A DNA stretch of 64,000 nucleotides from Bifidobacterium aquikefiri (GTDB lineage Bacteria > Actinomycetota > Actinomycetes > Actinomycetales > Bifidobacteriaceae). A program made the position numbers and the translations under genes. The stretch lies in contig NZ_MWXA01000006.1 of the NCBI RefSeq assembly GCF_002259795.1, positions 1 to 64,000 of the forward strand, given 5' to 3'. Numbering within the stretch: the stretch's first letter is position 1; each line of letters opens with the position of its first letter. This document shows positions 1 to 64,000 of this stretch, one piece after another. Under the pieces are notes generated by a model. The model did not search any database. It saw only the letters and a program-made list of their open reading frames with translations, and was not told where the DNA came from.

Positions 1-543
1 TCGCGTGGGCTTACCGGCGTGCGCCTGGTGACCGGCGACCGGTGCGCCGGACTGGTGAACACCGTCAGTGAACTCCTGCCACAGGCCCGCTACCAGCGGT
101 GCATGGTGCACTTCATGCGCAACGTGCTCTCGAAAGTCTCCCCTCGTCACACCCGATGGGCCGGGGACGCGCTCAAGGCCGTGTTCGCGATGGAATCACG
201 CGAATCGGCGTTGGCCAAGGCCGAGCAGGTCGCCACCGAGATGGAGGAGCGGAAACTCAGGGAGGCCGCCAAGTGCCTGCGCGAGGGCATCGACGAGACC
301 ACCACGTACCTGCTCAAGGATTACCCGGTCGAGCATCGCCGGCGCATCCGAACGAACAACATGATCGAACGGTTGAACCGGGAGATCCGCAGGAGAACCC
401 GCGTGGTGGGCGCTTTCCCGGATGGTAGATCGGCATTGATGCTCATCACTGCGAGAATCCGCTACGTCACCGGCAACCAGTGGTCGACCCGCCGCTACCT
501 GGACATGTCCCGACTCCACGACACCATACAGGAAGCGAACTGA
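1..543 (+). CDS. IS256-family (mutator type) transposase, C-terminal part, cut by the window edge
   Basis: The reading frame is open from base 1, so the true start lies outside the window. The fragment has the typical C-terminal half of IS256/mutator transposases: a conserved CMVHFMRN segment, a helical stretch, and the RTNNMIERLNREIRRRTRVV block that holds the last acidic catalytic residue of the DDE site. The ending, with a run like ALMLITARI and a short basic tail, is also usual. It would cut and paste its own element. The right terminal repeat follows at 571-594, so the 3' end of the element looks intact. Whether the missing 5' half is intact cannot be seen. Confidence 0.9.
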   Translation, partial: SRGLTGVRLVTGDRCAGLVNTVSELLPQARYQRCMVHFMRNVLSKVSPRHTRWAGDALKAVFAMESRESALAKAEQVATEMEERKLREAAKCLREGIDETTTYLLKDYPVEHRRRIRTNNMIERLNREIRRRTRVVGAFPDGRSALMLITARIRYVTGNQWSTRRYLDMSRLHDTIQEAN

Positions 544-570
544 CAACGCACACAGGAAACAAAAACCAAA

Positions 571-594
571 GTGCGCAAGAACCCGGGCACTACC
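571..594 (+). mobile_element. Probable right terminal repeat of the IS256-type element
   Basis: The last bases after the transposase stop read GTGCGCAAGAACCCGGGCAC followed by TACC. This has the look of an IS256-family right end: a GTG-rich inner part, then GGG-C-CTACC at the tip. Base composition changes abruptly to AT-rich just after it, which supports a boundary near 594. The matching left end is outside the window, so the repeat cannot be confirmed by comparison. Confidence 0.6.
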
Positions 595-861
595 AATATA
601 TGTAGGAAGCTGCTTGATACTTTTTTGCTCTATAAAATACCCATTAAGGATTCTCCATATAAGAGGCTGTCTATGCTTGAATATCCAGAATCCAAAAAAA
701 CCGAGTTATATAAATTTGTCAATGATTCTTCACATGTCACTGGGGATGGCTTTGATCCGTCTCTGGTCCCAGAAGCTAAAAGATGTGCAGGAATTCTATT
801 AGATCTCATCAAAACTACAGACGAGCAGCATTACAGATACATGGAAAACAATCTAGCCTAA
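571..861 (+). CDS. Hypothetical protein, probably the 3' remnant of a gene cut by the IS
   Basis: A 96-codon frame opens with GTG inside the IS terminal repeat, so its first eight or so codons come from the element. From 595 the DNA is clearly AT-richer than the neighbours. An internal ATG at 673 has AGAGG six bases upstream and would give a 62-residue protein (MLEYPESKKTELYKF...). I do not recognise the family. The simplest reading is a 3' gene remnant left by the IS insertion; a small acquired gene starting at 673 is the alternative. Its last bases overlap the end of the convergent HTH gene. Confidence 0.35.
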   Translation: MRKNPGTTNICRKLLDTFLLYKIPIKDSPYKRLSMLEYPESKKTELYKFVNDSSHVTGDGFDPSLVPEAKRCAGILLDLIKTTDEQHYRYMENNLA

Positions 862-1278
862 ATGAAGTGAATTGTCCGACCATTCGATTTGAGCGATGCT
901 GCCACTGATTCGATTATCTTTCTTGTCATTCTTCCGCTCGCAACTTAGCTGCTCAATTTGTTTCTTTATCGTCCACCGGTTGCTTGCCAACTGCCTTGCA
1001 ATCTCCGTTATCGTCACGCCCGCCGCATACTGCCGCCGAATGAACTCATCCTCTTCAGCTTTCCAATACCGCTTCCGCCTGGTCGGGACAGAAACAGTTG
1101 GAACCACCTGAGGAGCCGGCGGCAAGCCATCAAACAGCTTCGCCACCTCTTGGCAATCGCGCAGTATCATTTCTTTGTCCGAGTAGTCCAGACACAGCGG
1201 CACACAACCGAAACCAATGCCATGCAATGGCCTGCTCCTAGGTGGGAGCCGCGCGTCCCTGCTTCCACAGATTCCCAC
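853..1278 (-). CDS. Small helix-turn-helix protein (Myb/SANT-like)
   Basis: The 141-codon frame has a basic region (TRRKRYWKAEEDEFI) followed by GVTITEIARQLASNRWTIKK, which fits a Myb/SANT or resolvase-type helix-turn-helix: a W-acidic-EF helix, then a TxxEIAxxL recognition region. DNA binding is therefore likely; the target is unknown. The first 36 residues look unlike protein and have no ribosome site, so the real start may be the ATG at 1170 (105 residues), which also lacks a good site. It lies next to IS debris and may be accessory or a decaying gene. Confidence 0.45.
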   Translation of the reverse strand: MGICGSRDARLPPRSRPLHGIGFGCVPLCLDYSDKEMILRDCQEVAKLFDGLPPAPQVVPTVSVPTRRKRYWKAEEDEFIRRQYAAGVTITEIARQLASNRWTIKKQIEQLSCERKNDKKDNRISGSIAQIEWSDNSLHLG

Positions 1279-1314
1279 CGATTCTGAAAGCAGGGGCGTT
1301 AGCTGTAATGTGGT

Positions 1315-2610
1315 TCAGATTCGTGCAGCCCACTGTGGGAATGCGTTCAGTCCCGCGTATTCGGCGGATTCACCAAGGTGTTCCTCAATTCTCAGAAGCT
1401 GGTTGTATTTCGCAACGCGTTCACCACGCGCAGGAGCACCGGACTTGAGCTGCATGGCATTGGCGCCTACGGCAAGATCGGCTATTGTCGCATCGGTGGT
1501 CTCACCGGAACGGTGGGACACCATGGTGGTCAATCCGTTGCGATTGGCGAGTTTGATCGCTTCAAGGGTCTCGGTCACCGTTCCTATCTGGTTGAGTTTG
1601 ATGAGCGTGGAATTGGCCGTATGTTCGCGAATTGCTCGGGCTAGGAATTTCGGATTGGTCACGAAGATATCGTCTCCCATCACCTGCACCCTATCTCCGA
1701 TCTTGGCTGTAAGGGATTGGAAATCATCCCACGCATTCTCATCAAATGGATCCTCGATGGATGCGATGGGATATTCGTCGATCAGGCTCTCGTAGAACCG
1801 AGCCATGTCCTGCGCGCTGGCCTTCGAACCATCAAAGTCATAGACATCGTTCTCCTTGTCATAGAACTCTGATGCAGCTGAATCGAAGCAGATGGCGATC
1901 TGGCGTCCCGGTTCATAACCGGCTCTTTCGATGGCCTCGATCAGAAGATCGAAGGCCTCTCTATTGGACTTGAGGTTCGGTGCGAAACCACCCTCATCGC
2001 CCAATCCGGTTTCAAGTCCCTTGTCGATCAGAACCTTCTTTAACGCATGATAAGACTCGACATTGGCCCGCAACGCCTCATGGTAGGAATCAAACCCCAG
2101 GGGCGTAAACATGAATTCCTGAATGTCCACATTGGAAGAGACGGCATGGACTCCTCCGTTGAGCACGTTCATCGCAGTGACGGGAATGACATGTCCGTTG
2201 GCACCACCAATATACCGATACAGCGGCAGATGTGCCGAAGCAGCAGAAGCATGCAGCGCAGCCAGTGATACTCCCAATATGGCATTGGCGCCAAGCCGAG
2301 ATTTGTTGTCAGTCCCATCCAGACCGATCAACGTCTCATCCACCTGCCGTTGATCGCAAGCATCGAACCCGACCAACGCCTTGGCTATCTCACCGTTTAT
2401 TCCAGAAACAACAGTTCGCACACCCTTGCCGTCGTAACGCTTGGGATCACCATCACGTTTTTCGTTGGCCTCGTTCTCTCCGGTCGATGCACCGGAAGGA
2501 ACAGATCCAAGGCCGTATGAACCATCCTCCAGAACCATTTCAACTTCCAGTGTCGGGTTGCCGCGGGAATCAAGAATCTCGCGTGCGTGAATATTCGAAA
2601 TGTTACTCAT
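1315..2610 (-). CDS. eno: Enolase
   Basis: Phosphopyruvate hydratase converts 2-phosphoglycerate to phosphoenolpyruvate in lower glycolysis and, in bifidobacteria, in the last part of the bifid shunt. The 431-residue protein has normal family length. Visible hallmarks are the N-terminal [16 protein letters not shown] motif, GASTGx[12 protein letters not shown], the metal-site region SIEDPFDE and GDDIFVTN, the catalytic lysine in LIKLNQIGT, and SHRSGETTD. The ATG at 2610 has GAAGGAAC about 8 bases upstream. It is followed on the same strand by nothing but the accessory HTH gene, and ppa lies upstream on the same strand. Confidence 0.98.
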
Positions 2611-2691
2611 AATAGTGTTCCTTCATTCTTGTACAGTATTGTCATTCATAGGATTGGGCTGCTTCTCTGCAGCAGTGTGCCAGATCACTCA

Positions 2692-3195
2692 TCAATTGAA
2701 ATTGTTGTGACTCGCCCTTTCGAATGCATCAGCGATTTCTTGCTGCGCAGCCTTCATATCAGACCAGAGCATATGAGAGTCGACATGCTTGCCTGGTTCC
2801 ATCGATTTGTAATTGGAAAAGAAATGTTGGATTTCTGACCTCTTCCAGGAACTGATATCGTTCAGATCCTGCACGCCGTCATACCTGATATCGTCAGGCA
2901 CACAGATGATCTTCGGATCAGGTCCGTGCTCATCGGTCGTGACGAACATTGCGATGGGACGGACGTCAATCAGGCAGCCTGGGAACACCGGTATCTCATC
3001 AAGCACCAAAGCGTCAAGAGGATCACCGTCTTCCCCCAAGGTATCCTCGATATACCCGTAATCTGCGGGATAACACATGGACGTGAACAGTGCACGATCC
3101 AATCTGATTCGACCCGTTGCATGGTCCATCTCATACTTGTTGCGCTGTCCACGTGGTATCTCCACAAGGACGGACAAGGTTTTCATTGCGCTCAT
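2692..3195 (-). CDS. ppa: Inorganic pyrophosphatase, family I
   Basis: This soluble enzyme hydrolyses pyrophosphate and pulls biosynthetic reactions forward. The sequence starts VEIPRGQRNKYE and has MCYPADYGYIEDT, then the signature GEDGDPLDALVL with the metal-binding aspartates. At 167 residues it is the usual length for prokaryotic family I enzymes. I chose the ATG at 3195 because AGGAGG lies 4-9 bases upstream; an in-frame ATG at 3216 would place that ribosome site inside the gene. It is on the same strand as eno, 81 bases upstream of it. Confidence 0.97.
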   Translation of the reverse strand: MSAMKTLSVLVEIPRGQRNKYEMDHATGRIRLDRALFTSMCYPADYGYIEDTLGEDGDPLDALVLDEIPVFPGCLIDVRPIAMFVTTDEHGPDPKIICVPDDIRYDGVQDLNDISSWKRSEIQHFFSNYKSMEPGKHVDSHMLWSDMKAAQQEIADAFERASHNNFN

Positions 3196-3354
3196 ATTCC
3201 TCCTCTCGTTGTGCAAAGATGAGGAGGTAAAAAAACAGACTCCTGCATCTCTGCAGAAGTCATCAGCCTAACGGCGGTTCAGACTCTCAACGTTATTATG
3301 CTGAAAAGTCCAAGGGTAACTTCATACCCACGACCACAAGTGTATCAGACATTG

Positions 3355-3831
3355 TCAGTTCTCATATTGGCCAGCAAGCGGAACGGTAAGAATCGCAATG
3401 TGCTGAGTGTGTGCCAAACGCAATGAGACCGAACCATTGGCCCACTCCTGCAATGCTGCTAAGGCACCCCTTTCACGAGTTCCAACCACAATCATCGATG
3501 CATCATGACTGTGCGCAAACTTCGCAAGCTCCTTCACGGGATCTCCAGCCATAAGATGATATTCCGCATCAATGCCGGCATCGCGGGCAATCCTGAGCAC
3601 ATGCTCAGAAAGTCGTGACGAGTCTTCACGCCATGTTTCACTCATGCTGTCGGAATCCAAAGGCTCCATATGACCGTTCTCTTCGGTCAGCGTGGAATTC
3701 ACATACACCAGATGCAGCGTTGAAGCCGCCATCGAGGCAGCCATCCTGCATGCCTCTTCCACGACACGATCGGGTTGCCCCGGGATGACTCCAACAATTA
3801 TCGAAGATGAACCTAGCTTGGCATCATGCAT
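3355..3831 (-). CDS. Universal stress protein family (UspA) domain protein
   Basis: A single Usp domain of 158 residues. It begins with a hydrophobic strand (SSIIVGVIPG), has an alpha-helical middle with a loop rich in acidic residues, and ends with the ATP-binding-type loop region MIVVGTRERGALAALQEW followed by NGSVSLRLAHTQHIAILTVP. This GTR-rG-x9-GS pattern is typical of nucleotide-binding Usp members. The ATG at 3831 has AAGGAGG eight bases upstream. It is divergent from the fluoride-responsive crcB pair and probably separately regulated. Confidence 0.88.
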   Translation of the reverse strand: MHDAKLGSSSIIVGVIPGQPDRVVEEACRMAASMAASTLHLVYVNSTLTEENGHMEPLDSDSMSETWREDSSRLSEHVLRIARDAGIDAEYHLMAGDPVKELAKFAHSHDASMIVVGTRERGALAALQEWANGSVSLRLAHTQHIAILTVPLAGQYEN

Positions 3832-3983
3832 AATAATCCTCCTTGTGCTTGTCTCATGGCAGGGGCTATCAGCATACGGGCGGTTCGAATCGGCAGATTC
3901 AGGCGGGCTCCATCACCTCACAACACGATATCACCCATAGCTGTGAATGCAGATGGTATACTTTCTCACTGTTGTATTGTCTT

Positions 3984-4064
3984 CTGGCGATGGAACCCGC
4001 CGAGATACCAGGATCTCCATAAGATTTCGGTTGTCTGAACCGCACATGCTGATAGTTCCTACGT
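3984..4064 (+). promoter_or_regulatory. Fluoride riboswitch (crcB motif)
   Basis: The segment has the fluoride-riboswitch hallmarks: GGCG at 3986-3989 pairs with CGCC at 3998-4001; the loop holds GGAAC (3992-3996), which can form the pseudoknot with GTTCC (4055-4059); and the 3' signature CTGATAGTTCCTACG follows. Between them sit two hairpins, GAGAT/ATCTC at 4002-4017 and CGGTT/AACCG at 4028-4042, so the middle is larger than in the compact published examples. It lies directly before two CrcB genes, the classical target. No T-run follows, so control of translation rather than termination is likely. Confidence 0.88.
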
Positions 4065-4146
4065 ACGGGTAGTGCCTTACACCCAACGGCCATTCACCGG
4101 CCATCCAAGGTCAGTTGCACTGCCCCAGATGCGAGGGAGAAACAGT

Positions 4147-4614
4147 TTGCGAGAAACACACAAAGATCTAGAAGAAAGCTTCAGCAAGAGGCACCCGCGG
4201 CTCCATACCGCTCCTGCAGTTTTCGTCGGAGGCGTGATGGGCACCGCGATACGTGCTGCATTAAGCGGAATGCAGTCTTCGAACTGGACATGGCCGTGGG
4301 TGACGTTCTGCATCAACATGGTGGGTTCCACGCTATTGGGATTCCTCCTTGAATATCTTGCTGGCACCGGCAACGATGTCGGTGCACGCCAATCGTTCCG
4401 TCTCTTCGTCGGAACCGGCATCATAGGTGGATTTACAACATATGGGACCTTCATTTTGGAGGCAGACACCAGGTTGTTGGGTGCACATCTATTACTTGGA
4501 CTCTCATATGCCGCAGTAAGCATCGTGCTTGGCCTGGTATTCGCAGGATGCGGCGTCAGACTTGCGTCGCTCTGTATCCACCAGGGCAGTCGAAAGGTTG
4601 GCAATAGCCGATGA
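4147..4614 (+). CDS. crcB: Fluoride channel/exporter CrcB (Fluc), first subunit
   Basis: Small four-helix membrane protein that lets fluoride out of the cell. Visible motifs are VGGVMGTAIRAALS in helix 1, NMVGSTLLGFLLEY in helix 2 and the signature GTGIIGGFTTYGTFILE in helix 3. The start is uncertain. I prefer TTG at 4147 because GAGGGAG lies about 9 bases upstream (155 residues); a GTG at 4072 just after the riboswitch and an ATG at 4129 are in frame but lack a good ribosome site. The stop overlaps the start of the second subunit by four bases, so the two are translationally coupled and may form a hetero-dimer. Confidence 0.92.
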   Translation: MRETHKDLEESFSKRHPRLHTAPAVFVGGVMGTAIRAALSGMQSSNWTWPWVTFCINMVGSTLLGFLLEYLAGTGNDVGARQSFRLFVGTGIIGGFTTYGTFILEADTRLLGAHLLLGLSYAAVSIVLGLVFAGCGVRLASLCIHQGSRKVGNSR

Positions 4615-5000
4615 GCACACAATCCGCACTTATGTTCACGCTCATGGCACTATGCGGCGGCGTGGGAGCCGTATGCAGATTCCTTGTGGACTCCACAGTG
4701 AACAAGCGCAACAGATTGAACTTCCCATTGGGAACCATCGTGGTGAACATGTCTGCCTGTCTGCTCCTTGGGCTGCTCACGGGATGGGTCTCATCATGGA
4801 ATGCAACGGATGCGCAGCTCATCAAATTCATACTGGGCACAGGTCTACTGGGTGGGTACTCCACTTTTTCCACAGCCAGCGTCGAAGGATACCGCCTCAT
4901 CCAGCACCAGCACTATCTACGAGCGCTCACCCATACTGGAGGCATGCTCGTGATCAGCCTGGGCGCAGGAATTCTTGGCGTATGGCTTGGCTCCCTATAG
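4611..5000 (+). CDS. crcB: Fluoride channel/exporter CrcB (Fluc), second subunit
   Basis: Second four-helix Fluc protein, 129 residues, with the family motifs VVNMSACLLLGLL and GTGLLGGYSTFSTASVEG. It begins at an ATG that overlaps the stop of the first crcB (ATGA). Paired genes are known in many Gram-positive bacteria, where the two proteins form a hetero-dimeric channel with antiparallel topology. Together with the riboswitch at 3984-4064 the two genes make a complete fluoride-resistance unit. It converges on the tetR gene, 86 bases away. Confidence 0.93.
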   Translation: MSTQSALMFTLMALCGGVGAVCRFLVDSTVNKRNRLNFPLGTIVVNMSACLLLGLLTGWVSSWNATDAQLIKFILGTGLLGGYSTFSTASVEGYRLIQHQHYLRALTHTGGMLVISLGAGILGVWLGSL

Positions 5001-5086
5001 CATGCATCCATGAAATCCGAGAGATATCAGACTTGTGGCTCAATTGCACGCATGCTTCATGGCATATTGCTACGCTGACTCACTGC

Positions 5087-5824
5087 TTACTCGTCGGATG
5101 ATGGAGTCTGTACTGACGGAGTGTGTGCCGGTGGAGTGTGTGCCGACGGTGCTTGTGCCGACGGTGCCTGTGCCGACGGATCCGCTGCCGATGGAGGGGT
5201 GGGCAGGTCAAGCATGGCGAAGAGAGCTTTTTGAGCCAGACATTCCATATCAAGATCATTTTCCAGAAGCCACTGAATCTGAAGTCCATCCAAAAGGGCC
5301 TGCAACAGTCGCGCGACATCCTCTGGAGGAACTATTGGTGGAATATGCCGGGATTTGTAAAGCGTGATGGCGGCCTGACCCACCAAAGCCCGCTCGATCA
5401 TCCCCCGCTCCTTGAAATACTTATACGCGCAGCTCTCAGAATCCGCAGCCTTCACCGACATATGTGCATACAGTTCGACAAGCCCCGGAGTTTTCTGGTT
5501 CCGCGCTATGATGCCAAGCGCATGGGTCACAGGGTTATTGGCATTCTCCGGCCGAACAGTCTCAGGATCTTTCAGATTTTCTTCAGTGAACTTGCTTGCA
5601 ACCAAATCCGCTGCGTCACGTTCGCGCAACACCTGAACCAGCAAATCATCAATCGAATCGAAGTAATGAAGAACTCCCGCCTCGGTGATCCCAACAGCCT
5701 TCGAAATCTTCGACAATGTTGTTTGATCGAACCCCTCGACGGCAACAATGTTCAGGGCTTCGTCAAGAATCTGCTTCCGCCTGGCTTCACCCTTATGGTA
5801 TGTTCCGCGCGCGTTGCTCGCCAT
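5087..5824 (-). CDS. TetR-family transcriptional regulator with a C-terminal pentapeptide-repeat tail
   Basis: Residues 10-60 form a standard TetR helix-turn-helix (RRKQILDEALNIVAVEGF, then TTLSKISKAVGITEAGVLHYF). The middle is the helical ligand and dimer domain. The last 35 residues are a low-complexity tail of PSAQA/PSAHT/PSVQT pentapeptides encoded by 15-bp repeats. The ATG at 5824 has GGAGGAA about 12 bases upstream. Its target is unknown; the divergent direction has no gene close by, and nhaA, on the same strand and upstream, is a possible target. Length 245 residues is above the family norm because of the tail. Confidence 0.9.
   Translation of the reverse strand: MASNARGTYHKGEARRKQILDEALNIVAVEGFDQTTLSKISKAVGITEAGVLHYFDSIDDLLVQVLRERDAADLVASKFTEENLKDPETVRPENANNPVTHALGIIARNQKTPGLVELYAHMSVKAADSESCAYKYFKERGMIERALVGQAAITLYKSRHIPPIVPPEDVARLLQALLDGLQIQWLLENDLDMECLAQKALFAMLDLPTPPSAADPSAQAPSAQAPSAHTPPAHTPSVQTPSSDE
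5112..5192 (+). repeat. 15-bp tandem repeats inside the tetR 3' end
   Basis: On the plus strand units of the type TGTGCCGACGGTGCC recur about five times with small changes. They lie fully inside the tetR reading frame and keep it open, giving five-residue units PSAxx. Such repeats can change copy number by slippage without a frameshift. Confidence 0.8.
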
Positions 5825-5986
5825 AAAACGATCATTCCTCCACTGTTTTGGTCAAACCCCACATCTCATAGATTACGCCATGCGTTATCGAAATCAGGCT
5901 TTCTAGCTGAGAGAGCAAGGCACGTCCACCGGCATAGCGACCGCCACGAAACGAATGTGCACCATACTTTCGCACTTTTGGAATCC

Positions 5987-7225
5987 CTATTGTCGCACGG
6001 CACCTGAATCGTTGCCTTGCACCAGCCTGCTTCGCCTGTACCGTACGCATATCTGCAGGATCAGTGCCCCAATCGAGGCCGAAAGCAGCGAGCCAACAAG
6101 TACCCCGATCTTGGATTCGTCATCTAGGGCGCTGCGCGCACCAAAGGCAAGCTCTCCAATCAGCATGGAAACCGTAAAACCGATCCCCGCAACAAACCCC
6201 ATGCCTATCATCTCTGACCATCGCAGGCCCTTGGGCAGCGAAAGAACCGGAAGTCGTGTCAGCACAAAGGTGGTTCCGGTTATGCCAAGCATCTTGCCTA
6301 AGGTCAAAGCAGCAACGATTGCTAGCGTCACAGGTTCTTGAAGCCGCAATGCCAGCCCAGACCAGCCACCGACATTCACACCCGCTGCGAAGAAGGCAAA
6401 AATCGGAACAATCAGCAACTTCGAATAGGGTGCAAGCTTTCTTGCCAGCATTCGAGCCATCGAATTCTGGCCCTTCCAAGGCGCGCTTGCAGGAACACAC
6501 AGTCCAAGTGCCACGCCACAAATAGTTGGATGAATCCCTGATGCATGCACGAGTACCCAGGCAATCCCTGCCAGAGGAACAACAATGAGCGGCGACGTGA
6601 TGCCCTTCCTGAGCAGAAATGCGAATAATGCGAGCGCGCCCAACGCCAGCAATAACGGCAATGCATGAATGCCCGCCGTGTAATAGAACGCAATGATAGC
6701 GATGCCGATCAAATCATCAACGACGGCCAAGGTCAGCAGGAACGCGCGCAATTGATGCGGCAGGCCCTTGCCAACCACTGCAAGGATCGAAACTGCAAAG
6801 GCAATATCCGTTGCCGTGGGCACGGCCCAACCATCAATTGCCCCGCCGCCGATTGGCATAACTGCAAGCACATAAATAACCGCGGGACAAACCACACCGC
6901 CACATGCAGCAGCAACCGGCAGAACCGCGATCTTCGGATCACGCAAAATCCCCGACACGAACTCTTCCTTCAGATCGAGTCCAACGGTAAAGAAAAACAC
7001 TGCAAGCAACCCATCCGTGATCCACTCTCGCAGCTGCAAATGCAAACCCAGGGCACCAAATCCACATTCAAACGAGCCAAGATCTTCGTACAGCGGCCAC
7101 AGCGGAGAATTCGCAACCGCCAACGCCGCCACTGCCGCAATGAGCAAAACGATGCCCGCACCTGCATCACTCGCGACCAAGCGCCTCACCCCAGTGGAGA
7201 TTGCTTGCAGCAGTCTTGAGATCAT
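5987..7225 (-). CDS. nhaA: Na+/H+ antiporter NhaA
   Basis: Integral membrane antiporter exchanging cytoplasmic sodium for protons, for pH and salt balance. The 412-residue protein has about 11-12 hydrophobic segments. The transport core is clear: PTATDIAFAV at 136-145 and LAVVDDLIGIAI at 166-177, carrying the aspartate pair needed for ion binding, plus FFFTVGLDLKEE near 77-88. The ATG at 7225 has AAGGAA eight bases upstream. It ends 162 bases from the start of the downstream tetR gene; the gap between holds no gene. Confidence 0.97.
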   Translation of the reverse strand: MISRLLQAISTGVRRLVASDAGAGIVLLIAAVAALAVANSPLWPLYEDLGSFECGFGALGLHLQLREWITDGLLAVFFFTVGLDLKEEFVSGILRDPKIAVLPVAAACGGVVCPAVIYVLAVMPIGGGAIDGWAVPTATDIAFAVSILAVVGKGLPHQLRAFLLTLAVVDDLIGIAIIAFYYTAGIHALPLLLALGALALFAFLLRKGITSPLIVVPLAGIAWVLVHASGIHPTICGVALGLCVPASAPWKGQNSMARMLARKLAPYSKLLIVPIFAFFAAGVNVGGWSGLALRLQEPVTLAIVAALTLGKMLGITGTTFVLTRLPVLSLPKGLRWSEMIGMGFVAGIGFTVSMLIGELAFGARSALDDESKIGVLVGSLLSASIGALILQICVRYRRSRLVQGNDSGAVRQ

Positions 7226-7396
7226 TGAAATTCCTTAATTCTTGATGACAGGTGCGCAAGGTTATCCTGCATATTGATGGCGATTGATGGTTCAACGACC
7301 TCACAGAAACTCAATTGCGCCCGCCTTGCAATCGTATCTGATTGCTGCTTCATCGACGTCATCATCATCTTTGCATGATATATGCCGCTGCCCTAC

Positions 7397-7879
7397 TCAA
7401 TGCCGTGGAAAGCTGCCGAGAACGCTGAGCTCATCCAGAGCGTCCAGATCCAAGACATGTTCCCATGGAGCAATCGCACCTTGAACAACGCGGAACAGCG
7501 GATTGCAACCGACCGGCATGGCTGTCATACTGCGATACGCCTTCGTATCTCGTTGTGACTCCTTGATCAGGAGCAACTGCCATTCATATGCAAGCTGCGC
7601 ATCGGAAACATCAATCGAAATGCTTGGATCCGGCATCTGGACGATGCGTTCTCGGTTGAAATGATATCCACGTCTATCTGCCTCATCGGCAACATACGAG
7701 AGAAACGTGGCAATGGATACAACGGGATCCGGCGTCTCTCGAAAGCGCGTGAGCTGCGGATGATGCACATAACCCTTTGTCTTTCCCAACAACACCGCCT
7801 GAGCCAATAGGGATTCTCGCCAACACGCCACCAGTGCCTTCGCATCAAGAGCAGCAGGGGTTACGCTCCACATTCTCAT
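7397..7879 (-). CDS. Pyrimidine dimer DNA glycosylase (T4 endonuclease V type)
   Basis: Residues after the chosen start read MRMWSVTPAALDAKALVACW, then RESLLAQAVLLGKTKGYVHH and PQLTRF, which match the Pyr_excise family (T4 endonuclease V and relatives) that removes cyclobutane pyrimidine dimers by base excision. The central part, ADEADRRGYHFNRERI, also fits. The ATG at 7879 is preferred because GGAGG lies 5-9 bases upstream; the longer in-frame start at 7900 would put that site inside the gene. At 160 residues it has family length. It is an alternative or extra to photolyase and UvrABC for UV damage. Confidence 0.82.
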   Translation of the reverse strand: MRMWSVTPAALDAKALVACWRESLLAQAVLLGKTKGYVHHPQLTRFRETPDPVVSIATFLSYVADEADRRGYHFNRERIVQMPDPSISIDVSDAQLAYEWQLLLIKESQRDTKAYRSMTAMPVGCNPLFRVVQGAIAPWEHVLDLDALDELSVLGSFPRH

Positions 7880-8016
7880 ATATCCTCCAGATGCGACCAT
7901 AATACGCGTTTCGCTGTTTCCTGCAAGAGCTTAGGCACGCGGCAAATCGTTGATTTTGGTATCTTTGAGTGTGATATAAGGAACAGTTTTCGAACCGAAA
8001 TCTCAACGACAGGGGA

Positions 8017-8715
8017 ATGATGACCAATCCATCGGCACCACATTTCGAAGATGACAACAATCATTCGGAAAACAACACACAGCAGAATTATCAGCACAAT
8101 CATGCTCAGGACCAATCTCAGAGCGAGCCGATCTCAGACCGATACAACTACACTGGCAGTGCGGCTGAGCAGGCAGAAAAAAATGGACAGAATGCCCATG
8201 CCGGACAAGGCAGTTATGCAGGCCAGAGCGCATACACCGGGCAGCAGGGTTCCTATGCCCCACAGAACCAGTATTCACAGCAGCAGACACCCAATCAAGG
8301 CGGAGCGTATGCGCCCGGTTATGGCCAGAATAATCAGTATGCGCCCAATGCTCAATATGCTCCCAACGCTCAGTATGCTCAGCAGAATCCGTATGCGCAG
8401 CCCGGCCAAAACCCTGGATATAACGCATACGGCCAACCAAGCTGGCAGACAAATCCGTACGGCGCACCTACTTCGGCAAAGTCGAAAATCGTTGCAGGAC
8501 TTCTCGCTATCTTCTTTGGAGTATTTGGTGTCCATAACTTCTACCTGGGAAGAACCGGTCGTGCGGTTGCGCAGCTGCTCATCAGCGTTCTGACCTTTGG
8601 TATCGGTGCGATTCCAGTGGAGATCTGGACAATCGTGGAAGGCATCCTCATTCTTGCCTCTCACCCCGGCAGTGCATGGCATCAGGATGCCATGGGATAT
8701 GAGCTGCAAGACTGA
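8017..8715 (+). CDS. TM2-domain membrane protein with a Gln/Asn/Tyr-rich N-terminus
   Basis: The first 150 residues are low-complexity and hydrophilic, rich in Gln, Asn, Tyr, Ala and Pro, with repeats such as QYAPNAQYAPNAQYAQQNPY. Residues about 155-225 form a TM2 domain: KSKIVAGLLAIFFGVFGVHN, then FYLGRTGRAVAQLL and GAIPVEIWTIVEG, two helices joined by a short polar turn. TM2 proteins are common in Gram-positive bacteria; their job is mostly unknown. AGGGGA is just upstream of two ATG codons (8017 and 8020), either of which could start translation. The gene stands alone. Confidence 0.88.
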   Translation: MMTNPSAPHFEDDNNHSENNTQQNYQHNHAQDQSQSEPISDRYNYTGSAAEQAEKNGQNAHAGQGSYAGQSAYTGQQGSYAPQNQYSQQQTPNQGGAYAPGYGQNNQYAPNAQYAPNAQYAQQNPYAQPGQNPGYNAYGQPSWQTNPYGAPTSAKSKIVAGLLAIFFGVFGVHNFYLGRTGRAVAQLLISVLTFGIGAIPVEIWTIVEGILILASHPGSAWHQDAMGYELQD

Positions 8716-8921
8716 TCGCTGGATTCGCTGCAGGGCTCGTCGTCGGATTCATTGACTCCCGCGAGCTGTGGCATTGAGCCTCACTGAAGCCATGAATGCA
8801 TACCAGTGCATCGGGGAATGTGATGTACGCCATATTGTTCTCAGGGTGAATGGGTGGTCAGCTGGCTTATCAGAGCTTAGAATCATCTTTTGAAAACTGA
8901 CAAGCTAGTTGAGGAGTATTC

Positions 8922-9320
8922 ATGGCCAAACTTACGGATGAAATGAAGCACATGATCGATGATGGTGTTGCTTTCATCGCCACGGTTGATCACGACGGAA
9001 ATCCAGACATTGGACCAAAGATGTCCATTCACGTCGTTGACGACAATCACATCGGTTATTATGAGCGCACTGCAGGTCAGCATTACCGCAATATCACCGA
9101 TAATGGTCGTCTGATTGTCATGGTCGTCGATACCGCCAAGAAGGTCGGCTTCCGCTTCCACGGTCCCGTGACTCTGCATAACGATGATGATGTTTTCAAC
9201 AAGGCAGTGGCCTTTGCCGACGAACATGGAACAAAGCACCCAGTGACCGTTCCCATTATGGAAATCACCCGCATCGACAGCCTCGCACCTGGAGCAAACG
9301 CCGGCAAGCCCATCGAGTAA
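8922..9320 (+). CDS. Pyridoxamine 5'-phosphate oxidase-like (split-barrel flavin-binding) protein
   Basis: The 132-residue protein is a compact split barrel: a starting helix (TDEMKHMIDDGVAFIATV), DHDGNPDIGPKMSIHVVD, then a strand-rich middle and KVGFRFHGPVTL. This fits the PNPOx-like family of FMN-, F420- or heme-binding reductases and sensors. It lacks the long C-terminal part of true PdxH, so pyridoxal phosphate synthesis should not be assumed. GAGGAG lies 8 bases before the ATG. The gene appears monocistronic. Confidence 0.85.
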   Translation: MAKLTDEMKHMIDDGVAFIATVDHDGNPDIGPKMSIHVVDDNHIGYYERTAGQHYRNITDNGRLIVMVVDTAKKVGFRFHGPVTLHNDDDVFNKAVAFADEHGTKHPVTVPIMEITRIDSLAPGANAGKPIE

Positions 9321-9433
9321 TCCAACAATGGCCTCTCATCCTTGAAACGTATGTGCGATCATTTCCGCTGTTCGATCACGTGCATGATGTTCATGGAGCC
9401 GGGGCTTTTCCTCACCTGACTGGTGATGGATGT

Positions 9434-9486
9434 AAACCGCTCTCGACCAGTTATTGCTGATTCAAGCAACTGGCTCGGAGCGGTTT
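9434..9486 (+). terminator. Long imperfect hairpin between the PNPOx-like and AEC genes
   Basis: AAACCGCTC (9434-9442) pairs exactly with GAGCGGTTT (9478-9486), and the inner parts TCGACCAGTT and AACTGGCTCG extend the stem with a bulge, leaving a loop of about 15 bases. No T-run follows on the plus strand. It may be a terminator of the upstream gene or a structured leader of the AEC transporter. A second small hairpin (GGTTG/CAACC) sits at about 9530-9557, nearer the AEC start. Confidence 0.5.
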
Positions 9487-9568
9487 GTTGCATTGCGGGA
9501 TGAACGAAGCATGGAAAGTCTCTCAATGGTTGAAGAATGGTCATAAGACCAACCAATGAGGAGAGATC

Positions 9569-10570
9569 GTGTCGGGAGTCATACAGGCGCTTGCCCTGCT
9601 AGCAGTGCTGCTCGGGGGTTATGGGCTGAAACGTGCGCGCGTATTCGGTTCCAAGGATTACAAGGTTATGGAAGGCGTGGTTTTTGACTTCACGCTTCCA
9701 TGCGCAATCATCTACTCATTCTCAACCAACGAGCATCATCTCGATATGCTCTGGCTTTCACTTTTTGGCATCATCTCAAGCTTGATACCACTGCTTGTCA
9801 TCTATGCCTCTTCTCGTCATATGCAGATACGCAACCGCGTCTTCATGATGCTCAATGGGTGCGGCATGAATGTTGGCAATTTTTGTCTTCCAGTCATCAC
9901 GGCACTGCTAGGACAGGGAGCAAGCATGTCGGTAATCATGTTTGATATCGGCAACTCCCTGATGATGTGTGCGGGCATGTATGTGATGACCACCTCACTG
10001 CTGCATATTCCTCAACAGGGTCCTGTGAATTTGAGCAATGTCGGCAATATTGCCAAACTCCCCTATCGACGACTCACTGACCGTCATGCCCGATGGCTTC
10101 GGCGCAGAGCCAATATTCGCAATGTGCTGCGCAGCTTCTATACTTCAGTCCCCTTCGACACCTATGTCGTGATGGTGTCTCTCATGGTCATCGGGGTTCG
10201 GTTGCCACAATGGTTTGCGAGTTTCTTCGGGCCCATCTCCAATGCCAATGGTTTCTGCTCCATGCTGATGGTTGGCATGCTGATGGATCTTCCGGCATCC
10301 GTCGAAGACATCAAATCCGTATGCTCTGTCATCGGATGGAAGTTGCTATTCGGCATTCTGCTCGGTCTGGCGGCTTGGTATCTTCTGCCTTTCGAACCGA
10401 TGGTTCGAAAGGCAGTTGTGCTGGTATGTCTCGCCCCAACCGCAGTTTTCAGCACACTGTTTACAGATCGAGTTCTTGGCAACGCGAAGCTCGCCGGCTT
10501 TACGCTCGCCAGCACCGGTATTCTTTCACTGATGCTGATAACGATACTCAATGAACTCATTTCGATCTAA
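9569..10570 (+). CDS. AEC (auxin efflux carrier) family transporter
   Basis: Membrane protein of 333 residues with about ten hydrophobic segments, arranged as two five-helix halves with a hydrophilic loop of about 50 residues near the middle (roughly 150-200). Features include FDFTLPCAIIYSFS in the first half and NGCGMNVGNFCLPVITALLG, the conserved G-N-GN-G type motif of this family. Bacterial members carry malate, malonate or other organic anions; the substrate cannot be told here. The start is GTG at 9569 with AGGAGAGA just upstream. Confidence 0.87.
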   Translation: MSGVIQALALLAVLLGGYGLKRARVFGSKDYKVMEGVVFDFTLPCAIIYSFSTNEHHLDMLWLSLFGIISSLIPLLVIYASSRHMQIRNRVFMMLNGCGMNVGNFCLPVITALLGQGASMSVIMFDIGNSLMMCAGMYVMTTSLLHIPQQGPVNLSNVGNIAKLPYRRLTDRHARWLRRRANIRNVLRSFYTSVPFDTYVVMVSLMVIGVRLPQWFASFFGPISNANGFCSMLMVGMLMDLPASVEDIKSVCSVIGWKLLFGILLGLAAWYLLPFEPMVRKAVVLVCLAPTAVFSTLFTDRVLGNAKLAGFTLASTGILSLMLITILNELISI

Positions 10571-10631
10571 AATCATTGTCTTATCTATCGAGATTTCGAT
10601 ATTAGAGGCTGAATGAACTGGGTCGGTGATC

Positions 10632-11294
10632 TTATTTGAGCAGTTGAGCATCGATGAATGGCACAATATTTCGTATCGCTTGTCCACGATGTGAAATGGC
10701 GTTCTTCTGTTGAGATGACATCTGCGCAGACGTGAGCTTTTCGTCTTGCTCGGCCGCATCCATCTGCTCTGGTTGATCATTGGGCACAAAAATAGGATCG
10801 TAGCCAAAACCATGCGCCCCTATCGGGCTGTGGTTGATGCGTCCCTTCATGATTCCATATTCAACATGCTCATATTGCCCACTGCCGGCTCCCAAGTCAG
10901 GAATTACCAGCGCCATGGCGCACATAAATCGGGCCGCTCGCTTGTCATCGGGAATATCTTTGAGTTGCGCAAGCAGGAGCTGTATATTTGCCGCATCGTC
11001 ACCGTGGACACCCGACCACCGTGCTGAAAGAATTCCTGGTGCAGCACCCAGAAAGTCAACGATAAGACCAGAGTCGTCAGCAAGAGCCGGGCAACCAGTT
11101 CGAGCTGCCACATCGCGCGCCTTGAGCAATGCGTTTTCTTCAAAGCTTGTTCCCGTCTCGACCGGATCGGGCAACCCGAGCGATCCAGCGGTCACCAATG
11201 CAATCTTCTCACTGCAAGAGCCAAGATCAGACTTGAGAATCGACTGAATCTCAACAAGTTTACCTTCGTTATGCGTTGCAACTATGAGTCTCAT
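10632..11294 (-). CDS. rdgB: Non-canonical purine NTP pyrophosphatase (RdgB/HAM1)
   Basis: House-cleaning enzyme that hydrolyses dITP, dXTP and XTP to monophosphates, keeping deaminated purines out of nucleic acids. Motifs are VATHNEGKLVEI at the N-terminus, PALADDSGLIVDFL, LSARWSG and HGFGYDPIFVP. The ATG at 11294 has a GAGGGGGG stretch 8 or so bases upstream; the longer in-frame start at 11369 has none. At 220 residues it is of usual length. It follows the RNase PH gene on the same strand with 97 bases between, the frequent rph-rdgB arrangement. Confidence 0.95.
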   Translation of the reverse strand: MRLIVATHNEGKLVEIQSILKSDLGSCSEKIALVTAGSLGLPDPVETGTSFEENALLKARDVAARTGCPALADDSGLIVDFLGAAPGILSARWSGVHGDDAANIQLLLAQLKDIPDDKRAARFMCAMALVIPDLGAGSGQYEHVEYGIMKGRINHSPIGAHGFGYDPIFVPNDQPEQMDAAEQDEKLTSAQMSSQQKNAISHRGQAIRNIVPFIDAQLLK

Positions 11295-11391
11295 CGTTAT
11301 ACCCCCCTCACATCCAGTATGTTTATCACTCTTGATGAGCGTTTCGACCGTTTGCCCCACTCTGCCCAAGCTCTACACAGCGCAGAACGGA

Positions 11392-12159
11392 TCAGAGCGC
11401 TTGTTGCAAAGCCTCTCGCTGAGCCTTCTGCAAATCCTTGTTGCCCTTCGTTGCCAAGTCGAGCAGAATCCCAAGCTCTTCACGGTTGAATGGTCGGTGC
11501 TCAGCAGTGCCTTGAATCTCGATGAATGCACCAGACCCCGTCATGGCCACATTCATGTCAGTCATCGCCTTGCTGTCTTCGACGTAGGGCAGATCAAGCA
11601 TCGGCGTTCCATCAATGACACCGACAGAAACCGCGGAGACCTGCTCCTTCAGCACCTTCTTGGCGTTGCGTATACGATGATTCTTCTCTGCCCAGTTCAA
11701 GGCATCTTCGAGCGCAACATAGGCGCCCGTAATGGAAGCGGTTCGTGTCCCGCCATCCGCCTGCAACACATCGCAGTCAATCTGAATCTGATGTTCACCG
11801 AGCGCCTTCATATCGACGACTCCACGCAGGCATCGCCCTATCAGACGGCTGATTTCGTGGGTCCGTCCGCCAATCTTGCCTCTGACTGATTCCCTGTCGG
11901 TACGATCGCTTGTGGCTCTCGGAAGCATCGAATATTCTGCGGTGACCCATCCCAGTCCAGACTCCTTGCGCCAGCGAGGCACCGTCGAGGTGAAGGTTGC
12001 CGTGCACATGACCCGTGTATTACCGCATTCGATCAGCACCGATCCCTCTGGAACATCGGTCCATCCGCGTGTAATCTTCACCGGTCGCAATTCGTCAACG
12101 GCTCTGCCATCTGGACGAATAATCTGAGATTGATTCAACATGTCTTTTATTGCTGCCAT
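11392..12159 (-). CDS. rph: Ribonuclease PH
   Basis: Phosphorolytic 3'-5' exoribonuclease that trims tRNA 3' ends. The 255-residue protein has the family pattern [53 protein letters not shown], the [10 protein letters not shown]-like segment [20 protein letters not shown], and [21 protein letters not shown] chose the ATG at 12159 because AGAAGG lies about 9 bases upstream; an ATG at 12204 is also in frame but its upstream bases are too close for a ribosome site. It precedes rdgB. Confidence 0.95.
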
Positions 12160-12306
12160 TGCCAAGCCTTCTGCTCGATACTTGCTGTTGTTACTTTCAC
12201 TCATCCTGTTCAGACGCTATCTTTCAAAGCCGACAAAGATGCGTTACCCGCTCTTCTCAAACCCATGGCGGGTGAAGCCCAGTCCATAGACCGGGTGTCC
12301 CTATGC

Positions 12307-12939
12307 TCATGACACAGTCAGTGGTGTCTTTTTGGGCAGGATACGGTCAATCACGAATAGCATCAATCCCATGACAAAGAATGCAAACGCATAGGTTACG
12401 ATATTGATGCCGAACTGCTGCCATCCCAAGGCCTTCAGATCGATGAAACCGTACGGATATGGATCCTTGCCAGGGCCGGCATTCGGCCAGATTTGCGCCC
12501 GAATCACGACAAACGCCACATAGAATGGAAAATAGACCAGCCAACTCAACGAATAATGCCACTTGTAACGGCGGTGCGGATCGAAGAGCATGAAGTCGAT
12601 GCTGGCCAAGATAGGCGCAATGATATGAACCATCGTTGATGTCATCATGCCATAGAGATGCGTGGTGGTCGTTGGATCAGCCGGCGGCAGTATCAACCAA
12701 GCGACCAGACCGGTGATGATGATATACAGCGTCAGACATCCCTTCAGCCATGAGGGGGGCTGAATGCCCTTCAATAACGATGCCGCACCCGCCCAAAGCA
12801 TGACAAGACCAAGAATCGCATTAGTTTCGAAAGTAAAGTAAATCCACTTATTGCCAACTCCCAAAAGCCAGCCTTCGTATGTTCCAGAGAAACAGAAAAA
12901 AGCAATTATCAAACGATATATACCCACAAAAAATCTCAT
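12307..12939 (-). CDS. Pr6Pr family membrane protein
   Basis: Hydrophobic protein with about six predicted membrane segments. Segments like YFTFETNAILGLVMLWAG, the central HIIAPILASIDFMLFDPHR and WLVYFPFYVAFVVIRAQIWP, and the C-terminal PYGFIDLKALGWQQFG are typical of the Pr6Pr (FAR-17a/AIG1-like) family found in Gram-positive bacteria; function is not known. Two starts are possible: ATG at 12939, preceded by TATGCT six bases upstream, which would suit a leaderless transcript, and ATG at 12969. Neither has a ribosome site. Confidence 0.8.
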   Translation of the reverse strand: MRFFVGIYRLIIAFFCFSGTYEGWLLGVGNKWIYFTFETNAILGLVMLWAGAASLLKGIQPPSWLKGCLTLYIIITGLVAWLILPPADPTTTTHLYGMMTSTMVHIIAPILASIDFMLFDPHRRYKWHYSLSWLVYFPFYVAFVVIRAQIWPNAGPGKDPYPYGFIDLKALGWQQFGINIVTYAFAFFVMGLMLFVIDRILPKKTPLTVS

Positions 12940-13040
12940 ACCGAAAGCATAACCCACGCTTAACCCCATCGTTCATGACATCATCGCACAGTCTGAGTAT
13001 TCTTCTGTGGTAGCGCTACTTAAGAAAAGTGGGGATTGGA

Positions 13041-14384
13041 ATGGTCGCTTCTCGCGGATTTACCGACGATTATTCGCCGGCATTGATGACCGACATGTAC
13101 GAATACACCATGCTCGATGCGGCATTGAAAGATGGCACCGCAAACCGCAACTGCGTGTTCGAGATCTATACGAGGCATCTGCCTGAGGGCAGACGCTACG
13201 CGGTGCTGGCAGGAACCGGCAGAATTCTTGATGCTCTGGCACATTTTCATCTTGCCGACGAGGATCTGGCATTCCTGAGAAATCGCAAGGTGATAAGCGA
13301 AGAGAGTGCGAAGTGGCTTGAAAACTTCCACTTTTCCGGAACCATCCGCGGATACCGCGAGGGTGAAATGTTCTTCCCGGATTCGCCGATTCTTCAGGTT
13401 GAGGGCAGCTTTGCAGAATGCACGCTGCTGGAAACGCTGCTGCTTTCCATCTTGAATTATGATTCTGCAGTGGCTTCGGCTGCATCTCGCATGGTTTCCG
13501 CCGCCGGCAGCCGTCCATGCATGGATATGGGCGGACGTAGAGCCAATGAATGGGCCGCAGTCAGTGCAGCACGAGCAGCCGTTGTCGGCGGATTCAAGGG
13601 GACTGCGAACCTGCTGGCTGCAAAGCTCTATGGCCTCCATGCCATCGGCACGGCGGCGCATAGCTTCACGCTGCTGCACGACAGCGAAAAGGAGGCATTC
13701 ACTTCGCAGATCGATGCTCTCGGTGTCGCAACCACACTGCTCACCGATACCTATGACATCGAAAGCGCAGTAAAAACTGCCGTCGAAGTCGCCGGACCGG
13801 CATTGGGCGGCGTACGAATCGATTCTGGCGATCTTGCCTCCCTTGCCCAGCGAGTACGCAATCAACTGGATGCTCTGGGAGCCACCAACACGAAGATTAC
13901 AGTGACCAACGATCTGGACGAATACGCCCTTGCCGCCCTGCAAACCGCTCCGGTTGATTCATATGGCGTCGGCACCATGCTCGTCACCGGTTCGGGAGCT
14001 CCCACCTGCGGCATGGTCTATAAATTGACCGAGCGCGAGAACAGCGCTGGCATCATGCAGCCCGTTGCCAAGAGGTCCAAGAACAAGGGCAACGTGCCAG
14101 GTCGCAAACTCGCATATCGATCATACGAATATAATCTGGCTGATTGCGAACACATCATTTCTGGTTCGGAAGATCAGCTTGCAACATATGAACCCAACGA
14201 CGATTGGCGCAATCTTCTGGTCGACTATGTGGTCAACGGTGAAGTCAACAACGAGTATCAGGGCAATGATGCCATCATCACAGCCCAGGAACATCGTGCA
14301 CAGGCCTTGCACGAACTGCCAATAACCGCACAGAGCCTGATGAAGGGTGATCCTGCAATTCCAACCGAAATCACGATTCTCTAG
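13041..14384 (+). CDS. pncB: Nicotinate phosphoribosyltransferase
   Basis: Makes nicotinate mononucleotide from nicotinic acid and PRPP, the entry step of niacin salvage to NAD. The 447-residue protein starts in the family style (LMTDMYEYTMLDAAL, then FEIYTRHLPEGRRYAVLAG). It continues with DMGGRRANEW and GGFKGTANLLAAKLYGL, GTAAHSFTLLHDSEKEAF, and GVRIDSGDLASLAQRVR with the PRPP-site region. The ATG at 13041 follows GGGGATTGG; a GTG at 13029 is in frame but lies on that site. A niacin-permease-like gene is present at 29455-30819. Confidence 0.94.
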   Translation: MVASRGFTDDYSPALMTDMYEYTMLDAALKDGTANRNCVFEIYTRHLPEGRRYAVLAGTGRILDALAHFHLADEDLAFLRNRKVISEESAKWLENFHFSGTIRGYREGEMFFPDSPILQVEGSFAECTLLETLLLSILNYDSAVASAASRMVSAAGSRPCMDMGGRRANEWAAVSAARAAVVGGFKGTANLLAAKLYGLHAIGTAAHSFTLLHDSEKEAFTSQIDALGVATTLLTDTYDIESAVKTAVEVAGPALGGVRIDSGDLASLAQRVRNQLDALGATNTKITVTNDLDEYALAALQTAPVDSYGVGTMLVTGSGAPTCGMVYKLTERENSAGIMQPVAKRSKNKGNVPGRKLAYRSYEYNLADCEHIISGSEDQLATYEPNDDWRNLLVDYVVNGEVNNEYQGNDAIITAQEHRAQALHELPITAQSLMKGDPAIPTEITIL

Positions 14385-14405
14385 ACCAGGTGCATACCAT
14401 ATCCG

Positions 14406-14447
14406 ATGCCTCATGCATAATTCCACATGGCATTTGACATGAGGCAT
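14406..14447 (+). terminator. Inverted repeat downstream of pncB
   Basis: ATGCCTCATG (14406-14415) and CATGAGGCAT (14438-14447) are perfect 10-bp arms around a 22-base loop. It starts about 20 bases after the pncB stop and may end that transcript, although there is no clear T-run. An operator for the downstream aldo/keto reductase is the alternative. Confidence 0.45.
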
Positions 14448-14507
14448 TGGACACGCACTATCTGACGTTCAGTATCCAACACAGTATCCAGCACAATGGG
14501 GTGAACA

Positions 14508-15572
14508 ATGACACAGCCATCACAGCAGCCACAATCAACGCATACTTCGATCCAATACAGCAACGGCCACATTGAGCCAAGGGAGAACCGCTACGATGCG
14601 ATGCACTACCATCGCACCGGAAACAGCGGTCTGAAGCTGCCGCAGGTCTCGCTCGGACTTTGGCATAATTTCGGTGATGCCGCTGCACTGGATCGCATGG
14701 AGGAATTGATCTATACGGCTTTCGACAATGGGATCACCCATATCGATGCCGCCAATAACTATGGTCCATCGAATGGCAGCGCCGAGCGCAACCTTGGTCA
14801 CATACTCGGTCTGGGTCTGGGACACTACCGGGACGAACTCGTCATCAGCACCAAGGCAGGCTACCGCATGTGGAATGGCCCTTATGGCGATGGCGGAAGC
14901 CGCAAATACATGCTCGCCAGTCTGGATCAAAGCCTTGAAAGGCTTGGACTCGACTATGTCGACATTTTCTATCACCACCGCATGGACCCGGAAACACCTT
15001 TGGAAGAGACCATGGGAGCTTTGGATACGGCCGTGAAAAGCGGCAAGGCGCTCTATGCAGGACTTTCAAACTACGACGGTGCAACCATGGCACGGGCGGC
15101 AGGAATCCTTGATGAACTGCATTGCCCGTTCATCATCAATCAGAATCGTTATTCGATATTTGACAGAACCATTGAGCACAATGGTCTGAAAGAAACCGCA
15201 AGCATGCTTGGCAAAGGCATCATCACCTTTAGTCCTCTTGCGCAAGGTCTACTCACTGACCGCTATCTTCATGGAATCCCTGCGGATAGCCGCATCGCTC
15301 GAGACGGACGGTTCTTGAAGTCATCGGCAATCACCGATGACACCGTGCATAGAATCAGTGAGCTCAATGCAATCGCCTCAGATCGTGGTCAAAGCCTCGC
15401 CGAAATGGCACTCGCATGGATTCTTAAGGACGGGCTCGTCACAAGCGTGCTGATAGGTGCCTCAAAGCCGTCACAGATTCTCGACGACATCGGCGCATTG
15501 AAGAATACAAGCTTCAGTGACGAGGAACTGCAACGGATTGATCGGATTTCCGCAGCAGCCGAAACACACTGA
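14508..15572 (+). CDS. Aldo/keto reductase (YghZ/L-glyceraldehyde-3-phosphate reductase-like)
   Basis: NADPH-dependent reductase of 354 residues with a TIM barrel. Motifs: YHRTGNSGLKLPQVSLGLWH at the N-terminus, GITHIDAANNYGPSNGSAE with the catalytic Asp and Tyr, STKAGYRMWNGPYGDGGSR with the catalytic lysine, and YVDIFYHHRMDPETPLEETM. The C-terminal nucleotide site region reads VTSVLIGASKPSQI. The WNGPYGDGGSRKY segment is shared with the E. coli YghZ group. It has an N-terminal extension of about 28 polar residues. GGGGTG lies seven bases before the ATG. The physiological substrate is not shown by the sequence. Confidence 0.92.
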   Translation: MTQPSQQPQSTHTSIQYSNGHIEPRENRYDAMHYHRTGNSGLKLPQVSLGLWHNFGDAAALDRMEELIYTAFDNGITHIDAANNYGPSNGSAERNLGHILGLGLGHYRDELVISTKAGYRMWNGPYGDGGSRKYMLASLDQSLERLGLDYVDIFYHHRMDPETPLEETMGALDTAVKSGKALYAGLSNYDGATMARAAGILDELHCPFIINQNRYSIFDRTIEHNGLKETASMLGKGIITFSPLAQGLLTDRYLHGIPADSRIARDGRFLKSSAITDDTVHRISELNAIASDRGQSLAEMALAWILKDGLVTSVLIGASKPSQILDDIGALKNTSFSDEELQRIDRISAAAETH

Positions 15573-15594
15573 GTTGCGGCCGGATACCTGCCGC

Positions 15595-15918
15595 TCAGTG
15601 ATGCATTTCCTCATAGATACGCTTGCAGTCTGGGCAAACGGGGTATTGTGAAGGGTCGTGCTTCGGCACCCATACCTTGCCGCACAATGCCACGACGGGC
15701 CTACCTGTGAGTCTCGACTCGGCAATGCGCTCTCTCGAAACGTAATGGGCAAACCGATCCGCATCGCCGTCATCGGACTTCTTCGTCTCCTCATTGGTCT
15801 CAGGACGCTCCAGAACGGCAGTTCCAGTGGACTGGTCAGGATCGGAAAGCGGCGACTCGGGATCTTGCGCGTTCATTATGCGCAACTCATCAGCTGCTGA
15901 TTCAATCATCATGGTCAT
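15595..15918 (-). CDS. DUF3039 domain protein
   Basis: The C-terminal half ([20 protein letters not shown], then [20 protein letters not shown] and [13 protein letters not shown]) matches DUF3039, a small actinobacterial family with a likely zinc site formed by one Cys in ALCGK, the two Cys of CPDC and nearby His. The N-terminal half is acidic and low-complexity. The function is unknown. It converges on the aldo/keto reductase, 22 bases apart, and is divergent from coaD. Three in-frame ATG codons are close together at the start (15918, 15912, 15909), and only a weak AGAG site is visible. Confidence 0.9.
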
Positions 15919-16003
15919 GTCTCTATCTTAGAAGCAATTCCTGATTGCACACCTGAAAGCTTGAAGAGAAATCAATTCACCCATGCGAATCACGCGGTGT
16001 CAT

Positions 16004-16019
16004 CCGTACCGCGGTACGG
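16004..16019. promoter_or_regulatory. Perfect 16-bp palindrome over the likely coaD -35 region
   Basis: CCGTACCGCGGTACGG is its own reverse complement. TAATCT at 16032-16037 is a plausible -10, seven bases from the coaD ATG, and the palindrome covers the place of the matching -35 element. This is the layout of a repressor operator. The regulator is unknown. Confidence 0.5.
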
Positions 16020-16044
16020 CACCAAACGCGCTAATCTATTTTAT

Positions 16045-16542
16045 ATGACTATTGCAGTGTGCCCAGGCTCATATGACCCCGTTACATCAGGGCATATGGA
16101 TGTTATAGAACGATGCAGCAAATTCTTCTGCGAAGTCCACGTCGTTGTGGCCGCAAATGCAGCGAAGACCCCGTTGTTCACCGATAAAGAACGAGTGCTG
16201 ATGATTCGCAGGGCGTTGGACGACGATGGATACGCCGATGTAAAGGTCGTTGCTACCAACGGATTGATCACCGATTATTGCCTACAGGTCGGTGCATCGG
16301 TTATCGTAAAGGGATTACGACAAAATGGCGATTATGAGGCAGAGCTGGGGATGGCTCTGGTGAACCGCAAACTTGCTCAGGTAGAAACGCTGTTTCTCCC
16401 AGCAGATCCGGTACGTGAGCATATTTCCAGTTCGATCGTCAAGGATGTTGCCAGGCATGGTGGTGATGTCACCGGCATGGTTCCTGATTCTGTTGTTTCC
16501 ATGCTGCAGCAGGCACTTAACAGCGAAAAGAGTTCAATATGA
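16045..16542 (+). CDS. coaD: Pantetheine-phosphate adenylyltransferase
   Basis: Transfers AMP to 4'-phosphopantetheine, the penultimate step of coenzyme A synthesis. The 165-residue protein begins [20 protein letters not shown], with the nucleotidyltransferase TxGH motif, and has [33 protein letters not shown] and the C-terminal [20 protein letters not shown] motif (ISSS/T). An upstream in-frame ATG at 15961 is rejected because family similarity begins at 16045. No ribosome site is visible and TAATCT ends seven bases before the ATG, so a leaderless transcript is likely. Its stop overlaps the next gene by four bases. Confidence 0.96.
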
Positions 16543-17579
16543 CAGATAGCACAGGCAACGATGGCTTGGTCAACAACGGCAGCGATGTCACTGGTGCACA
16601 GAGCGAAGGTGTTGATGGCGATATTGTGAACGATGATACGGGCGAGTCTCAGGTCCGTAATGTTGCTGATTCGTTGCAGGCACCCACAGCTGCTCCGGCA
16701 CCAGAACCTGAAGAAGAGTCCGAGTCTTCCGCCGCTGCGGAGCACGGTTCGGAACATGCTCAGGGCAATCCGGCACCAGTGCCAAGCCCAGTGTCGGCGA
16801 GAAGCATTCCCGCTGAATCTGCTGCTTCAGGCAACGATCCATATGCGGCATTTCGACCGCACGCCGAAAGCACGGATGACGAAGCAACGGGATTCGTGCC
16901 GGCAACATCGTCTGGTTCACAGTCTGGATCAGTCCCTTCGCCCAATCCAAAGCCTCTTTTCTCACCTGAATCGCTGCCTGACATGAGCGAGCGCCACGAG
17001 AATCAGTCATTCGATGACAATGATGAAGATTCATCCCACGCGGAGTTCACGACGGTCTATGACATTATCGACACGATGCAGCAGACACTCGACGAGGCCA
17101 AGGCTGGCCTCTTCACACCTGGAATTGTGAAGATTGACAAACACGAGTTCTCCAACAGCATAGTGGAATTGAAAAAGATGCTGCCGGTTCAGCTTGAGCG
17201 TGCATCTGCGTTGATGCGAGAATCCGAACGCAGGCTGCGCAATGCCCGAACACAGGCGAATGCAATCATTGCAAGCGCTCAGAGCAGGGCAGCCGATACC
17301 GTGCGAGAAGCCAAGGAGCAGGCCCAGTTCCTTGCCGGTCAAGAGAATGTGGTTGCCATTGCCGAACAGAAGTCGAAGGTCATCCTCGACACGGCGCGCA
17401 CAAAAGCGTCTACACTCTCTTCAGGAGCTGATCGCTATTCCATCAGAGTGATGAATGACCTGGACGAGCAGCTTAACAAGATTCAGCAGGATGTTCAGGC
17501 GGGACTCAGAGTCCTTGAGGAGCGCCAGCAGAAGGCGCAGCAGGAATCTGAGCAGCATGAGCGCAATCAGGCGCGGTGA
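16539..17579 (+). CDS. Coiled-coil protein of the coaD-rpmF cluster (DivIVA/ATP-synthase-b-like helices)
   Basis: A 346-residue protein. The first 155 residues are acidic, Ser/Ala/Pro-rich and probably disordered. From about 168 ([20 protein letters not shown]) there is a folded part, LVFT-like, followed by a long Ala/Glu/Arg/Gln-rich helix from about 215 to the end ([33 protein letters not shown]), which predicts a coiled coil. Such proteins sit between coaD and DUF177 in many actinobacteria and are often annotated as DivIVA-like or cell-division proteins; I see no clear DivIVA membrane-binding motif. It starts by ATGA overlap with coaD, so expression is coupled. Confidence 0.8.
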
Positions 17580-17626
17580 AGTTACAGCTTGTCGCGTTGA
17601 TCGCATAGATGCCGGAGGGAAATGAT

Positions 17627-18250
17627 ATGAGTAGACCAGAAGATTCACCATGGTCGATCTCTGTGGCACAGGTGGCCAGCAGAGCAGGGCAGAGCAAGCC
17701 CGTTGACCTTGATTGCCCTGCGCCAAGTGGTATTGGTGACCACATCATCGGCGTCGATGAAGGCTCAAAGGTTCATGTGCAAGGCAGCTTCGATTCCATC
17801 GCCGATGGTCTTATCTTGAACGCTCAGATCACTGCGCCGGTACACGCCGAATGCATTCGCTGCCTGAAACAGATCAACAAGGACTGGCATGTCGATGCAA
17901 TGGCCTTCTTCCCCTACAATTCGGAAGTGGCAGGACGCGCAGCGCTGAAGTCGCTCTCTGCGAACCGCGACGAAAACGTCGATATCGTGGCAGAGGAAGA
18001 CGAATCGGAAGACACGTATCCACTCTCGGCAGGTTCGGCCTACGCCGATGTCGAGGCCCTGATTCGTGACAATCTCGTTGAGGCACTCCCCTTGCAGCCA
18101 TTGTGCCGTGAGGATTGCCTTGGATTATGCCCGCAATGTGGCATCAACCTGAATGATTACCCCGATCACCGCCACGATGTGACGGATATTCGCTGGGCTG
18201 GTCTCGAAGGCTTGAAAGAGCAGCTTGAGAACGGGCATCCCGACAAGTAA
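17627..18250 (+). CDS. DUF177 (YceD) family protein
   Basis: YceD-family proteins are encoded just before ribosomal protein L32 and, in plants and bacteria, are linked with 23S rRNA accumulation. The 207-residue protein has CIRCLKQINKDWHVD in the middle and the C-terminal signature LPLQPLCREDCLGLCPQCGINLN with four cysteines. I chose the ATG at 17627 because GGAGGGAAA precedes it; the ATG at 17609 would start before that site. It lies 47 bases after the coiled-coil gene and 127 bases before rpmF. Confidence 0.92.
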   Translation: MSRPEDSPWSISVAQVASRAGQSKPVDLDCPAPSGIGDHIIGVDEGSKVHVQGSFDSIADGLILNAQITAPVHAECIRCLKQINKDWHVDAMAFFPYNSEVAGRAALKSLSANRDENVDIVAEEDESEDTYPLSAGSAYADVEALIRDNLVEALPLQPLCREDCLGLCPQCGINLNDYPDHRHDVTDIRWAGLEGLKEQLENGHPDK

Positions 18251-18377
18251 GCGTATAAGGCAGGCGACATAGAGGTAAAGGGTGCAGGAATTTTGGACTT
18301 CGATATGACAAAATCCACATCATGCGCTAGGATACTGAACGCTTAAGCACTATCGATTAATCGAAATAGAGGAAATT

Positions 18378-18572
18378 ATGGCACTGCCAAAGTATAAGAC
18401 TTCGCGCGCAAATACACATTCGCGTCGCGCCAATTGGAAAGCATCAGCAGCACAGACTGTCACCTGCCCTAACTGCGGCGCGGCAACGTTGCCACACATG
18501 GCTTGCCCAAGCTGCGGTTCATTCCGCGGTCGTGTCTATCAAGATGCTGTGAAGTCAGTTTTCAGCAAGTAA
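18378..18572 (+). CDS. rpmF: 50S ribosomal protein L32
   Basis: Small basic ribosomal protein of 64 residues. It starts [20 protein letters not shown] and carries a zinc ribbon, CPNCG...CPSCG, so it is the cysteine-containing (C+) form. GAGGAAA lies seven bases before the ATG. A hairpin terminator follows at 18598-18629, and rnc comes next. Confidence 0.98.
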
Positions 18573-18597
18573 TGAAGAGCTTTGATGCTCATCAATG

Positions 18598-18629
18598 AAA
18601 CCCTGCCATCGACGGGTGGCGGGGTTTTT
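18598..18629 (+). terminator. Rho-independent terminator after rpmF
   Basis: AAACCCTGCCA (18598-18608) pairs with TGGCGGGGTTT (18617-18627), with one G-T pair, an eight-base loop and a T-rich tail (TTTTTG). It is only 20 bases before the rnc start, so read-through is needed if rnc shares the upstream promoter. Confidence 0.85.
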
Positions 18630-18649
18630 GTTTCTTTTCAGGAGGTTTC

Positions 18650-19483
18650 ATGTCTCAGCAGGAACAGATGTCACCGCAAGAACACAACGACAGTGCGGGT
18701 CGACTTGACTCTACGATTTCCATTGACTCCGCAGAACAGCCACATGGCTCGATTAAGCAGCCCAAGGCTCCCAGTGGGCCTGACGAGCTGCTGGAGGCAC
18801 TTGGGTGCACAGTGAGCCCAGAGTTGCTGGTTCATGCCCTCACTCATCGTTCATTCGCCAACGAGCACCATGGTTTGCCGAATAATGAACGCCTGGAATT
18901 TCTTGGCGATGCCGTACTTGAACTGGTGTCCACCGAAACGCTGTTCAAAACTCATCCTGACATGAATGAAGGTCAGCTTGCCAAGATGCGTGCAAAAGCG
19001 GTTTCCGAGGAGGCGCTGTCTGCAATAGCACGCACCAAGCTCAAGCTTGGGCCATACATTCTTCTTGGTGTTGGCGAGTCCACAAGTGGCGGTGCCGACA
19101 AATCCTCCATTCTCTGCGATACCGTCGAGGCTTTGATTGGAGCTGTGTTCGTTGAGCATGGCATCGAAGGCGGCCGCAAGGTCGTTCATCGCCTGGTTGA
19201 CGACACCTTGGCCGAGGTCGCGACCGAAGGCCCCGCGCTCGACTGGAAAACCTCGCTGACGGTGAAGGCTCATCATATGGATCTTGGAGAACCGCATTAT
19301 CGCATGAAGGTTTCAGGACCAGAATTCCAACAGACGTTCACGGCTGAAGTCATGCTTGGCGATTCCACCGAGATTCTTGCCCAAGCCACGGGAAGCAGCA
19401 AGCGCAAAGCTCAATTGGCTGCAGCAGAGGTTGCATGGAAGCTTTTGGACGCTAAGAAACACGAACAACCGTCATTATCGTGA
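18650..19483 (+). CDS. rnc: Ribonuclease III
   Basis: Double-strand-specific endoribonuclease for rRNA and mRNA processing. The catalytic domain holds ALTHRSFANEH, the signature NERLEFLGDAVLELV at about 82-96 with the metal-binding Glu and Asp, and SILCDTVEALIGAVFVEHG. The C-terminal double-stranded RNA-binding domain begins near DWKTSLTVKAHH and ends with GSSKRKAQLAAAEVAWKLL. A 40-residue polar N-terminal extension is longer than usual. CAGGAGG lies six bases before the ATG. The gene is followed directly by inserted repeat DNA. Confidence 0.97.
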   Translation: MSQQEQMSPQEHNDSAGRLDSTISIDSAEQPHGSIKQPKAPSGPDELLEALGCTVSPELLVHALTHRSFANEHHGLPNNERLEFLGDAVLELVSTETLFKTHPDMNEGQLAKMRAKAVSEEALSAIARTKLKLGPYILLGVGESTSGGADKSSILCDTVEALIGAVFVEHGIEGGRKVVHRLVDDTLAEVATEGPALDWKTSLTVKAHHMDLGEPHYRMKVSGPEFQQTFTAEVMLGDSTEILAQATGSSKRKAQLAAAEVAWKLLDAKKHEQPSLS

Positions 19484-19493
19484 TCGTGTAACC

Positions 19494-20211
19494 GAGTTTC
19501 TCGAGTTTTGTGGCACTTCTGGGCTATTGGCACAGAAGTGTGTGGGGAATCGTTTCCTAGTTCTTGTGGGAGTGGATGTTGCTCCTGTTTTATAATTTTT
19601 ACGCTGGAATAACGGCACGGCACGAAAGTGTGTGAAACTTGCCGTGAGACGTTCTTCCGACTGGGGTTTGTGCTGGTTGATAATCCTGCGTGACCTGGGA
19701 GTCGTGAAATCAACCCGGTACCCGCATTGCGGCACCATCATGCATCGCAACACAACCACAAGAGCAGGAACGACCCAATGTCGATGCCCGCCATCCCAAC
19801 CATCCCAACCATCCCCGCGTCCCTTGTCACCCCGACCGAATCCACATCCCTCGTCACCCTGAGCGAATCCGCCTCTCTTGTCATCTCGAGCGAGCGCAGC
19901 GAGTCGAGAGATCTCATCCTTGCGAGCATCAACAGCGAAGATCCCTCGACTCGCTCCGCTCGCTCGGGATGACAATGGTGTTGTCGTTCATACGACCGAC
20001 TCGCTGCGCTCGCTCGGAATGACGGGAGAGGAGCATGGCATCGACTGGAACGAACTACACGCCGACACACCAGCAGAGACTTAAAACCCACACTCCTGTG
20101 CCTATAGCCCGCAATTCTTGAGCATACAGCGCTGAAATCGTTGATTTGGGAGGGCAGAAAGCCATTCGTGAGCGTTTATACTCACCACTTGCCACAAAAC
20201 TCGAAAATCTC
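19494..20211 (+). repeat. Small inverted-repeat element split by a larger inserted element
   Basis: GAGTTTCTCGAGTTTTGTGG (19494-19513, continuing CA) is the near-reverse complement of the arm at 20189-20211 (core CACAAAACTCGAAAATCTC); about 20 of 23 positions agree. Without the element at 19521-20110 the two arms would be about 80 bases apart, close to the intact relative at 40903-41016. So this looks like a short miniature element that was later interrupted. Between 20111 and 20188 I see no gene. Confidence 0.6.
19521..20110 (+). mobile_element. Non-autonomous element, copy A (inverted ends, zinc-finger remnant, hairpin array)
   Basis: The left end GGGCTATTGGCACAGAAG and the reverse complement of the right end, GGGCTATAGGCACAGGAG, are matching terminal repeats. 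Flanks are GCACTTCT and GCAATTCT, an 8-bp target duplication with one mismatch. Around 19717-19800 the DNA can still code for YPHCGTIMHRNTTTRAG, then TTQCRCPPS, the beginning of a zinc-finger transposase such as IS1249/ISL3 types carry. A long hairpin made of GAGCGAGCGCAGCGAGTC arms lies at 19880-19973. No full gene is present, so mobility would need a transposase elsewhere. Confidence 0.75.
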
Positions 20212-20461
20212 AGTAGCATTACCTCGCACAATGAGGATTTTGGTGTACTTGCATTATCCTATCCGCTATATGACATGTGAGCGATTTCCGCCGTCCGGTA
20301 ACCTACACTAGGATGAATGCAAAAGTGCGCGTCATCTGGCTTCATACCGATACGCTGGAACCACAAGTTCCACAATCGGACAAGCATGCTGACGTTCGAA
20401 ATTCCGCGAAACAATTTAGACAAGTGTACGTTGCTTGCGTACATCTATGTGAGAGGAAATC
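20212..20461 (+). promoter_or_regulatory. Leader region of ilvBN
   Basis: There is no convincing gene in these 250 bases before ilvB. A small hairpin, GTACG/CGTAC at 20425-20441, sits about 20 bases before the ribosome site GAGAGGAAA and could influence translation or be part of an attenuator. I see no run of Leu/Val/Ile codons after an ATG, so a classical leader peptide is not supported. No promoter hexamers are strong enough to name. Confidence 0.35.
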
Positions 20462-22432
20462 ATGGTTTTGCCCACGCCTCTACAGGCATTCAGTGGGGTT
20501 CCCAACACCCCAGACGACTCAGCTAACCATTCTGCAAAAAACTCCGTCAGCAATGGCGAATCGATGACTGGCGCACAGGCACTGGTGCGTTCGTTGGTCG
20601 ATTTAGGCGTAGAGGATGTCTTTGGCATTCCCGGTGGATACATTCTGCCCACCTATGATGCAATCAATGATGATACGGCTTTCCGCTTCATTCTGTCGCG
20701 TCATGAACAGGCCGCAGGGCACGCTGCGGAAGGTTACGCCGTAACCACCGGACGTGTTGGCGTTTGCCTGGTGACATCCGGCCCTGGAGCGACAAATATG
20801 GTTACCCCTATCGCAGATGCGATGATGGATTCGGTTCCTCTTGTCGTCATTACTGGCCAGGTCAACGTTTCCTCCATAGGAACCGATGCGTTCCAAGAGG
20901 CCGACATTGTAGGCATCACCTATCCGGTTGCGAAGCATTCATTCCTGGTAACCAATGCCGAAGACATTCCTCGCGTGCTCACGGAGGCGTTCTATATTGC
21001 GAAGTCCGGTCGTCCTGGACCTGTGGTCGTGGATTTGACGAAGACCGCACAGACAGGCGACATGCGGTATTCGTGGCCGCAACGCATGATTCTTCCCGGT
21101 TACAACCCAACAACCAAGGCGCATGGACATGTATTGACCGATGCTGCCAAGCTTTTCACCACCTCATATCGCCCCGTACTGTATGTGGGCGGAGGAGCCG
21201 TGCGGTCCGATGCCTCACGCGAGGTCAAGCAACTCTCAGCGCTCACCGGAGCACCGATCGTCACCACGCTGCAGTCGCGAGGCATAGTTCCCGATTCAGA
21301 TCATGCTGTGCTAGGCATGCTGGGCATGCACGGTACGGTGGCGGCAACCGCAGCAGTACAGCGCTGTGATCTGCTCGTCGCCATCGGAGCGCGCTTCGAT
21401 GACCGCGTCACCGGCAATGTTGATGAATTCGCGCCCTCTGCACGCGTGATCCACATCGATATCGACCCGGCAGAGATTGGTAAGAACCGTCATGCCGATG
21501 TACCGATTGTCGGCGACGTATCCCAGGTATTGGACGATCTTATTCCAGAGATTGAACGACTGCAGAGCGTCCACGGAAAGCCCGAACTCGATTCATGGTG
21601 GAAAACCATCGATACGTGGCGCGAAAGCTATCCGTTGAGCTACGACGAGCCCTCAGACGGCACTCTGGCCCCTCAGTGGGTCGTGGAGCAGCTTTCGAAA
21701 AAATCATCTCCCGATACGATATGGGTTTCCGGTGTAGGACAGCATCAGATGTGGGCCAGCCAAATCATCGATTTTAAGAAAACGCACACTTGGGTATCAT
21801 CAGGTGGTCTGGGAACGATGGGGTATGGCCTGCCAGCAGCAATTGGCGCCGAAATCGGATCTCAGCGTGACTTTGCCGGCAAAAAACCAGTATGGCTTAT
21901 CGACGGTGACGGCAGCTTCCAAATGACCTCAGAGGAATTGGCTGTAACATTCTTCGAGCACACACCACTAAAAATCGCCATTCTGAACAACTCCGTATAT
22001 GGCATGGTTCGTCAATGGCAAACACTGTTCTATGACAAACACTATTCGAAGACCAATCTCGAAGACGGTCTCGCCGGTGAACACGATGACTCGGTTGTGG
22101 ATATCCCAGACTTCGTGACATTGGCGAAGGCATATGGGTGTCTCGGCATTCGTGCATTCACAAAGGAACAGGCATTGGAAGCAATCGATCTTGCCAATGC
22201 CACGAATGATCGCACCGTGATCATTGACTTCCGTGTATGGAAGGATGCGATGGTCTGGCCGATGGTTCCGGCGGGTCGCTCCAACGACGATGTGATGTAT
22301 AAGCCCGGTGTGATGCCACTTCACCACACCCCGGAGCAGCATACCGAAGCCCTGGAATCGAATGCAGACGACACGCAGGCAGCAGTGAGCTCTGGTACAA
22401 CGGGCTCTTCAACGACCAAGAAGGAAGGCTGA
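20462..22432 (+). CDS. ilvB: Acetolactate synthase, large (catalytic) subunit
   Basis: Thiamine-diphosphate enzyme that condenses two pyruvates (or pyruvate and 2-oxobutyrate), the first common step of valine, leucine and isoleucine synthesis. Residues 40-82 show VDLGVEDVFGIPGGYILPTY and the catalytic glutamate in SRHEQAAGHAAEGYA. FAD/middle domain motifs include GARFDDRVTGN. The thiamine-diphosphate motif begins IDGDGSFQMTSEELA and ends near AILNNSVYGMVRQWQ. GAGAGGAAA seven bases before ATG 20462 supports this start, although the first 34 residues are not conserved-looking. A polar Thr/Ser tail of about 40 residues ends the protein. ilvN follows after five bases. Confidence 0.97.
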   Translation: MVLPTPLQAFSGVPNTPDDSANHSAKNSVSNGESMTGAQALVRSLVDLGVEDVFGIPGGYILPTYDAINDDTAFRFILSRHEQAAGHAAEGYAVTTGRVGVCLVTSGPGATNMVTPIADAMMDSVPLVVITGQVNVSSIGTDAFQEADIVGITYPVAKHSFLVTNAEDIPRVLTEAFYIAKSGRPGPVVVDLTKTAQTGDMRYSWPQRMILPGYNPTTKAHGHVLTDAAKLFTTSYRPVLYVGGGAVRSDASREVKQLSALTGAPIVTTLQSRGIVPDSDHAVLGMLGMHGTVAATAAVQRCDLLVAIGARFDDRVTGNVDEFAPSARVIHIDIDPAEIGKNRHADVPIVGDVSQVLDDLIPEIERLQSVHGKPELDSWWKTIDTWRESYPLSYDEPSDGTLAPQWVVEQLSKKSSPDTIWVSGVGQHQMWASQIIDFKKTHTWVSSGGLGTMGYGLPAAIGAEIGSQRDFAGKKPVWLIDGDGSFQMTSEELAVTFFEHTPLKIAILNNSVYGMVRQWQTLFYDKHYSKTNLEDGLAGEHDDSVVDIPDFVTLAKAYGCLGIRAFTKEQALEAIDLANATNDRTVIIDFRVWKDAMVWPMVPAGRSNDDVMYKPGVMPLHHTPEQHTEALESNADDTQAAVSSGTTGSSTTKKEG

Positions 22433-22437
22433 GCATC

Positions 22438-22992
22438 ATGGTGAATTATCCAGTGTCACAGATTGGCTCCGGCCGTCACACGCTTTCCGTGCTCGTTGAG
22501 AACCGTCCCGGCGTACTTGCCCGTGTTGCGGGGCTCTTTGCCCGGCGTGCATTCAACATCAATTCGCTTTCAGTTTCTCCAACCGAACGCGATGATATCT
22601 CGCGCATCACGGTTACCGCAGATGTCGAGGCTGTGCCGCTTGAGCAGGTCATCAAGCAGCTGAACAAGCTGCTCCATGTACTCAAGATCGTCGAACTCGA
22701 TCCAGACAACACTGTTGAGCGTGAACTCGTACTGATCAAGGTCGCCGCGAATGAGCGCAATCGTTCCGATGTGCTCGAAATCGTCAAGCTTTTCCGCGTG
22801 CGTGTGGTGGATGTGCATCCTGAGTCGTTGACCATCGAGGCAACCGGCGCGGGCGGCAAACTCGATGCCCTACTCGGTCTGCTTCACAACTACGGCATCA
22901 TTGAACTCGTACGTTCGGGAGCTGTGGCCATGACCCGCGGCCCAAAGGCCTTAAGTGAAAAGGTTGTTGGTTCGACTGTCACCGGGCGTTAA
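22438..22992 (+). CDS. ilvN: Acetolactate synthase, small (regulatory) subunit
   Basis: Regulatory partner of IlvB that gives valine feedback control. The N-terminal ACT domain is clear: TLSVLVENRPGVLARVAGLF, then ARRAFNINSLSVSPTE. The C-terminal domain includes ELVLIKVAANERNRSDVLE and ATGAGGKLDALLGLL. The 184-residue length is above E. coli IlvN but usual for the actinobacterial form. It starts five bases after the ilvB stop, so the two form an operon. Repeat DNA follows the stop within 45 bases. Confidence 0.97.
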   Translation: MVNYPVSQIGSGRHTLSVLVENRPGVLARVAGLFARRAFNINSLSVSPTERDDISRITVTADVEAVPLEQVIKQLNKLLHVLKIVELDPDNTVERELVLIKVAANERNRSDVLEIVKLFRVRVVDVHPESLTIEATGAGGKLDALLGLLHNYGIIELVRSGAVAMTRGPKALSEKVVGSTVTGR

Positions 22993-23035
22993 TACGCGAT
23001 TTTGGCTCATCGCCTTGCCTGTTATACCGAGTAAA

Positions 23036-23194
23036 ACCCCGTTCCCCCGTCCCGAGCGAGTGAAACCCCGTTCCCCCGTCATCCCGAGCGAGCGCAGCGA
23101 GTCGAGGGATCTCCGTTGTTGGATTCCAGTAGGGGGGAGCCGATCCTAAAAGCGGAGATCTCTCGACTACGGCTACGCCTCCGCTCGAGATGAC
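23036..23194. repeat. Palindromic hairpin unit between ilvN and the ABC-F gene (copy D)
   Basis: GTCATCCCGAGCGAGCGCAG at 23078 and its reverse-complement partner ending GAGATGAC at 23194 form a stem of roughly 40 bp with some mismatches and a central loop. It carries the same arms as the hairpins in the elements at 19880, 25584 and 49847, but here no GGGYTATWGGC end is nearby. Just before it a 29-base stretch beginning CCCCGTTCCCCCGTC is repeated in tandem (23036-23079). The remaining bases to 23289 show no gene. Confidence 0.75.
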
Positions 23195-23289
23195 AAGGGA
23201 ATGAGAGGCACCAAGCACCTGAGATTACAAGGGAAGGGGAGACACCAAGCGTCCGAAATGACACGGGGGGAAAGGACACACCTCCGGCA

Positions 23290-25302
23290 TCAGGCAATTG
23301 CTTCGCTCAAGGTGAGCCACTCATCTTCCAAAGCGGCATTGTCCTTCGTCACGGCTTCAAGTTGTGCATTGAGCTTGTTCAGACCTTCATAATCGGAAGG
23401 ATCATGATCAGCCATCTGCTGTTCAATCTTCTTTTTGCTATCTTCCAATTTGGACATTTTTCTCTCAATGGCCGAGACACGCTTTGCCGCATCGCGCTTT
23501 GCCACACGTTCCGCCTTAGCATCTTCACGGGCTTCTTCTGCCGCTCCAGCCATTGAGGCATCTGCATCATGCCCGGTTTCGCCATCTGTTTCTAAAGCAG
23601 CTCCAGCGGCTCCTGATTCAACCATATGGAGGTAGTCATCCACTCCCCCGGGCAGATGCCTCACCTTGCCATCAAAAAGCGCGAATTGCTGATCGGTCAC
23701 CCGCTCGAGCAGGTACCTATCATGAGAAACCACAATCAGGGTGCCGGGCCACGTATCCAGCAAGTCCTCCATAACTGCAAGCATGTCGGTGTCCAAGTCG
23801 TTGCCCGGCTCATCCATGACCAGCACATTCGGTTCATCAAGAAGAATCAACAGCAGCTGCATACGGCGCTTCTGTCCACCGGAAAGATCCTGAATGCGCG
23901 TCATAAGCTGAGCCGACTCAAATCCGAGACGCTCCATGAGTTGGCCGGGAGTGACCTCTTTGCCATCGACAACGTAGCTTGCCTTATACCGGCTCAGGAT
24001 CTCCTTGATTCTATATTTCCCGAGTTTCTCAAGCTCATCAAGCCTCTGGGTGAGCACTGCGAACTTGACGGTCTTGCCAATCTTCACATGGCCTTTGGTT
24101 GGTTCAAGGGTGCCATCGAGGATACGCAACAGCGTTGATTTTCCAGCACCGTTGGCCCCAACGATGCCGATTCTGTCTCCGGGCCCAATGAGCCAGGTAA
24201 CGTCGTTGAGTATGCGTTTACCGGTCACCACAATGCTTTTCGCAGCAGAAACATCTTCGCTGGTGGTGTCATATGAGCTGGAATCAGCGACGGTCTGCGA
24301 TCCGTTCGCGCGTGCCTCATCAACCGTGATCTTCACCGAAGCTTCAACGGTTGGAGTGGCATAAGGAGATGGAATCATGTCGGATTCGTTCTCATGATTG
24401 TCTGCCTCGGCATAGATCTGCGTAACATGCTTGAGATCCACAACCTGCTTGCCGAGACGCGACGTCGCCATCTGTCTGAGTTCCAGCGTATTTCGCATGG
24501 GAGGCACATCGCCTATCAGCTCATTCGCCGCCTTCACATGGAATTTCTGCTTGGTGGCCCGAGCCCTTGCACCACGAGTCAGCCAGGCAAGTTCTTTTCT
24601 TGCAAGGTTGCGCCGCTTGGTCTCTGCGACGTTGGCCTGCCGGTCACGCTCAACGCGCTGCAACATATAAGCGCTGTAACCGCCCTCGAACGGGTCAATG
24701 GAACCGTCATGTACCTCCCACATGCTTTCGCAGACTTCATCAAGGAACCACCGATCGTGAGTGACGAGCAGCAGTGCGCCGCTACCATTCGACCAACGAC
24801 TTTTCAAATGCTCGGCAAGCCAGTGAATCGTAACGATGTCCAAATGATTGGTAGGCTCATCGAGCGCAAGAATATCCCAATCATGAAGCAACAGACGAGC
24901 CAGATCCGCACGTCGTCGCTGACCACCGGAAAGCTCACCGATCTTGGTGTCCAGGCGCAAACCACCAAGCAGGGCTTCAACGATATCGCGGGACGATGCA
25001 TCTGCCGCCCACTCATAATCTTCACGGTTCTCAAGAGCTGCCTGACGAATCGTCTGGTTGTCATCCAAGGGATCGCGCTGATCCAAAAGTCCGAAGGTAA
25101 GACCGTTGCGTTTGGTAACTCGCCCATCGTCGGGTTGCTGCAGACCGGCGAGCATCTGGAGGAGCGTTGATTTTCCGCCACCATTGCGACCAACAATTCC
25201 GATTCGGTCGCCTTCAAAAACGCCTTGCGTCACATCGGTAAAAACATTGGTGGTGGCAAAGCTCAGAGAAACGTGTTCTAATCCAAGGTCATAAACAGGC
25301 AT
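23290..25302 (-). CDS. ABC-F family ATPase (Uup/EttA-like)
   Basis: Soluble twin ATP-binding cassette protein without membrane parts. ABC-F proteins act on ribosomes (translation or antibiotic protection) or, for Uup, on DNA and ribosome stress. The first cassette has GRNGGGKSTLLQML, LSGGQRRRADLARLLL and LALDEPTNHLD; the second has GANGAGKSTLLRIL, LSGGQKRRMQLLLILL and LVMDEPGNDLD. Between them is a longer linker than usual, with a polar insert around residues 300-375. The C-terminal 70 residues form a charged coiled coil, which favours the Uup type. Start ATG 25302; no ribosome site is visible and a TTG three codons upstream is possible. Confidence 0.92.
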   Translation of the reverse strand: MPVYDLGLEHVSLSFATTNVFTDVTQGVFEGDRIGIVGRNGGGKSTLLQMLAGLQQPDDGRVTKRNGLTFGLLDQRDPLDDNQTIRQAALENREDYEWAADASSRDIVEALLGGLRLDTKIGELSGGQRRRADLARLLLHDWDILALDEPTNHLDIVTIHWLAEHLKSRWSNGSGALLLVTHDRWFLDEVCESMWEVHDGSIDPFEGGYSAYMLQRVERDRQANVAETKRRNLARKELAWLTRGARARATKQKFHVKAANELIGDVPPMRNTLELRQMATSRLGKQVVDLKHVTQIYAEADNHENESDMIPSPYATPTVEASVKITVDEARANGSQTVADSSSYDTTSEDVSAAKSIVVTGKRILNDVTWLIGPGDRIGIVGANGAGKSTLLRILDGTLEPTKGHVKIGKTVKFAVLTQRLDELEKLGKYRIKEILSRYKASYVVDGKEVTPGQLMERLGFESAQLMTRIQDLSGGQKRRMQLLLILLDEPNVLVMDEPGNDLDTDMLAVMEDLLDTWPGTLIVVSHDRYLLERVTDQQFALFDGKVRHLPGGVDDYLHMVESGAAGAALETDGETGHDADASMAGAAEEAREDAKAERVAKRDAAKRVSAIERKMSKLEDSKKKIEQQMADHDPSDYEGLNKLNAQLEAVTKDNAALEDEWLTLSEAIA

Positions 25303-25450
25303 GATGTTCAAATATAGCTCGACATGAGGTCAATCGTGTGAATGTTCGACTCTGATTGCACTAGGTGCGGCATTGATCGCTGCTGATGGCGGGCAGGTGA
25401 CTGATTGGTATACAGGTGACTGACTGGTATGCAGAGATTGAAAGCTCGCC

Positions 25451-26109
25451 TATCCCGTCATTCCGAGCGAGCGGGACGAGTCGGTCGTATGGACTTGTCA
25501 ACGCTGTATGCACCACCGTCAGAGTCGGCCGTATGAACGACAACATTATCGTCAGAGTCGGCCGTATGAACGACAACATTATCGTCATCCCGAGCGAGCG
25601 CAGCGAGTCGAGGGATCTTCGCTGTTGATGCTCGCAAGGATGAGATCTCTCGACTCGCTCCGCTCGCTCGAGATGACAAGGAAGGCGGATTCGGTCGAGA
25701 TGACAAGAGAGGCGGATTCGCTCAGGGTGACTAGGGATGTGGATTCGCTCGGGTGACAGGGAAGGTGGAGATTGTGGGGATAACAAGGGATGTGGATTCG
25801 GTCGGGGTGACAAGGGACGCGGGGATGGTTGGGATGGCGGGCATCGACATTGGGTCGTTCCTGCTCTTGTGGTTGTGTTGCGATGCATGGTGGTGCCGCA
25901 ATGCGGGTACCGGGTTGATTTCACGACTCCCAGGTCACGCAGGATTATCAGCCAGCCTAAACCCCAGTCGGGAGAACGTCTCACTGCATGTTTCACATAT
26001 ACTTTCGTGCAGTGCCGTTATACCAGCGTAAAAAATATAAAACAGGAGCAACACCCACTCCCACAAGGGCTAGGAAACGATTCCCCACACACATCTGTGC
26101 CAATAGCCC
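25451..26109 (-). mobile_element. Non-autonomous element, copy B (one end missing)
   Basis: On the minus strand the end at 26109 reads GGGCTATTGGCACAGATG, the same terminus as copy A, followed by the same subterminal and zinc-finger-remnant DNA (YPHCGTTMHRNTTTRAG). The hairpin unit is at 25584-25677. The opposite terminal repeat is not found: similarity stops near 25451, and the bases 25303-25450 hold no gene and no end sequence. A 33-bp tandem duplication (25518-25550, 25551-25583) lies in the array. This copy therefore looks dead by end deletion. The bases 26110-26177 hold nothing recognisable. Confidence 0.75.
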
Positions 26110-26177
26110 TCGTTTCTTCTCTGCCAGAGTTATTCGTATTGAGCATTTTCCAGTATGAAATACTCGCTCAGCAACGC

Positions 26178-26912
26178 TTAGTGTTCTTCCAGAAACGCTG
26201 AATATGTGGAGCAGCGAGCGGCGAAGCCGTTGAAGACCGAGTCGGCGAGTGGAAGAAGCTGCGGATTGTATTCGTTAAAGTCTGAAATCATCTTTTTCTT
26301 GTCGGATTTGCTCAGTTCTCCTGACATAGCAGGCTCCGAAAGCCATTCTTCAAGCATGGCAAGATTCACTTCCATATGGAACTGCAATCCCAACGCCGAG
26401 GCAAAGCGAAAAGCCTGAACCTTTGTCTTCTCCGAACGTGCAAGCAGTTGAGCTCCCTCAGGCAGCCCAACTACATCACTATGCCAATGCAGCACATTGA
26501 CATCCTTATTCCACATTGAAAAATAATCATGCTGGTCAAGGCGTTTGATAGGGGCAAATCCGAGTTCATCAACAGCACTGCTGCTAAGTTTTCCTCCAAG
26601 AGCCGTGGCGATGATCTGGTGCCCCAGGCATATGCCCAGGACCGGCTTGCCGACACTGACAGATGCGCGCACGAGTTTTGCCTCGGTCTTCAGACCAGGA
26701 TGCTTCTCGACATCAAGTGCGCCCATAGGTCCGCCCATGATCACAAGCCCAGAGACTTCTTTGAAATCAGGCAAATCAGGCTTCTTCTCATCAACGATGT
26801 TGAGCGTCTGCGTGTCCAGACCGACATCATCGAGGGTTTCGAGAATTCGACCCGGACGTTCCCAGGGAACATGCTGGAGTATGAGAACCTTTGATTTTGC
26901 CATAGTCTCCAT
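26178..26912 (-). CDS. Class I glutamine amidotransferase-like protein
   Basis: A stand-alone GATase1 domain of 244 residues, like the GMP-synthase-type amidotransferases often annotated in bifidobacteria. Visible motifs: KVLILQHVPWERPGRILETL, VIMGGPMGALD, the nucleophile in VLGICLGHQIIATALGG, and the catalytic histidine in GLQFHMEVN. No synthase domain is attached, so the acceptor reaction is unknown; glutamine, gamma-glutamyl or carbamoyl substrates are possible. The ATG at 26912 has AAGGTGAG upstream; the ATG at 26903 with GGAG is an alternative. The longer frame to 27044 overlaps the divergent cysS and lacks support. Confidence 0.88.
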   Translation of the reverse strand: METMAKSKVLILQHVPWERPGRILETLDDVGLDTQTLNIVDEKKPDLPDFKEVSGLVIMGGPMGALDVEKHPGLKTEAKLVRASVSVGKPVLGICLGHQIIATALGGKLSSSAVDELGFAPIKRLDQHDYFSMWNKDVNVLHWHSDVVGLPEGAQLLARSEKTKVQAFRFASALGLQFHMEVNLAMLEEWLSEPAMSGELSKSDKKKMISDFNEYNPQLLPLADSVFNGFAARCSTYSAFLEEH

Positions 26913-27063
26913 TGTCTCACCTTCTCTAAACTGGACTCCAATGTAGTAACTGAATGTGTCATGGGCTCGCTTCGGATTGCGTTTGCGCGATGCGCGCAAG
27001 AGCGATGTGACAATGTAAGTCACCAAGAATGGTATGTCGGCCAACGATAATACCCTCGTATGT

Positions 27064-28650
27064 ATGACAGATAGCCATAAACCGCATGATTCCAGTGTTT
27101 CTCAAGTACCTCGACTGAGACTGTATGACACTGCGACACATCAGATAACGCCATTCACCCCTATTCACCCCGGCGTGGTTGGCATCTATGTTTGCGGAGC
27201 AACCGTCCAAAGCTCCCCGCACATCGGACATATTCGTGCCGCGGTGGCTTTCGATGTGATTCGACGCTGGTTCATGCGCTTGGGATACACAGTCCTCTTC
27301 ATACGCAATGTCACCGATATCGATGACAAGATCCTTGATAAATCAAGGGCAGCAGGTCAGCAATGGTGGGAGCGTGCGTATATCTATGAGCGGGAGTTCA
27401 CACACGCATACGAAAGACTCGGCGTGCTCGCTCCAAGCTATGAGCCGCGTGCAACCGGCCATATTACTGACATGATCGATCTGATTCAGCGCATTCTTGA
27501 CAATGGCCATGCATACGTGGTTCCCGATGCCGATGGCAAACCCTCTGGCAATGTTTATTTCGATGTACCATCGTGGCCTCAATATGGCGAACTCACCCAC
27601 CAGCAGGCAGGAACCCAGGCAGCCGATGATAGCGCCGCAGTGGCCGATAAGATGGGTCCAAGCGTCGATCAGCATGGTGATGACAAATATAATCCAGTCG
27701 ATGCCGCAGATCTTTCAGAAGACAAGCATGATCCTCGTGACTTCGCTCTGTGGAAGTCGCCAAAGGCCACCGATCCTCAGACCGCCCGTTGGAAGACACC
27801 CTTTGGCATCGGTCGCCCAGGGTGGCATCTCGAATGCTCCGCGATGAGCCATCGATATCTTGGTGCTGACTTTGACATCCACGGTGGAGGGTTGGATCTA
27901 CGTTTCCCGCATCATGAAAATGAAATGGCCCAATCCAAGGCTGCAGGCTGGGGCTTCGCCCACCATTGGATGCATTCGGCGTGGGTCACCGCAAAAGGCG
28001 AGAAGATGAGCAAATCCTTAGGCAATGGGCTTTCGGTGGATTCCATTCTGGCCGAGCATTCGGCATGGGTGGTTCGCTACGCCATGGCCTCGGTGCAGTA
28101 TCGCTCCATGCTCGAGTGGGGCGATCAAACGCTCAGCGAAGCCGAACGTGCCCATGAGCGAATCATGAACTTCATCGACCGTGCGGATGCCCTGATTCAT
28201 ACACCTATATCAACTGATGATGTCGCTGCATTGCCTGTTACCGAGCTTCCCGCTGAGTTTGTAAGCTCCATGAACGAAGATTTCAATGTATCCGGCGCTA
28301 CGGCAAGTATCTTTACCACAATTCGGCAAGGCAACGCATTGCTCGATGGAGCAAGAACGCCGAATGTCAATTCACAATTGCGTGCGCTGGTCATACAGCT
28401 TCGTGCAATGCTTGATGTGCTCGGACTCGACCCGTTACACGCGCAATGGCTTGGAAGCGATACCCCGGGTGACGCTTCCAGCCAGGAGCACCTTGCCTTG
28501 GATGCCTTGATAGGCGAACAGCTCGCGAAGCGTGCAGAGGCCCGAAAAAACAAGGATTTTGCACAGGCCGATACGATTCGCGACGAGCTTGGCAAGGCGG
28601 GAATCGTGATTGAGGATACGCCAAGCGGATCAAGCTGGAGCATGGAGTAA
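27064..28650 (+). CDS. cysS: Cysteinyl-tRNA synthetase
   Basis: Class I aminoacyl-tRNA synthetase charging tRNA-Cys. The zinc-site cysteine is in [10 protein letters not shown] near residue 44, the HIGH-type motif is [11 protein letters not shown] at 50-60, the second zinc ligands appear in [14 protein letters not shown], and the KMSKS loop is [13 protein letters not shown]. The protein is 528 residues, slightly long because of an insert of about 30 acidic residues near 200-235 ([19 protein letters not shown]). I start at ATG 27064; an in-frame ATG at 27034 precedes a GATAAT box that would suit a -10 for a nearly leaderless mRNA. Confidence 0.97.
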
Positions 28651-28704
28651 AGCAAGATAAGCCAAACCAAGCGCTGATGAAAGAACATTTGAAGGAACAT
28701 TCAT

Positions 28705-29343
28705 ATGAGAATCGTTTCAGGCAGGTATAAGGGCTTTCAGCTCACCGTACCAAAATCAGGGACCAGACCGACGACCGACCGTGCCAAAGAGGGCATTTTC
28801 TCTCATCTCGAATCGTATGGTCAGGTTCAGGATGCTCAGGTACTCGATCTATTTGCAGGCACAGGAGCCCTGGGCATCGAGGCACTTTCCCGCGGTGCCA
28901 TCGGACTCGTATCGGTCGAATCTGCGGGTCAGGCCGGATCGTTGCTTCGCAACACCTTCTCCCGGTTGAGAAAGCTTTCAAGCTGGGATGGCAATACCAG
29001 TGCAAGAACGGTGCAGACTCAGGCAGAAAAGTTTGTACGGTCACATACGCAGGAGCATGGAGCTGCAACTTCAGAACCTCACGGCGAAGCGACCGAAAAC
29101 CCCGAGAATGCAGAGCCAGGATTCGATCTGATTTTCATCGACCCGCCCTATGTGTATTCCTCCGAAAACTGCGAGGAGCTTCTGCAATCGCTCGTATCGA
29201 GCACCTTGGTCAATGACGGCACGGTCATTGTGTTAGAGCGCTCCGATCGCACCCCAGACCCCGCACTCCCCACCAACTGGTTCGCCACGCAGATAAAAAA
29301 TTACGGCGAAACCAAAGTCTTCTACATCGAACATGCCGAGTAA
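28705..29343 (+). CDS. rsmD: 16S rRNA (guanine(966)-N(2))-methyltransferase
   Basis: S-adenosylmethionine-dependent methylase acting on G966 of 16S rRNA in the assembling 30S subunit. The start MRIVSGRYKGFQLTVPKSG and RPTTDRAKEGIFSHL are family signatures, the S-adenosylmethionine motif is VLDLFAGTGALGIEALSRGA, and the catalytic DPPY motif is in FIDPPYVYSSE. At 212 residues it is a little longer than usual, with a Glu-rich insert near 115-135. GAAGGAACATTC precedes the ATG. It follows cysS by 54 bases and ends in front of the large palindrome. Confidence 0.95.
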   Translation: MRIVSGRYKGFQLTVPKSGTRPTTDRAKEGIFSHLESYGQVQDAQVLDLFAGTGALGIEALSRGAIGLVSVESAGQAGSLLRNTFSRLRKLSSWDGNTSARTVQTQAEKFVRSHTQEHGAATSEPHGEATENPENAEPGFDLIFIDPPYVYSSENCEELLQSLVSSTLVNDGTVIVLERSDRTPDPALPTNWFATQIKNYGETKVFYIEHAE

Positions 29344-29361
29344 TCGTTCGGACATTCTGCA

Positions 29362-29433
29362 CACGGGTTGTGCCTTGGAAGTCGCTTTGTTACTACTTTC
29401 GATCACAAAGCGACTTCCAAGGCACAACCCGTG
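29362..29433. terminator. Perfect 29-bp-arm palindrome between rsmD and the MFS gene
   Basis: The arm at 29362-29390 (starting CACGGGTTGTGCCTTGG) is the exact reverse complement of 29405-29433, around a 14-base loop. It sits between the convergent ends of rsmD and the niaP-like gene and may end both transcripts. Perfect arms this long are unusual for a plain terminator and there is no T-run at either foot, so a miniature repeat or antisense-controlled site is possible. Confidence 0.8.
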
Positions 29434-29454
29434 GAGGTATCGAGGTGAGAACAC

Positions 29455-30819
29455 TCAGTCTTCCAGCTGCTCGCCTTTGCGTTCAGGGAGCATCAATGAA
29501 CTGACACATGCGAGTGCGAAGGCGACACAAAAGACAACAAATGTCAGTGTCTTCTCACCGTTGCTCAGCTTAAGGAAGAAAGGCACCAACAGCGGTGCCG
29601 CAATCGCCGACAACCGTCCCACCGATGCCGCCGCTCCAGCAGCCGCAGCACGCAGACGCGTCGGATATATCTCTGGTGTCACTGCATACAACACTCCCCA
29701 GGCACCAAGGTTCGCCGCAGACAATAACATACCGAATCCAAGTACTTGAGGAACCGAATCCGCCTGCGAAAACAGCAAGGCCGACAAGGCCGATACCGCC
29801 AGGAAAATGCATAGCGTACGCCTTCTACCCCAGACTTCCACCAGCCATGCCGCCAGAAAATACCCCGGCAATTGAGCAAGTGCAATGATCAGGGAGTATC
29901 CGAAAGAGCTTGTCAAAGAACCGAATTGTTCGCTCAACAGTGATGGCATCCATGTGAAAGCCCCGTAGTATGCGAAGTTGACAAAGAACCATGTCACCCA
30001 GATTGCCGCTGTTCTGCGACGGTATTGCCTTGCGAACAGCGTTCTTGTAGGAATCCTGGTCAACGGGGTCTGCCGAGGGGACTCAACGGGGTCAACACCT
30101 CCAGCTCGTTCGAAGTACCGGACAGCCTTCTCGGCTCGCTCATCCAGACCTTTGGATTCCAGGTAGCGTACCGATTCGGGAATATGCACTCTTGCGACAA
30201 TGGCATAGAGCAAGGGTGCAGCGCCAATGAGCAAAGCCCAACGCCAACCCCAATCTCCCGTTCCCGGAATGACGTAATAGCCTATTGCCGCCGCAAGAAT
30301 CCAGCCGATTGCCCAGAACGATTCAAGCAGAACCGTCATTCTTCCACGGTATGCAGTCGGAGAGAACTCGCTGACCAGGGTGGATGCCACCGGAAGCTCT
30401 GCGCCCAGTCCAAGCCCAATGACAAATCTTGCCAACAGCAGCGCCAGGAGCGTCGTTGACACTGCCATACCGGCACTGGCTATGCCAAAGATCATCAACG
30501 TGGCAGTGAACACGCTTTTTCTGCCTATGCGATCGGCAAGGAATCCACCGAGGACAGCACCTATCGCCATACCCACGAACCCGATGGACAGCACCCAGGA
30601 GCGTTCACTCAATGAGAGCTGGAAATGGGGGTCGCTGGCCAACGCAGCAACCACAAAGGAAACGAGGCCTACATCCATGGCATCGAACGCCCATCCGATC
30701 CCAGAAGATATCAGTAGTTTTTTGTGGGCACGATTGATAGGCAGACGATCTAAACGTTGATTTCTGGTCAAAGACAGGGGCTGCGATGAAACCCCCTGAT
30801 GTTCCATTGGCTGGTGCAT
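29455..30819 (-). CDS. niaP: MFS transporter, niacin permease (NiaP)-like
   Basis: Twelve-helix major facilitator of 454 residues. The first helix region ISSGIGWAFDAMDVGLVSFV and the segment FVIGLGLGAELPVASTLVSE, with GRMTVLLESFWAIGWILAAA, strongly recall NiaP nicotinate permeases (formerly YceI) within the sugar-porter-like MFS group. The loop signature GFLADRIGRKSVF is standard. Niacin as substrate is inferred from this resemblance; related aromatic-acid carriers are the alternative. pncB, which uses nicotinate, is 15 kb away. AAGAAGGA lies eight bases before ATG 30819. Inverted repeats just upstream may be operators. Confidence 0.75.
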   Translation of the reverse strand: MHQPMEHQGVSSQPLSLTRNQRLDRLPINRAHKKLLISSGIGWAFDAMDVGLVSFVVAALASDPHFQLSLSERSWVLSIGFVGMAIGAVLGGFLADRIGRKSVFTATLMIFGIASAGMAVSTTLLALLLARFVIGLGLGAELPVASTLVSEFSPTAYRGRMTVLLESFWAIGWILAAAIGYYVIPGTGDWGWRWALLIGAAPLLYAIVARVHIPESVRYLESKGLDERAEKAVRYFERAGGVDPVESPRQTPLTRIPTRTLFARQYRRRTAAIWVTWFFVNFAYYGAFTWMPSLLSEQFGSLTSSFGYSLIIALAQLPGYFLAAWLVEVWGRRRTLCIFLAVSALSALLFSQADSVPQVLGFGMLLSAANLGAWGVLYAVTPEIYPTRLRAAAAGAAASVGRLSAIAAPLLVPFFLKLSNGEKTLTFVVFCVAFALACVSSLMLPERKGEQLED

Positions 30820-30863
30820 ACGAAATCCTTCTTATTCGGGATTAGGGCACATTCCCCTAAATA

Positions 30864-30904
30864 CGTCAGCAGTTGTTGACGACGATAATACGCTAGTCGT
30901 CGCA
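30864..30904. promoter_or_regulatory. Two adjacent inverted repeats upstream of the niaP-like gene
   Basis: CGTCA...TGACG (30864-30881) and GACGA...TCGTC (30881-30902) are short dyads in the 106-base gap between trmD and the niaP-like start. They could be a repressor site for the transporter (for example of a niacin-sensing regulator), or part of the trmD terminator. Arms of five to six bases are weak evidence. Confidence 0.3.
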
Positions 30905-30925
30905 CACCAATGCACCATTCACATT

Positions 30926-31819
30926 TCAGTGGGACTCGGGATAGTTGTGGGTGAGGTCCCAGCCCAGGCTTGTCAGAAGTTTGCGGTCGACCTTGTCGAG
31001 GTCTTCGACGCGGAGCTGTTCGATGAGGTCTGGGCGGATGTTGGCGGTGCGCACCAATGCCTCATCACGGCGGAAGCGGTCGACCTTGGCATGATCGCCG
31101 CTACGCAGAATATCGGGTACGTCTCGACCACGCCACTGCGCAGGGCGGGTATATTGGCGGTATTCCAAGAGTGCCTGCTTGCCAGTGTAGGATTCCTCGA
31201 CGATGGAATCGGGGTTGCCCATGAATCCCGGCAACAAACGTGTGATTGCCTCAACCATCGCAGAGACGGCAACCTCTCCCCCATTGAGCACGTAATCGCC
31301 TATCGAATACTCACGAAAATCGTAGCCTTGAGCCGAATAATATGCCGGAATTCGGGCATCATATCCTTCATATCGGCCACATCCAAAAATCAGTCTCTTC
31401 TGCTGTGACAACTCCTGTGCGTCATCCTGTGTGAATAATGGAGCCGATGGGTTGGGAAATATGATTGTGGTTCCCGGTGCCGGATCGATAGCGCTCAGTG
31501 CATACTCTGCATCGTCAGCGGACTCGATATCCGCTAGACTCGGTGCATGCTTTGCATCATTCACGTCACGTGCATCACTTGCGTCATAGGTAACGCCAAG
31601 CAGTGAATCGAGGCATTCGGACCACACTTCGGGCTTCATCACCATGCCGGCTCCACCACCAATGGGCGTATCGTCAACCGAATGGTGAACATCGTGGGTC
31701 CAATCGCGCAAGTCATGCGTATCAATTGAAAGCAAGCCATGTTCCTGCGCCTTACCCAGCAAACTCAGATTCAGCACATCAAAATACTCTGGAAACACGG
31801 ATACAATATCAATCTTCAT
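30926..31819 (-). CDS. trmD: tRNA (guanine(37)-N1)-methyltransferase
   Basis: SPOUT-class enzyme that methylates G37 next to the anticodon and prevents frameshifts. The protein starts MKIDIVSVFPEYFDVLNLSL, then has DDTPIGGGAGMVMKPEVW, the knotted cofactor region CGRYEGYDARI and YSIGDYVLNGGEVA, and DYVLNGGE-linked LLPGFMGN. At 297 residues it is about 50 longer than usual, because of a low-complexity insert at about 70-120 (DASDARDVNDAKHAPSLAD). It is the last gene of rpsP-khpA-rimM-trmD, 11 bases after rimM. Confidence 0.97.
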   Translation of the reverse strand: MKIDIVSVFPEYFDVLNLSLLGKAQEHGLLSIDTHDLRDWTHDVHHSVDDTPIGGGAGMVMKPEVWSECLDSLLGVTYDASDARDVNDAKHAPSLADIESADDAEYALSAIDPAPGTTIIFPNPSAPLFTQDDAQELSQQKRLIFGCGRYEGYDARIPAYYSAQGYDFREYSIGDYVLNGGEVAVSAMVEAITRLLPGFMGNPDSIVEESYTGKQALLEYRQYTRPAQWRGRDVPDILRSGDHAKVDRFRRDEALVRTANIRPDLIEQLRVEDLDKVDRKLLTSLGWDLTHNYPESH

Positions 31820-31830
31820 CGCAAATACAC

Positions 31831-32475
31831 TTAACCATTCTTTGCCGCATCAAGCATTGCATCAGGAAGCAGCCCACTCGGCGGATCAATACGAATATAG
31901 CCATGTTCGAGGTCGATTTCAGGAACGATTTCTTCGACGAAGGGAATCAGCACGCTCACCGGCCCGTCTGCTTCAGCATCAGCATCAATAGACTTCAACT
32001 CAAGCAACGATTGGGCAACCCCATCCAGTACATCGCTCACCTGAGCGATCGAAACTCCGGCATCGAGCTCATGCTCTTCGCAATACTGTGAATCAAGACG
32101 AACTTCAAGACCAATCAGATCGGAGGGATACCAGGCTTCTTCGTCTTCCATCTCTTCCGCTGAATCGGCCTCGCAATACAGTTCAGTACCATTCAATGCC
32201 TCTGCGGCATTCCTGTCAGACACATGTTCAAACAGAATAATCCAACGCTTTTTGAATTGTCGTGACTTGATTACTCGAAATTCCTTGTCGTGCGAATCGA
32301 TAAGGACCGCTCCAGGGGCAAAACGCAGTTCCGGCTCATCGGTGAATGCCCAAACATTCACCTCACCCTTGATGCCTTGTGCACGACCTATACGACAAAC
32401 CCTCAGCAACTCACGCTGCTGAGGGTTTTCGTTTGCAAATTCATTGCTGTGGTTCAAACCGCTCACGCTAGACAT
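31831..32475 (-). CDS. rimM: Ribosome maturation factor RimM
   Basis: Assembly factor for the head of the 30S subunit, binding protein S19. The N-terminal part (LLRVCRIGRAQGIKGEVNVW, then TDEPELRFAPGAVL) is the RimM domain, and the PRC-barrel part contains AWYPSDLIGLEVR and VLIPFVEEIVPEIDLEHGYI. It has a polar N-terminal extension of about 20 residues and acidic inserts, so 214 residues is above average. The ATG directly follows the khpA stop (TAAATG). Confidence 0.94.
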   Translation of the reverse strand: MSSVSGLNHSNEFANENPQQRELLRVCRIGRAQGIKGEVNVWAFTDEPELRFAPGAVLIDSHDKEFRVIKSRQFKKRWIILFEHVSDRNAAEALNGTELYCEADSAEEMEDEEAWYPSDLIGLEVRLDSQYCEEHELDAGVSIAQVSDVLDGVAQSLLELKSIDADAEADGPVSVLIPFVEEIVPEIDLEHGYIRIDPPSGLLPDAMLDAAKNG

Positions 32476-32709
32476 TTACTTTCGAACATCCATGATGTCT
32501 ACGCGAACCTTATGATCTGCCAACGCCTGAATGATGGTGCGGATGGCATTCGCCGTGCGACCGCTGCGGCCGATGACTCGACCGATATCTTCAGGATTGA
32601 CCCGAACGCGCAGCAGTTCGCCGCGATTGTTCTCGTGAGACTTCACTGACACATCATCGGGAAAATCGACGATGTTGCGAATAAGATGCTCGACAGCCTG
32701 TGCCAACAT
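32476..32709 (-). CDS. khpA: KH-domain RNA-binding protein KhpA
   Basis: A 77-residue single KH domain with the RNA-binding loop VIGRSGRTANAIRTI (GxxG). Members bind small RNAs and, with KhpB, affect cell length and division in firmicutes. Its place between rpsP and rimM is standard for actinobacteria and firmicutes. It starts three bases after the rpsP stop and its own stop abuts rimM. Confidence 0.93.
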   Translation of the reverse strand: MLAQAVEHLIRNIVDFPDDVSVKSHENNRGELLRVRVNPEDIGRVIGRSGRTANAIRTIIQALADHKVRVDIMDVRK

Positions 32710-32712
32710 GAT

Positions 32713-33168
32713 TTACTCGGCTTTCTCCTCAGCGGCAGCTTCCTCGGCTGGAGCTTCGGCAGTCTTCGCTGCTTCTGCCTCTGCCTTGGCCTTGGCTTCC
32801 TTCTCGGATTTGGCTGCCTTCAGCTTTTGTGCGGACTTGTCAGCCTCGTCAATGCGTGTTGCAGCATCTTTGTGGCCTTCTGGCATCTTCAACGTGCCTT
32901 CGGCACCTGGAAGACCCTTGAACTTCTGCCAATCACCAGTGATGTTCAGCAGCTTGAAAACAGGTTCGGATGGCTGTGCGCCAACGCCGAGCCAGTACTG
33001 CACTCGTTCTGAATCGATTTGGATCAACGAAGGTTGTTTATTCGGATCGTAAACGCCGATTTCTTCAATGACCTCGCCATCACGCTTCTTGCGTGAATCA
33101 ACGATAACTACGCGATAGAAGGCATAGAATTTCTTACCCAGGCGCTTCAAACGAATCTTGGTTGCCAA
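32713..33168 (-). CDS. rpsP: 30S ribosomal protein S16
   Basis: The first 85 residues are S16: [40 protein letters not shown] and a [16 protein letters not shown] core. A Lys/Ala/Glu-rich tail of about 60 residues follows, a common actinobacterial extension. The start codon is TTG at 33168 with AAGGAG about nine bases upstream; no ATG fits. It is the first gene of rpsP-khpA-rimM-trmD. The 200 bases upstream should hold the promoter; I see no gene there. Confidence 0.96.
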
Positions 33169-33370
33169 AATGGCTCTCCTTGTACATTAGGGTGCTTCAC
33201 GAGCCGGATGTGTGGGGCACATCGGTTGTTCAGCGTGTCCTCATGAGAAACGGGTTTAGAGGGCGCCGTTCGCATGAATAACAGTGTGCAATTATAGGCA
33301 CAGGCATGGTCAACATGCCAATCGCCTCTGTTGATATCTTCAGCATGCGCACATATGCGCGGCATCTCCA

Positions 33371-34492
33371 TCACACGATTGAGATTGATGCCATCAAAGC
33401 CCGATGGTCAGATCCATGAATCACCATCGTCGAAACAGCGTGCGCAACTACACCCTCGGTGAGGAGCACATGGTCAATTTCAAGCATCGCGGGCACACAT
33501 TTCCATGAAGATGGGAATGTCGGGTGGAATCCGGCACGTATCTCATACGCGGCATCGGAAAGCCCCGAAGTGCGAATCAAGTGTCGGAAAACCGGATGGT
33601 ACAGGCTTGAATTCAAATCGCCCATGACCACCGTGTCCTGAGGCGCAGGACTGTATGAAGGGAGATCTTTCGCATGCGATACATCATGGACTTCATGCAG
33701 CGATGTGATGCGCTTCGAAAATCCAGCAAGACGCTCTATACCAATCTGCCAGAACCGCCCACCCCGCCCAGGCGACTTTGGATGAGCGGAGGCAAAACGA
33801 ATGCGCTTGCCGGCCACCTCAATGGACAATGTGGGAATGTTTGCAGCAAGAATGTCAACGGATGATGCCGACTGCTCGACCGGTTTCAAACGGGAGAACA
33901 GGGCATTCGATCCACCATTATCCTGCGGAGAGGGGCTGCCCAACGACCTGTATGGCATATCGAGTCCGATGCCTGCCTTGTCAAGTCTTTCGATCAATTC
34001 CGGGGTCACTTCCTGCAGGGCAAGAACATCGACATTCTCGGATTGCACATAGGTCAGCAACTCAGCGGCATCTGCGCGACCGAAGCGACAATTCAAAGAC
34101 ATAACCTTGAAGTACAGGGCATTGTGCGCAGCAATCGGATCTTGCCCAGCCCTGACGTGACGTGCAGAGTCAGCTTCGTTCTGCTCGAACGAATCCGATC
34201 GACGCCTTCGCTCCGAAAACCCGAACAGATGAAGCACGGATTTTGGCAGATTCAGCCACGATGCCCCAAACCAAATCAGCTGAATGACAAGAAGAATCAA
34301 TCCCAGATAACATTGAATCCACTGCCCGGTGAACGCTGAAATTCCCATCAGCAGTACCAAGGGCACAGTGAGCATAGGGATGAGCGCAATGCATTCCGGC
34401 AATGGTCTGACACCGTTGAGGGAGTATGGCATGAACCACAGTGCCATCCACAAGGCGATTAGCACATAGAAAACCCAAAGCATGATGCTCAT
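33371..34492 (-). CDS. Endonuclease/exonuclease/phosphatase (EEP) family membrane protein
   Basis: The first 95 residues hold about three membrane helices (MLWVFYVLIALWMALWFMPY; LIPMLTVPLVLLMGISAFTG). The rest is an EEP domain: FKVMSLNCRFGRADAAELL, VDVLALQEVTPELIERL with the metal-binding glutamate, RFASAHPKSPG, TVVMGDLNSSLYHPVFR, and HGSDHRALMASI at the end. The domain probably faces outside. Family members cut DNA, RNA or phosphodiesters and sphingolipids; the substrate is unknown. Starts at ATG 34492 or 34483 are both possible; AGGATG before the second is the better ribosome site. Confidence 0.88.
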   Translation of the reverse strand: MSIMLWVFYVLIALWMALWFMPYSLNGVRPLPECIALIPMLTVPLVLLMGISAFTGQWIQCYLGLILLVIQLIWFGASWLNLPKSVLHLFGFSERRRRSDSFEQNEADSARHVRAGQDPIAAHNALYFKVMSLNCRFGRADAAELLTYVQSENVDVLALQEVTPELIERLDKAGIGLDMPYRSLGSPSPQDNGGSNALFSRLKPVEQSASSVDILAANIPTLSIEVAGKRIRFASAHPKSPGRGGRFWQIGIERLAGFSKRITSLHEVHDVSHAKDLPSYSPAPQDTVVMGDLNSSLYHPVFRHLIRTSGLSDAAYEIRAGFHPTFPSSWKCVPAMLEIDHVLLTEGVVAHAVSTMVIHGSDHRALMASISIV

Positions 34493-34548
34493 CCTGAACT
34501 AGAAAGTATGAAGTGAACCGAACAGCACAGATAATCTGCAGTTAGCCA

Positions 34549-36174
34549 TCAACGACCAAAGAGCCCCGATAGACCACCGGAAAGATTCGGTGGCAGATCC
34601 GGCAGACCATCGGAGGTCTGCTGCTGAGGACTTTTCTCAAAAGCAGAGCCGGATGACTTCGGTCCATTGCCAGAAAGCCTATCGCGCAAAGCCTTTTCCT
34701 CAGCCTCACGCTTCATGGGATTACCCGACTTTGAACGGTGCTTCTTGTTCTTCTTGCCTCCACGCTTGGAGCCGTTCGCAGCCATACCACCCATGCCGGG
34801 CATGCCGGCCATGCCCGGCATGCTGCGGGAGCCGTTGCTCATGCGCTTCATCATCTTGGCTGCCTGCTCAAAACGTTGCAAGAGACCATTGACAGCAGAC
34901 ACGGTGGTGCCAGAACCGTAAGCTATGCGAGCTCGTCGGGAACCATTGATGATATTCGGTTCGCGACGCTCCTGAGGCGTCATCGAATGGATGATGGCCT
35001 CGGTACGATCCACCTCATGTTCATCAAACTGCTCAAGTTCCTTGCGATGCTGAGCCATGCCAGGAATCATGCCAAGCAGACTCTTCATGGAACCAAGCTT
35101 ACGAACCTGCTGGAGCTGCGAAAGGAAGTCATCGAGACCGAAGCTGCCCTCCTGCATCTTCGCCGCGGCCTCGCGAGCCTCCTGCTCGTCGAAGGTGCGC
35201 TGCGCCTGCTCAATAAGGGTCAGGACATCACCCATATCAAGGATTCGCGATGCCATACGGTCAGGATGGAATACTTCGAAATCCTTCAAGCCTTCACCGG
35301 TCGATGCAAACAGAATCGGCTTGCCAGTCACGCTGGCAACGGAAAGCGCGGCACCACCACGGGCATCACCATCGAGCTTCGACAACACGACACCCGTGAA
35401 ATCGACACCTTCATCGAAAGCCTTGGCAGTCTGAACGGCATCCTGTCCAATCATGGCATCAATAACAAAGAGAATCTCGTTTGGATTGACGGCATTACGG
35501 ATGTTTTGAGCCTGTTGCATCAGCTCCTGATCAACGCCCAGACGACCGGCAGTATCGATGATGACCGTGTCATAGAGCTTATCTTGTGCAAACGCAATCG
35601 AATCCCTGGCAACCTTTACAGGATCCCCGGTCGCCTTACCCGGTTCGACAACATCAGAGCTCTCTGCCTGCACTCCAGGTTCAGGAGCGAATACGGGAAC
35701 CTCGGCACGTGCCCCAACAACCTGCAGCTGCGTCACTGCATTCGGGCGCTGCAGATCGGCGGCGACCAAGAGCGGTGTATGCCCAGTGTCGCGCAGCCAG
35801 TATCCGAGTTTTCCGGCGAGCGTTGTCTTACCAGCACCCTGCAGACCTGCGAGCATGATGACCGTCGGCGGTTTCTTCGCGAAGTTGAGCGGACGATCCA
35901 CTCCAGCCCCGAGGATCTTTGTCAGCTCTTCGTTGACGATGGACACGACCTGCTGCGCAGGATTCAATGCCTGGGAAACCTCAGCGCCAAGGGCACGCTC
36001 GCGGATGCGCGAGGTGAATGAGCGGACGACATCAAGCGAAACATCGGCATCGAGCAGGGCTCGGCGGATTTCTCGGATCGTGCCGTCAATATCGGACTCA
36101 GAGAGTTTTCCCTTGGAACGCAGGTGTTTGAATGCCTGTGAAAGTCTGTCGGTCAAAGAAGTAAAAGCTGCCAT
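34549..36174 (-). CDS. ffh: Signal recognition particle protein Ffh
   Basis: GTPase that binds signal sequences on nascent proteins and, with SRP RNA and FtsY, targets ribosomes to the membrane. N domain: LSQAFKHLRSKGKLSESDI. G domain: AGLQGAGKTTLAGKLGYW, IIDTAGRLGVDQELM, VLSKLDGDARGGAALS. The methionine-rich M domain contains RRARIAYGSGTTVSAVN, the SRP-RNA contact, and MPGMAGMPGMGGM. The 541-residue protein has a long Ser/Lys/Gly tail. Its RNA partner is encoded at 50196-50280. No ribosome site is visible before ATG 36174, so the message may be leaderless. Confidence 0.97.
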   Translation of the reverse strand: MAAFTSLTDRLSQAFKHLRSKGKLSESDIDGTIREIRRALLDADVSLDVVRSFTSRIRERALGAEVSQALNPAQQVVSIVNEELTKILGAGVDRPLNFAKKPPTVIMLAGLQGAGKTTLAGKLGYWLRDTGHTPLLVAADLQRPNAVTQLQVVGARAEVPVFAPEPGVQAESSDVVEPGKATGDPVKVARDSIAFAQDKLYDTVIIDTAGRLGVDQELMQQAQNIRNAVNPNEILFVIDAMIGQDAVQTAKAFDEGVDFTGVVLSKLDGDARGGAALSVASVTGKPILFASTGEGLKDFEVFHPDRMASRILDMGDVLTLIEQAQRTFDEQEAREAAAKMQEGSFGLDDFLSQLQQVRKLGSMKSLLGMIPGMAQHRKELEQFDEHEVDRTEAIIHSMTPQERREPNIINGSRRARIAYGSGTTVSAVNGLLQRFEQAAKMMKRMSNGSRSMPGMAGMPGMGGMAANGSKRGGKKNKKHRSKSGNPMKREAEEKALRDRLSGNGPKSSGSAFEKSPQQQTSDGLPDLPPNLSGGLSGLFGR

Positions 36175-36331
36175 AATGCATATCAGTCTAATGGTGACGT
36201 GGGAGAATAATCAATTCTCGCTACAATCCAAGGCATAATCCTGCACAGTTTCTCCCTTCCCCTTTCACATTCAATGAACTGTGATGCAGCTCATAGTGCA
36301 AATGCTTCCATTTGATTTTCTCGATGATAGT

Positions 36332-36362
36332 GTTGATTTATCGTTGATTTATGGTTGATTTT
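36332..36362 (+). promoter_or_regulatory. Three 11-bp-spaced repeats upstream of pyruvate oxidase
   Basis: GTTGATTTAT occurs at 36332 and 36343, and GTTGATTTT at 36354, an exact 11-base period, so the same DNA face is presented each turn. A related TTTGATTTT at 36311 is two turns further upstream. Hairpins CGAAGG/CCTTCG (about 36369-36390) and GACCTG/CAGGTC (36408-36432) lie between the repeats and the ATG. This suggests a regulator bound cooperatively; oxygen or carbon control is a guess. Confidence 0.5.
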
Positions 36363-36462
36363 CCAATGCGAAGGGGCTGGGGCGCCTTCGGAATAATCAA
36401 TATTGAAGACCTGTGTTGATGATGACTCAGGTCAGTGACTATAACTACGCAAAGGAGCGAAA

Positions 36463-38310
36463 ATGGCCAAGAATGTCATCCAATTCGGTTTCGATACCAA
36501 AGTTGCCAACAGGCACGAAGTTGGAACGATCAAAGCTGGTGTCGCAGTCGTGAAATTACTTGAATCTTGGGGTGTCAAGCATATCTATGGCATTCCTGGT
36601 GGTTCCATCAACTCTCTGATGGATGCCCTGTACGAAGAGAAACAGAACATTGATTATATTCAGGTTCGCCACGAAGAGGTTGGGGCGATGGCGGCAGCCA
36701 TGCACGCCAAGATGACCGGCGAGATCGGCGTCTGCTTCGGTTCTGCAGGGCCCGGCGGCACACATTTGATGAATGGACTCTATGATGCCCGTGAGGATCA
36801 TGTTCCAGTTCTGGCTCTGGTCGGTCAGTTCGGCACTGCCGGCATGAATTGGGACACCTTCCAGGAAATCAATGAAAACCCCATCTTCGCTGACGTTGCC
36901 ATTTACAACCGAACCGTGATGACTGCCGATCAGCTTCCCCATGTCGTCGATGAGGCAATTCGTCAGGCATACGCCAAAAATGGCGTCGCGGTCGTGCAGA
37001 TTCCTGTCAACCTCGGGTGGGTAAACATTGACACGGATGCTTGGTATTCTGCGGCACATGCGCATCGTCGGTATCCGAACCCCACGCTTGACCCCGAAGA
37101 CATCGCCCTCGCCGTGAACATTCTGAACGAGGCGGAACGTCCTGTCATCTTTGCCGGAATCGGTACCCGTGGCAAGAGCAAGATTGTCATCGATCTATGC
37201 CGTAAGATCAAGGCTCCACTTGCCAATACCGGCATCAGCTGGGACAACTTCCCCTCCGATTTCGAGGCGCTGCTCGGCAGCCCGAACCGAGTTTCGACCA
37301 AGCCGTCTGTCGAGGTCTTCCCAGAGGCCGATGTGGTCGTGTTCGTGGGCAACAACTACCCCTTCGCAGAGGTTTCGAAGATCTTCAAGAATGTCAAGAA
37401 GTTCATTCAGATCGACATTGATCCATCGAAGCTCGGAAAACGCCACTATACGGATGTCGCGATTCTGGGCGATGCGGGCGATGCGCTGAAGGCGATCTAT
37501 GAGAAGGTCGACGAGAAGCCGGATAACGGTTGGTGGCGTGCAAATCTTGATAATGTTGTCAACTGGAATGAGTATGTTCACCGTCTGGAGACGAAGACCG
37601 AGGGTGAGCTGCAGCTCTACCAGGTCTACAACCAGATCAACCGCGTGTCAGAGAAGGATGCCATCTATTCCATCGATGTCGGCGATGTGACGCAAACTTC
37701 CATCCGCCATCTTCATATGAACCCGCAGCAGATGTGGAGAACCTCTGCCCTCTTTGCCACTATGGGAATCGGACTGCCTGGTGCCATCGCCGCGAAGCTT
37801 GACTTCCCCGGTCGTCAGGTCTGGAATCTCGCCGGTGATGGAGGATTCAACATGGTGATGCAGGATCTGGCCACTCAGGTCCAGTACAAACTGCCAATCA
37901 TCAATGTCGTGTTTGCCAACCAGCAATATGGCTTCATCAAGGATGAGCAGGAAGACACCAACAAAGGTTTCCTCGGCGTTCAGTTCCAGGATACGGATTA
38001 CAAGAAGCTTGCCGAATCCATGGGCGCAGTTGGCTATTCGGTCACGAAAATCAGTCAGCTCGAAGACGTGTTCGATGCTGCGATTCGCGATATTGCCAAT
38101 GGTCGTGTCGTCGTTATCGATGCAAAGATCAGCAACGAACGCCCTCTGCCCGCAGAACTGCTCGAGCTTGATCCACGGTTGAGCTCGGACGAAGACATAG
38201 AGCGATTCAAGCAACGCTACGAAGCCGAGGATTTGAAGCCGCTGTCTTACTTCCTCGAAAAGGAAGGTCTTGAATCGCATATTGGCAAAATCGAGCAGGG
38301 CGGTTTCTAA
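36463..38310 (+). CDS. pox: Pyruvate oxidase
   Basis: Flavin- and thiamine-diphosphate-dependent enzyme turning pyruvate, phosphate and O2 into acetyl phosphate, CO2 and H2O2. Residues 36-71 read WGVKHIYGIPGGSINSLMDA and VRHEEVGAMAAAMHAK, with the catalytic glutamate. GVCFGSAGPGGTHLMNGLYD, ALVGQFGTAGMNWDTFQEIN and ENPIFADVA follow the lactobacillus POX pattern closely, and the thiamine motif is NLAGDGGFNMVMQDLATQ near 466. At 615 residues the length fits POX/SpxB, not acetolactate synthase (compare ilvB here). AAAGGAGCG lies five bases before the ATG. It stands alone with its own regulated-looking upstream region. Confidence 0.92.
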   Translation: MAKNVIQFGFDTKVANRHEVGTIKAGVAVVKLLESWGVKHIYGIPGGSINSLMDALYEEKQNIDYIQVRHEEVGAMAAAMHAKMTGEIGVCFGSAGPGGTHLMNGLYDAREDHVPVLALVGQFGTAGMNWDTFQEINENPIFADVAIYNRTVMTADQLPHVVDEAIRQAYAKNGVAVVQIPVNLGWVNIDTDAWYSAAHAHRRYPNPTLDPEDIALAVNILNEAERPVIFAGIGTRGKSKIVIDLCRKIKAPLANTGISWDNFPSDFEALLGSPNRVSTKPSVEVFPEADVVVFVGNNYPFAEVSKIFKNVKKFIQIDIDPSKLGKRHYTDVAILGDAGDALKAIYEKVDEKPDNGWWRANLDNVVNWNEYVHRLETKTEGELQLYQVYNQINRVSEKDAIYSIDVGDVTQTSIRHLHMNPQQMWRTSALFATMGIGLPGAIAAKLDFPGRQVWNLAGDGGFNMVMQDLATQVQYKLPIINVVFANQQYGFIKDEQEDTNKGFLGVQFQDTDYKKLAESMGAVGYSVTKISQLEDVFDAAIRDIANGRVVVIDAKISNERPLPAELLELDPRLSSDEDIERFKQRYEAEDLKPLSYFLEKEGLESHIGKIEQGGF

Positions 38311-38343
38311 GTAGCTGTGTTCACGAGTTATGAGCAGTAGGTA

Positions 38344-38371
38344 GGGCCGTAAATCTTCGGATCTACGGCCC
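38344..38371. terminator. Hairpin between the convergent pyruvate oxidase and recG genes
   Basis: GGGCCGTA (38344-38351) pairs with TACGGCCC (38364-38371), and the inner ATC-TTCG-GAT closes with a stable TTCG tetraloop. The tail is CTTGCC, not T-rich. It probably ends both transcripts. Confidence 0.75.
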
Positions 38372-38379
38372 TTGCCATG

Positions 38380-40875
38380 TCATGTACTGGTGAGAAATCG
38401 CTCATTGCCACGCATGAAATCAAGCACGGCACCGGCGAGTTGAACTTCTTTTTTCAGTTGCGGATCCGATGCAAGCAATACTTCAGCCTGGTCTCGAGCC
38501 TTGGCAATGATCGTTGCATCCGTAATCACACGCAGTAGCTTCAACGAAGATTGACCGCCTGATTGAGCATCACCGAGTACATCGCCTGCCCCACGCAGCT
38601 CCATATCAGCCTGAGCTATTTCAGCGCCGTCAGTGGAATCACGAATGACCGCAAGACGTTGTGCGGCAATACTGTCAGGCTGCGCACGCGAAATGAAGAA
38701 TGCCCAGCTTTGTTTGCCACCACGCCCGACTCTGCCGCGAAGCTGATGCAGCTGCGAAAGACCAAATCGATCTGCATCAAACACGACGATGCAGGTGGCT
38801 TCGGGCACATCCATGCCCACCTCAACCACGGTTGTGGCAACGATTATGGGATACTCACCCGAAGAGAAGCCGTGCATGATGCTATTTTTGGTTTCATCGT
38901 CATCGCGCCCAGTGAGCGTTGCAATGCTCAATCCAGCGAATTGTGGCAGTGCCGATAGTCTTGCCGCAATCGTCGTAACCGAATGCAACGGAGGCAAGGT
39001 CTCGGATGCCTCTTCGTCGTCGCTGGAATTCGGTACGGAGAATTCTTCGAAATCATCGAATTCCAACTCGTCGATTCCTGCCTTGGACTGCTGTCCTGCG
39101 GACTTTGCATATCTGGCTTTCGTTGGAGCGGACGGACCTGAAGAAGTTGCTGCTAGCTCACGCCCGGACTGCTCTGATCGTTCCTCTTCCTCTTCATCTA
39201 TACGCGGGCACACGATGTATGCCCGTTCCCCAGCATCAATCCGCTGACGAATATGCACAAACATCTTTGCCATCATCGAAGCGTTGTCTTCTTCGATGAC
39301 CGTAGTGCGAATCGGCTTTCTTCCACCAGGCAGTTCTGTAAGCCACGAAAGATCAAGGTCTCCAAACCATGTCAGGGCTGCCGTGCGAGGAATTGGTGTT
39401 GCGGTCATGACCAGAAGATGCGGTGCATGCTCGGATTTGTTCCTCAGCGCGTTGCGCTGTTCCACGCCGAAGCGATGCTGCTCGTCTATCACCACAAGCC
39501 CGAGGTTGGGGGCTTGGAATGTCTTGGAAAATGCTGCATGCGTGGCAATCACGATGCAGGGATTTCCACTCGATGCCGCTGCCAGCGCCTTTCTGCGTTG
39601 CGCCAGACGCATACCTCCTGTGAGCAGGACAACGGGAATCGAACTCAGCTTTGTAACCGTAGCGGTGTCAGCAGCAACTGAGGATGTTTGCGGCAACATT
39701 GCCTGCGAATCGTTATCGAGTGTTGTTGCCTCGTGACCTTTCTGGCCGAGCAAGCGCTGGATGGTTTGAAAGTGCTGTTCGGCAAGAATCTGGGTCGGCG
39801 CAATCAAAACCGCCTGTTGGCCAGCACCAACTGCCCGCAACATCGCCGCCACAGAGACTATGGTCTTTCCAGATCCGACCTCACCCTGAAGGAGACGCTG
39901 CATTGGGTAGGCATGAGCCATGTCTGCTCGAATTTCAGCCATGACATCGCGCTGTCCCTGCGTTAATGCAAAAGGCAGCGAGGCAAGAAACTCATGAACC
40001 AGCACATCCGCATTGTGACCATCGCAGGGAAGAGCCGGCGTGATCTTCACATCGGATTTTGTTCTCAGTAATGCAGTCTGGGATACAAATGCCTCTTCGA
40101 ATCTCAGACTTGAAAGTGCGGCTTTGAATGCCTTGACCGAATCGGGTTCGTGGATTGATAGGAACGCCTGCGAACGATGCAGTAATCCATTATCTTGGAT
40201 TATTGATTCTGGAAGAATATCAGGAATCTTCGCAGCGAGTCTTGTGGCCGGAATTATGGGCACGACGGTGTCTTCTATATCTTTGGGCTGCAGATTTACT
40301 CCTGCTGCATCGTCATCTGATGCGAGAAGACGCAAAATTCCTAGGATTGTGTCATGAATATGCTGACTCGATATTCTCGAATTGGCATGATACACGGGGC
40401 GCGGTCGAGACACACTTGACAGACCTGTTTCCAGATCCGGGCAGTCCTCTCCAACCACTTGAATCTCGGGATGCGTGAATTGAAGCCTATCGTTGTAGAA
40501 GCTTGGGATTCCCTGCAACACTATCGTGCTGCCGACCTTGAGACGAGTACTCATCCAATCGACGAAATATTTCTTGTATGAGAAGAAAACCAAAGAAGCC
40601 GTCGATGAATCCTCATTATCTTCGACTATCACTTCCAGACGGTGTCCACGACGCTGAGCCATCGGCATGATTCGTATTGCCCGGACTTGCGCACCACATG
40701 CCATACTCTGATCCACCTTTGCATCACGAAGGTGGCGTATCGGAACGGGATCGGTGACGCGAAAGGGATAGTAGGTCAAGGCATCCTGCAACGTCATAAC
40801 CCCAAGCGCCTTCAAGGCATTCACTCGTCGTTTGTTCGAAAGCACGGCAGAAACTGCCGAATCGAGCATCACCAT
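38380..40875 (-). CDS. recG: ATP-dependent DNA helicase RecG
   Basis: Branch-migrating helicase that reverses stalled forks and handles Holliday junctions. The N-terminal wedge domain has ALKALGVMTLQDALTYYPFR and VYHANSRISSQHI; motif I is LLQGEVGSGKTIVSVAAMLR at 329-348; motif II is LVVIDEQHRFGVEQR; then VMTATPIPRTAALT, and motif VI is LHQLRGRVGRGGKQSW. At 831 residues it is about 130 longer than usual. The excess is mainly an acidic insert between motifs III and IV (LEFDDFEEFSVPNSSDDEEA) and a smaller one after motif Ia. GAGGAG precedes ATG 40875. Confidence 0.96.
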   Translation of the reverse strand: MVMLDSAVSAVLSNKRRVNALKALGVMTLQDALTYYPFRVTDPVPIRHLRDAKVDQSMACGAQVRAIRIMPMAQRRGHRLEVIVEDNEDSSTASLVFFSYKKYFVDWMSTRLKVGSTIVLQGIPSFYNDRLQFTHPEIQVVGEDCPDLETGLSSVSRPRPVYHANSRISSQHIHDTILGILRLLASDDDAAGVNLQPKDIEDTVVPIIPATRLAAKIPDILPESIIQDNGLLHRSQAFLSIHEPDSVKAFKAALSSLRFEEAFVSQTALLRTKSDVKITPALPCDGHNADVLVHEFLASLPFALTQGQRDVMAEIRADMAHAYPMQRLLQGEVGSGKTIVSVAAMLRAVGAGQQAVLIAPTQILAEQHFQTIQRLLGQKGHEATTLDNDSQAMLPQTSSVAADTATVTKLSSIPVVLLTGGMRLAQRRKALAAASSGNPCIVIATHAAFSKTFQAPNLGLVVIDEQHRFGVEQRNALRNKSEHAPHLLVMTATPIPRTAALTWFGDLDLSWLTELPGGRKPIRTTVIEEDNASMMAKMFVHIRQRIDAGERAYIVCPRIDEEEEERSEQSGRELAATSSGPSAPTKARYAKSAGQQSKAGIDELEFDDFEEFSVPNSSDDEEASETLPPLHSVTTIAARLSALPQFAGLSIATLTGRDDDETKNSIMHGFSSGEYPIIVATTVVEVGMDVPEATCIVVFDADRFGLSQLHQLRGRVGRGGKQSWAFFISRAQPDSIAAQRLAVIRDSTDGAEIAQADMELRGAGDVLGDAQSGGQSSLKLLRVITDATIIAKARDQAEVLLASDPQLKKEVQLAGAVLDFMRGNERFLTST

Positions 40876-40902
40876 AGCTTCTCCTCAAGCTTTTCGAACC
40901 CA

Positions 40903-41016
40903 GATTTCGAATTTTGCTGCCTTTGTACAGTATAAACGTGTAAAAACCTTGAAATCACATAGTCAGAAAGCCAAAAATCGACTTTATACTGTACAAAGGC
41001 AACAAAACTCGAAATC
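40903..41016. repeat. Small inverted-repeat element (34-bp arms)
   Basis: The arm 40903-40936 (GATTTCGAATTTTGCTGCC, continuing TTTGTACAGTATAAA) and the reverse complement of 40983-41016 match at 32 of 34 positions, with a 46-base centre. The end core CACAAAACTCGAAATC/ACAAAACTCGAAATC is shared with 19494-19515, 20189-20211 and 51652-51674. It fills the gap between recG and the dipeptidase gene and may act as terminator or promoter for them as well as being a miniature repeat. Confidence 0.7.
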
Positions 41017-41029
41017 CTATACACTCCGC

Positions 41030-42556
41030 TTAGTTATCAGACATGCCGAAGCCATTTTTCATGCGCATGCTTGCGGTATAGAGCACTTTGGTGAGTAATT
41101 GCTCGGTTTCATTCTTGAGATAGGATGACATGCTTTCGTTCGCAATTTCCAACAGACTGCTCACATCCGAAACATCATTCCGCTGTTCGTTGTTCTCAAG
41201 CAGTTCACATTGCCTATCGGTTTCGATAATAAGCTTATGCCCAATCGCCCCAACGACCTGGCGATAATGCTCAATATCCGACGAGGTCTCGGCATATGCA
41301 GCGTCTGCGAGTGCCGCAATCACACGGTTCGCCCAATAGAAGCTTTCGGTGTTGACCTGCAAGGGTGTCTGCTCTAGATATTCCGGCGTACGGTCGACGT
41401 TTGCATAGAAGGGAATGAGCGCATTGAAGGCATTGGAACCATACGAGATCCACTGCAAAGCGCGGTAGCCTTGTGGGCAATCGGGGCGAATCTGCAGCAC
41501 AGCAAGCTCGCCATTGCGATTGATGCCAATTGGTCTGAACAGAGCACGGGTATGAGCATCGCCCCGCGCACCGTATGGGTCGAACGGAGTACCTTGATAG
41601 TGAGAGCTCAGCACATATTTCACATCCTCGATCGAGATCTTGCGCTCAGGCTGACGTGCCCATGGAATGTCGTCAGAATCCGGTCGATGATCAGCATCCT
41701 GACCATCCCACATTTCGTCGTAGGGATTGAGGAATCGTTGCATGTACCATGCGCGAGGAGTGTTATAGACATGATCAGAATCCGAGTGTGATCCGAAAGC
41801 ATCCCGCGGGTTGAATGGCGTGGTTGATTCAACGGAAAGATCGAGATGGTTGTCTTCGATGAATTCGCGAAGATCGGCAGAGCACATGTGTTCACTCTGC
41901 TCGCTGAAGGCATCGTCGATATCGAATTCGTCGATGCCCAGCTGATTTGGCATTGTCACATAGGCGGCATCAGGAACTCGCTTTGCAATCCAGTGATGTC
42001 CGCCTACCGTTTCAAGCCACCAGATTTCGCTGTCATCGCCGAATGCAATGCCGTTCATCTCATATGTGCCGTATTTCTCAAGCAGAGCACCCAGGCGTTC
42101 AACACCTTCACGTGCTGTCTTGATATATGGCAGTACGATGGTGAGCATATCCTCCTCACCAATGCCACCTACGGTTTCAGGCTGATAGTCAACGTCATCG
42201 GGCTTGCCCTGACCTGCCTTCAGCACTACGAATGGATCAGCACCCAGAACTCGTTCGTTGGTGGTGAGCGTTTCTGTGGCGCTCATCGCCACATTGGCTT
42301 CATTTACCCCTGCCTCGCCCCAGATACCCTGATTGGTATTTGCATTGGGCATGGAGGTGTATCGCATCGGATTCTGCGGCAAATCGATGGCCACATGACT
42401 CAGCACACTGCGATAGTGCTTCGGCTGATCCTCTGGATGCACGACGACAAAACGCTTCGGATCAAACTCACCATTGGGTGAATCCTCGTTACGGGCGATA
42501 ATGGTTGATCCGTCATAGCTTGCATCCCTACCGACCAAAATTGTTGTGCACCCCAT
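41030..42556 (-). CDS. pepD: C69-family dipeptidase (PepD type)
   Basis: N-terminal-nucleophile peptidase for dipeptides. The protein begins MGCTTILVGRDASYDGSTII, so removal of the first residues would expose the catalytic Cys3; ARNEDSPNGEFDPK follows, which is typical of the C69 family. Other matches are GIWGEAGVNEANVAMSATET and WWLETVGGHHWIAKRVPD. The 508 residues fit the actinobacterial and lactic acid bacterial forms. No signal peptide is seen, so it acts in the cytoplasm. A GAGAAAGG site lies about 13 bases before the ATG. Confidence 0.92.
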   Translation of the reverse strand: MGCTTILVGRDASYDGSTIIARNEDSPNGEFDPKRFVVVHPEDQPKHYRSVLSHVAIDLPQNPMRYTSMPNANTNQGIWGEAGVNEANVAMSATETLTTNERVLGADPFVVLKAGQGKPDDVDYQPETVGGIGEEDMLTIVLPYIKTAREGVERLGALLEKYGTYEMNGIAFGDDSEIWWLETVGGHHWIAKRVPDAAYVTMPNQLGIDEFDIDDAFSEQSEHMCSADLREFIEDNHLDLSVESTTPFNPRDAFGSHSDSDHVYNTPRAWYMQRFLNPYDEMWDGQDADHRPDSDDIPWARQPERKISIEDVKYVLSSHYQGTPFDPYGARGDAHTRALFRPIGINRNGELAVLQIRPDCPQGYRALQWISYGSNAFNALIPFYANVDRTPEYLEQTPLQVNTESFYWANRVIAALADAAYAETSSDIEHYRQVVGAIGHKLIIETDRQCELLENNEQRNDVSDVSSLLEIANESMSSYLKNETEQLLTKVLYTASMRMKNGFGMSDN

Positions 42557-42677
42557 GCGCGCAAAACCTTTCTCTCAACTTGCAGCTGCTAGCTCAAGCA
42601 GCGCTTTACAGCGGCAGACACATGCCCGCTCGATGTTCGACACTGTAATACACACTGTCGTCACTGGATTGCGGCAA

Positions 42678-43223
42678 TCATGCCTTGCCCACCAAAAAGA
42701 TGTCGGCGCGTTCCGGCGCCTCCTGTGCATTACGAATATCCCGCTCAAGCTCGTTGAACCAGAAACCCTGCGATAGCCGCTTCAATGGCGCGGCGGTTGC
42801 CCAGACAATCAAATGATAGTCATGATCGGCATCAGGGGGTGTCGGGCCAACGTATCCCGTGGTGATCTTTGGATTCTTGTGTCCAAGCAACGCAGAGGCT
42901 TCTGAATTCTTACCCTGCATGGCCTCGGGTGCAATGATTTCGACTTTACGAGAAAAATCCTCCGGAACAGACACGCTGCCAGCGGTCGAGGATTCCAGAG
43001 CGGCAATTGGAACATTCGCGGCAGCCCAATGATTCCACTGGAAGCCACATACGGGAATCGAGTCTGGATCGACAAAGATCCAGTGCAGGTAGAGGGCGTT
43101 CTTACTCAGATCAGTCACGGTAAATGGGAAGGAAAGTATGGGTGTGCCATCAATCTTGAGCTCTTCAGGAGCTTGCTTCGCATATTTGTCTGGAATGATG
43201 GAAAAGTCCGTTTGTATTCTCAT
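42678..43223 (-). CDS. YbhB/YbcL (PEBP, Raf-kinase-inhibitor-like) family protein
   Basis: Small beta-fold protein of 181 residues. The PEBP pattern is seen in WIFVDPDSIPVCGFQWNHWA, AANVPIA, then GYVGPTPPDADHDYHLIVWA with the conserved His. Bacterial members are cytoplasmic or periplasmic; their ligand is unknown. I start at ATG 43223 (MRIQTDFSIIPDKYA); a longer frame from 43250 begins with a Cys-containing stretch that is not conserved-looking. It lies 121 bases after the pepD start on the same strand. Confidence 0.88.
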   Translation of the reverse strand: MRIQTDFSIIPDKYAKQAPEELKIDGTPILSFPFTVTDLSKNALYLHWIFVDPDSIPVCGFQWNHWAAANVPIAALESSTAGSVSVPEDFSRKVEIIAPEAMQGKNSEASALLGHKNPKITTGYVGPTPPDADHDYHLIVWATAAPLKRLSQGFWFNELERDIRNAQEAPERADIFLVGKA

Positions 43224-43305
43224 ACATCCAGTATCGCTCACCAAGCACACTCAGACAACGAAAGCAGCCTGAAAGTGAACATTCACACAGATGGCATCTT
43301 CAACG

Positions 43306-44574
43306 TCACGGCACCAATGTTGAGAACAATGCCTCAAATACGAGCAGGGGGGCACCATTCGAACCAAGACGGCGTCGAGCGGTCTCAATGGCCTCAAGGC
43401 ACGCGACCGCTCGGTTACGGTCAATGCGAATTGATAATTCGGTTATTGCCGTTCTGTTTTCAAGATTGATCAGTCCGGCCGAGTCTTCCGCATCATTCTG
43501 CAGCACACCAATGTCTCGGTAGATGCTTGCAACCGAGTTCAAGGCTCGATCAAGAACATCCCGAGAACGGCGTGTGATGCGTCTGCGAACATCTTCCTTC
43601 TTGCCGATGGCGTGAAAAGCCGTTCTCAGTTCGACAGGCAGCCGTTCACCCTCATCAATGCCATTGATGCGACGGAAATTGCGTTCATCACGATCAACCT
43701 GAGATTCGACCTCTTCCTGAGCCTGTCCTTGCGCGCTATCGATAAGCCGCTGCGCCAGCAACACGGCATCGGACGTTCGTTGCATATTGAGAACGCCAAC
43801 GATCAGCTCGTCCCTATCGCTCATGACTCGCTCATTCGTTGCGTAGAGACGAGCGATGCCGATGTGGCCTTCTGCCAATCGAGATGCTCTCGATGCAACA
43901 TGTTCATCAACATCGGTGTGTTCCAGAATGAACTTCGTAACAGCTGCCTGCGATGGCACGGCAAGATTTACCAACCGAGTTCGCGAACGAATCGTCGGGA
44001 GCACATCCTGTGGGCTTGGTGCGCAAAGAATCCAGATCGCATGTTCAGCCGGCTCCTCTATCTCCTTGAGGAGCACATTGGTCGTGCGTTCCAGCATTCG
44101 GTCGACATCCTCAATGATGATGATGCGCCACGGTGCAGTGCTCGGCATCTGCTCCGACTGAGAGATAAGACCTCGAACCTCGTCAATGCCTATCGTGACC
44201 TTGTCGGTCGAGAGAACCGTCACATCAGGGTGTGTCCCTGCCAGAATCTGCTGCGTCACGTTGCTTGGCCTGTCACCCATACCATGATCGGGACTTTCCA
44301 GAGCAGCCGCGAAAGCACGAGCGAGATTTGAGCGTCCAGAGCCTGGAGGACCACAGAACAGCCACGACTGAGCCAAACCGTGTCGAACACGTTGTTCGTT
44401 CTGTTCGCGCCTGTTGTGCTGCTCAGTCTCCTGTGCATCCTGAGGCGCGTTCGACAACGTCGAATCGGCAATCGAACCATCGGCATGACGGTTTGCAATC
44501 GCAGAAAGTTCCGCCAACGTGCTCAGCATCTCCGCAGTAGGCTGTTGCCCGACTATGGAATCCCAGACGCTCAC
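43306..44574 (-). CDS. holB: DNA polymerase III subunit delta prime
   Basis: Clamp-loader subunit that works with DnaX and delta to load the sliding clamp. The AAA+ part has SWLFCGPPGSGRSNLARAFA (a P-loop with Arg in place of Lys, frequent in non-hydrolysing delta prime), VRGLISQSEQMPSTAPWRII, IIEDVDRMLERTTNVLLKEIEE and a sensor RSRTRLVNL. The C-terminal helical part follows. An insert of polar residues lies near 45-70. The start is GTG at 44574, overlapping the tmk stop by four bases (GTGA). Operon topA-tmk-holB. Confidence 0.93.
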   Translation of the reverse strand: MSVWDSIVGQQPTAEMLSTLAELSAIANRHADGSIADSTLSNAPQDAQETEQHNRREQNEQRVRHGLAQSWLFCGPPGSGRSNLARAFAAALESPDHGMGDRPSNVTQQILAGTHPDVTVLSTDKVTIGIDEVRGLISQSEQMPSTAPWRIIIIEDVDRMLERTTNVLLKEIEEPAEHAIWILCAPSPQDVLPTIRSRTRLVNLAVPSQAAVTKFILEHTDVDEHVASRASRLAEGHIGIARLYATNERVMSDRDELIVGVLNMQRTSDAVLLAQRLIDSAQGQAQEEVESQVDRDERNFRRINGIDEGERLPVELRTAFHAIGKKEDVRRRITRRSRDVLDRALNSVASIYRDIGVLQNDAEDSAGLINLENRTAITELSIRIDRNRAVACLEAIETARRRLGSNGAPLLVFEALFSTLVP

Positions 44575-45374
44575 TCACCAACCTCGATGCTCACGTTGTC
44601 TGGATCGCTGGACGAAACCTTCTTCATTCCCTGCTTCATTTCTCCCAGAACAGCACTTTCACCCTCGGCTGCTGAACCAGAATCAGCAGGTTCGTCACTG
44701 GACCCATCCTGCGCGATGAGTGCATCGAAATCGTCATGAACGATCTGCCAGATCGCTTCGACCGACTGATTGGCATCAATGATCAGATAACGCTGTGGAT
44801 CGCCCTGCGCCAATTCGAGAAAGCGTTCACGGGTGCGGTTCTGAAAATCAGAGCCCTCCACCTCGATGCGGTCAAGCTGATGTTCAAGACGCTTGTGCGA
44901 TTCTGCCGGATCCATATCCATGAGATAGGTGCGTCGAGGCATCAGACCATCGGTTGCCCACGTACTGATATCAAGAATCTTCGAATCACGCAACTCACGT
45001 CCACCAGCCTGATAGGCAAGTGAAGAATCGATATATCGATCGCACAGCACCACATCGCCGCGATCGAGTGCAGGTCGAATGACCTCGTTCACATGCTGTG
45101 CCCTGTCAGCTGCATACAGCAGTGCCTCTGCCTTGTCGTTCAGATCCGAACCGTGCTCCACCACATCCGATGCGCCCAGAACCGCGAGCGATGGGAATGA
45201 CGAAATACCATGCAGCAGCAGCTCACGAATGACCAAACCAGCTGACGTTCCGCCCGGCTCTCTGGTTACCAGAGCATTGCGCCCAAGTGACATGACATAT
45301 GCATTAAGCCTTTGAAGCTGCGTTGTCTTACCGGATCCATCAACACCTTCAAATGTTATAAAAAGACCGTTCAT
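44571..45374 (-). CDS. tmk: Thymidylate kinase
   Basis: Phosphorylates dTMP to dTDP. The first 210 residues are canonical: LFITFEGVDGSGKTTQLQRL with the P-loop, LVTREPGGTSAGLVIRELLL, and VVLCDRYIDSSLAYQAGGRE with the DRY motif. The last 55 residues are an acidic, low-complexity tail (DEPADSGSAAEGESAVLGE). It begins by a four-base overlap with the topA stop (ATGA), so topA, tmk and holB are translated in a chain. Confidence 0.96.
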   Translation of the reverse strand: MNGLFITFEGVDGSGKTTQLQRLNAYVMSLGRNALVTREPGGTSAGLVIRELLLHGISSFPSLAVLGASDVVEHGSDLNDKAEALLYAADRAQHVNEVIRPALDRGDVVLCDRYIDSSLAYQAGGRELRDSKILDISTWATDGLMPRRTYLMDMDPAESHKRLEHQLDRIEVEGSDFQNRTRERFLELAQGDPQRYLIIDANQSVEAIWQIVHDDFDALIAQDGSSDEPADSGSAAEGESAVLGEMKQGMKKVSSSDPDNVSIEVGE

Positions 45375-48300
45375 GCTTCCTTCACTTGACCTTCGGCAGA
45401 AGATTTCCTTGCCCTGCCAGAAGTCCTTGCTGTGGTTGCCGCACTCTTCGATGCGGTTGACGTTCGTCGAGTGGCAGTTTTCCTTGCTGTTGTTTTCTTC
45501 GCGGCTGATGCTGTGGCCGTGGTCTTCCTTGCGGGAGCCTTCCTGCGGGTTCCCTTTGCCTTCGAGCTTCGTCGTTTGCTTGGACCTGCAGCGCGCTTTT
45601 CAGCCAGCAGTGCAAATGCCTGAGCTGGCTCAATTGATTCCGGCGTATATTGCTTGGGCAAGGTTCTGTTCGTCTCGCCATCGGTGATATAAGCGCCGTA
45701 GAAGCCATCCTTTATGGTGACGGCCTTGCCGTTGTCTGGATCTGGGCCAAGCTCACGCAGCGGGGGCTTGGCAGCTCCGCGCCTGCGATTGCCGTACTTG
45801 GGCTGTGCGAATAGCTCTTTCGCCTTGTCAAGATCCACGGTAAAGATTTCGTCTTCGCTGCCGAGCGAACGCGTGTCGCTCTTGCCATCAGGCAGGGATT
45901 TGGTGAGGTACGGGCCATAACGTCCATTGCTGGCCATAATTGTCGACTGGTGAATCTCACCGGTCTTGTCATCGGCTTCTTCGATTTCACCCACCGTACG
46001 AGGCAGTCTCAGCAATCTCAAAGCATCATCGAGAGAAATCGTCTCGGGATCCATGGTTTTAAACAAGGAAGCCATCTTCGGCTTGGATGCGGCAGCTTTC
46101 TTCGTTGATTTTGAACGTGTCGACTTACTCGCAGTCTTGGAAGCGGCCTTTGCCGAGGTCTTCCTGGTTGAGCCGGATGTCTGCTCCGTTTCAACAGCTT
46201 CTGGCAATGTCAGTGCAACATATGGGCCAAACCTTCCCTTGCGCACCTCAACCTTGCCATGAGTCTCTGGATCCTCGCCAAGCTCGCGTGGGCCTCCAGA
46301 ATTCGTTGCGATAAGCTCATGTCCCTTTTCTATGGTCAACTCGTCGGGAGCGACCGTTTCAGGTAACGAGGCTCGTTTCGGATTGCCCTCTTCATCGGTG
46401 TTCACCGTATCTTCAAGATAGGGGCCATAGCGACCGACACGCACTTGCAGCCCATCGCCGATGGCAATGGTGTTGATCGCTCGTGCATCGATATCTCCGA
46501 GCTGTGCCACCTGCTTTTGCAGCCCTTCATGAATCTGCGAGGTTGTCTTTGCCGAATGTTCGCCTGCACCAAAGTAGAAATCAGTGAGCCAGTCCTTGCC
46601 CTTTTCCTTGCCATGGGCAATCATGTCGAGTCCATTTTCCATCTGTGCGGTGAAATGATAGTCAACATACTGTGGGAAATTGCTTTCCAGAAGCCTGATC
46701 ACCGAGAACGCCAGCCATGAAGGAATCAGCGCACGGCCACGCTCATAGACGTAACCTCGATCAATGATCGTAGAGATGATGCTTGCATAGGTTGAAGGGC
46801 GGCCAATCTCCCGAGCCTCCAGGGTCTTGACCAAGGTGGCCTCGGTATAGCGCGCAGGGGGCTGGGTTTCATGACCGTCGGAAGACACATCCTTGGCCTT
46901 CAACACATCGCCGCGATCCAATTGTGGCAGCGCCACATTCGATGATTCCTCGTGATGGCGATCACCCTCAGGTGACTCATGCGTCTTGCCGGCATGGGCA
47001 CGCGATCCGGTTGCCTCTCCAAGCGCCTTCATGAAGCCAAGGAAGTCGATGACTGTTCCAGATGCTTGGAAGTGGGCCTTTCCCTGACTGTGCGTCTCCG
47101 CCTGCATGTGGACGGTTGCCGTGGATCCAGTGGCATCAGCCATCTGCGAGGCCAATGTCCGGCGCCAGATCAACGTATAGAGTTTCAACTGATCAGGGGG
47201 AACCAACGATGCCAATTCATCGGGGGATTTGAAATGAGCCCCTGCGGGACGGATGCACTCGTGGGCTTCCTGTGCGCCAGCAGTTTTGGTGGTGTATTGC
47301 TTCGGCCGTTCAGAAAGATATTCCTTGCCATACCGCTCACGAACGTCGTCGCGGGCAGCTTCGATGGCTTCCTGGGAGAGTGTGACCGAGTCCGTCCTCA
47401 TATAGGTGATGTAGCCGTTTTCGTAAAGGCCCTGAGCTGCTCGCATCGTAGATCTCGAACTCATGGAAAGACGATTGCCCGCAGTCTGCTGCAGGGTTGA
47501 AGTTGTGAAAGGCGGTTGCGGGCGGCGACGATACGGCTTCGTGTCCAGACCGGTAACAATAAAGTCGGCAGGCTTAAGCTCTTCTGCCAGTCTGTTTGCC
47601 AAGGCCTCATCAACAAGCAGTGCATTGTCTTTTTGACAAGCCGGCGTGGGTTTGCCCTGATCATCGAAGTCCTTGGAACCAGCCACACGGCGATTGCCGA
47701 GTTCGACCAGACGTGCCGGGAATGAGGTCTCCTGCGAGTCGGCAGCAATAAGCGTTGCAACAATATCCCAATATGCAGTGCGAACGAAATTCATGCGCTC
47801 CCGCTCGCGCTCCACTATCAATCGCGTGGCCACCGACTGCACACGGCCTGCACTCAGGCCTGGTCCAACCTTGCGCCAAAGCACGGGAGAGAGCTCATAA
47901 CCATAGAGACGATCGAGCACGCGGCGCGTCTCTTGCGCATCGACCATGTTGTCGTCAACATTGCGCGTCTTGTTCAGCGAAGCACGGATTGCATCGCGTG
48001 TAATCTCGTGGAATACCATGCGCTTTACCGGAACCTTGGGCTTCAATGTCTGCACAAGATGCCAGGCGATGGCCTCTCCCTCACGATCCTCATCAGTGGC
48101 GAGATAGAGCTCGTCGGCGGATTTCAAGGCACTTTTCAGCTCGGCGACGGTTTTCTTCTTGTTGCCATCAACGATGTAATAGGGTTTGAAACCGTCATCA
48201 ACATCGACGCCGAACTTGCCAAAATGACTTTTCTGCGCCGAAGGGACCTGAGAAGGTTGGGCGAGATCACGAATATGACCCACTGACGCCATGACGGTGT

Positions 48301-48379
48301 AACCATCGCCAAGATAGCCACCTATCTTCTTGGCCTTGGTCGGCGACTCAACAATTACGAGCTTTCTGCCGGTTGCCAT
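45371..48379 (-). CDS. topA: DNA topoisomerase I
   Basis: Type IA topoisomerase relaxing negative supercoils. The Toprim domain begins MATGRKLVIVESPTKAKK and has LYLATDEDREGEAIAWHLVQ; the active-site tyrosine is in NGYITYMRTDSVTLSQE. C-terminal repeats of the type VRKGRFGPYVALT and SNGRYGPYLTKSL are the actinobacterial replacement for zinc fingers, followed by a Lys/Ala/Thr/Arg-rich tail of about 75 residues. ATG 48379 has AAGGAGATC upstream; the longer in-frame start at 48421 puts this inside the gene. 1002 residues. Confidence 0.97.
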   Translation of the reverse strand: MATGRKLVIVESPTKAKKIGGYLGDGYTVMASVGHIRDLAQPSQVPSAQKSHFGKFGVDVDDGFKPYYIVDGNKKKTVAELKSALKSADELYLATDEDREGEAIAWHLVQTLKPKVPVKRMVFHEITRDAIRASLNKTRNVDDNMVDAQETRRVLDRLYGYELSPVLWRKVGPGLSAGRVQSVATRLIVERERERMNFVRTAYWDIVATLIAADSQETSFPARLVELGNRRVAGSKDFDDQGKPTPACQKDNALLVDEALANRLAEELKPADFIVTGLDTKPYRRRPQPPFTTSTLQQTAGNRLSMSSRSTMRAAQGLYENGYITYMRTDSVTLSQEAIEAARDDVRERYGKEYLSERPKQYTTKTAGAQEAHECIRPAGAHFKSPDELASLVPPDQLKLYTLIWRRTLASQMADATGSTATVHMQAETHSQGKAHFQASGTVIDFLGFMKALGEATGSRAHAGKTHESPEGDRHHEESSNVALPQLDRGDVLKAKDVSSDGHETQPPARYTEATLVKTLEAREIGRPSTYASIISTIIDRGYVYERGRALIPSWLAFSVIRLLESNFPQYVDYHFTAQMENGLDMIAHGKEKGKDWLTDFYFGAGEHSAKTTSQIHEGLQKQVAQLGDIDARAINTIAIGDGLQVRVGRYGPYLEDTVNTDEEGNPKRASLPETVAPDELTIEKGHELIATNSGGPRELGEDPETHGKVEVRKGRFGPYVALTLPEAVETEQTSGSTRKTSAKAASKTASKSTRSKSTKKAAASKPKMASLFKTMDPETISLDDALRLLRLPRTVGEIEEADDKTGEIHQSTIMASNGRYGPYLTKSLPDGKSDTRSLGSEDEIFTVDLDKAKELFAQPKYGNRRRGAAKPPLRELGPDPDNGKAVTIKDGFYGAYITDGETNRTLPKQYTPESIEPAQAFALLAEKRAAGPSKRRSSKAKGTRRKAPARKTTATASAAKKTTARKTATRRTSTASKSAATTARTSGRARKSSAEGQVKEA

Positions 48380-48480
48380 CTTGATCTCCTTACCATGTTC
48401 AACGCACGCAATCATACTCATAAGGGAAACACATCAGGCAACAGGCCCTTGCATTTGGCTGTGTCGAGCATAACCAACGT

Positions 48481-49584
48481 TCAATTATCGCGCTCTTCCG
48501 CTGGCTTCGGAGGCTCTGGTGGCGCGCCTATCAGACCCAGCTTGCTCAGCGGGGATGCCGTGAGCTGCCGGAGTGCCGCGACCATTCCGAAAGTCACTAA
48601 CGATACTCCCAGCATAAGCGCAAACGCAGCGGTACATGCACCGGAGCGCGCCCATTGAGCACCCAGATCGAGACCTGGCTCAATCTGCCAATACACGTAT
48701 GCACCATAGAGAACAGCAACAATGCCAGCTGTGATCATCACCGTTGCAACGATTTGAACGCTTGCCGAAGACATTCGCGTTCCTGGCTCATCCATACCAC
48801 TGCTTCGGGTGAAAGCAAGCATGATGCATGCCAGACCGGCTATGATCAGCAGCGACATAAGTGGATCAGAGGGACGATGCCACTGTGCCTCAACCACAGA
48901 GAGCGCCACCATCAGAGTGAATGCCCAACCGACAAAGGCCGCAACGGCACGCCATACGCGCGGAACTGCGCATACAAGAACCACCGCACCGGCCGCCGCC
49001 ATCAGGGTGTGTCCCGATGGCGCAGAATTCGATGTATACGATGCTACATTCACAAGGAACGGCCTAGGCAATACACGCTTGACGGTTGCAGCAACGGCGA
49101 AGCTGACGACTCCAAAGACTGCGAGCTGAATCAGGAGCGCCCAGCGTCTTCGCACGATAACGACTGCAATCGCAATCAGAGCGAATACTGCAACGATGGC
49201 AACATCGATATAGGTGTGAACGAAAATCTTGAGCACAGCGATGAACCATGTTGGCAGAGCAGCTGAGAAGTAGCTCCATACCATGTCGTCGTATTCCTGG
49301 CCTGTTACCGTCCGCACAGCAAACAGCCACAAGACGGCACCGAGCAACAGCATCGCAATGCCCAAGCCTGCACACATTGCGATACTTGCTTTGCGAGGCC
49401 TGACGGTCAGCGGATCCGTCGTAACCATGTCAAAGGAAAGTTTGGCCTGTTCCGGATTCTTCTCAATCTGATCATCGCCAACGCTTTCTCCAAGGGAATC
49501 GGCTGCTCGCTCAAGATCTGAACTGCCCTGAACACTGGAGTTAGGCGTATCGTCTGAATGTTCTTTGAATTCACTCATAACCAT
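48481..49584 (-). CDS. PAP2-family membrane phosphatase
   Basis: The three PAP2 motifs are present: KRVLPRPFLV, PSGHTLMAAAG and VVEAQWHRPSDPLMSL. After a polar N-terminal part of about 65 residues there are about seven membrane helices, the last two beyond the phosphatase core. Substrates of this family include undecaprenyl pyrophosphate and phosphatidic acid. Start is ATG 49584 or 49578 (MVMSEFKEH); only weak ribosome sites are seen. The open frame continues upstream to 49707, but that part is the end of the inserted repeat element, 33 bases before the start, so it is excluded. Confidence 0.9.
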   Translation of the reverse strand: MVMSEFKEHSDDTPNSSVQGSSDLERAADSLGESVGDDQIEKNPEQAKLSFDMVTTDPLTVRPRKASIAMCAGLGIAMLLLGAVLWLFAVRTVTGQEYDDMVWSYFSAALPTWFIAVLKIFVHTYIDVAIVAVFALIAIAVVIVRRRWALLIQLAVFGVVSFAVAATVKRVLPRPFLVNVASYTSNSAPSGHTLMAAAGAVVLVCAVPRVWRAVAAFVGWAFTLMVALSVVEAQWHRPSDPLMSLLIIAGLACIMLAFTRSSGMDEPGTRMSSASVQIVATVMITAGIVAVLYGAYVYWQIEPGLDLGAQWARSGACTAAFALMLGVSLVTFGMVAALRQLTASPLSKLGLIGAPPEPPKPAEERDN

Positions 49585-49616
49585 GACTCTAAGGGTAGGG
49601 CTATATGTGCGAACAG

Positions 49617-50169
49617 GGGTTATAGGCACAGAGGTGTGGGTTTTAGTCTTCGCTGGCGTGCTGGCGTGTAATTCGTTCCATTCGATGTCATGCTCCTCTC
49701 CCGTCATCCCGAGCGAGCGCAGCGAGTCGGTGGTATGGACTCGTCAAAGCTATATGTACCATCGTCAGAGTCGGCCGTATGAACGACAACACCATCGTCA
49801 TCCCGAGCGAGCGCAGCGAGTCGGTGGTATGAACGACAACACCATTGTCATTCCGAGCGAGCGTAGCGAGTCGAGGGATCTTGGCTGTTGATGCTCGCAA
49901 GGGTGAGATCTCTCGACTCGCTGCGCTCGCTCGAGATGACAATGGGTCGGGGCGACGAGGGCTGTGGATTCGGTCGGAGTGACAAGGGAGGTGGGGATGG
50001 CGGGCATCGACATTGGGTCGTTCCTGCTCTCGTGGTTGTGTTGCGATGCATGATGGTGCCGCAATACGGGCACAAGGTTGCGTTCATGCATTCCAAGTCA
50101 AACAGGAGCAACACCCACTCCCACAAGAGCTAGGAGACAATTCTCCACACACATCTGCGCCTATAACCC
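49617..50169 (-). mobile_element. Non-autonomous element, copy C (complete, with target duplication)
   Basis: Ends read GGGTTATAGGCACAGAGG (plus strand from 49617) and, on the minus strand from 50169, GGGTTATAGGCGCAGATG. The flanks are CGAACAG at 49610-49616 and CGAACAG at 50170-50176, a direct target duplication of 7-8 bp. From ATG 50087 (minus) the DNA reads MNATLCPYCGTIMHRNTTT, then RAGTTQCRCPPS, the opening of a zinc-finger transposase, then breaks into repeat DNA. Hairpin arms GAGCGAGCGCAGCGAGTC recur, with the main one at 49847-49940. It sits between the PAP2 start and the SRP RNA 3' end. Confidence 0.85.
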
Positions 50170-50195
50170 CGAACAGGGCTGAATTAGAATATGAA

Positions 50196-50280
50196 AACTC
50201 CCACGCACCCGTCAGAGGCCACTTACCCTTGCTGCATTCCTGCCCTGGGGGGATTGGGTGACATAACGCCACGTGGGAGC
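50196..50280 (-). ncRNA. ffs: SRP RNA (small bacterial type)
   Basis: On the minus strand the sequence has the universally conserved domain IV: CAGGGCAGGAATGCAGCAAG followed by GGTAAGTGGCC. The outer stem is closed by CTCCCACG (50279-50272) with CGTGGGAG (50206-50199). TTTTC follows the stem, as in a terminator. Length is about 85 bases. This RNA binds the Ffh protein, encoded at 34549-36174. A strong promoter match lies just upstream. Confidence 0.92.
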
Positions 50281-50287
50281 ACAAAAT

Positions 50288-50316
50288 ATCCTACCCGATT
50301 GAGTGGATTTTACCAA
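50288..50316 (-). promoter_or_regulatory. Promoter of the SRP RNA gene
   Basis: On the minus strand TTGGTA (50316-50311), a 17-base spacer and TAGGAT (50293-50288) are followed by seven bases to a G at 50280, the start of the RNA. Spacing and distance are those of a sigma-70-type promoter. Confidence 0.8.
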
Positions 50317-50473
50317 GAGAGGCTCGTGAGTCCTTCTCGCACCGGGACATACAAGGATTCGATATCACGGCTACCATATGAGAGGAGCCATGTTGAGCCG
50401 ACTTCCGGAATGCATCATGGCCGGTACGACAAGAAGACATGCAAGTAATATTTCAGCAACGGAAAGGGAAGTG

Positions 50474-51649
50474 ATGAGCGAACAGGCTGATCTCATCATC
50501 GTTGGCGCGGGACTCTTCGGATTGACCATTGCGCAGCAGGCGGTGGAGCACAATGGTGCGAAGGTTGAGATAATTGAGGCACGCGGCAATATCGGTGGCA
50601 ATGCATACAGCTATATGGACAAGCAGACCGGTGCCGAAATACACAAGTATGGAGCTCATCTCTTCCACACTTCGAATCCACGCGTGTGGGAGTATGTCAA
50701 TCGTTTCACGAGCTTCACGCACTATGTTCATCATGTGTATACGACTCATAACGGCGAAGTCTTCCCCATGCCAATCAATCTTGGCACCATCAATCAGTTC
50801 TTCCATGCGAGTTATTCGCCGGAAGAAGCCAAGCGGCTCATTGCCGAGCAGGCGGGAGAACTGGCCGGAAGTACACCGAACAATCTGAACGATCAGGGCA
50901 TCAGCCTTATCGGCCGACCGCTGTACGAGGCATTCATCAAGCATTACACGGCAAAGCAGTGGCAGATGGATCCCAGTACTCTTCCCGCTTCAATCATTCG
51001 AAGGCTCCCCGTCCGATTCAACTACAACAATCGCTATTTCAAAGACACATGGGAAGGCCTGCCAGTCGATGGATATACCGCCTGGTTCGAGCGTATGATT
51101 GATGATCCGCGCATTCACGTCACCCTTTCAACCGACTTCTTCGATACGAGTCAGCCACTCAACCGTGACGCGCTCGTTGGCAAGGTGCCGATTGTGTATA
51201 CGGGGCCAGTAGATAAATACTTCAACTATGAGCTCGGGGATCTGCAATGGAAGACCGTCGATTTCAAGGAGAAGCGCTACGACGAGGATGACCATCTCGG
51301 ATGCCCGGTCATGAACTATGCTGATGAGGATGTGCCATTCACCCGTGCCATCGAATTCAAGAATTTCAATCCAGAGCGATACGAGCGGCAGAATCACGAG
51401 CACACGGTTGTCTGGGAGGAATACTCCCGCTCAGCCTCGCGCAATGACGAGCCATATTACCCGGTGAGCACTGCCGCAGACAAGCAGCTCTATGCTCAAT
51501 ACAAAGAGAAGGTAGCTGCCGAGCCACAGGTTATTTTCGGTGGAAGGCTCGGAACCTATGCATATTACGACATGCATCAGGTGATAGACAAGGCTCTGGA
51601 TTCATTTGAAAACGAGGTTCAGCCACTTCTCAAGAATCTCAAGGACTGA
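50474..51649 (+). CDS. glf: UDP-galactopyranose mutase
   Basis: Flavoenzyme converting UDP-galactopyranose to UDP-galactofuranose for cell-surface polysaccharides. FAD-binding start: DLIIVGAGLFGLTIAQQAVE. Other matches are GGNAYSYMDKQTGAEIHKYG, HLFHTSNPRVWEYVNRFT, FIKHYTAKQWQMDPSTLP, the RLPVRFNYNNRYF active-site segment and YPVSTAADKQLYAQY. The length, 391 residues, is normal. The ATG at 50474 has AAAGGGAAG upstream; earlier in-frame ATG codons lie before this site. About 190 bases between the SRP RNA promoter and the start hold no clear gene. Confidence 0.96.
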   Translation: MSEQADLIIVGAGLFGLTIAQQAVEHNGAKVEIIEARGNIGGNAYSYMDKQTGAEIHKYGAHLFHTSNPRVWEYVNRFTSFTHYVHHVYTTHNGEVFPMPINLGTINQFFHASYSPEEAKRLIAEQAGELAGSTPNNLNDQGISLIGRPLYEAFIKHYTAKQWQMDPSTLPASIIRRLPVRFNYNNRYFKDTWEGLPVDGYTAWFERMIDDPRIHVTLSTDFFDTSQPLNRDALVGKVPIVYTGPVDKYFNYELGDLQWKTVDFKEKRYDEDDHLGCPVMNYADEDVPFTRAIEFKNFNPERYERQNHEHTVVWEEYSRSASRNDEPYYPVSTAADKQLYAQYKEKVAAEPQVIFGGRLGTYAYYDMHQVIDKALDSFENEVQPLLKNLKD

Positions 51650-51651
51650 TT

Positions 51652-51674
51652 GCCACAAAACTCGAAATCTCGAT
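51652..51674 (+). repeat. Solo arm of the small inverted-repeat family
   Basis: TTGCCACAAAACTCGAAATC followed by TCG lies directly after the glf stop. It matches the right arms at 20189 and 40997. A partner arm is not found nearby, so this is a one-sided copy. Confidence 0.6.
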
Positions 51675-51709
51675 GGCAAGAGCGGAGAATCTCATGCACG
51701 CGAAGTAAG

Positions 51710-51754
51710 AAACTCTTGGTTGACACAGCTTTTAGCCGCGCCCACCAAGAGTTT
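51710..51754. terminator. Hairpin between convergent glf and inositol-phosphate synthase genes
   Basis: AAACTCTTGGT (51710-51720) and ACCAAGAGTTT (51744-51754) are perfect 11-bp arms with a 23-base loop and short T/A tracts at both feet. It is likely a two-way terminator. Confidence 0.65.
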
Positions 51755-51820
51755 TATGTCCAACTGTCAGCAACCAGTTCGTGCGAGCGCTTCACTTGAG
51801 TGCTTCACATCGAAGCCAGT

Positions 51821-52963
51821 TCAGGCGTTCCACACGTCCTTGCCCGCGGCCTTTGCGGCTGCTGCATCAGCATCGAGTGTATCCTGAGTGGATTCAACGG
51901 AACCCGCAATGAATTCCTCAACCAGACGACGTGCTTCATTGTCTTCGTGCTGAACTGCAGGAGACTTCATGAAGTATGAGCTTGGAGCCAGGATTGGGCC
52001 GGCAAGACCGCGGTCAAGAGCAATCTTTGCCGCGCGGATTGCATCAATGACGATGCCTGCTGAATTTGGAGAATCCCATACGGTGAGCTTGTATTCAAGT
52101 TCGAGCGGAACGTTGCCGAAGGTGGTGCCCTCCAAGCGGACGAATGCGAGCTTGCGATCGTCGAGCCATGCGACATAGTCCGAAGGTCCAATATGAACGT
52201 TGCGGTCTTCCATGTCGTGAGGAACGATTGAAGTCACTGCACGTGTCTTCGAGATCTTCTTGGACTCGAGACGCGTACGCTGCAGCATGTTCATGAAGTC
52301 CATGTTGCCACCAACATTGAGCTGGTAGGTGCGGTCGAGGCGAACGCCACGATCCTCGAACAGGCGAGCCATGACACGGTGCGTGATGGTGGCTCCGACC
52401 TGAGACTTGATATCGTCGCCGACGATGGGGACGCCGGCATCCTTGAACTTTTGAGCCCATTCGGGATCCGAAGCGATGAATACCGGAAGGCAGTTGACGA
52501 ATGCGCAGCCTGCATCCATGGCAGCCTGAGCATAGCCCTTGTCGGCCTGCTCGGAGCCGACCGGCAGGTAGCTGACGAGAATATCGACGTGGCGTTCCTT
52601 CAACACGCTGGCAACGTCAACCGGTTCTGCATCTGATTCCTTGATCATCTGCTGGTAATACTCACCGAGACCGTCTCCTGTTGGACCGCGCTGAACCTCA
52701 ACGCCAAGATCAGGAACATCCTCGAACTTGTAGGTGTTGTTTTGAGAAGCGTAGATTGCCTTGCTCAAGTCCAAACCAACCTTCGCAGCATCCACATCGA
52801 ATGCAGCTACAAACTCGATATCGCGGACGCGATAGCCACCGAAGACCGTGTGCATCAAGCCTGGCACATGTTCGTCGTCATCAACATCCTTGTAGAAGGA
52901 AACACCTTGCACCAGCGACGAGGCACAATTGCCTACGCCAGCTATGGCAACACGAATTGTCAT
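51821..52963 (-). CDS. ino1: Inositol-3-phosphate synthase
   Basis: NAD-dependent enzyme converting glucose 6-phosphate to myo-inositol 3-phosphate, used in actinobacteria for phosphatidylinositol and mycothiol-like compounds. The 380-residue protein begins [20 protein letters not shown] with the NAD fold, then has [60 protein letters not shown] and [20 protein letters not shown], all characteristic of the actinobacterial Ino1 type. ATG 52963 has GAGGAG about seven bases upstream. It is divergent from the PBP gene with 200 bases between. Confidence 0.95.
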
Positions 52964-53085
52964 AAAACCACTCCTCAGTTCATTAACGTTAAATCCCAAC
53001 CCTATAGCATACCTTCGAATCATGAGAGATTGCAAAGAGCAGATTGAATAAATGAGTCAAAACCCAGACAAATTGAACTGAAGAT

Positions 53086-55425
53086 GTGAATGAAACGTAC
53101 AAAAAGAATGGATTTGACAAACCCGAAGTGTGCTTTTCAGCGAAATTGATTAGCGTAGTGTCCATGGATTTTGAGACTCGATCAATACGTTCGAATGCGG
53201 GAGGGGCCCGCAGCAGCACAACAAAGAACTCAAGACGAGGTGTAACAAGAAGGACAAACGCTTCGAATCATCGGAAGAATGCGAACAAATCCCCCTCGCA
53301 TCATTCAGGCAAAAGAAACGGTAAAAGGAAACGCAGCATAGGCCGCAGAATACTCTTCACGCTGCTTGCACTATTCATTCTTGGCATTGTCGCTGTGGCC
53401 GGAACACTTGCCTATATGTATGCAAAAACCGAGATTCCCAAACCTGAATCCATAGCGCTTGCACAGAAGACGACAGTATATTATGCAGATGGAAAAACGC
53501 CAATCGGTTCCTATGCCGAGCAGAATCGCGAGATAATCGACTGTTCGACACTTCCCAAATACGTGGGCAATGCGATCATCTCTTCGGAAAATCGAACTTT
53601 CTATCAAGACAGCGGCATTGATCTGCGCGGTATCGGCAGAGCATTCCTGAACAACGTCACGAAGGGCACCCGCCAGGGCGGTTCGACCATCACGCAGCAA
53701 TATGCCGAACGGTATTATCTCGGTGAGACCACAAGCTATGCCGGAAAGCTCCGTGAAGCCATTCTCTCGCTGAAGATTGCCCAGACGGAAAACAAAGACA
53801 CCGTGCTGTGCAACTATATGAATACGATCTATCTTGGCCGCGGCGCATATGGCATCGAGGCTGCATCGAAGGCCTATTTCAACAAGGATGCCAAGAATCT
53901 GACAATCTCAGAGGCGGCGATGCTCGCCGGCATCATCCCTTCACCGACATACTGGGATCCGGCCGTCAATGAGAAAGAAGCCAAGCTGCGCTTTACCCGC
54001 GTGATCAGGATCATGCGCGAGGATAATCACATCACTGCCAAGCAGGCCAAAGACGCAAGCATGCCGAAGTCCGTCACACCCTCGACACAGAATGCCTATG
54101 CCGGCCAGCAGGGCTATCTTCTGCGCATGGTCAAGGACGAACTGATATCCAGCAAGGCCTTCACCGAAAGCGAGCTCGATACCGGCGGATACAAGATTAC
54201 GACAACGATTGATAAGGCAAAGCAGGATCTGATGTTCCAGACCGCCAGCCCATCTACCAAGAATGGTGTATTGCCCGCTGGTCTGGAGGTGGGCGGCATC
54301 AGCGTGGATCCTCAGACCGGTGCGATCGTCTCGCTCTATGCTGGCGACGACTATCTGAAACGAGAGTTGAACAATGCTTCACAGTCGACTTTCCAGGTCG
54401 GTTCGACCATGAAGGTATTCACCCTGCTTGGCGCAATTCAGGACGATGTGAATCTCGACACCTATTTCAACGGCAACTCCCCCAGAACCTTCTCAAGCGT
54501 TGGCAAGGCAGTGGCCAATGATGGCGGTGTCAGCTATGGATACATCAATCTGTATACGGCACTGGCCAACTCGGTCAATACCGTATTCATGGATTTGAAT
54601 GACCATGTCACTCCTGCAAAGACTGCTTCGATCGCCAAGGATGCTGGCATCCAAGGCACGATTGACAGCAAGTCTGCGTTCAACACACTCGGTGTCGTCT
54701 CCTTGAGCATCATGGATCTGGCGCGAGGATATTCCACCTTGGCCAACGATGGTGCCAAACCGACGCTGCATATCGTAGCGAACGTCCAGAACCAGGCAGG
54801 CAAGGAGCAATACAAGGCTTCCAACGCAACCAGCAAGGTCTTCGATGCCAACGATGTTGCACTGCTGCAAAAGGCCATGACCGGTGTCATCCAGAATGGA
54901 ACCGGTTCGGCAGCCCGTTCGATAGGCAAGACCATCGCCGGAAAATCAGGTACCGCAAACGACAACACCGCCGCAGATTTCGTTGGATTCACACCATCGA
55001 CGCTGACTGCATTCGGTCTATGGTATCCATCGTCAACCGGCGGTGCCGAGGAAGTACCGACATTCCTTGGCTATCCCCACGGTTCCGGCTATCCGGCGTA
55101 TATGTTTGCACAATATATGTCTCAGGCCTTGGAAAGTGAGCCGGATCAGAGCTTCCCGACTGCAACCGACAACGGCAAGGTCGGTGGCCCGGATGGAACC
55201 TGGGGCACGGGGAGTAACTATTCGAAGAGCACTGCGTCACCGACACCCACTGCATCGCCCTCGGAATCGACATCAGCCACTGCCTCACCATCAACTTCTG
55301 CCACACCTTCTCAGTCATCCTCTCCTCAGCCAACAACATCCGCTCCTACTACCTCAGCATCAACGGAATCTTCAAAAGCCGAATTGAAGGACTCTCAGAC
55401 CCAGCAAAACGGCACTTCCGAATAG
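53086..55425 (+). CDS. Class A penicillin-binding protein (transglycosylase/transpeptidase)
   Basis: Bifunctional cell-wall synthase. A basic N-terminal tail of about 85 residues is followed by one membrane helix (about 88-112). The GT51 glycosyltransferase has SSENRTFYQDSGIDLRGI and RQGGSTITQQYAERYYL. The transpeptidase has the serine in STMKVFTLLG, SVNTVFMDL and KSGTANDNTAADFVG. A Ser/Thr/Pro-rich tail of about 70 residues ends the protein, outside the membrane. Start is uncertain: ATG 53086 with GAAGATG upstream, or ATG 53164 (753 residues) without a clear site. The first glycosyltransferase motif has Asn and Asp where Asp and His are more common. Confidence 0.95.
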   Translation: MNETYKKNGFDKPEVCFSAKLISVVSMDFETRSIRSNAGGARSSTTKNSRRGVTRRTNASNHRKNANKSPSHHSGKRNGKRKRSIGRRILFTLLALFILGIVAVAGTLAYMYAKTEIPKPESIALAQKTTVYYADGKTPIGSYAEQNREIIDCSTLPKYVGNAIISSENRTFYQDSGIDLRGIGRAFLNNVTKGTRQGGSTITQQYAERYYLGETTSYAGKLREAILSLKIAQTENKDTVLCNYMNTIYLGRGAYGIEAASKAYFNKDAKNLTISEAAMLAGIIPSPTYWDPAVNEKEAKLRFTRVIRIMREDNHITAKQAKDASMPKSVTPSTQNAYAGQQGYLLRMVKDELISSKAFTESELDTGGYKITTTIDKAKQDLMFQTASPSTKNGVLPAGLEVGGISVDPQTGAIVSLYAGDDYLKRELNNASQSTFQVGSTMKVFTLLGAIQDDVNLDTYFNGNSPRTFSSVGKAVANDGGVSYGYINLYTALANSVNTVFMDLNDHVTPAKTASIAKDAGIQGTIDSKSAFNTLGVVSLSIMDLARGYSTLANDGAKPTLHIVANVQNQAGKEQYKASNATSKVFDANDVALLQKAMTGVIQNGTGSAARSIGKTIAGKSGTANDNTAADFVGFTPSTLTAFGLWYPSSTGGAEEVPTFLGYPHGSGYPAYMFAQYMSQALESEPDQSFPTATDNGKVGGPDGTWGTGSNYSKSTASPTPTASPSESTSATASPSTSATPSQSSSPQPTTSAPTTSASTESSKAELKDSQTQQNGTSE

Positions 55426-55528
55426 CCTCAGTATCGGCTGATAACAGAACTTTCAAACGTTTCAGTACTCGATCATTCGACGCATCATCATCTCTCCCAT
55501 GCATCGGCGAGTGTGAACAAACACAAAA

Positions 55529-55568
55529 ATCCTGCCGTCTCTCATATGAAATGAGAGGCGGCAGGATT
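55529..55568. terminator. Strong two-way terminator between the PBP gene and leuA
   Basis: AATCCTGCCGTCTCTCA (55529-55545) pairs with TGAGAGGCGGCAGGATT (55552-55568); one G-T mismatch interrupts 17 paired positions around a short loop. It lies between convergent genes, and A-run/T-run flanks are present on the left side. Confidence 0.88.
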
Positions 55569-55650
55569 ACACTGCACTGCTACAAGAGACCAGAGTATGC
55601 GACATGGATATCTCACATACAATCGGCCCCCTCGCAGAGGCAAGAGGCAG

Positions 55651-57564
55651 TCACCGCTCGGAACGATTGATTGCTGAGATAATTGCCTTCAGCGAGCTCG
55701 TGGTGATTGACGAATCAATCCCAACACCCCACAGCGTCTGCGAGCCTTCATCGGCACCAATCTTGCATTCGATGTAGGACGCCGCAAGAGCATCGCTGCC
55801 AGCGGTCATGGCATGCTCGACGTAGTCCTGGACCGAGACTCGAATATCCAAGGATTCCAGGGCGTTCAGGAAGGCAGCCAAAGGTCCGTTGCCTTCGCCA
55901 CGGATATTGCGCTCAACGGCCTCTCCACTGCCTCCGATGCCGCGATCCATTACCGAAGCCTGCAGAATCGTATCCGATCCATCTTCGCCCGACATCACCG
56001 AAACGTTGTGAAGCTTGAGCCTTCCCCAACGCACGAGAGACGCATCGGCCTGATCGCTCAATGCGCGGCTTGCAACAGTGCTGGTGCTCCCAGATGCCTC
56101 GACGGGAAGATACTCGTCCTTGAACAGACGCCAGATATCCTCGTCGCGCACCTCGCGCTTCGTCTGATCTGCGTAGTGCTGAACGACTCGGTCGAATTCA
56201 ACCTGTAGACGCTTAGGCAGATCCAGATTGTGGTTCGACTTGAGCAGGAAGGCCATGCCACCCTTGCCCGACTGTGAATTGACACGAATGATTGCCTCGT
56301 AACTGCCACCGACATCCTTGGGATCGATGGGAAGATACGGAACCAGCCAGAGATAGTTCGACAGATCCGCATTGTCTCGCAATGCCGCCTGCTCGCGGGC
56401 CTCGAGACCCTTCTTGATGGCATCCTGGTGTGAGCCAGAGAATGCGGTGAACACAAAATGCCCGGCATACGGATGGCGTTCAGAAATCTTGATCTGATTG
56501 CAGTATTCGACCGTTCGCCGAATCTCGGCCATATCTGAGAAATCAATCTGAGGATCGATGCCCTGAACAAGAAGATTCAAGCCAAGCGTACACAGATCAA
56601 CATTGCCGGTGCGCTCACCATTGCCGAGCAAGCATCCCTCGACTCTATCTGCACCTGCCAAAACGCCCATTTCCGTTGCCGCGACCGCCATGCCCTCATC
56701 GTTGTGTGGATGCAGCGAAAGGACAATCGATTCGCGGTTCTTGAGATTCTTCGAAATGTATTCAACCTCGTCGGCGAACACATTGGCCGTGGTCATCTCG
56801 ACTGTATTTGGCAGATTGATGATCATTGGATGATCTGGAGTCGGCTGAATGATATCGGTCACCGCATCGCAAACCTCAAGCGAGTATTCAGGCTCTGCAC
56901 CCGAGAAGGATTCAGGCGAATATTCATAATAGATATCGGTGTTGCCGGCATCCTTTTCCAAGGATCTGCATAGCTTTGCAGCATCTATTGCCAGCTGCTT
57001 GATACCCGCCTTGTCCTTGCGGAACACCACTTCACGCTGCAACACTGAAACCGAATTGTAGAAGTGCACGACTGCCCGCTTCGCTCCACGAAGCGCTTCA
57101 TAAGTCTTGCGGATCAAGTGCTCACGAGCCTGGGTGAGTACGACGATGGTGACATCGTCAGGAATCAGCTCACGTTCAATCAGCAATCTGATGAAGTCAT
57201 AATCGGTTGAGGAAGCCGAGGGGAAACCGACCTCAACCTCCTTGTATCCCATCTGCATAAGGAGATTCCAAAATCGCAGCTTGCGTTCGGGATCCATCGG
57301 ATCAACCAGCGCCTGATTACCGTCTCTCAAGTCAACCGAGCACCAACGCGGCGCTCTCATAAGTTTCTTGTCTGGCCAGGTTCGTTGCGGATATTCGAAT
57401 GGAACCTGCTTATCGTAGGCCACATATTTATGGAATGGCATCGAGCTGGCTCGTTGCGGTGAGCCTACAAATCGTGCAGGAGGCAGCAGCAGATCATTAT
57501 TACCTCCATTGGAACCTGCAGCTTCGGCTGCTAAATCAAACACAGATGAATGATCGTTATCCAT
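55651..57564 (-). CDS. leuA: 2-Isopropylmalate synthase
   Basis: Condenses acetyl-CoA with 2-oxoisovalerate, the first committed step to leucine. The HMGL-like barrel has RWCSVDLRDGNQALVDPMDP, VEVGFPSASSTDYDFIRLL, LSLHPHNDEGMAVAATEMG with the metal-binding His pair and GCLLGNGERTGNVDL. The C-terminal regulatory domain (from about 520) has LHNVSVMSGEDGSDTI and GPLAAFLNALESL, the leucine feedback domain. At 637 residues it is the long actinobacterial type. AAGGAGGAA lies four to six bases before ATG 57564. The 247 bases upstream hold no gene that I trust. Confidence 0.97.
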   Translation of the reverse strand: MDNDHSSVFDLAAEAAGSNGGNNDLLLPPARFVGSPQRASSMPFHKYVAYDKQVPFEYPQRTWPDKKLMRAPRWCSVDLRDGNQALVDPMDPERKLRFWNLLMQMGYKEVEVGFPSASSTDYDFIRLLIERELIPDDVTIVVLTQAREHLIRKTYEALRGAKRAVVHFYNSVSVLQREVVFRKDKAGIKQLAIDAAKLCRSLEKDAGNTDIYYEYSPESFSGAEPEYSLEVCDAVTDIIQPTPDHPMIINLPNTVEMTTANVFADEVEYISKNLKNRESIVLSLHPHNDEGMAVAATEMGVLAGADRVEGCLLGNGERTGNVDLCTLGLNLLVQGIDPQIDFSDMAEIRRTVEYCNQIKISERHPYAGHFVFTAFSGSHQDAIKKGLEAREQAALRDNADLSNYLWLVPYLPIDPKDVGGSYEAIIRVNSQSGKGGMAFLLKSNHNLDLPKRLQVEFDRVVQHYADQTKREVRDEDIWRLFKDEYLPVEASGSTSTVASRALSDQADASLVRWGRLKLHNVSVMSGEDGSDTILQASVMDRGIGGSGEAVERNIRGEGNGPLAAFLNALESLDIRVSVQDYVEHAMTAGSDALAASYIECKIGADEGSQTLWGVGIDSSITTSSLKAIISAINRSER

Positions 57565-57811
57565 ACTTCCTCCTTTGCCTTGTCAAGACGACACAACGCA
57601 CGCGCATTGTTGCACGTATCAATCGCACATTGTACCCAGTTTGAGCCTGATCATGAGCGGAGTGTTCATTTTCAAGGAATGCGCACGCTCATTGTGAACT
57701 TACTGAAGTAGAAAAGCCGAATAATGGCGATATTCGACCGTCATTTCTGCATTTTCAGCCATATGTACCCAGAGGAGTTCACAATGAGCACCGGTCAGAG
57801 CATTTTGAGGC

Positions 57812-58432
57812 TTAATGGAACAAACTTATTCCTTGACGACCCATGCAATAGGCATTGCCCAGCCAAGTATGGCGCGAATTCGGCCACACGGATGCCAGAC
57901 GCGGCGCATTCTGGCTCATCCATATGCTTGGCACACGTCCGTCAGGACTGCGTGAACCCAAGAGATTGAAACCGTTCTTCTCCAGTAGCCAATTCGGGTG
58001 CTGGGTGGCTATCGACAGACCCTCTTCGAGGGTCAGCGGCAAACGGTCATCGGAATCAATGAGCTTTCTGGCCACATCGGGTTCTCGATTCACGTACGCG
58101 GTTCCGGTATGAGGGTCGATCACAATGTAGAACGGCCCCTCAGGAGGCTCAAAGCCATGCTGAGGCGTAAACGAGATGATGTCCCGAGGCGGCAGTGTCG
58201 TGAAGCCGGCCATACGGTTGATACTCGTGCGTGCGATCAAGGATTCGGGAGAAACCAGCTCCCGAGTCGGCACCAGAACAAAGCCGATTGTCAACTCACT
58301 GTCCTCAAGGGCATGAATGATCGGTTTCGCCAGTGCTCTAAATGCCGAATCGCTCATGTCGGCAACGTCGGGGTATCCAAGCGCAACGATGCGATCAAGT
58401 TGCCTCTGCGCCTCATCCGATGCTCTCGACAT
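57812..58432 (-). CDS. DUF5701 family protein
   Basis: A 206-residue soluble protein. The segment FTPQHGFEPPEGPFYIVIDP, with RKLIDSDDRLPLTLEEGLSI and SRSPDGRVPSIWMSQNAPRL, is like the actinobacterial DUF5701 family, which has no known function. The first 60 residues are helical (SRASDEAQRQLDRIVALGYP). ATG 58432 has GAGGGGAA seven bases upstream; the longer frame to 58471 is excluded. It lies on the same strand between leuA and asd but with gaps of 177 and 247 bases, so it is probably transcribed alone. Confidence 0.8.
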   Translation of the reverse strand: MSRASDEAQRQLDRIVALGYPDVADMSDSAFRALAKPIIHALEDSELTIGFVLVPTRELVSPESLIARTSINRMAGFTTLPPRDIISFTPQHGFEPPEGPFYIVIDPHTGTAYVNREPDVARKLIDSDDRLPLTLEEGLSIATQHPNWLLEKNGFNLLGSRSPDGRVPSIWMSQNAPRLASVWPNSRHTWLGNAYCMGRQGISLFH

Positions 58433-58609
58433 GTTGATTCCCCTCACCGATGCAATACAACAATATAACATCCAAGTCTCATGCGGTCCCGAGCCAACCC
58501 GAACCTACAAACAATACGATGTGCCTTTCAGTACACCCCACGGCAGCAATCCATGCAATGCACCTCAAAGCACATCGTAACTCAATGCTTGAAAGTCAGT
58601 GTCTATGCC

Positions 58610-59674
58610 TCACAGCTTGAAATACTTATCTGCAATGATCTCGGCAATCTGAATGGCATTCAGAGCGGCTCCCTTGCGCAGATTGTCGCTGGTTATAAAC
58701 ATGGAGAGACCCTTGCGACCAGGGACAGCCTGATCCTGACGGATTCGCCCAACGAAGCTGACATCCTTTCCAGCCGCCTGCAACGGGGTTGGAATATCGG
58801 TGATGGTCACGTTCTGAGCCTTGGCAAGCACTGCTCGGGCATCATCAGGAGTCACGTCATGTTCGAATTCGGCATTGACACTCATACCGTGTGCCGTAAA
58901 GACTCCGACTCGAACGCAGGTGCATGATGCGGCGAGCTCTGGAAGATGAAGGATCTTGCGACTCTCGTTGCGCAGCTTCTGCTCTTCGTCCGTTTCTTCG
59001 CTTCCATCATCAACGATTCCTCCAATGAAAGGCACAACATCGAAAGCGATGGTGCGCGCAACCTTGGTCGGTTTCGGAAAATCGATGGCAGAACCATCGA
59101 AAACGAGCTTGTCGGCACCCTGATCCAGCGCGGCCTTGGCCTCATTCATCAATTGCAGCGCACCTGCGCGACCTGCACCGGAGACTGCCTGATATGACGA
59201 CACGATGAGTCTGCTCAGGCCAAATGCATCAGAAAGTGGCTTCAGCACTGGCATGCAGGCCATGGTCGTGCAGTTTGGATTGGCAACTATCCTGTTGGGA
59301 ATATCGTCGAGATCGTCTGGATTAACTTCGGAAACGACCAGCGGCACATCGTTATGCAAACGCCATTGCGAAGAATTGTCGACAACGAATGCTCCTTTTT
59401 CGGCAAAACGTGGTGCCCACACCTTCGAGGTACCGCCGCCCGCAGAGAAAATGGCAATGTCGATACCGCTCAGGTCGGCCTTTGCAACGTCTTCGACTGT
59501 GATCTTCCTATCACACCATTCCAACACCGTACCTGCTGAGCGGGCAGAGGCAAGAAAACGCAGATTCTTTACCGGGAACCTGCGATCTGCCAGGATGCGG
59601 CGCATAACCATGCCGACCTGGCCCGTGGCTCCGAGTACGGCTACATTGATTCCCTGTTCATTGATTAAGGTCAT
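58610..59674 (-). CDS. asd: Aspartate-semialdehyde dehydrogenase
   Basis: Reduces aspartyl phosphate to the semialdehyde on the way to lysine, threonine and methionine. The NADP fold reads NVAVLGATGQVGMVMRRILA; the catalytic cysteine is in RIVANPNCTTMACMPVL; SSYQAVSGAGRAG and CVRVGVFTAHGMSVNAEFEH follow. At 354 residues the length is normal. The ATG at 59674 begins one base after the aspartokinase ACT-gene stop; AGGAC is the nearest ribosome site, and an ATG 21 bases upstream is an alternative. Operon order is catalytic aspartokinase, ACT subunit, asd. Confidence 0.96.
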   Translation of the reverse strand: MTLINEQGINVAVLGATGQVGMVMRRILADRRFPVKNLRFLASARSAGTVLEWCDRKITVEDVAKADLSGIDIAIFSAGGGTSKVWAPRFAEKGAFVVDNSSQWRLHNDVPLVVSEVNPDDLDDIPNRIVANPNCTTMACMPVLKPLSDAFGLSRLIVSSYQAVSGAGRAGALQLMNEAKAALDQGADKLVFDGSAIDFPKPTKVARTIAFDVVPFIGGIVDDGSEETDEEQKLRNESRKILHLPELAASCTCVRVGVFTAHGMSVNAEFEHDVTPDDARAVLAKAQNVTITDIPTPLQAAGKDVSFVGRIRQDQAVPGRKGLSMFITSDNLRKGAALNAIQIAEIIADKYFKL

Positions 59675-59675
59675 T

Positions 59676-60257
59676 TCAGCGTCCTGTTCCTCCATAGACA
59701 ACGGCTTCAACCTGATCTGCATCAAGCTTGAATGCAGTGTGAATAGCGCGCACGGCATTGTCAAGTTCCCGCAGCGGCACCAGTGCGGAAATGCGGATTT
59801 CCGATGTTGAAATCATCAGCACATTGATGTTCTCATCACTCAAGGCACGGAAATAGGTGGCAGTGATGCCAGAGTGATTCTTCATCCCCACACCTACCAG
59901 GGTCACCTTTCCCACATCAGGATTAACATCGATGCCAGCTGAGTTCCACTCTTTATTCTCGCGGCGCTCAAGAATTTCGGTGACTGCCTTGGTCTGCGAC
60001 TCAGGCATGGTGAATGAGATATCGGCAGTGCCCGTTTCTGCGCCTGCCTGCACAATCATGTCAATGTTGATGCCGCCTTCAGCAAGTACTGTGAATAGTT
60101 CCGCAGCAACGCCTGGGCGATCGGGAACGGCACGCAGCGTCACCTGAGCCTCAGTGCTGTCGTGTGCAACTCCTGAGACGACAGGCGACTCAGGTCCGTT
60201 CAGATCGGGGAAGAGTTCCCCCATGGACTTACCGGCTTCTGTGTTAGTCATATTCAT
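59676..60257 (-). CDS. Aspartokinase regulatory (ACT) subunit, separate gene
   Basis: The 193 residues hold two ACT domains: AQVTLRAVPDRPGVAAELFT with GGINIDMIVQAGAETGTADI, and KVTLVGVGMKNHSGITATYF with NINVLMISTSEIRISALVP. This matches the C-terminal half of actinobacterial LysC, where lysine and threonine bind for feedback control. There is no kinase domain here; the catalytic part is a separate gene 123 bases upstream. The N-terminal 40 residues are a non-ACT leader. Together they replace the single LysC protein with internal second start found in Corynebacterium. Confidence 0.88.
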   Translation of the reverse strand: MNMTNTEAGKSMGELFPDLNGPESPVVSGVAHDSTEAQVTLRAVPDRPGVAAELFTVLAEGGINIDMIVQAGAETGTADISFTMPESQTKAVTEILERRENKEWNSAGIDVNPDVGKVTLVGVGMKNHSGITATYFRALSDENINVLMISTSEIRISALVPLRELDNAVRAIHTAFKLDADQVEAVVYGGTGR

Positions 60258-60380
60258 TGTGCCTTTGTTGTCTTGCTGATACTGCTGATGCTACTGGTGT
60301 TCGAAGTGTTCATGAGTCCTTGGCCTGATTCGTCATTCAGGTTCTACCCACTCATTGTGGTACATCACTGCCACAGGAAA

Positions 60381-61142
60381 TCAAACGTTCGGAATGCGAG
60401 ATGGATTCACATCCTGAGGAAGAATCAGGGTTCCCGGACGATGCGAGAACGAGCTGCGCACATGCAGCGGCATACTGAATCTTCGCGCATATTCCACACA
60501 ACGCAGGGCAAGCACCTTGGTTCCCGCCGCTGCCATTTCCATCATCTCATCGTACGACAAGGTCGGAATGCGGCGAGCGGTCGGAACGATGCGAGGGTCC
60601 GCCGTGAATACACCGTCCACATCCGTATATATTTCGCAAACGTCGGCGCCAAGAGCCACTGCCAGAGCAACGGCGGAGGTATCCGAGCCACCTCGACCAA
60701 GCGTGGTGGCGTCGCCTTCGGTGCTTACTCCCTGGAACCCGGCAACAATGCCGACGTTGCCCTTCGAAAGTGCCCGCGCCACGCGCTGTGGCTTCACCGA
60801 ACGAATGTGCGCAGCGCCATATCGCGCATCGGTCACGAAACCTGCCTGTGAACCGGTGAATGAATAGGCCCTATCCCCCTGAGCATGAATGGCCATGGCA
60901 AGCAGACTCATGGAGATTCGTTCGCCTGCGGTCATGAGCATGTCCATCTCGCGTGCAGGCGGATTGGAATCGATATCCATGGCCTGATCGATCAGGTCGT
61001 CAGTGGTGTCTCCCATTGCAGAGACCACCACGGCAACATCGTTCCCCGCCTTTTTGGTAGAGATGATCCGTTTGGCGACTCTTTTGATCGAATCTGAATC
61101 CGCAACGGAGGAGCCGCCATATTTCTGAACGATAAGTGACAC
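60381..61142 (-). CDS. lysC: Aspartokinase catalytic subunit, separate gene
   Basis: Phosphorylates aspartate, the first step to lysine, threonine, methionine and diaminopimelate for the wall. Only the amino-acid-kinase domain is present: [60 protein letters not shown] and [19 protein letters not shown]. It stops at 253 residues, just where ACT domains would begin in a full-length LysC. The stop is a normal in-frame codon, and the ACT part has its own start, so this is a real split and not a visible frameshift. Bifidobacteria commonly carry this form, as far as I recall. Confidence 0.93.
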
Positions 61143-61252
61143 ATCAATCCAATCTCACAGCCGAACTCAACAGGCACGACATTTTCTCTTCAGTTTCAAC
61201 GATTATACATTCCGCATGGGCAAACATGACCATGATGTCCAGAAGAGCTCGT

Positions 61253-61855
61253 TTACGCCGGACGTCTGCCCGATAAGGCACGACCAAGCGTGACCTCGTC
61301 GGCATACTCCAAGTCGCTGCCGACCGGCAGTCCACTCGCCAGACGTGTCACCTTCAGCTCCAGTGGAAGCAGCAATCTACTGAGATAGGTAGTTGTCGCC
61401 TCACCCTCGATATTCGGATCGAGCGCAAGAATGATCTCCTTCACCTCATCGGTCTTGAGACGTTCGAGGAGGCTTGGAATTCTCAAATCAGCCGGACCGA
61501 TGTTTGACATCGGATTGATCGCGCCGCCGAGAACGTGATACACGCCCTGGAACTCACGAGTGCGCTCGATGCTCATAACATCCTTCGGCTCTTCCACCAC
61601 ACATATCGTACTGTGGTCGCGACGAGGATCCGAGCATATCGAGCACGGGCTGCTCTCGCATACGTTTCCGCAGATTTCACAGAAGCGCACCCTTGCCTTG
61701 ACCGTGGTGATGGCATCGGCAAGTTCCTGTGCCTCCTGCTGGTCTGCGCCAAGCAGATAGAACGCTATTCTCTGCGCACCTTTTGGGCCGATGCCAGGCA
61801 GCCGAGCGAAGGAATCTATCAGTTGCTGAATTGCGCCATCATAAGCGAGTGCCAT
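61253..61855 (-). CDS. recR: Recombination protein RecR
   Basis: RecF-pathway protein that works with RecO to load RecA at gaps. It has the helix-hairpin-helix region [17 protein letters not shown], the zinc finger [20 protein letters not shown], and the Toprim part [20 protein letters not shown]. At 200 residues it has the usual length. Its ATG overlaps the dnaX stop (TAATG), so it is coupled to dnaX, the common arrangement. Confidence 0.96.
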
Positions 61856-64000
61856 TAATCATTCCCCTGTGCGTGCTGTTGGCTGTTGCGACGTTGTTGG
61901 ATATTCCTTGGATTCTGCGGATCATCTGCGGCAAATTCTTCGATTTTCTTCACATTGAACAGCTGTTTGATGTCGTCCAGCTTCAGCGACTGATCAGTGT
62001 TGAGGGCCGGATCATCCATGGAGTAGGTGTCTTGTGAAGGATCTATAGGAGTCTCACGCTGTAGGACTGCCGTTCGCGCGGCCAGTTGTTGCACATGATG
62101 AACGGATCTGGTCTGCGTCTTCGGGGGTTGGTCACGCTGATTGGCACTCTGGGATTGCACCGAGTCAGATCGCCCCAAATCAGGTCTCGCTGTGCCGGAT
62201 TCTACCTTATCGGAACCCGCAGGGTCAGCGTTTATGGTATCGGGTTGTTCTGTGTCAGCTGGCCCCGTCTGCGACGGTGCCAGGCTTGACGATGCGACGT
62301 TTTTCGGGGCCCACGGGTCAACCGAGTCATTCATGTCTGGCAAGGCCACATGTTTCGTATGCTGGGCAGATCGGGAATGTGCCAAGGGCTTGTTGATGGC
62401 AGAACCAAGATTCGATGCCGAGAGACCAGCCTTCTGCAGGGCAATCTGCCGTTTGACATTCGCCACCTGTTCAGGCGACATTCTGCGAGTCGAAGCGACC
62501 TTCTCGCCATTTGCCGCAAGCCCAGATGGGAAAATCATGGTTTCAGAGTCAAATGCCTCTTGAACGGCGTGCATCACGATCTTGGGAACGCTCGTCTGCC
62601 CGTGCACTGATTCCCGAGACACCGCAAGGGCAAATGCATGCTGGCTGAGTGGGACGTTGAATGTCATCAACAGCCGTTTTCTGCCCTGTGGAGCATCGAT
62701 AACCGCCACAGTCGGAACCTTATCCCTGCTCACATATGCCCTGACATCGCTTGGAAGGCTCGTTACCACAGCATCCCAACGCTCGTCGGGGCTGGCATTG
62801 TTCATGATCTTGGTTTCGGCAGCCGTTGCGCTTTGCACTTCGTCTGATTCACCGGTACGCTCCGCGTCATTCACGGCGTTCGTGCTGCCGGCTCTCGCGC
62901 CATCATCACTCTCGATGCTGTTGGCGTTACCATCGGCAGCATTCGCATTACCAACGTTACCTGCATTGTCAGCATCGCTCGCATTACGCGTCCGACCCGA
63001 GTTTTCCACCTCAGTGCCACGACTCTCATTCTTGACCGGCGTCTCGGATATCGCGGCAGGTGACGAGGCAGTTCCTTCGGCACGACGTTCAGAGCCGATA
63101 AAGCCTGCGCCGTTTCGAGGCATGGAACTCTGCCTGTGTGCATTGTCTCTCTGGCCAGCGTGCTGCAAAACCTTGTTCGTTGCAATTGCCTGTGCCTTGG
63201 TCTGAGGATGCAGTTCATCCGCTCTCATGGCCAACACCCTTGCAGCAAGGAGTTCGAGCCGCATTCTAGGCGAGATGGCACCATTCATATTCGACAAGGT
63301 CATATTGATGGCATCTGCAATGTCGTTCAACGCATGCAGACCCAACGAAGCGCTCTGGTGCTGCAATTGCGAAAAGCTTTCATTGCCGTCGTCCAGTTCA
63401 AGCACTGACTGAGCCTTGGAACCGCTCACTGCAACGACCAAAAGATCACGAATTCTCGAGAGCAGATCCTCAACGAAACGTTTGGGATCAAATCCGCCAA
63501 TAACAACCTTTTCAATCACAGCATACAGAGCTTCGCCATTCTGCTGGGCTATGGCATCAATGGAGTCCGAAATCATGGCATCTGGAGTAAAGCCAAGCAA
63601 CGCACTGGCTGCCTCGTGGGTGATCACACCATCCTCTGCGCCTACCATCAGCTGATCAAGCACGGACATCGTATCTCGAACAGATCCGCCACCCGCACGC
63701 ATGGCAAGACGCAGCACCCCCGCTGCCGGCTTCACCTGTTCCTTCTCACATACTTGCTCGAGATATGGTCCCATAACCTCGGGCGGCACCAGGCGGAATG
63801 GATAGTGATGAGTCCTTGAGCGAATTGTGCCGATGACCTTTTCAGGCTCAGTCGTTGCAAAAATGAAGATGACATGCTCAGGCGGTTCCTCAACGATTTT
63901 GAGCAGCGCGTTGAAACCTTGGCTCGTGACCATATGTGCTTCATCAAGGATGAATATCTTATAGCGATCTCGTGCGGGTGCAAAGCCTGCCCGTTCTCTC
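61855..64000 (-). CDS. dnaX: DNA polymerase III subunit gamma/tau, 5' part outside the window
   Basis: The frame is open to the window edge, so the start and P-loop are missing. Visible at the N-terminal side are [20 protein letters not shown] and [20 protein letters not shown] with the sensor region [19 protein letters not shown]. The AAA+ lid and collar continue to about residue 260. Then follow about 350 low-complexity residues (Asn/Ala/Ser/Glu-rich, e.g. [17 protein letters not shown]) typical of actinobacterial tau. It ends overlapping recR. Clamp-loader partner HolB is at 43306-44574. Confidence 0.95.

Follow-up and report, generated by a model that had tools for sequence, protein, structure and literature searches.

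What kind of element fills the 553 bp between an SRP RNA gene and a PAP2-family gene in this Bifidobacterium aquikefiri contig, and how did transposase codons and hairpins come to share it? The window, meaning the whole 64,000-nucleotide stretch that was analysed, carries at 49617-50169 a segment with inverted ends, a 7-base flanking CGAACAG duplication, and internal hairpins. This segment very probably arose by internal deletion from an insertion sequence of the IS1249 type (IS256 family) and is a MITE-like, non-autonomous derivative.

Organisation of the element and its surroundings

The element, its parts and its two further copies in the window are as follows.

49617 to 50169, no strand: whole non-autonomous element, 553 bp (inverted ends, flanking duplication, empty site in genome G018, contiguous flanks in genome G015)
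49617 to 49638, plus: left terminal inverted repeat, on the transposase 3' side (23-nt arms, 91%)
50148 to 50169, minus: right terminal inverted repeat, upstream of the transposase start (21/24 matches to the left end)
49610 to 49616, plus: left copy of the target duplication, CGAACAG (single related CGAGCAT at the G018 empty site)
50170 to 50176, plus: right copy of the target duplication, CGAACAG (flanking sequence, G018 empty site)
49995 to 50087, minus: transposase N-terminus remnant, a zinc ribbon of 31 codons (NF033544 transpos_IS1249; pN/pS 0.98)
49654 to 49687, minus: transposase C-terminus remnant, ...IEWNELH..., compare GINWNEFH in full-length enzymes (similarity to insertion sequence L082)
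49847 to 49940, no strand: complete palindrome GTCAT...ATGAC (fold; same family occurs outside the element)
49703 to 49867, plus: partial palindrome arms in tandem, units of about 50 nt (direct repeats)
19521 to 20110, minus: second window copy, W19521 (8-bp target GCAATTCT, single at the G015 empty site)
25449 to 26109, plus: third window copy, W25449, without a left end (absent from the same site in G018; region rearranged in G015)

The inverted repeats claimed in the original prediction were recovered as arms at 49616-49638 and 50148-50170, 23 nt long and 91% complementary, with the two ends matching each other at 21 of 24 positions. The end motif, allowing at most two mismatches, occurs five times in the window against 0.15 expected, a count reached by none of 100 shuffles; two occurrences are the ends of this copy, and three derive from the copies at 19521-20110 and 25449-26109. 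The GGG(T/C)TATAGG stretch of the left repeat is common to full-length elements. CGAACAG was likewise found on both flanks, at 49610-49616 and 50170-50176, and the minus-strand frame from 50087, read beforehand as a zinc-ribbon start, encodes MNATLCPYCGTIMHRNTTTRAGTTQCRC. The described arrays of GAGCGAGCGCAGCGAGTC are present as one complete palindrome plus partial arms. The palindrome folds as DNA at -37.5 kcal/mol, compared with a shuffle mean of -16.7, and none of 200 shuffles was as stable. Besides it, the copy contains 50-nt direct repeats, with 90% identity between 49768-49817 and 49818-49867 and 60% for 49674-49723.

Across 48000-52000, the sole Rfam match at gathering score is the SRP RNA at 50189-50285 on the minus strand, placing the element between this gene and the minus-strand PAP2-family gene. 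The likely PAP2 start at 49578, inferred from conservation with G018 and G015, lies about 38 nt from the element, and the C-terminal transposase remnant happens to be in frame with that gene (ORF 48481-49707). A terminator or promoter role was rejected: 49400-50400 contains one site of each kind, shuffles contain 0.7 and 0.6, and both sites lie outside the element. As a separate observation in raw counts, stable RNA genes are closely followed on their 3' side by an element copy or an end-bearing fragment in eight cases, one beside the SRP RNA (window 50169-50189) and seven beside tRNAs (L031, L034, L044, L050, L172, L175, L192). A scan of 42 loci detected tRNAs in 8; the one remaining, L187, has a bare palindrome on the 5' side.

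Parent insertion sequence and the internal deletion

The zinc-ribbon codons had been attributed to an IS1249/ISL3-type transposase. Three query peptides searched against 18,950 NCBIfam models gave the IS1249 transposase model NF033544 as top match for two and second match for the third, with E-values of 4.8e-4 when the query was a consensus-like peptide, 2.7e-3 with 45 residues of the window copy, and 0.017 with its whole 92-residue ORF. These scores fall far below the 300-bit cut-off because only about 26 of 382 positions remain. Pfam matches of these codons all stayed below threshold and included no transposase. The IS1249 half of the attribution therefore holds through the NF033544 match, while an ISL3 origin was set aside, no ISL3 model appearing among the listed NCBIfam or Pfam matches. 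The IS1249 type (NCBIfam NF033544) is placed in the IS256 family. This placement agrees with PMC8304765, which reports IS1249 from Corynebacterium and also from Bifidobacterium thermophilum.

The original prediction overlooked C-terminal transposase codons kept at the other end of the element, which encode ...GIDWNELHAST..., where full-length enzymes have GINWNEFHTTT (L051, L082) or AINWNEFHTPV (L052) at the C-terminus. In the window copy, 49654-49687 is 82% identical to L082 positions 1267-1300 over 34 nt, with an E-value of 1.5e-5 that refers to a search against the 1.4-kb L082 sequence alone. Retained in the element are the 5' leader with the initial ~31 codons, the final ~17 codons, and the two ends.

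IS1249 model matches occur in 13 of 27 genus genomes, the window's own included, and five are above the cut-off. Ends of the form GG(G/C)(C/T)TATAGG, some one-sided, were seen at L052, L053, L057, L058, L061, L081, L082, L084, L092 and L093, but not, by pattern, at L051 (a contig edge), L055, L056, L059, L062, L083, L085 or L087. A profile scan gave 21 named loci with transposase genes, 20 from Bifidobacterium and one from Arthrobacter; an GGGTTATAGG-like end stands at the expected place by pattern in 19 of them (at L103 on one side only), while L104 has none and L105 a diverged one visible only by eye. Among 13 long relatives in which both ends are present, four (L099, L101 outer and nested, L106) lie between perfect 8-bp duplications and nine show none. 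The main-type end pattern was absent from a contig set of 84,980 species, from which the own and very near genomes were possibly left out. The full-length element expected to share these ends was found in part, as related insertion sequences with matching ends, whereas exact ends joined to an intact transposase were not. The suggestion that the ends might match no transposase-coding element fails through the similar ends of L082 and others, with the reserve that no exact-end autonomous element was found. Several IS1249-type transposases, at L082 (genome G009) and at G001 and G024 loci, read in two pieces meeting near the middle, L082 using two frames; this may reflect either decay or a regulated frameshift.

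Comparison with the near-complete L082 insertion sequence of the related genome G009 defines the deletion. The divergent copy L049 matches L082 at 83% of 246 nt (positions 5-247) and, in its second arm, at 81% of 86 nt (positions 1265-1350). It lacks L082 positions 248-1264, a total of 1,017 bases, in whose place stands ~94 nt of GTCAT...ATGAC palindrome DNA. In all five main-type copies tried, of 14, the C-terminal match starts at 1265-1267, and this common 3' junction indicates that main type and L049 subfamilies probably share one founding deletion. A decayed parent-type remnant, L199, persists in the window's genome and matches L082 at 1-124, 220-258 and 389-463. Together with the NF033544 match, the L082-type ends and the empty sites described below, these comparisons bear out the prediction of a deletion product in which the two ends and roughly 30 initial codons survive and hairpins were added.

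The retained transposase codons look as though they evolve neutrally. Among 16 copies examined for the N-terminal part, 14 entered the substitution analysis, L032 and L040 being dropped for poor ungapped match, giving pN of 0.119, pS of 0.121, and pN/pS of 0.98; differences from the consensus at codon positions 1, 2 and 3 number 26, 42 and 33. That the zinc-ribbon ORF encodes a functional small protein, for instance a transposition repressor, and is the reason the element is kept would agree with an N-terminal segment whose PxCG motif is still readable in most of the 16 copies. Both sets of values above nevertheless match neutral rates, five of the 16 copies (W19521, W25449, L038, L041, L045) no longer have the initial cysteine of CPxCG, and a frameshift lies in or just before the segment in L032, L036, L037 and L040, making such a function extremely improbable. 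Most likely, the zinc-ribbon peptide and the hairpins are passengers.

Copies, target sites and spread

A search of the whole genome (2.41 Mb, 18 contigs, 99.7% complete), proposed with the original prediction, returned about 21 copies, smaller fragments excluded. Fourteen keep both ends (W49617, W19521, L031, L032, L033, L034, L036, L037/L039, L038, L040, L043, L044, L045, L047) and seven are truncated or divergent (W25449, L035, L041, L042, L046, L048, L049). The two-ended copies measure 346-711 bp, with pairwise identities of 0.751-0.978 (median 0.868) and ends agreeing ungapped at 13-21 of 24 positions; the right end of L044 resembles the L082 type. The ends of contigs C12 and C13 share a single copy, L037/L039, and their exact overlap of 537 nt, with flanks agreeing at 7/8, suggests that these contigs are probably neighbours. 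Among 27 genus genomes, full-length element matches are confined to the window's own; G018 holds short end-like matches, the element being otherwise not found in G015 and G018. PLSDB gave no plasmid match to the element or its flank. No ORF of at least 110 aa spans any of 25 listed places (L037 and L039 being one copy, three being small fragments, and some borders approximate), such ORFs entering the element at six; the short L172 stretch is without one.

Flanking 8-mers agree at 6/8 or better in 8 of the 14 two-ended copies (two at 8, five at 7, one at 6), while mismatched left/right pairings reach that level in 1 of 182 cases and none of 20,000 permutations attains the summed score. The 7-base duplication of the window copy lies in a shifted register and so falls outside the 8-mer scoring; counting it, target duplication is present in 9 of 14 two-ended copies and absent from five.

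Empty sites, sought as a check proposed with the original prediction, were found at four of five loci tested, in the related genomes G018 and/or G015. Over 1.5 kb neighbouring the window copy, G018 is 87% and G015 83% identical, and the flanks of the copy are contiguous in both. G018 has a single CGAGCAT in place of the doubled CGAACAG, and in G015 the target segment itself is missing. At the W19521 site, G015 is empty and carries GCAATTCT once, a target of exactly 8 bp; G018 also lacks the copy, its junction being diverged. L038 is absent from both genomes between conserved flanks, with junctions too diverged to read the target. W25449 is similarly absent from G018 between conserved flanks, its junction too diverged to read the target, and the G015 region is rearranged. 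L034 was dropped as a clean empty site, its region being rearranged. Fixation at every orthologous site with no other copies, the pattern that would have contradicted the prediction, is excluded by these empty sites and by the roughly 21 copies.

Transposases of the IS256 type recognise the ends of their elements and attach these ends at new sites; defective copies can also serve in trans as substrates for a related enzyme. The history proposed for the family would begin with one founding deletion, in which ~1 kb was lost from the middle of the transposase gene and a palindrome came to stand at the deletion point. A full-length relative in the same cell would then have supplied transposase in trans, recognising the ends and moving the copies. 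Its source would later have decayed, leaving copies that now merely erode and rearrange. Spread by such trans-mobilisation is most likely, judging from copy number, duplications, and empty sites.

Continuing mobility, powered by a transposase of the same cell that is distant or missing from the assembly, would be in keeping with the 0.978 identity of the closest copy pair, with flanks matching at 7-8/8 in 7 of 14 copies, and with an assembly in 18 contigs that has transposase fragments at contig starts. It seems unlikely, since the window's genome, estimated as 99.7% complete, yields against the IS1249 model two element remnants, six weak IS256-type matches, and nothing more, with no intact IS1249-type transposase across its 18 contigs. 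Scores of the contig-start fragments are weak, 2.3e-7 being the best E-value, and the fragments seem to be of a different IS256-type group. As the genome yielded no intact enzyme, the family has probably become stranded. The weak matches lie at window 1-543, at the starts of C1, C2, C11 and C13, and at C4:3474-3929; as five of these six are at contig starts, another repeated insertion sequence seems to be responsible for breaks in the assembly.

Palindrome cargo and relation to known elements

GTCAT...ATGAC palindromes with variable loops also occur outside the element, in its own genome and in G015 and G018. The fetched loci contain 32 complete palindromes, 20 of them in element loci, where one copy is counted on two contigs, and the other 12 outside such loci, two of these 12 in G015 or G018; counts depend on the pattern, with 10 obtained by the first and 32 by a looser one. 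A plus-strand palindrome match is absent from 3 of 20 stretches. Same-family palindromes outside the element, taken with the failure to find the element in G015 and G018, suggest that the founder probably captured a resident palindrome. Rfam matches of the palindrome to mir-969 and mir-750 were below gathering score and taken as chance.

The 12 of 32 palindromes lying away from the main copies, G015 and G018 included, could also mean that the palindrome is itself the mobile or selected REP-like unit, insertion-sequence ends being merely where many palindromes sit. This is very improbable for these copies, as duplications and empty-site boundaries fall at the GGGTTATAGG ends rather than at the palindrome, and the arms are homologous to an insertion sequence over up to 246 nt. 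Palindromes driven by RAYT, or a RAYT-type REP element, were ruled out by the absent Y1 transposase: the genome has no PF01797 match at E 0.001, where the control was positive in 5 of 14 genomes. Like REP and REPIN palindromes, those of the element are extragenic, highly structured, and repeated in partial and complete units; unlike them, they are housed inside a transposable element in a genome without Y1 transposase.

A broader reading, in which IS1249-type ends serve as a vehicle capturing and spreading host palindromes in a minimal end-palindrome-end form, with a 3' preference at tRNA and SRP RNA genes, appears quite doubtful, although sequences at L172, L175, L192 and L050 suggest very short end-palindrome-end units. 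If true, that preference would leave stable RNA genes with strong hairpins downstream.

The internal-deletion derivative preferred here resembles IS1249 and its relatives in the N-terminal zinc ribbon, the C-terminal motif, the GGG(T/C)TATAGG termini, and the 8-bp target duplication, a likeness drawn through the NF033544 model and full-length relatives rather than an IS1249 reference sequence. It differs from IS1249 in having ~1 kb of its transposase gene replaced by palindromes and in lacking self-movement. IS256-family elements make 8 or 9 bp repeats, according to PMC3189936; here agreement is at least 6/8 in 8 of 14 copies, with 7 bp at the window copy, and the N-terminal zinc ribbon is homologous to the IS1249 family model. 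Because the middle of the transposase gene and an intact DDE transposase are absent, the element is placed as a derivative of the IS256 family, not a member.

Bacterial MITEs such as MITEPsy1, MITECca01 and MITEPye1 offer comparison systems (PMC3189936, PMC9769881, PMC11578231). The element shares with them, as described there, inverted ends, target duplications (9 of 14 copies), the lack of its own transposase, several to many dispersed copies, here with empty sites, and insertion-sequence ends, which in this case are similar, not exactly identical, to those of full-length insertion sequences. Unlike those MITEs, it still has pieces of coding sequence at either end, contains palindromes of a family found outside the element as well, and measures 346-711 bp where they are generally under 300, a length that makes it MITE-like and not a strict MITE. 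The parents of two of them differ as well, MITECca01 being assigned to ISCca4 and MITEPye1 to the IS1182 family (PMC9769881, PMC11578231). Among the papers listed by searches of open-access full text, none reported a Bifidobacterium or IS1249-derived MITE in its title or abstract, and earlier reports may exist.

The locus offers a well-traced passage from a bacterial insertion sequence to a non-autonomous repeat family, in which the parent type, the deletion boundaries, a probable founder common to two subfamilies, the empty sites, and a decayed parent remnant can be followed, with a resident palindrome family probably captured as cargo. In this genome, the element family is behind some 21 repeats and one or more breaks of the assembly.

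Two minor observations concern individual copies. At L044 2082-2175, the palindrome has its loop in the opposite orientation to that of other copies, as though recombination had taken place between the arms. A separate repeat, GAGTTTTGCGGCAAT... and its inverse, occurs at ~19490-19520 and 51649-51697 and in related genomes, and W19521 sits within one of its occurrences.
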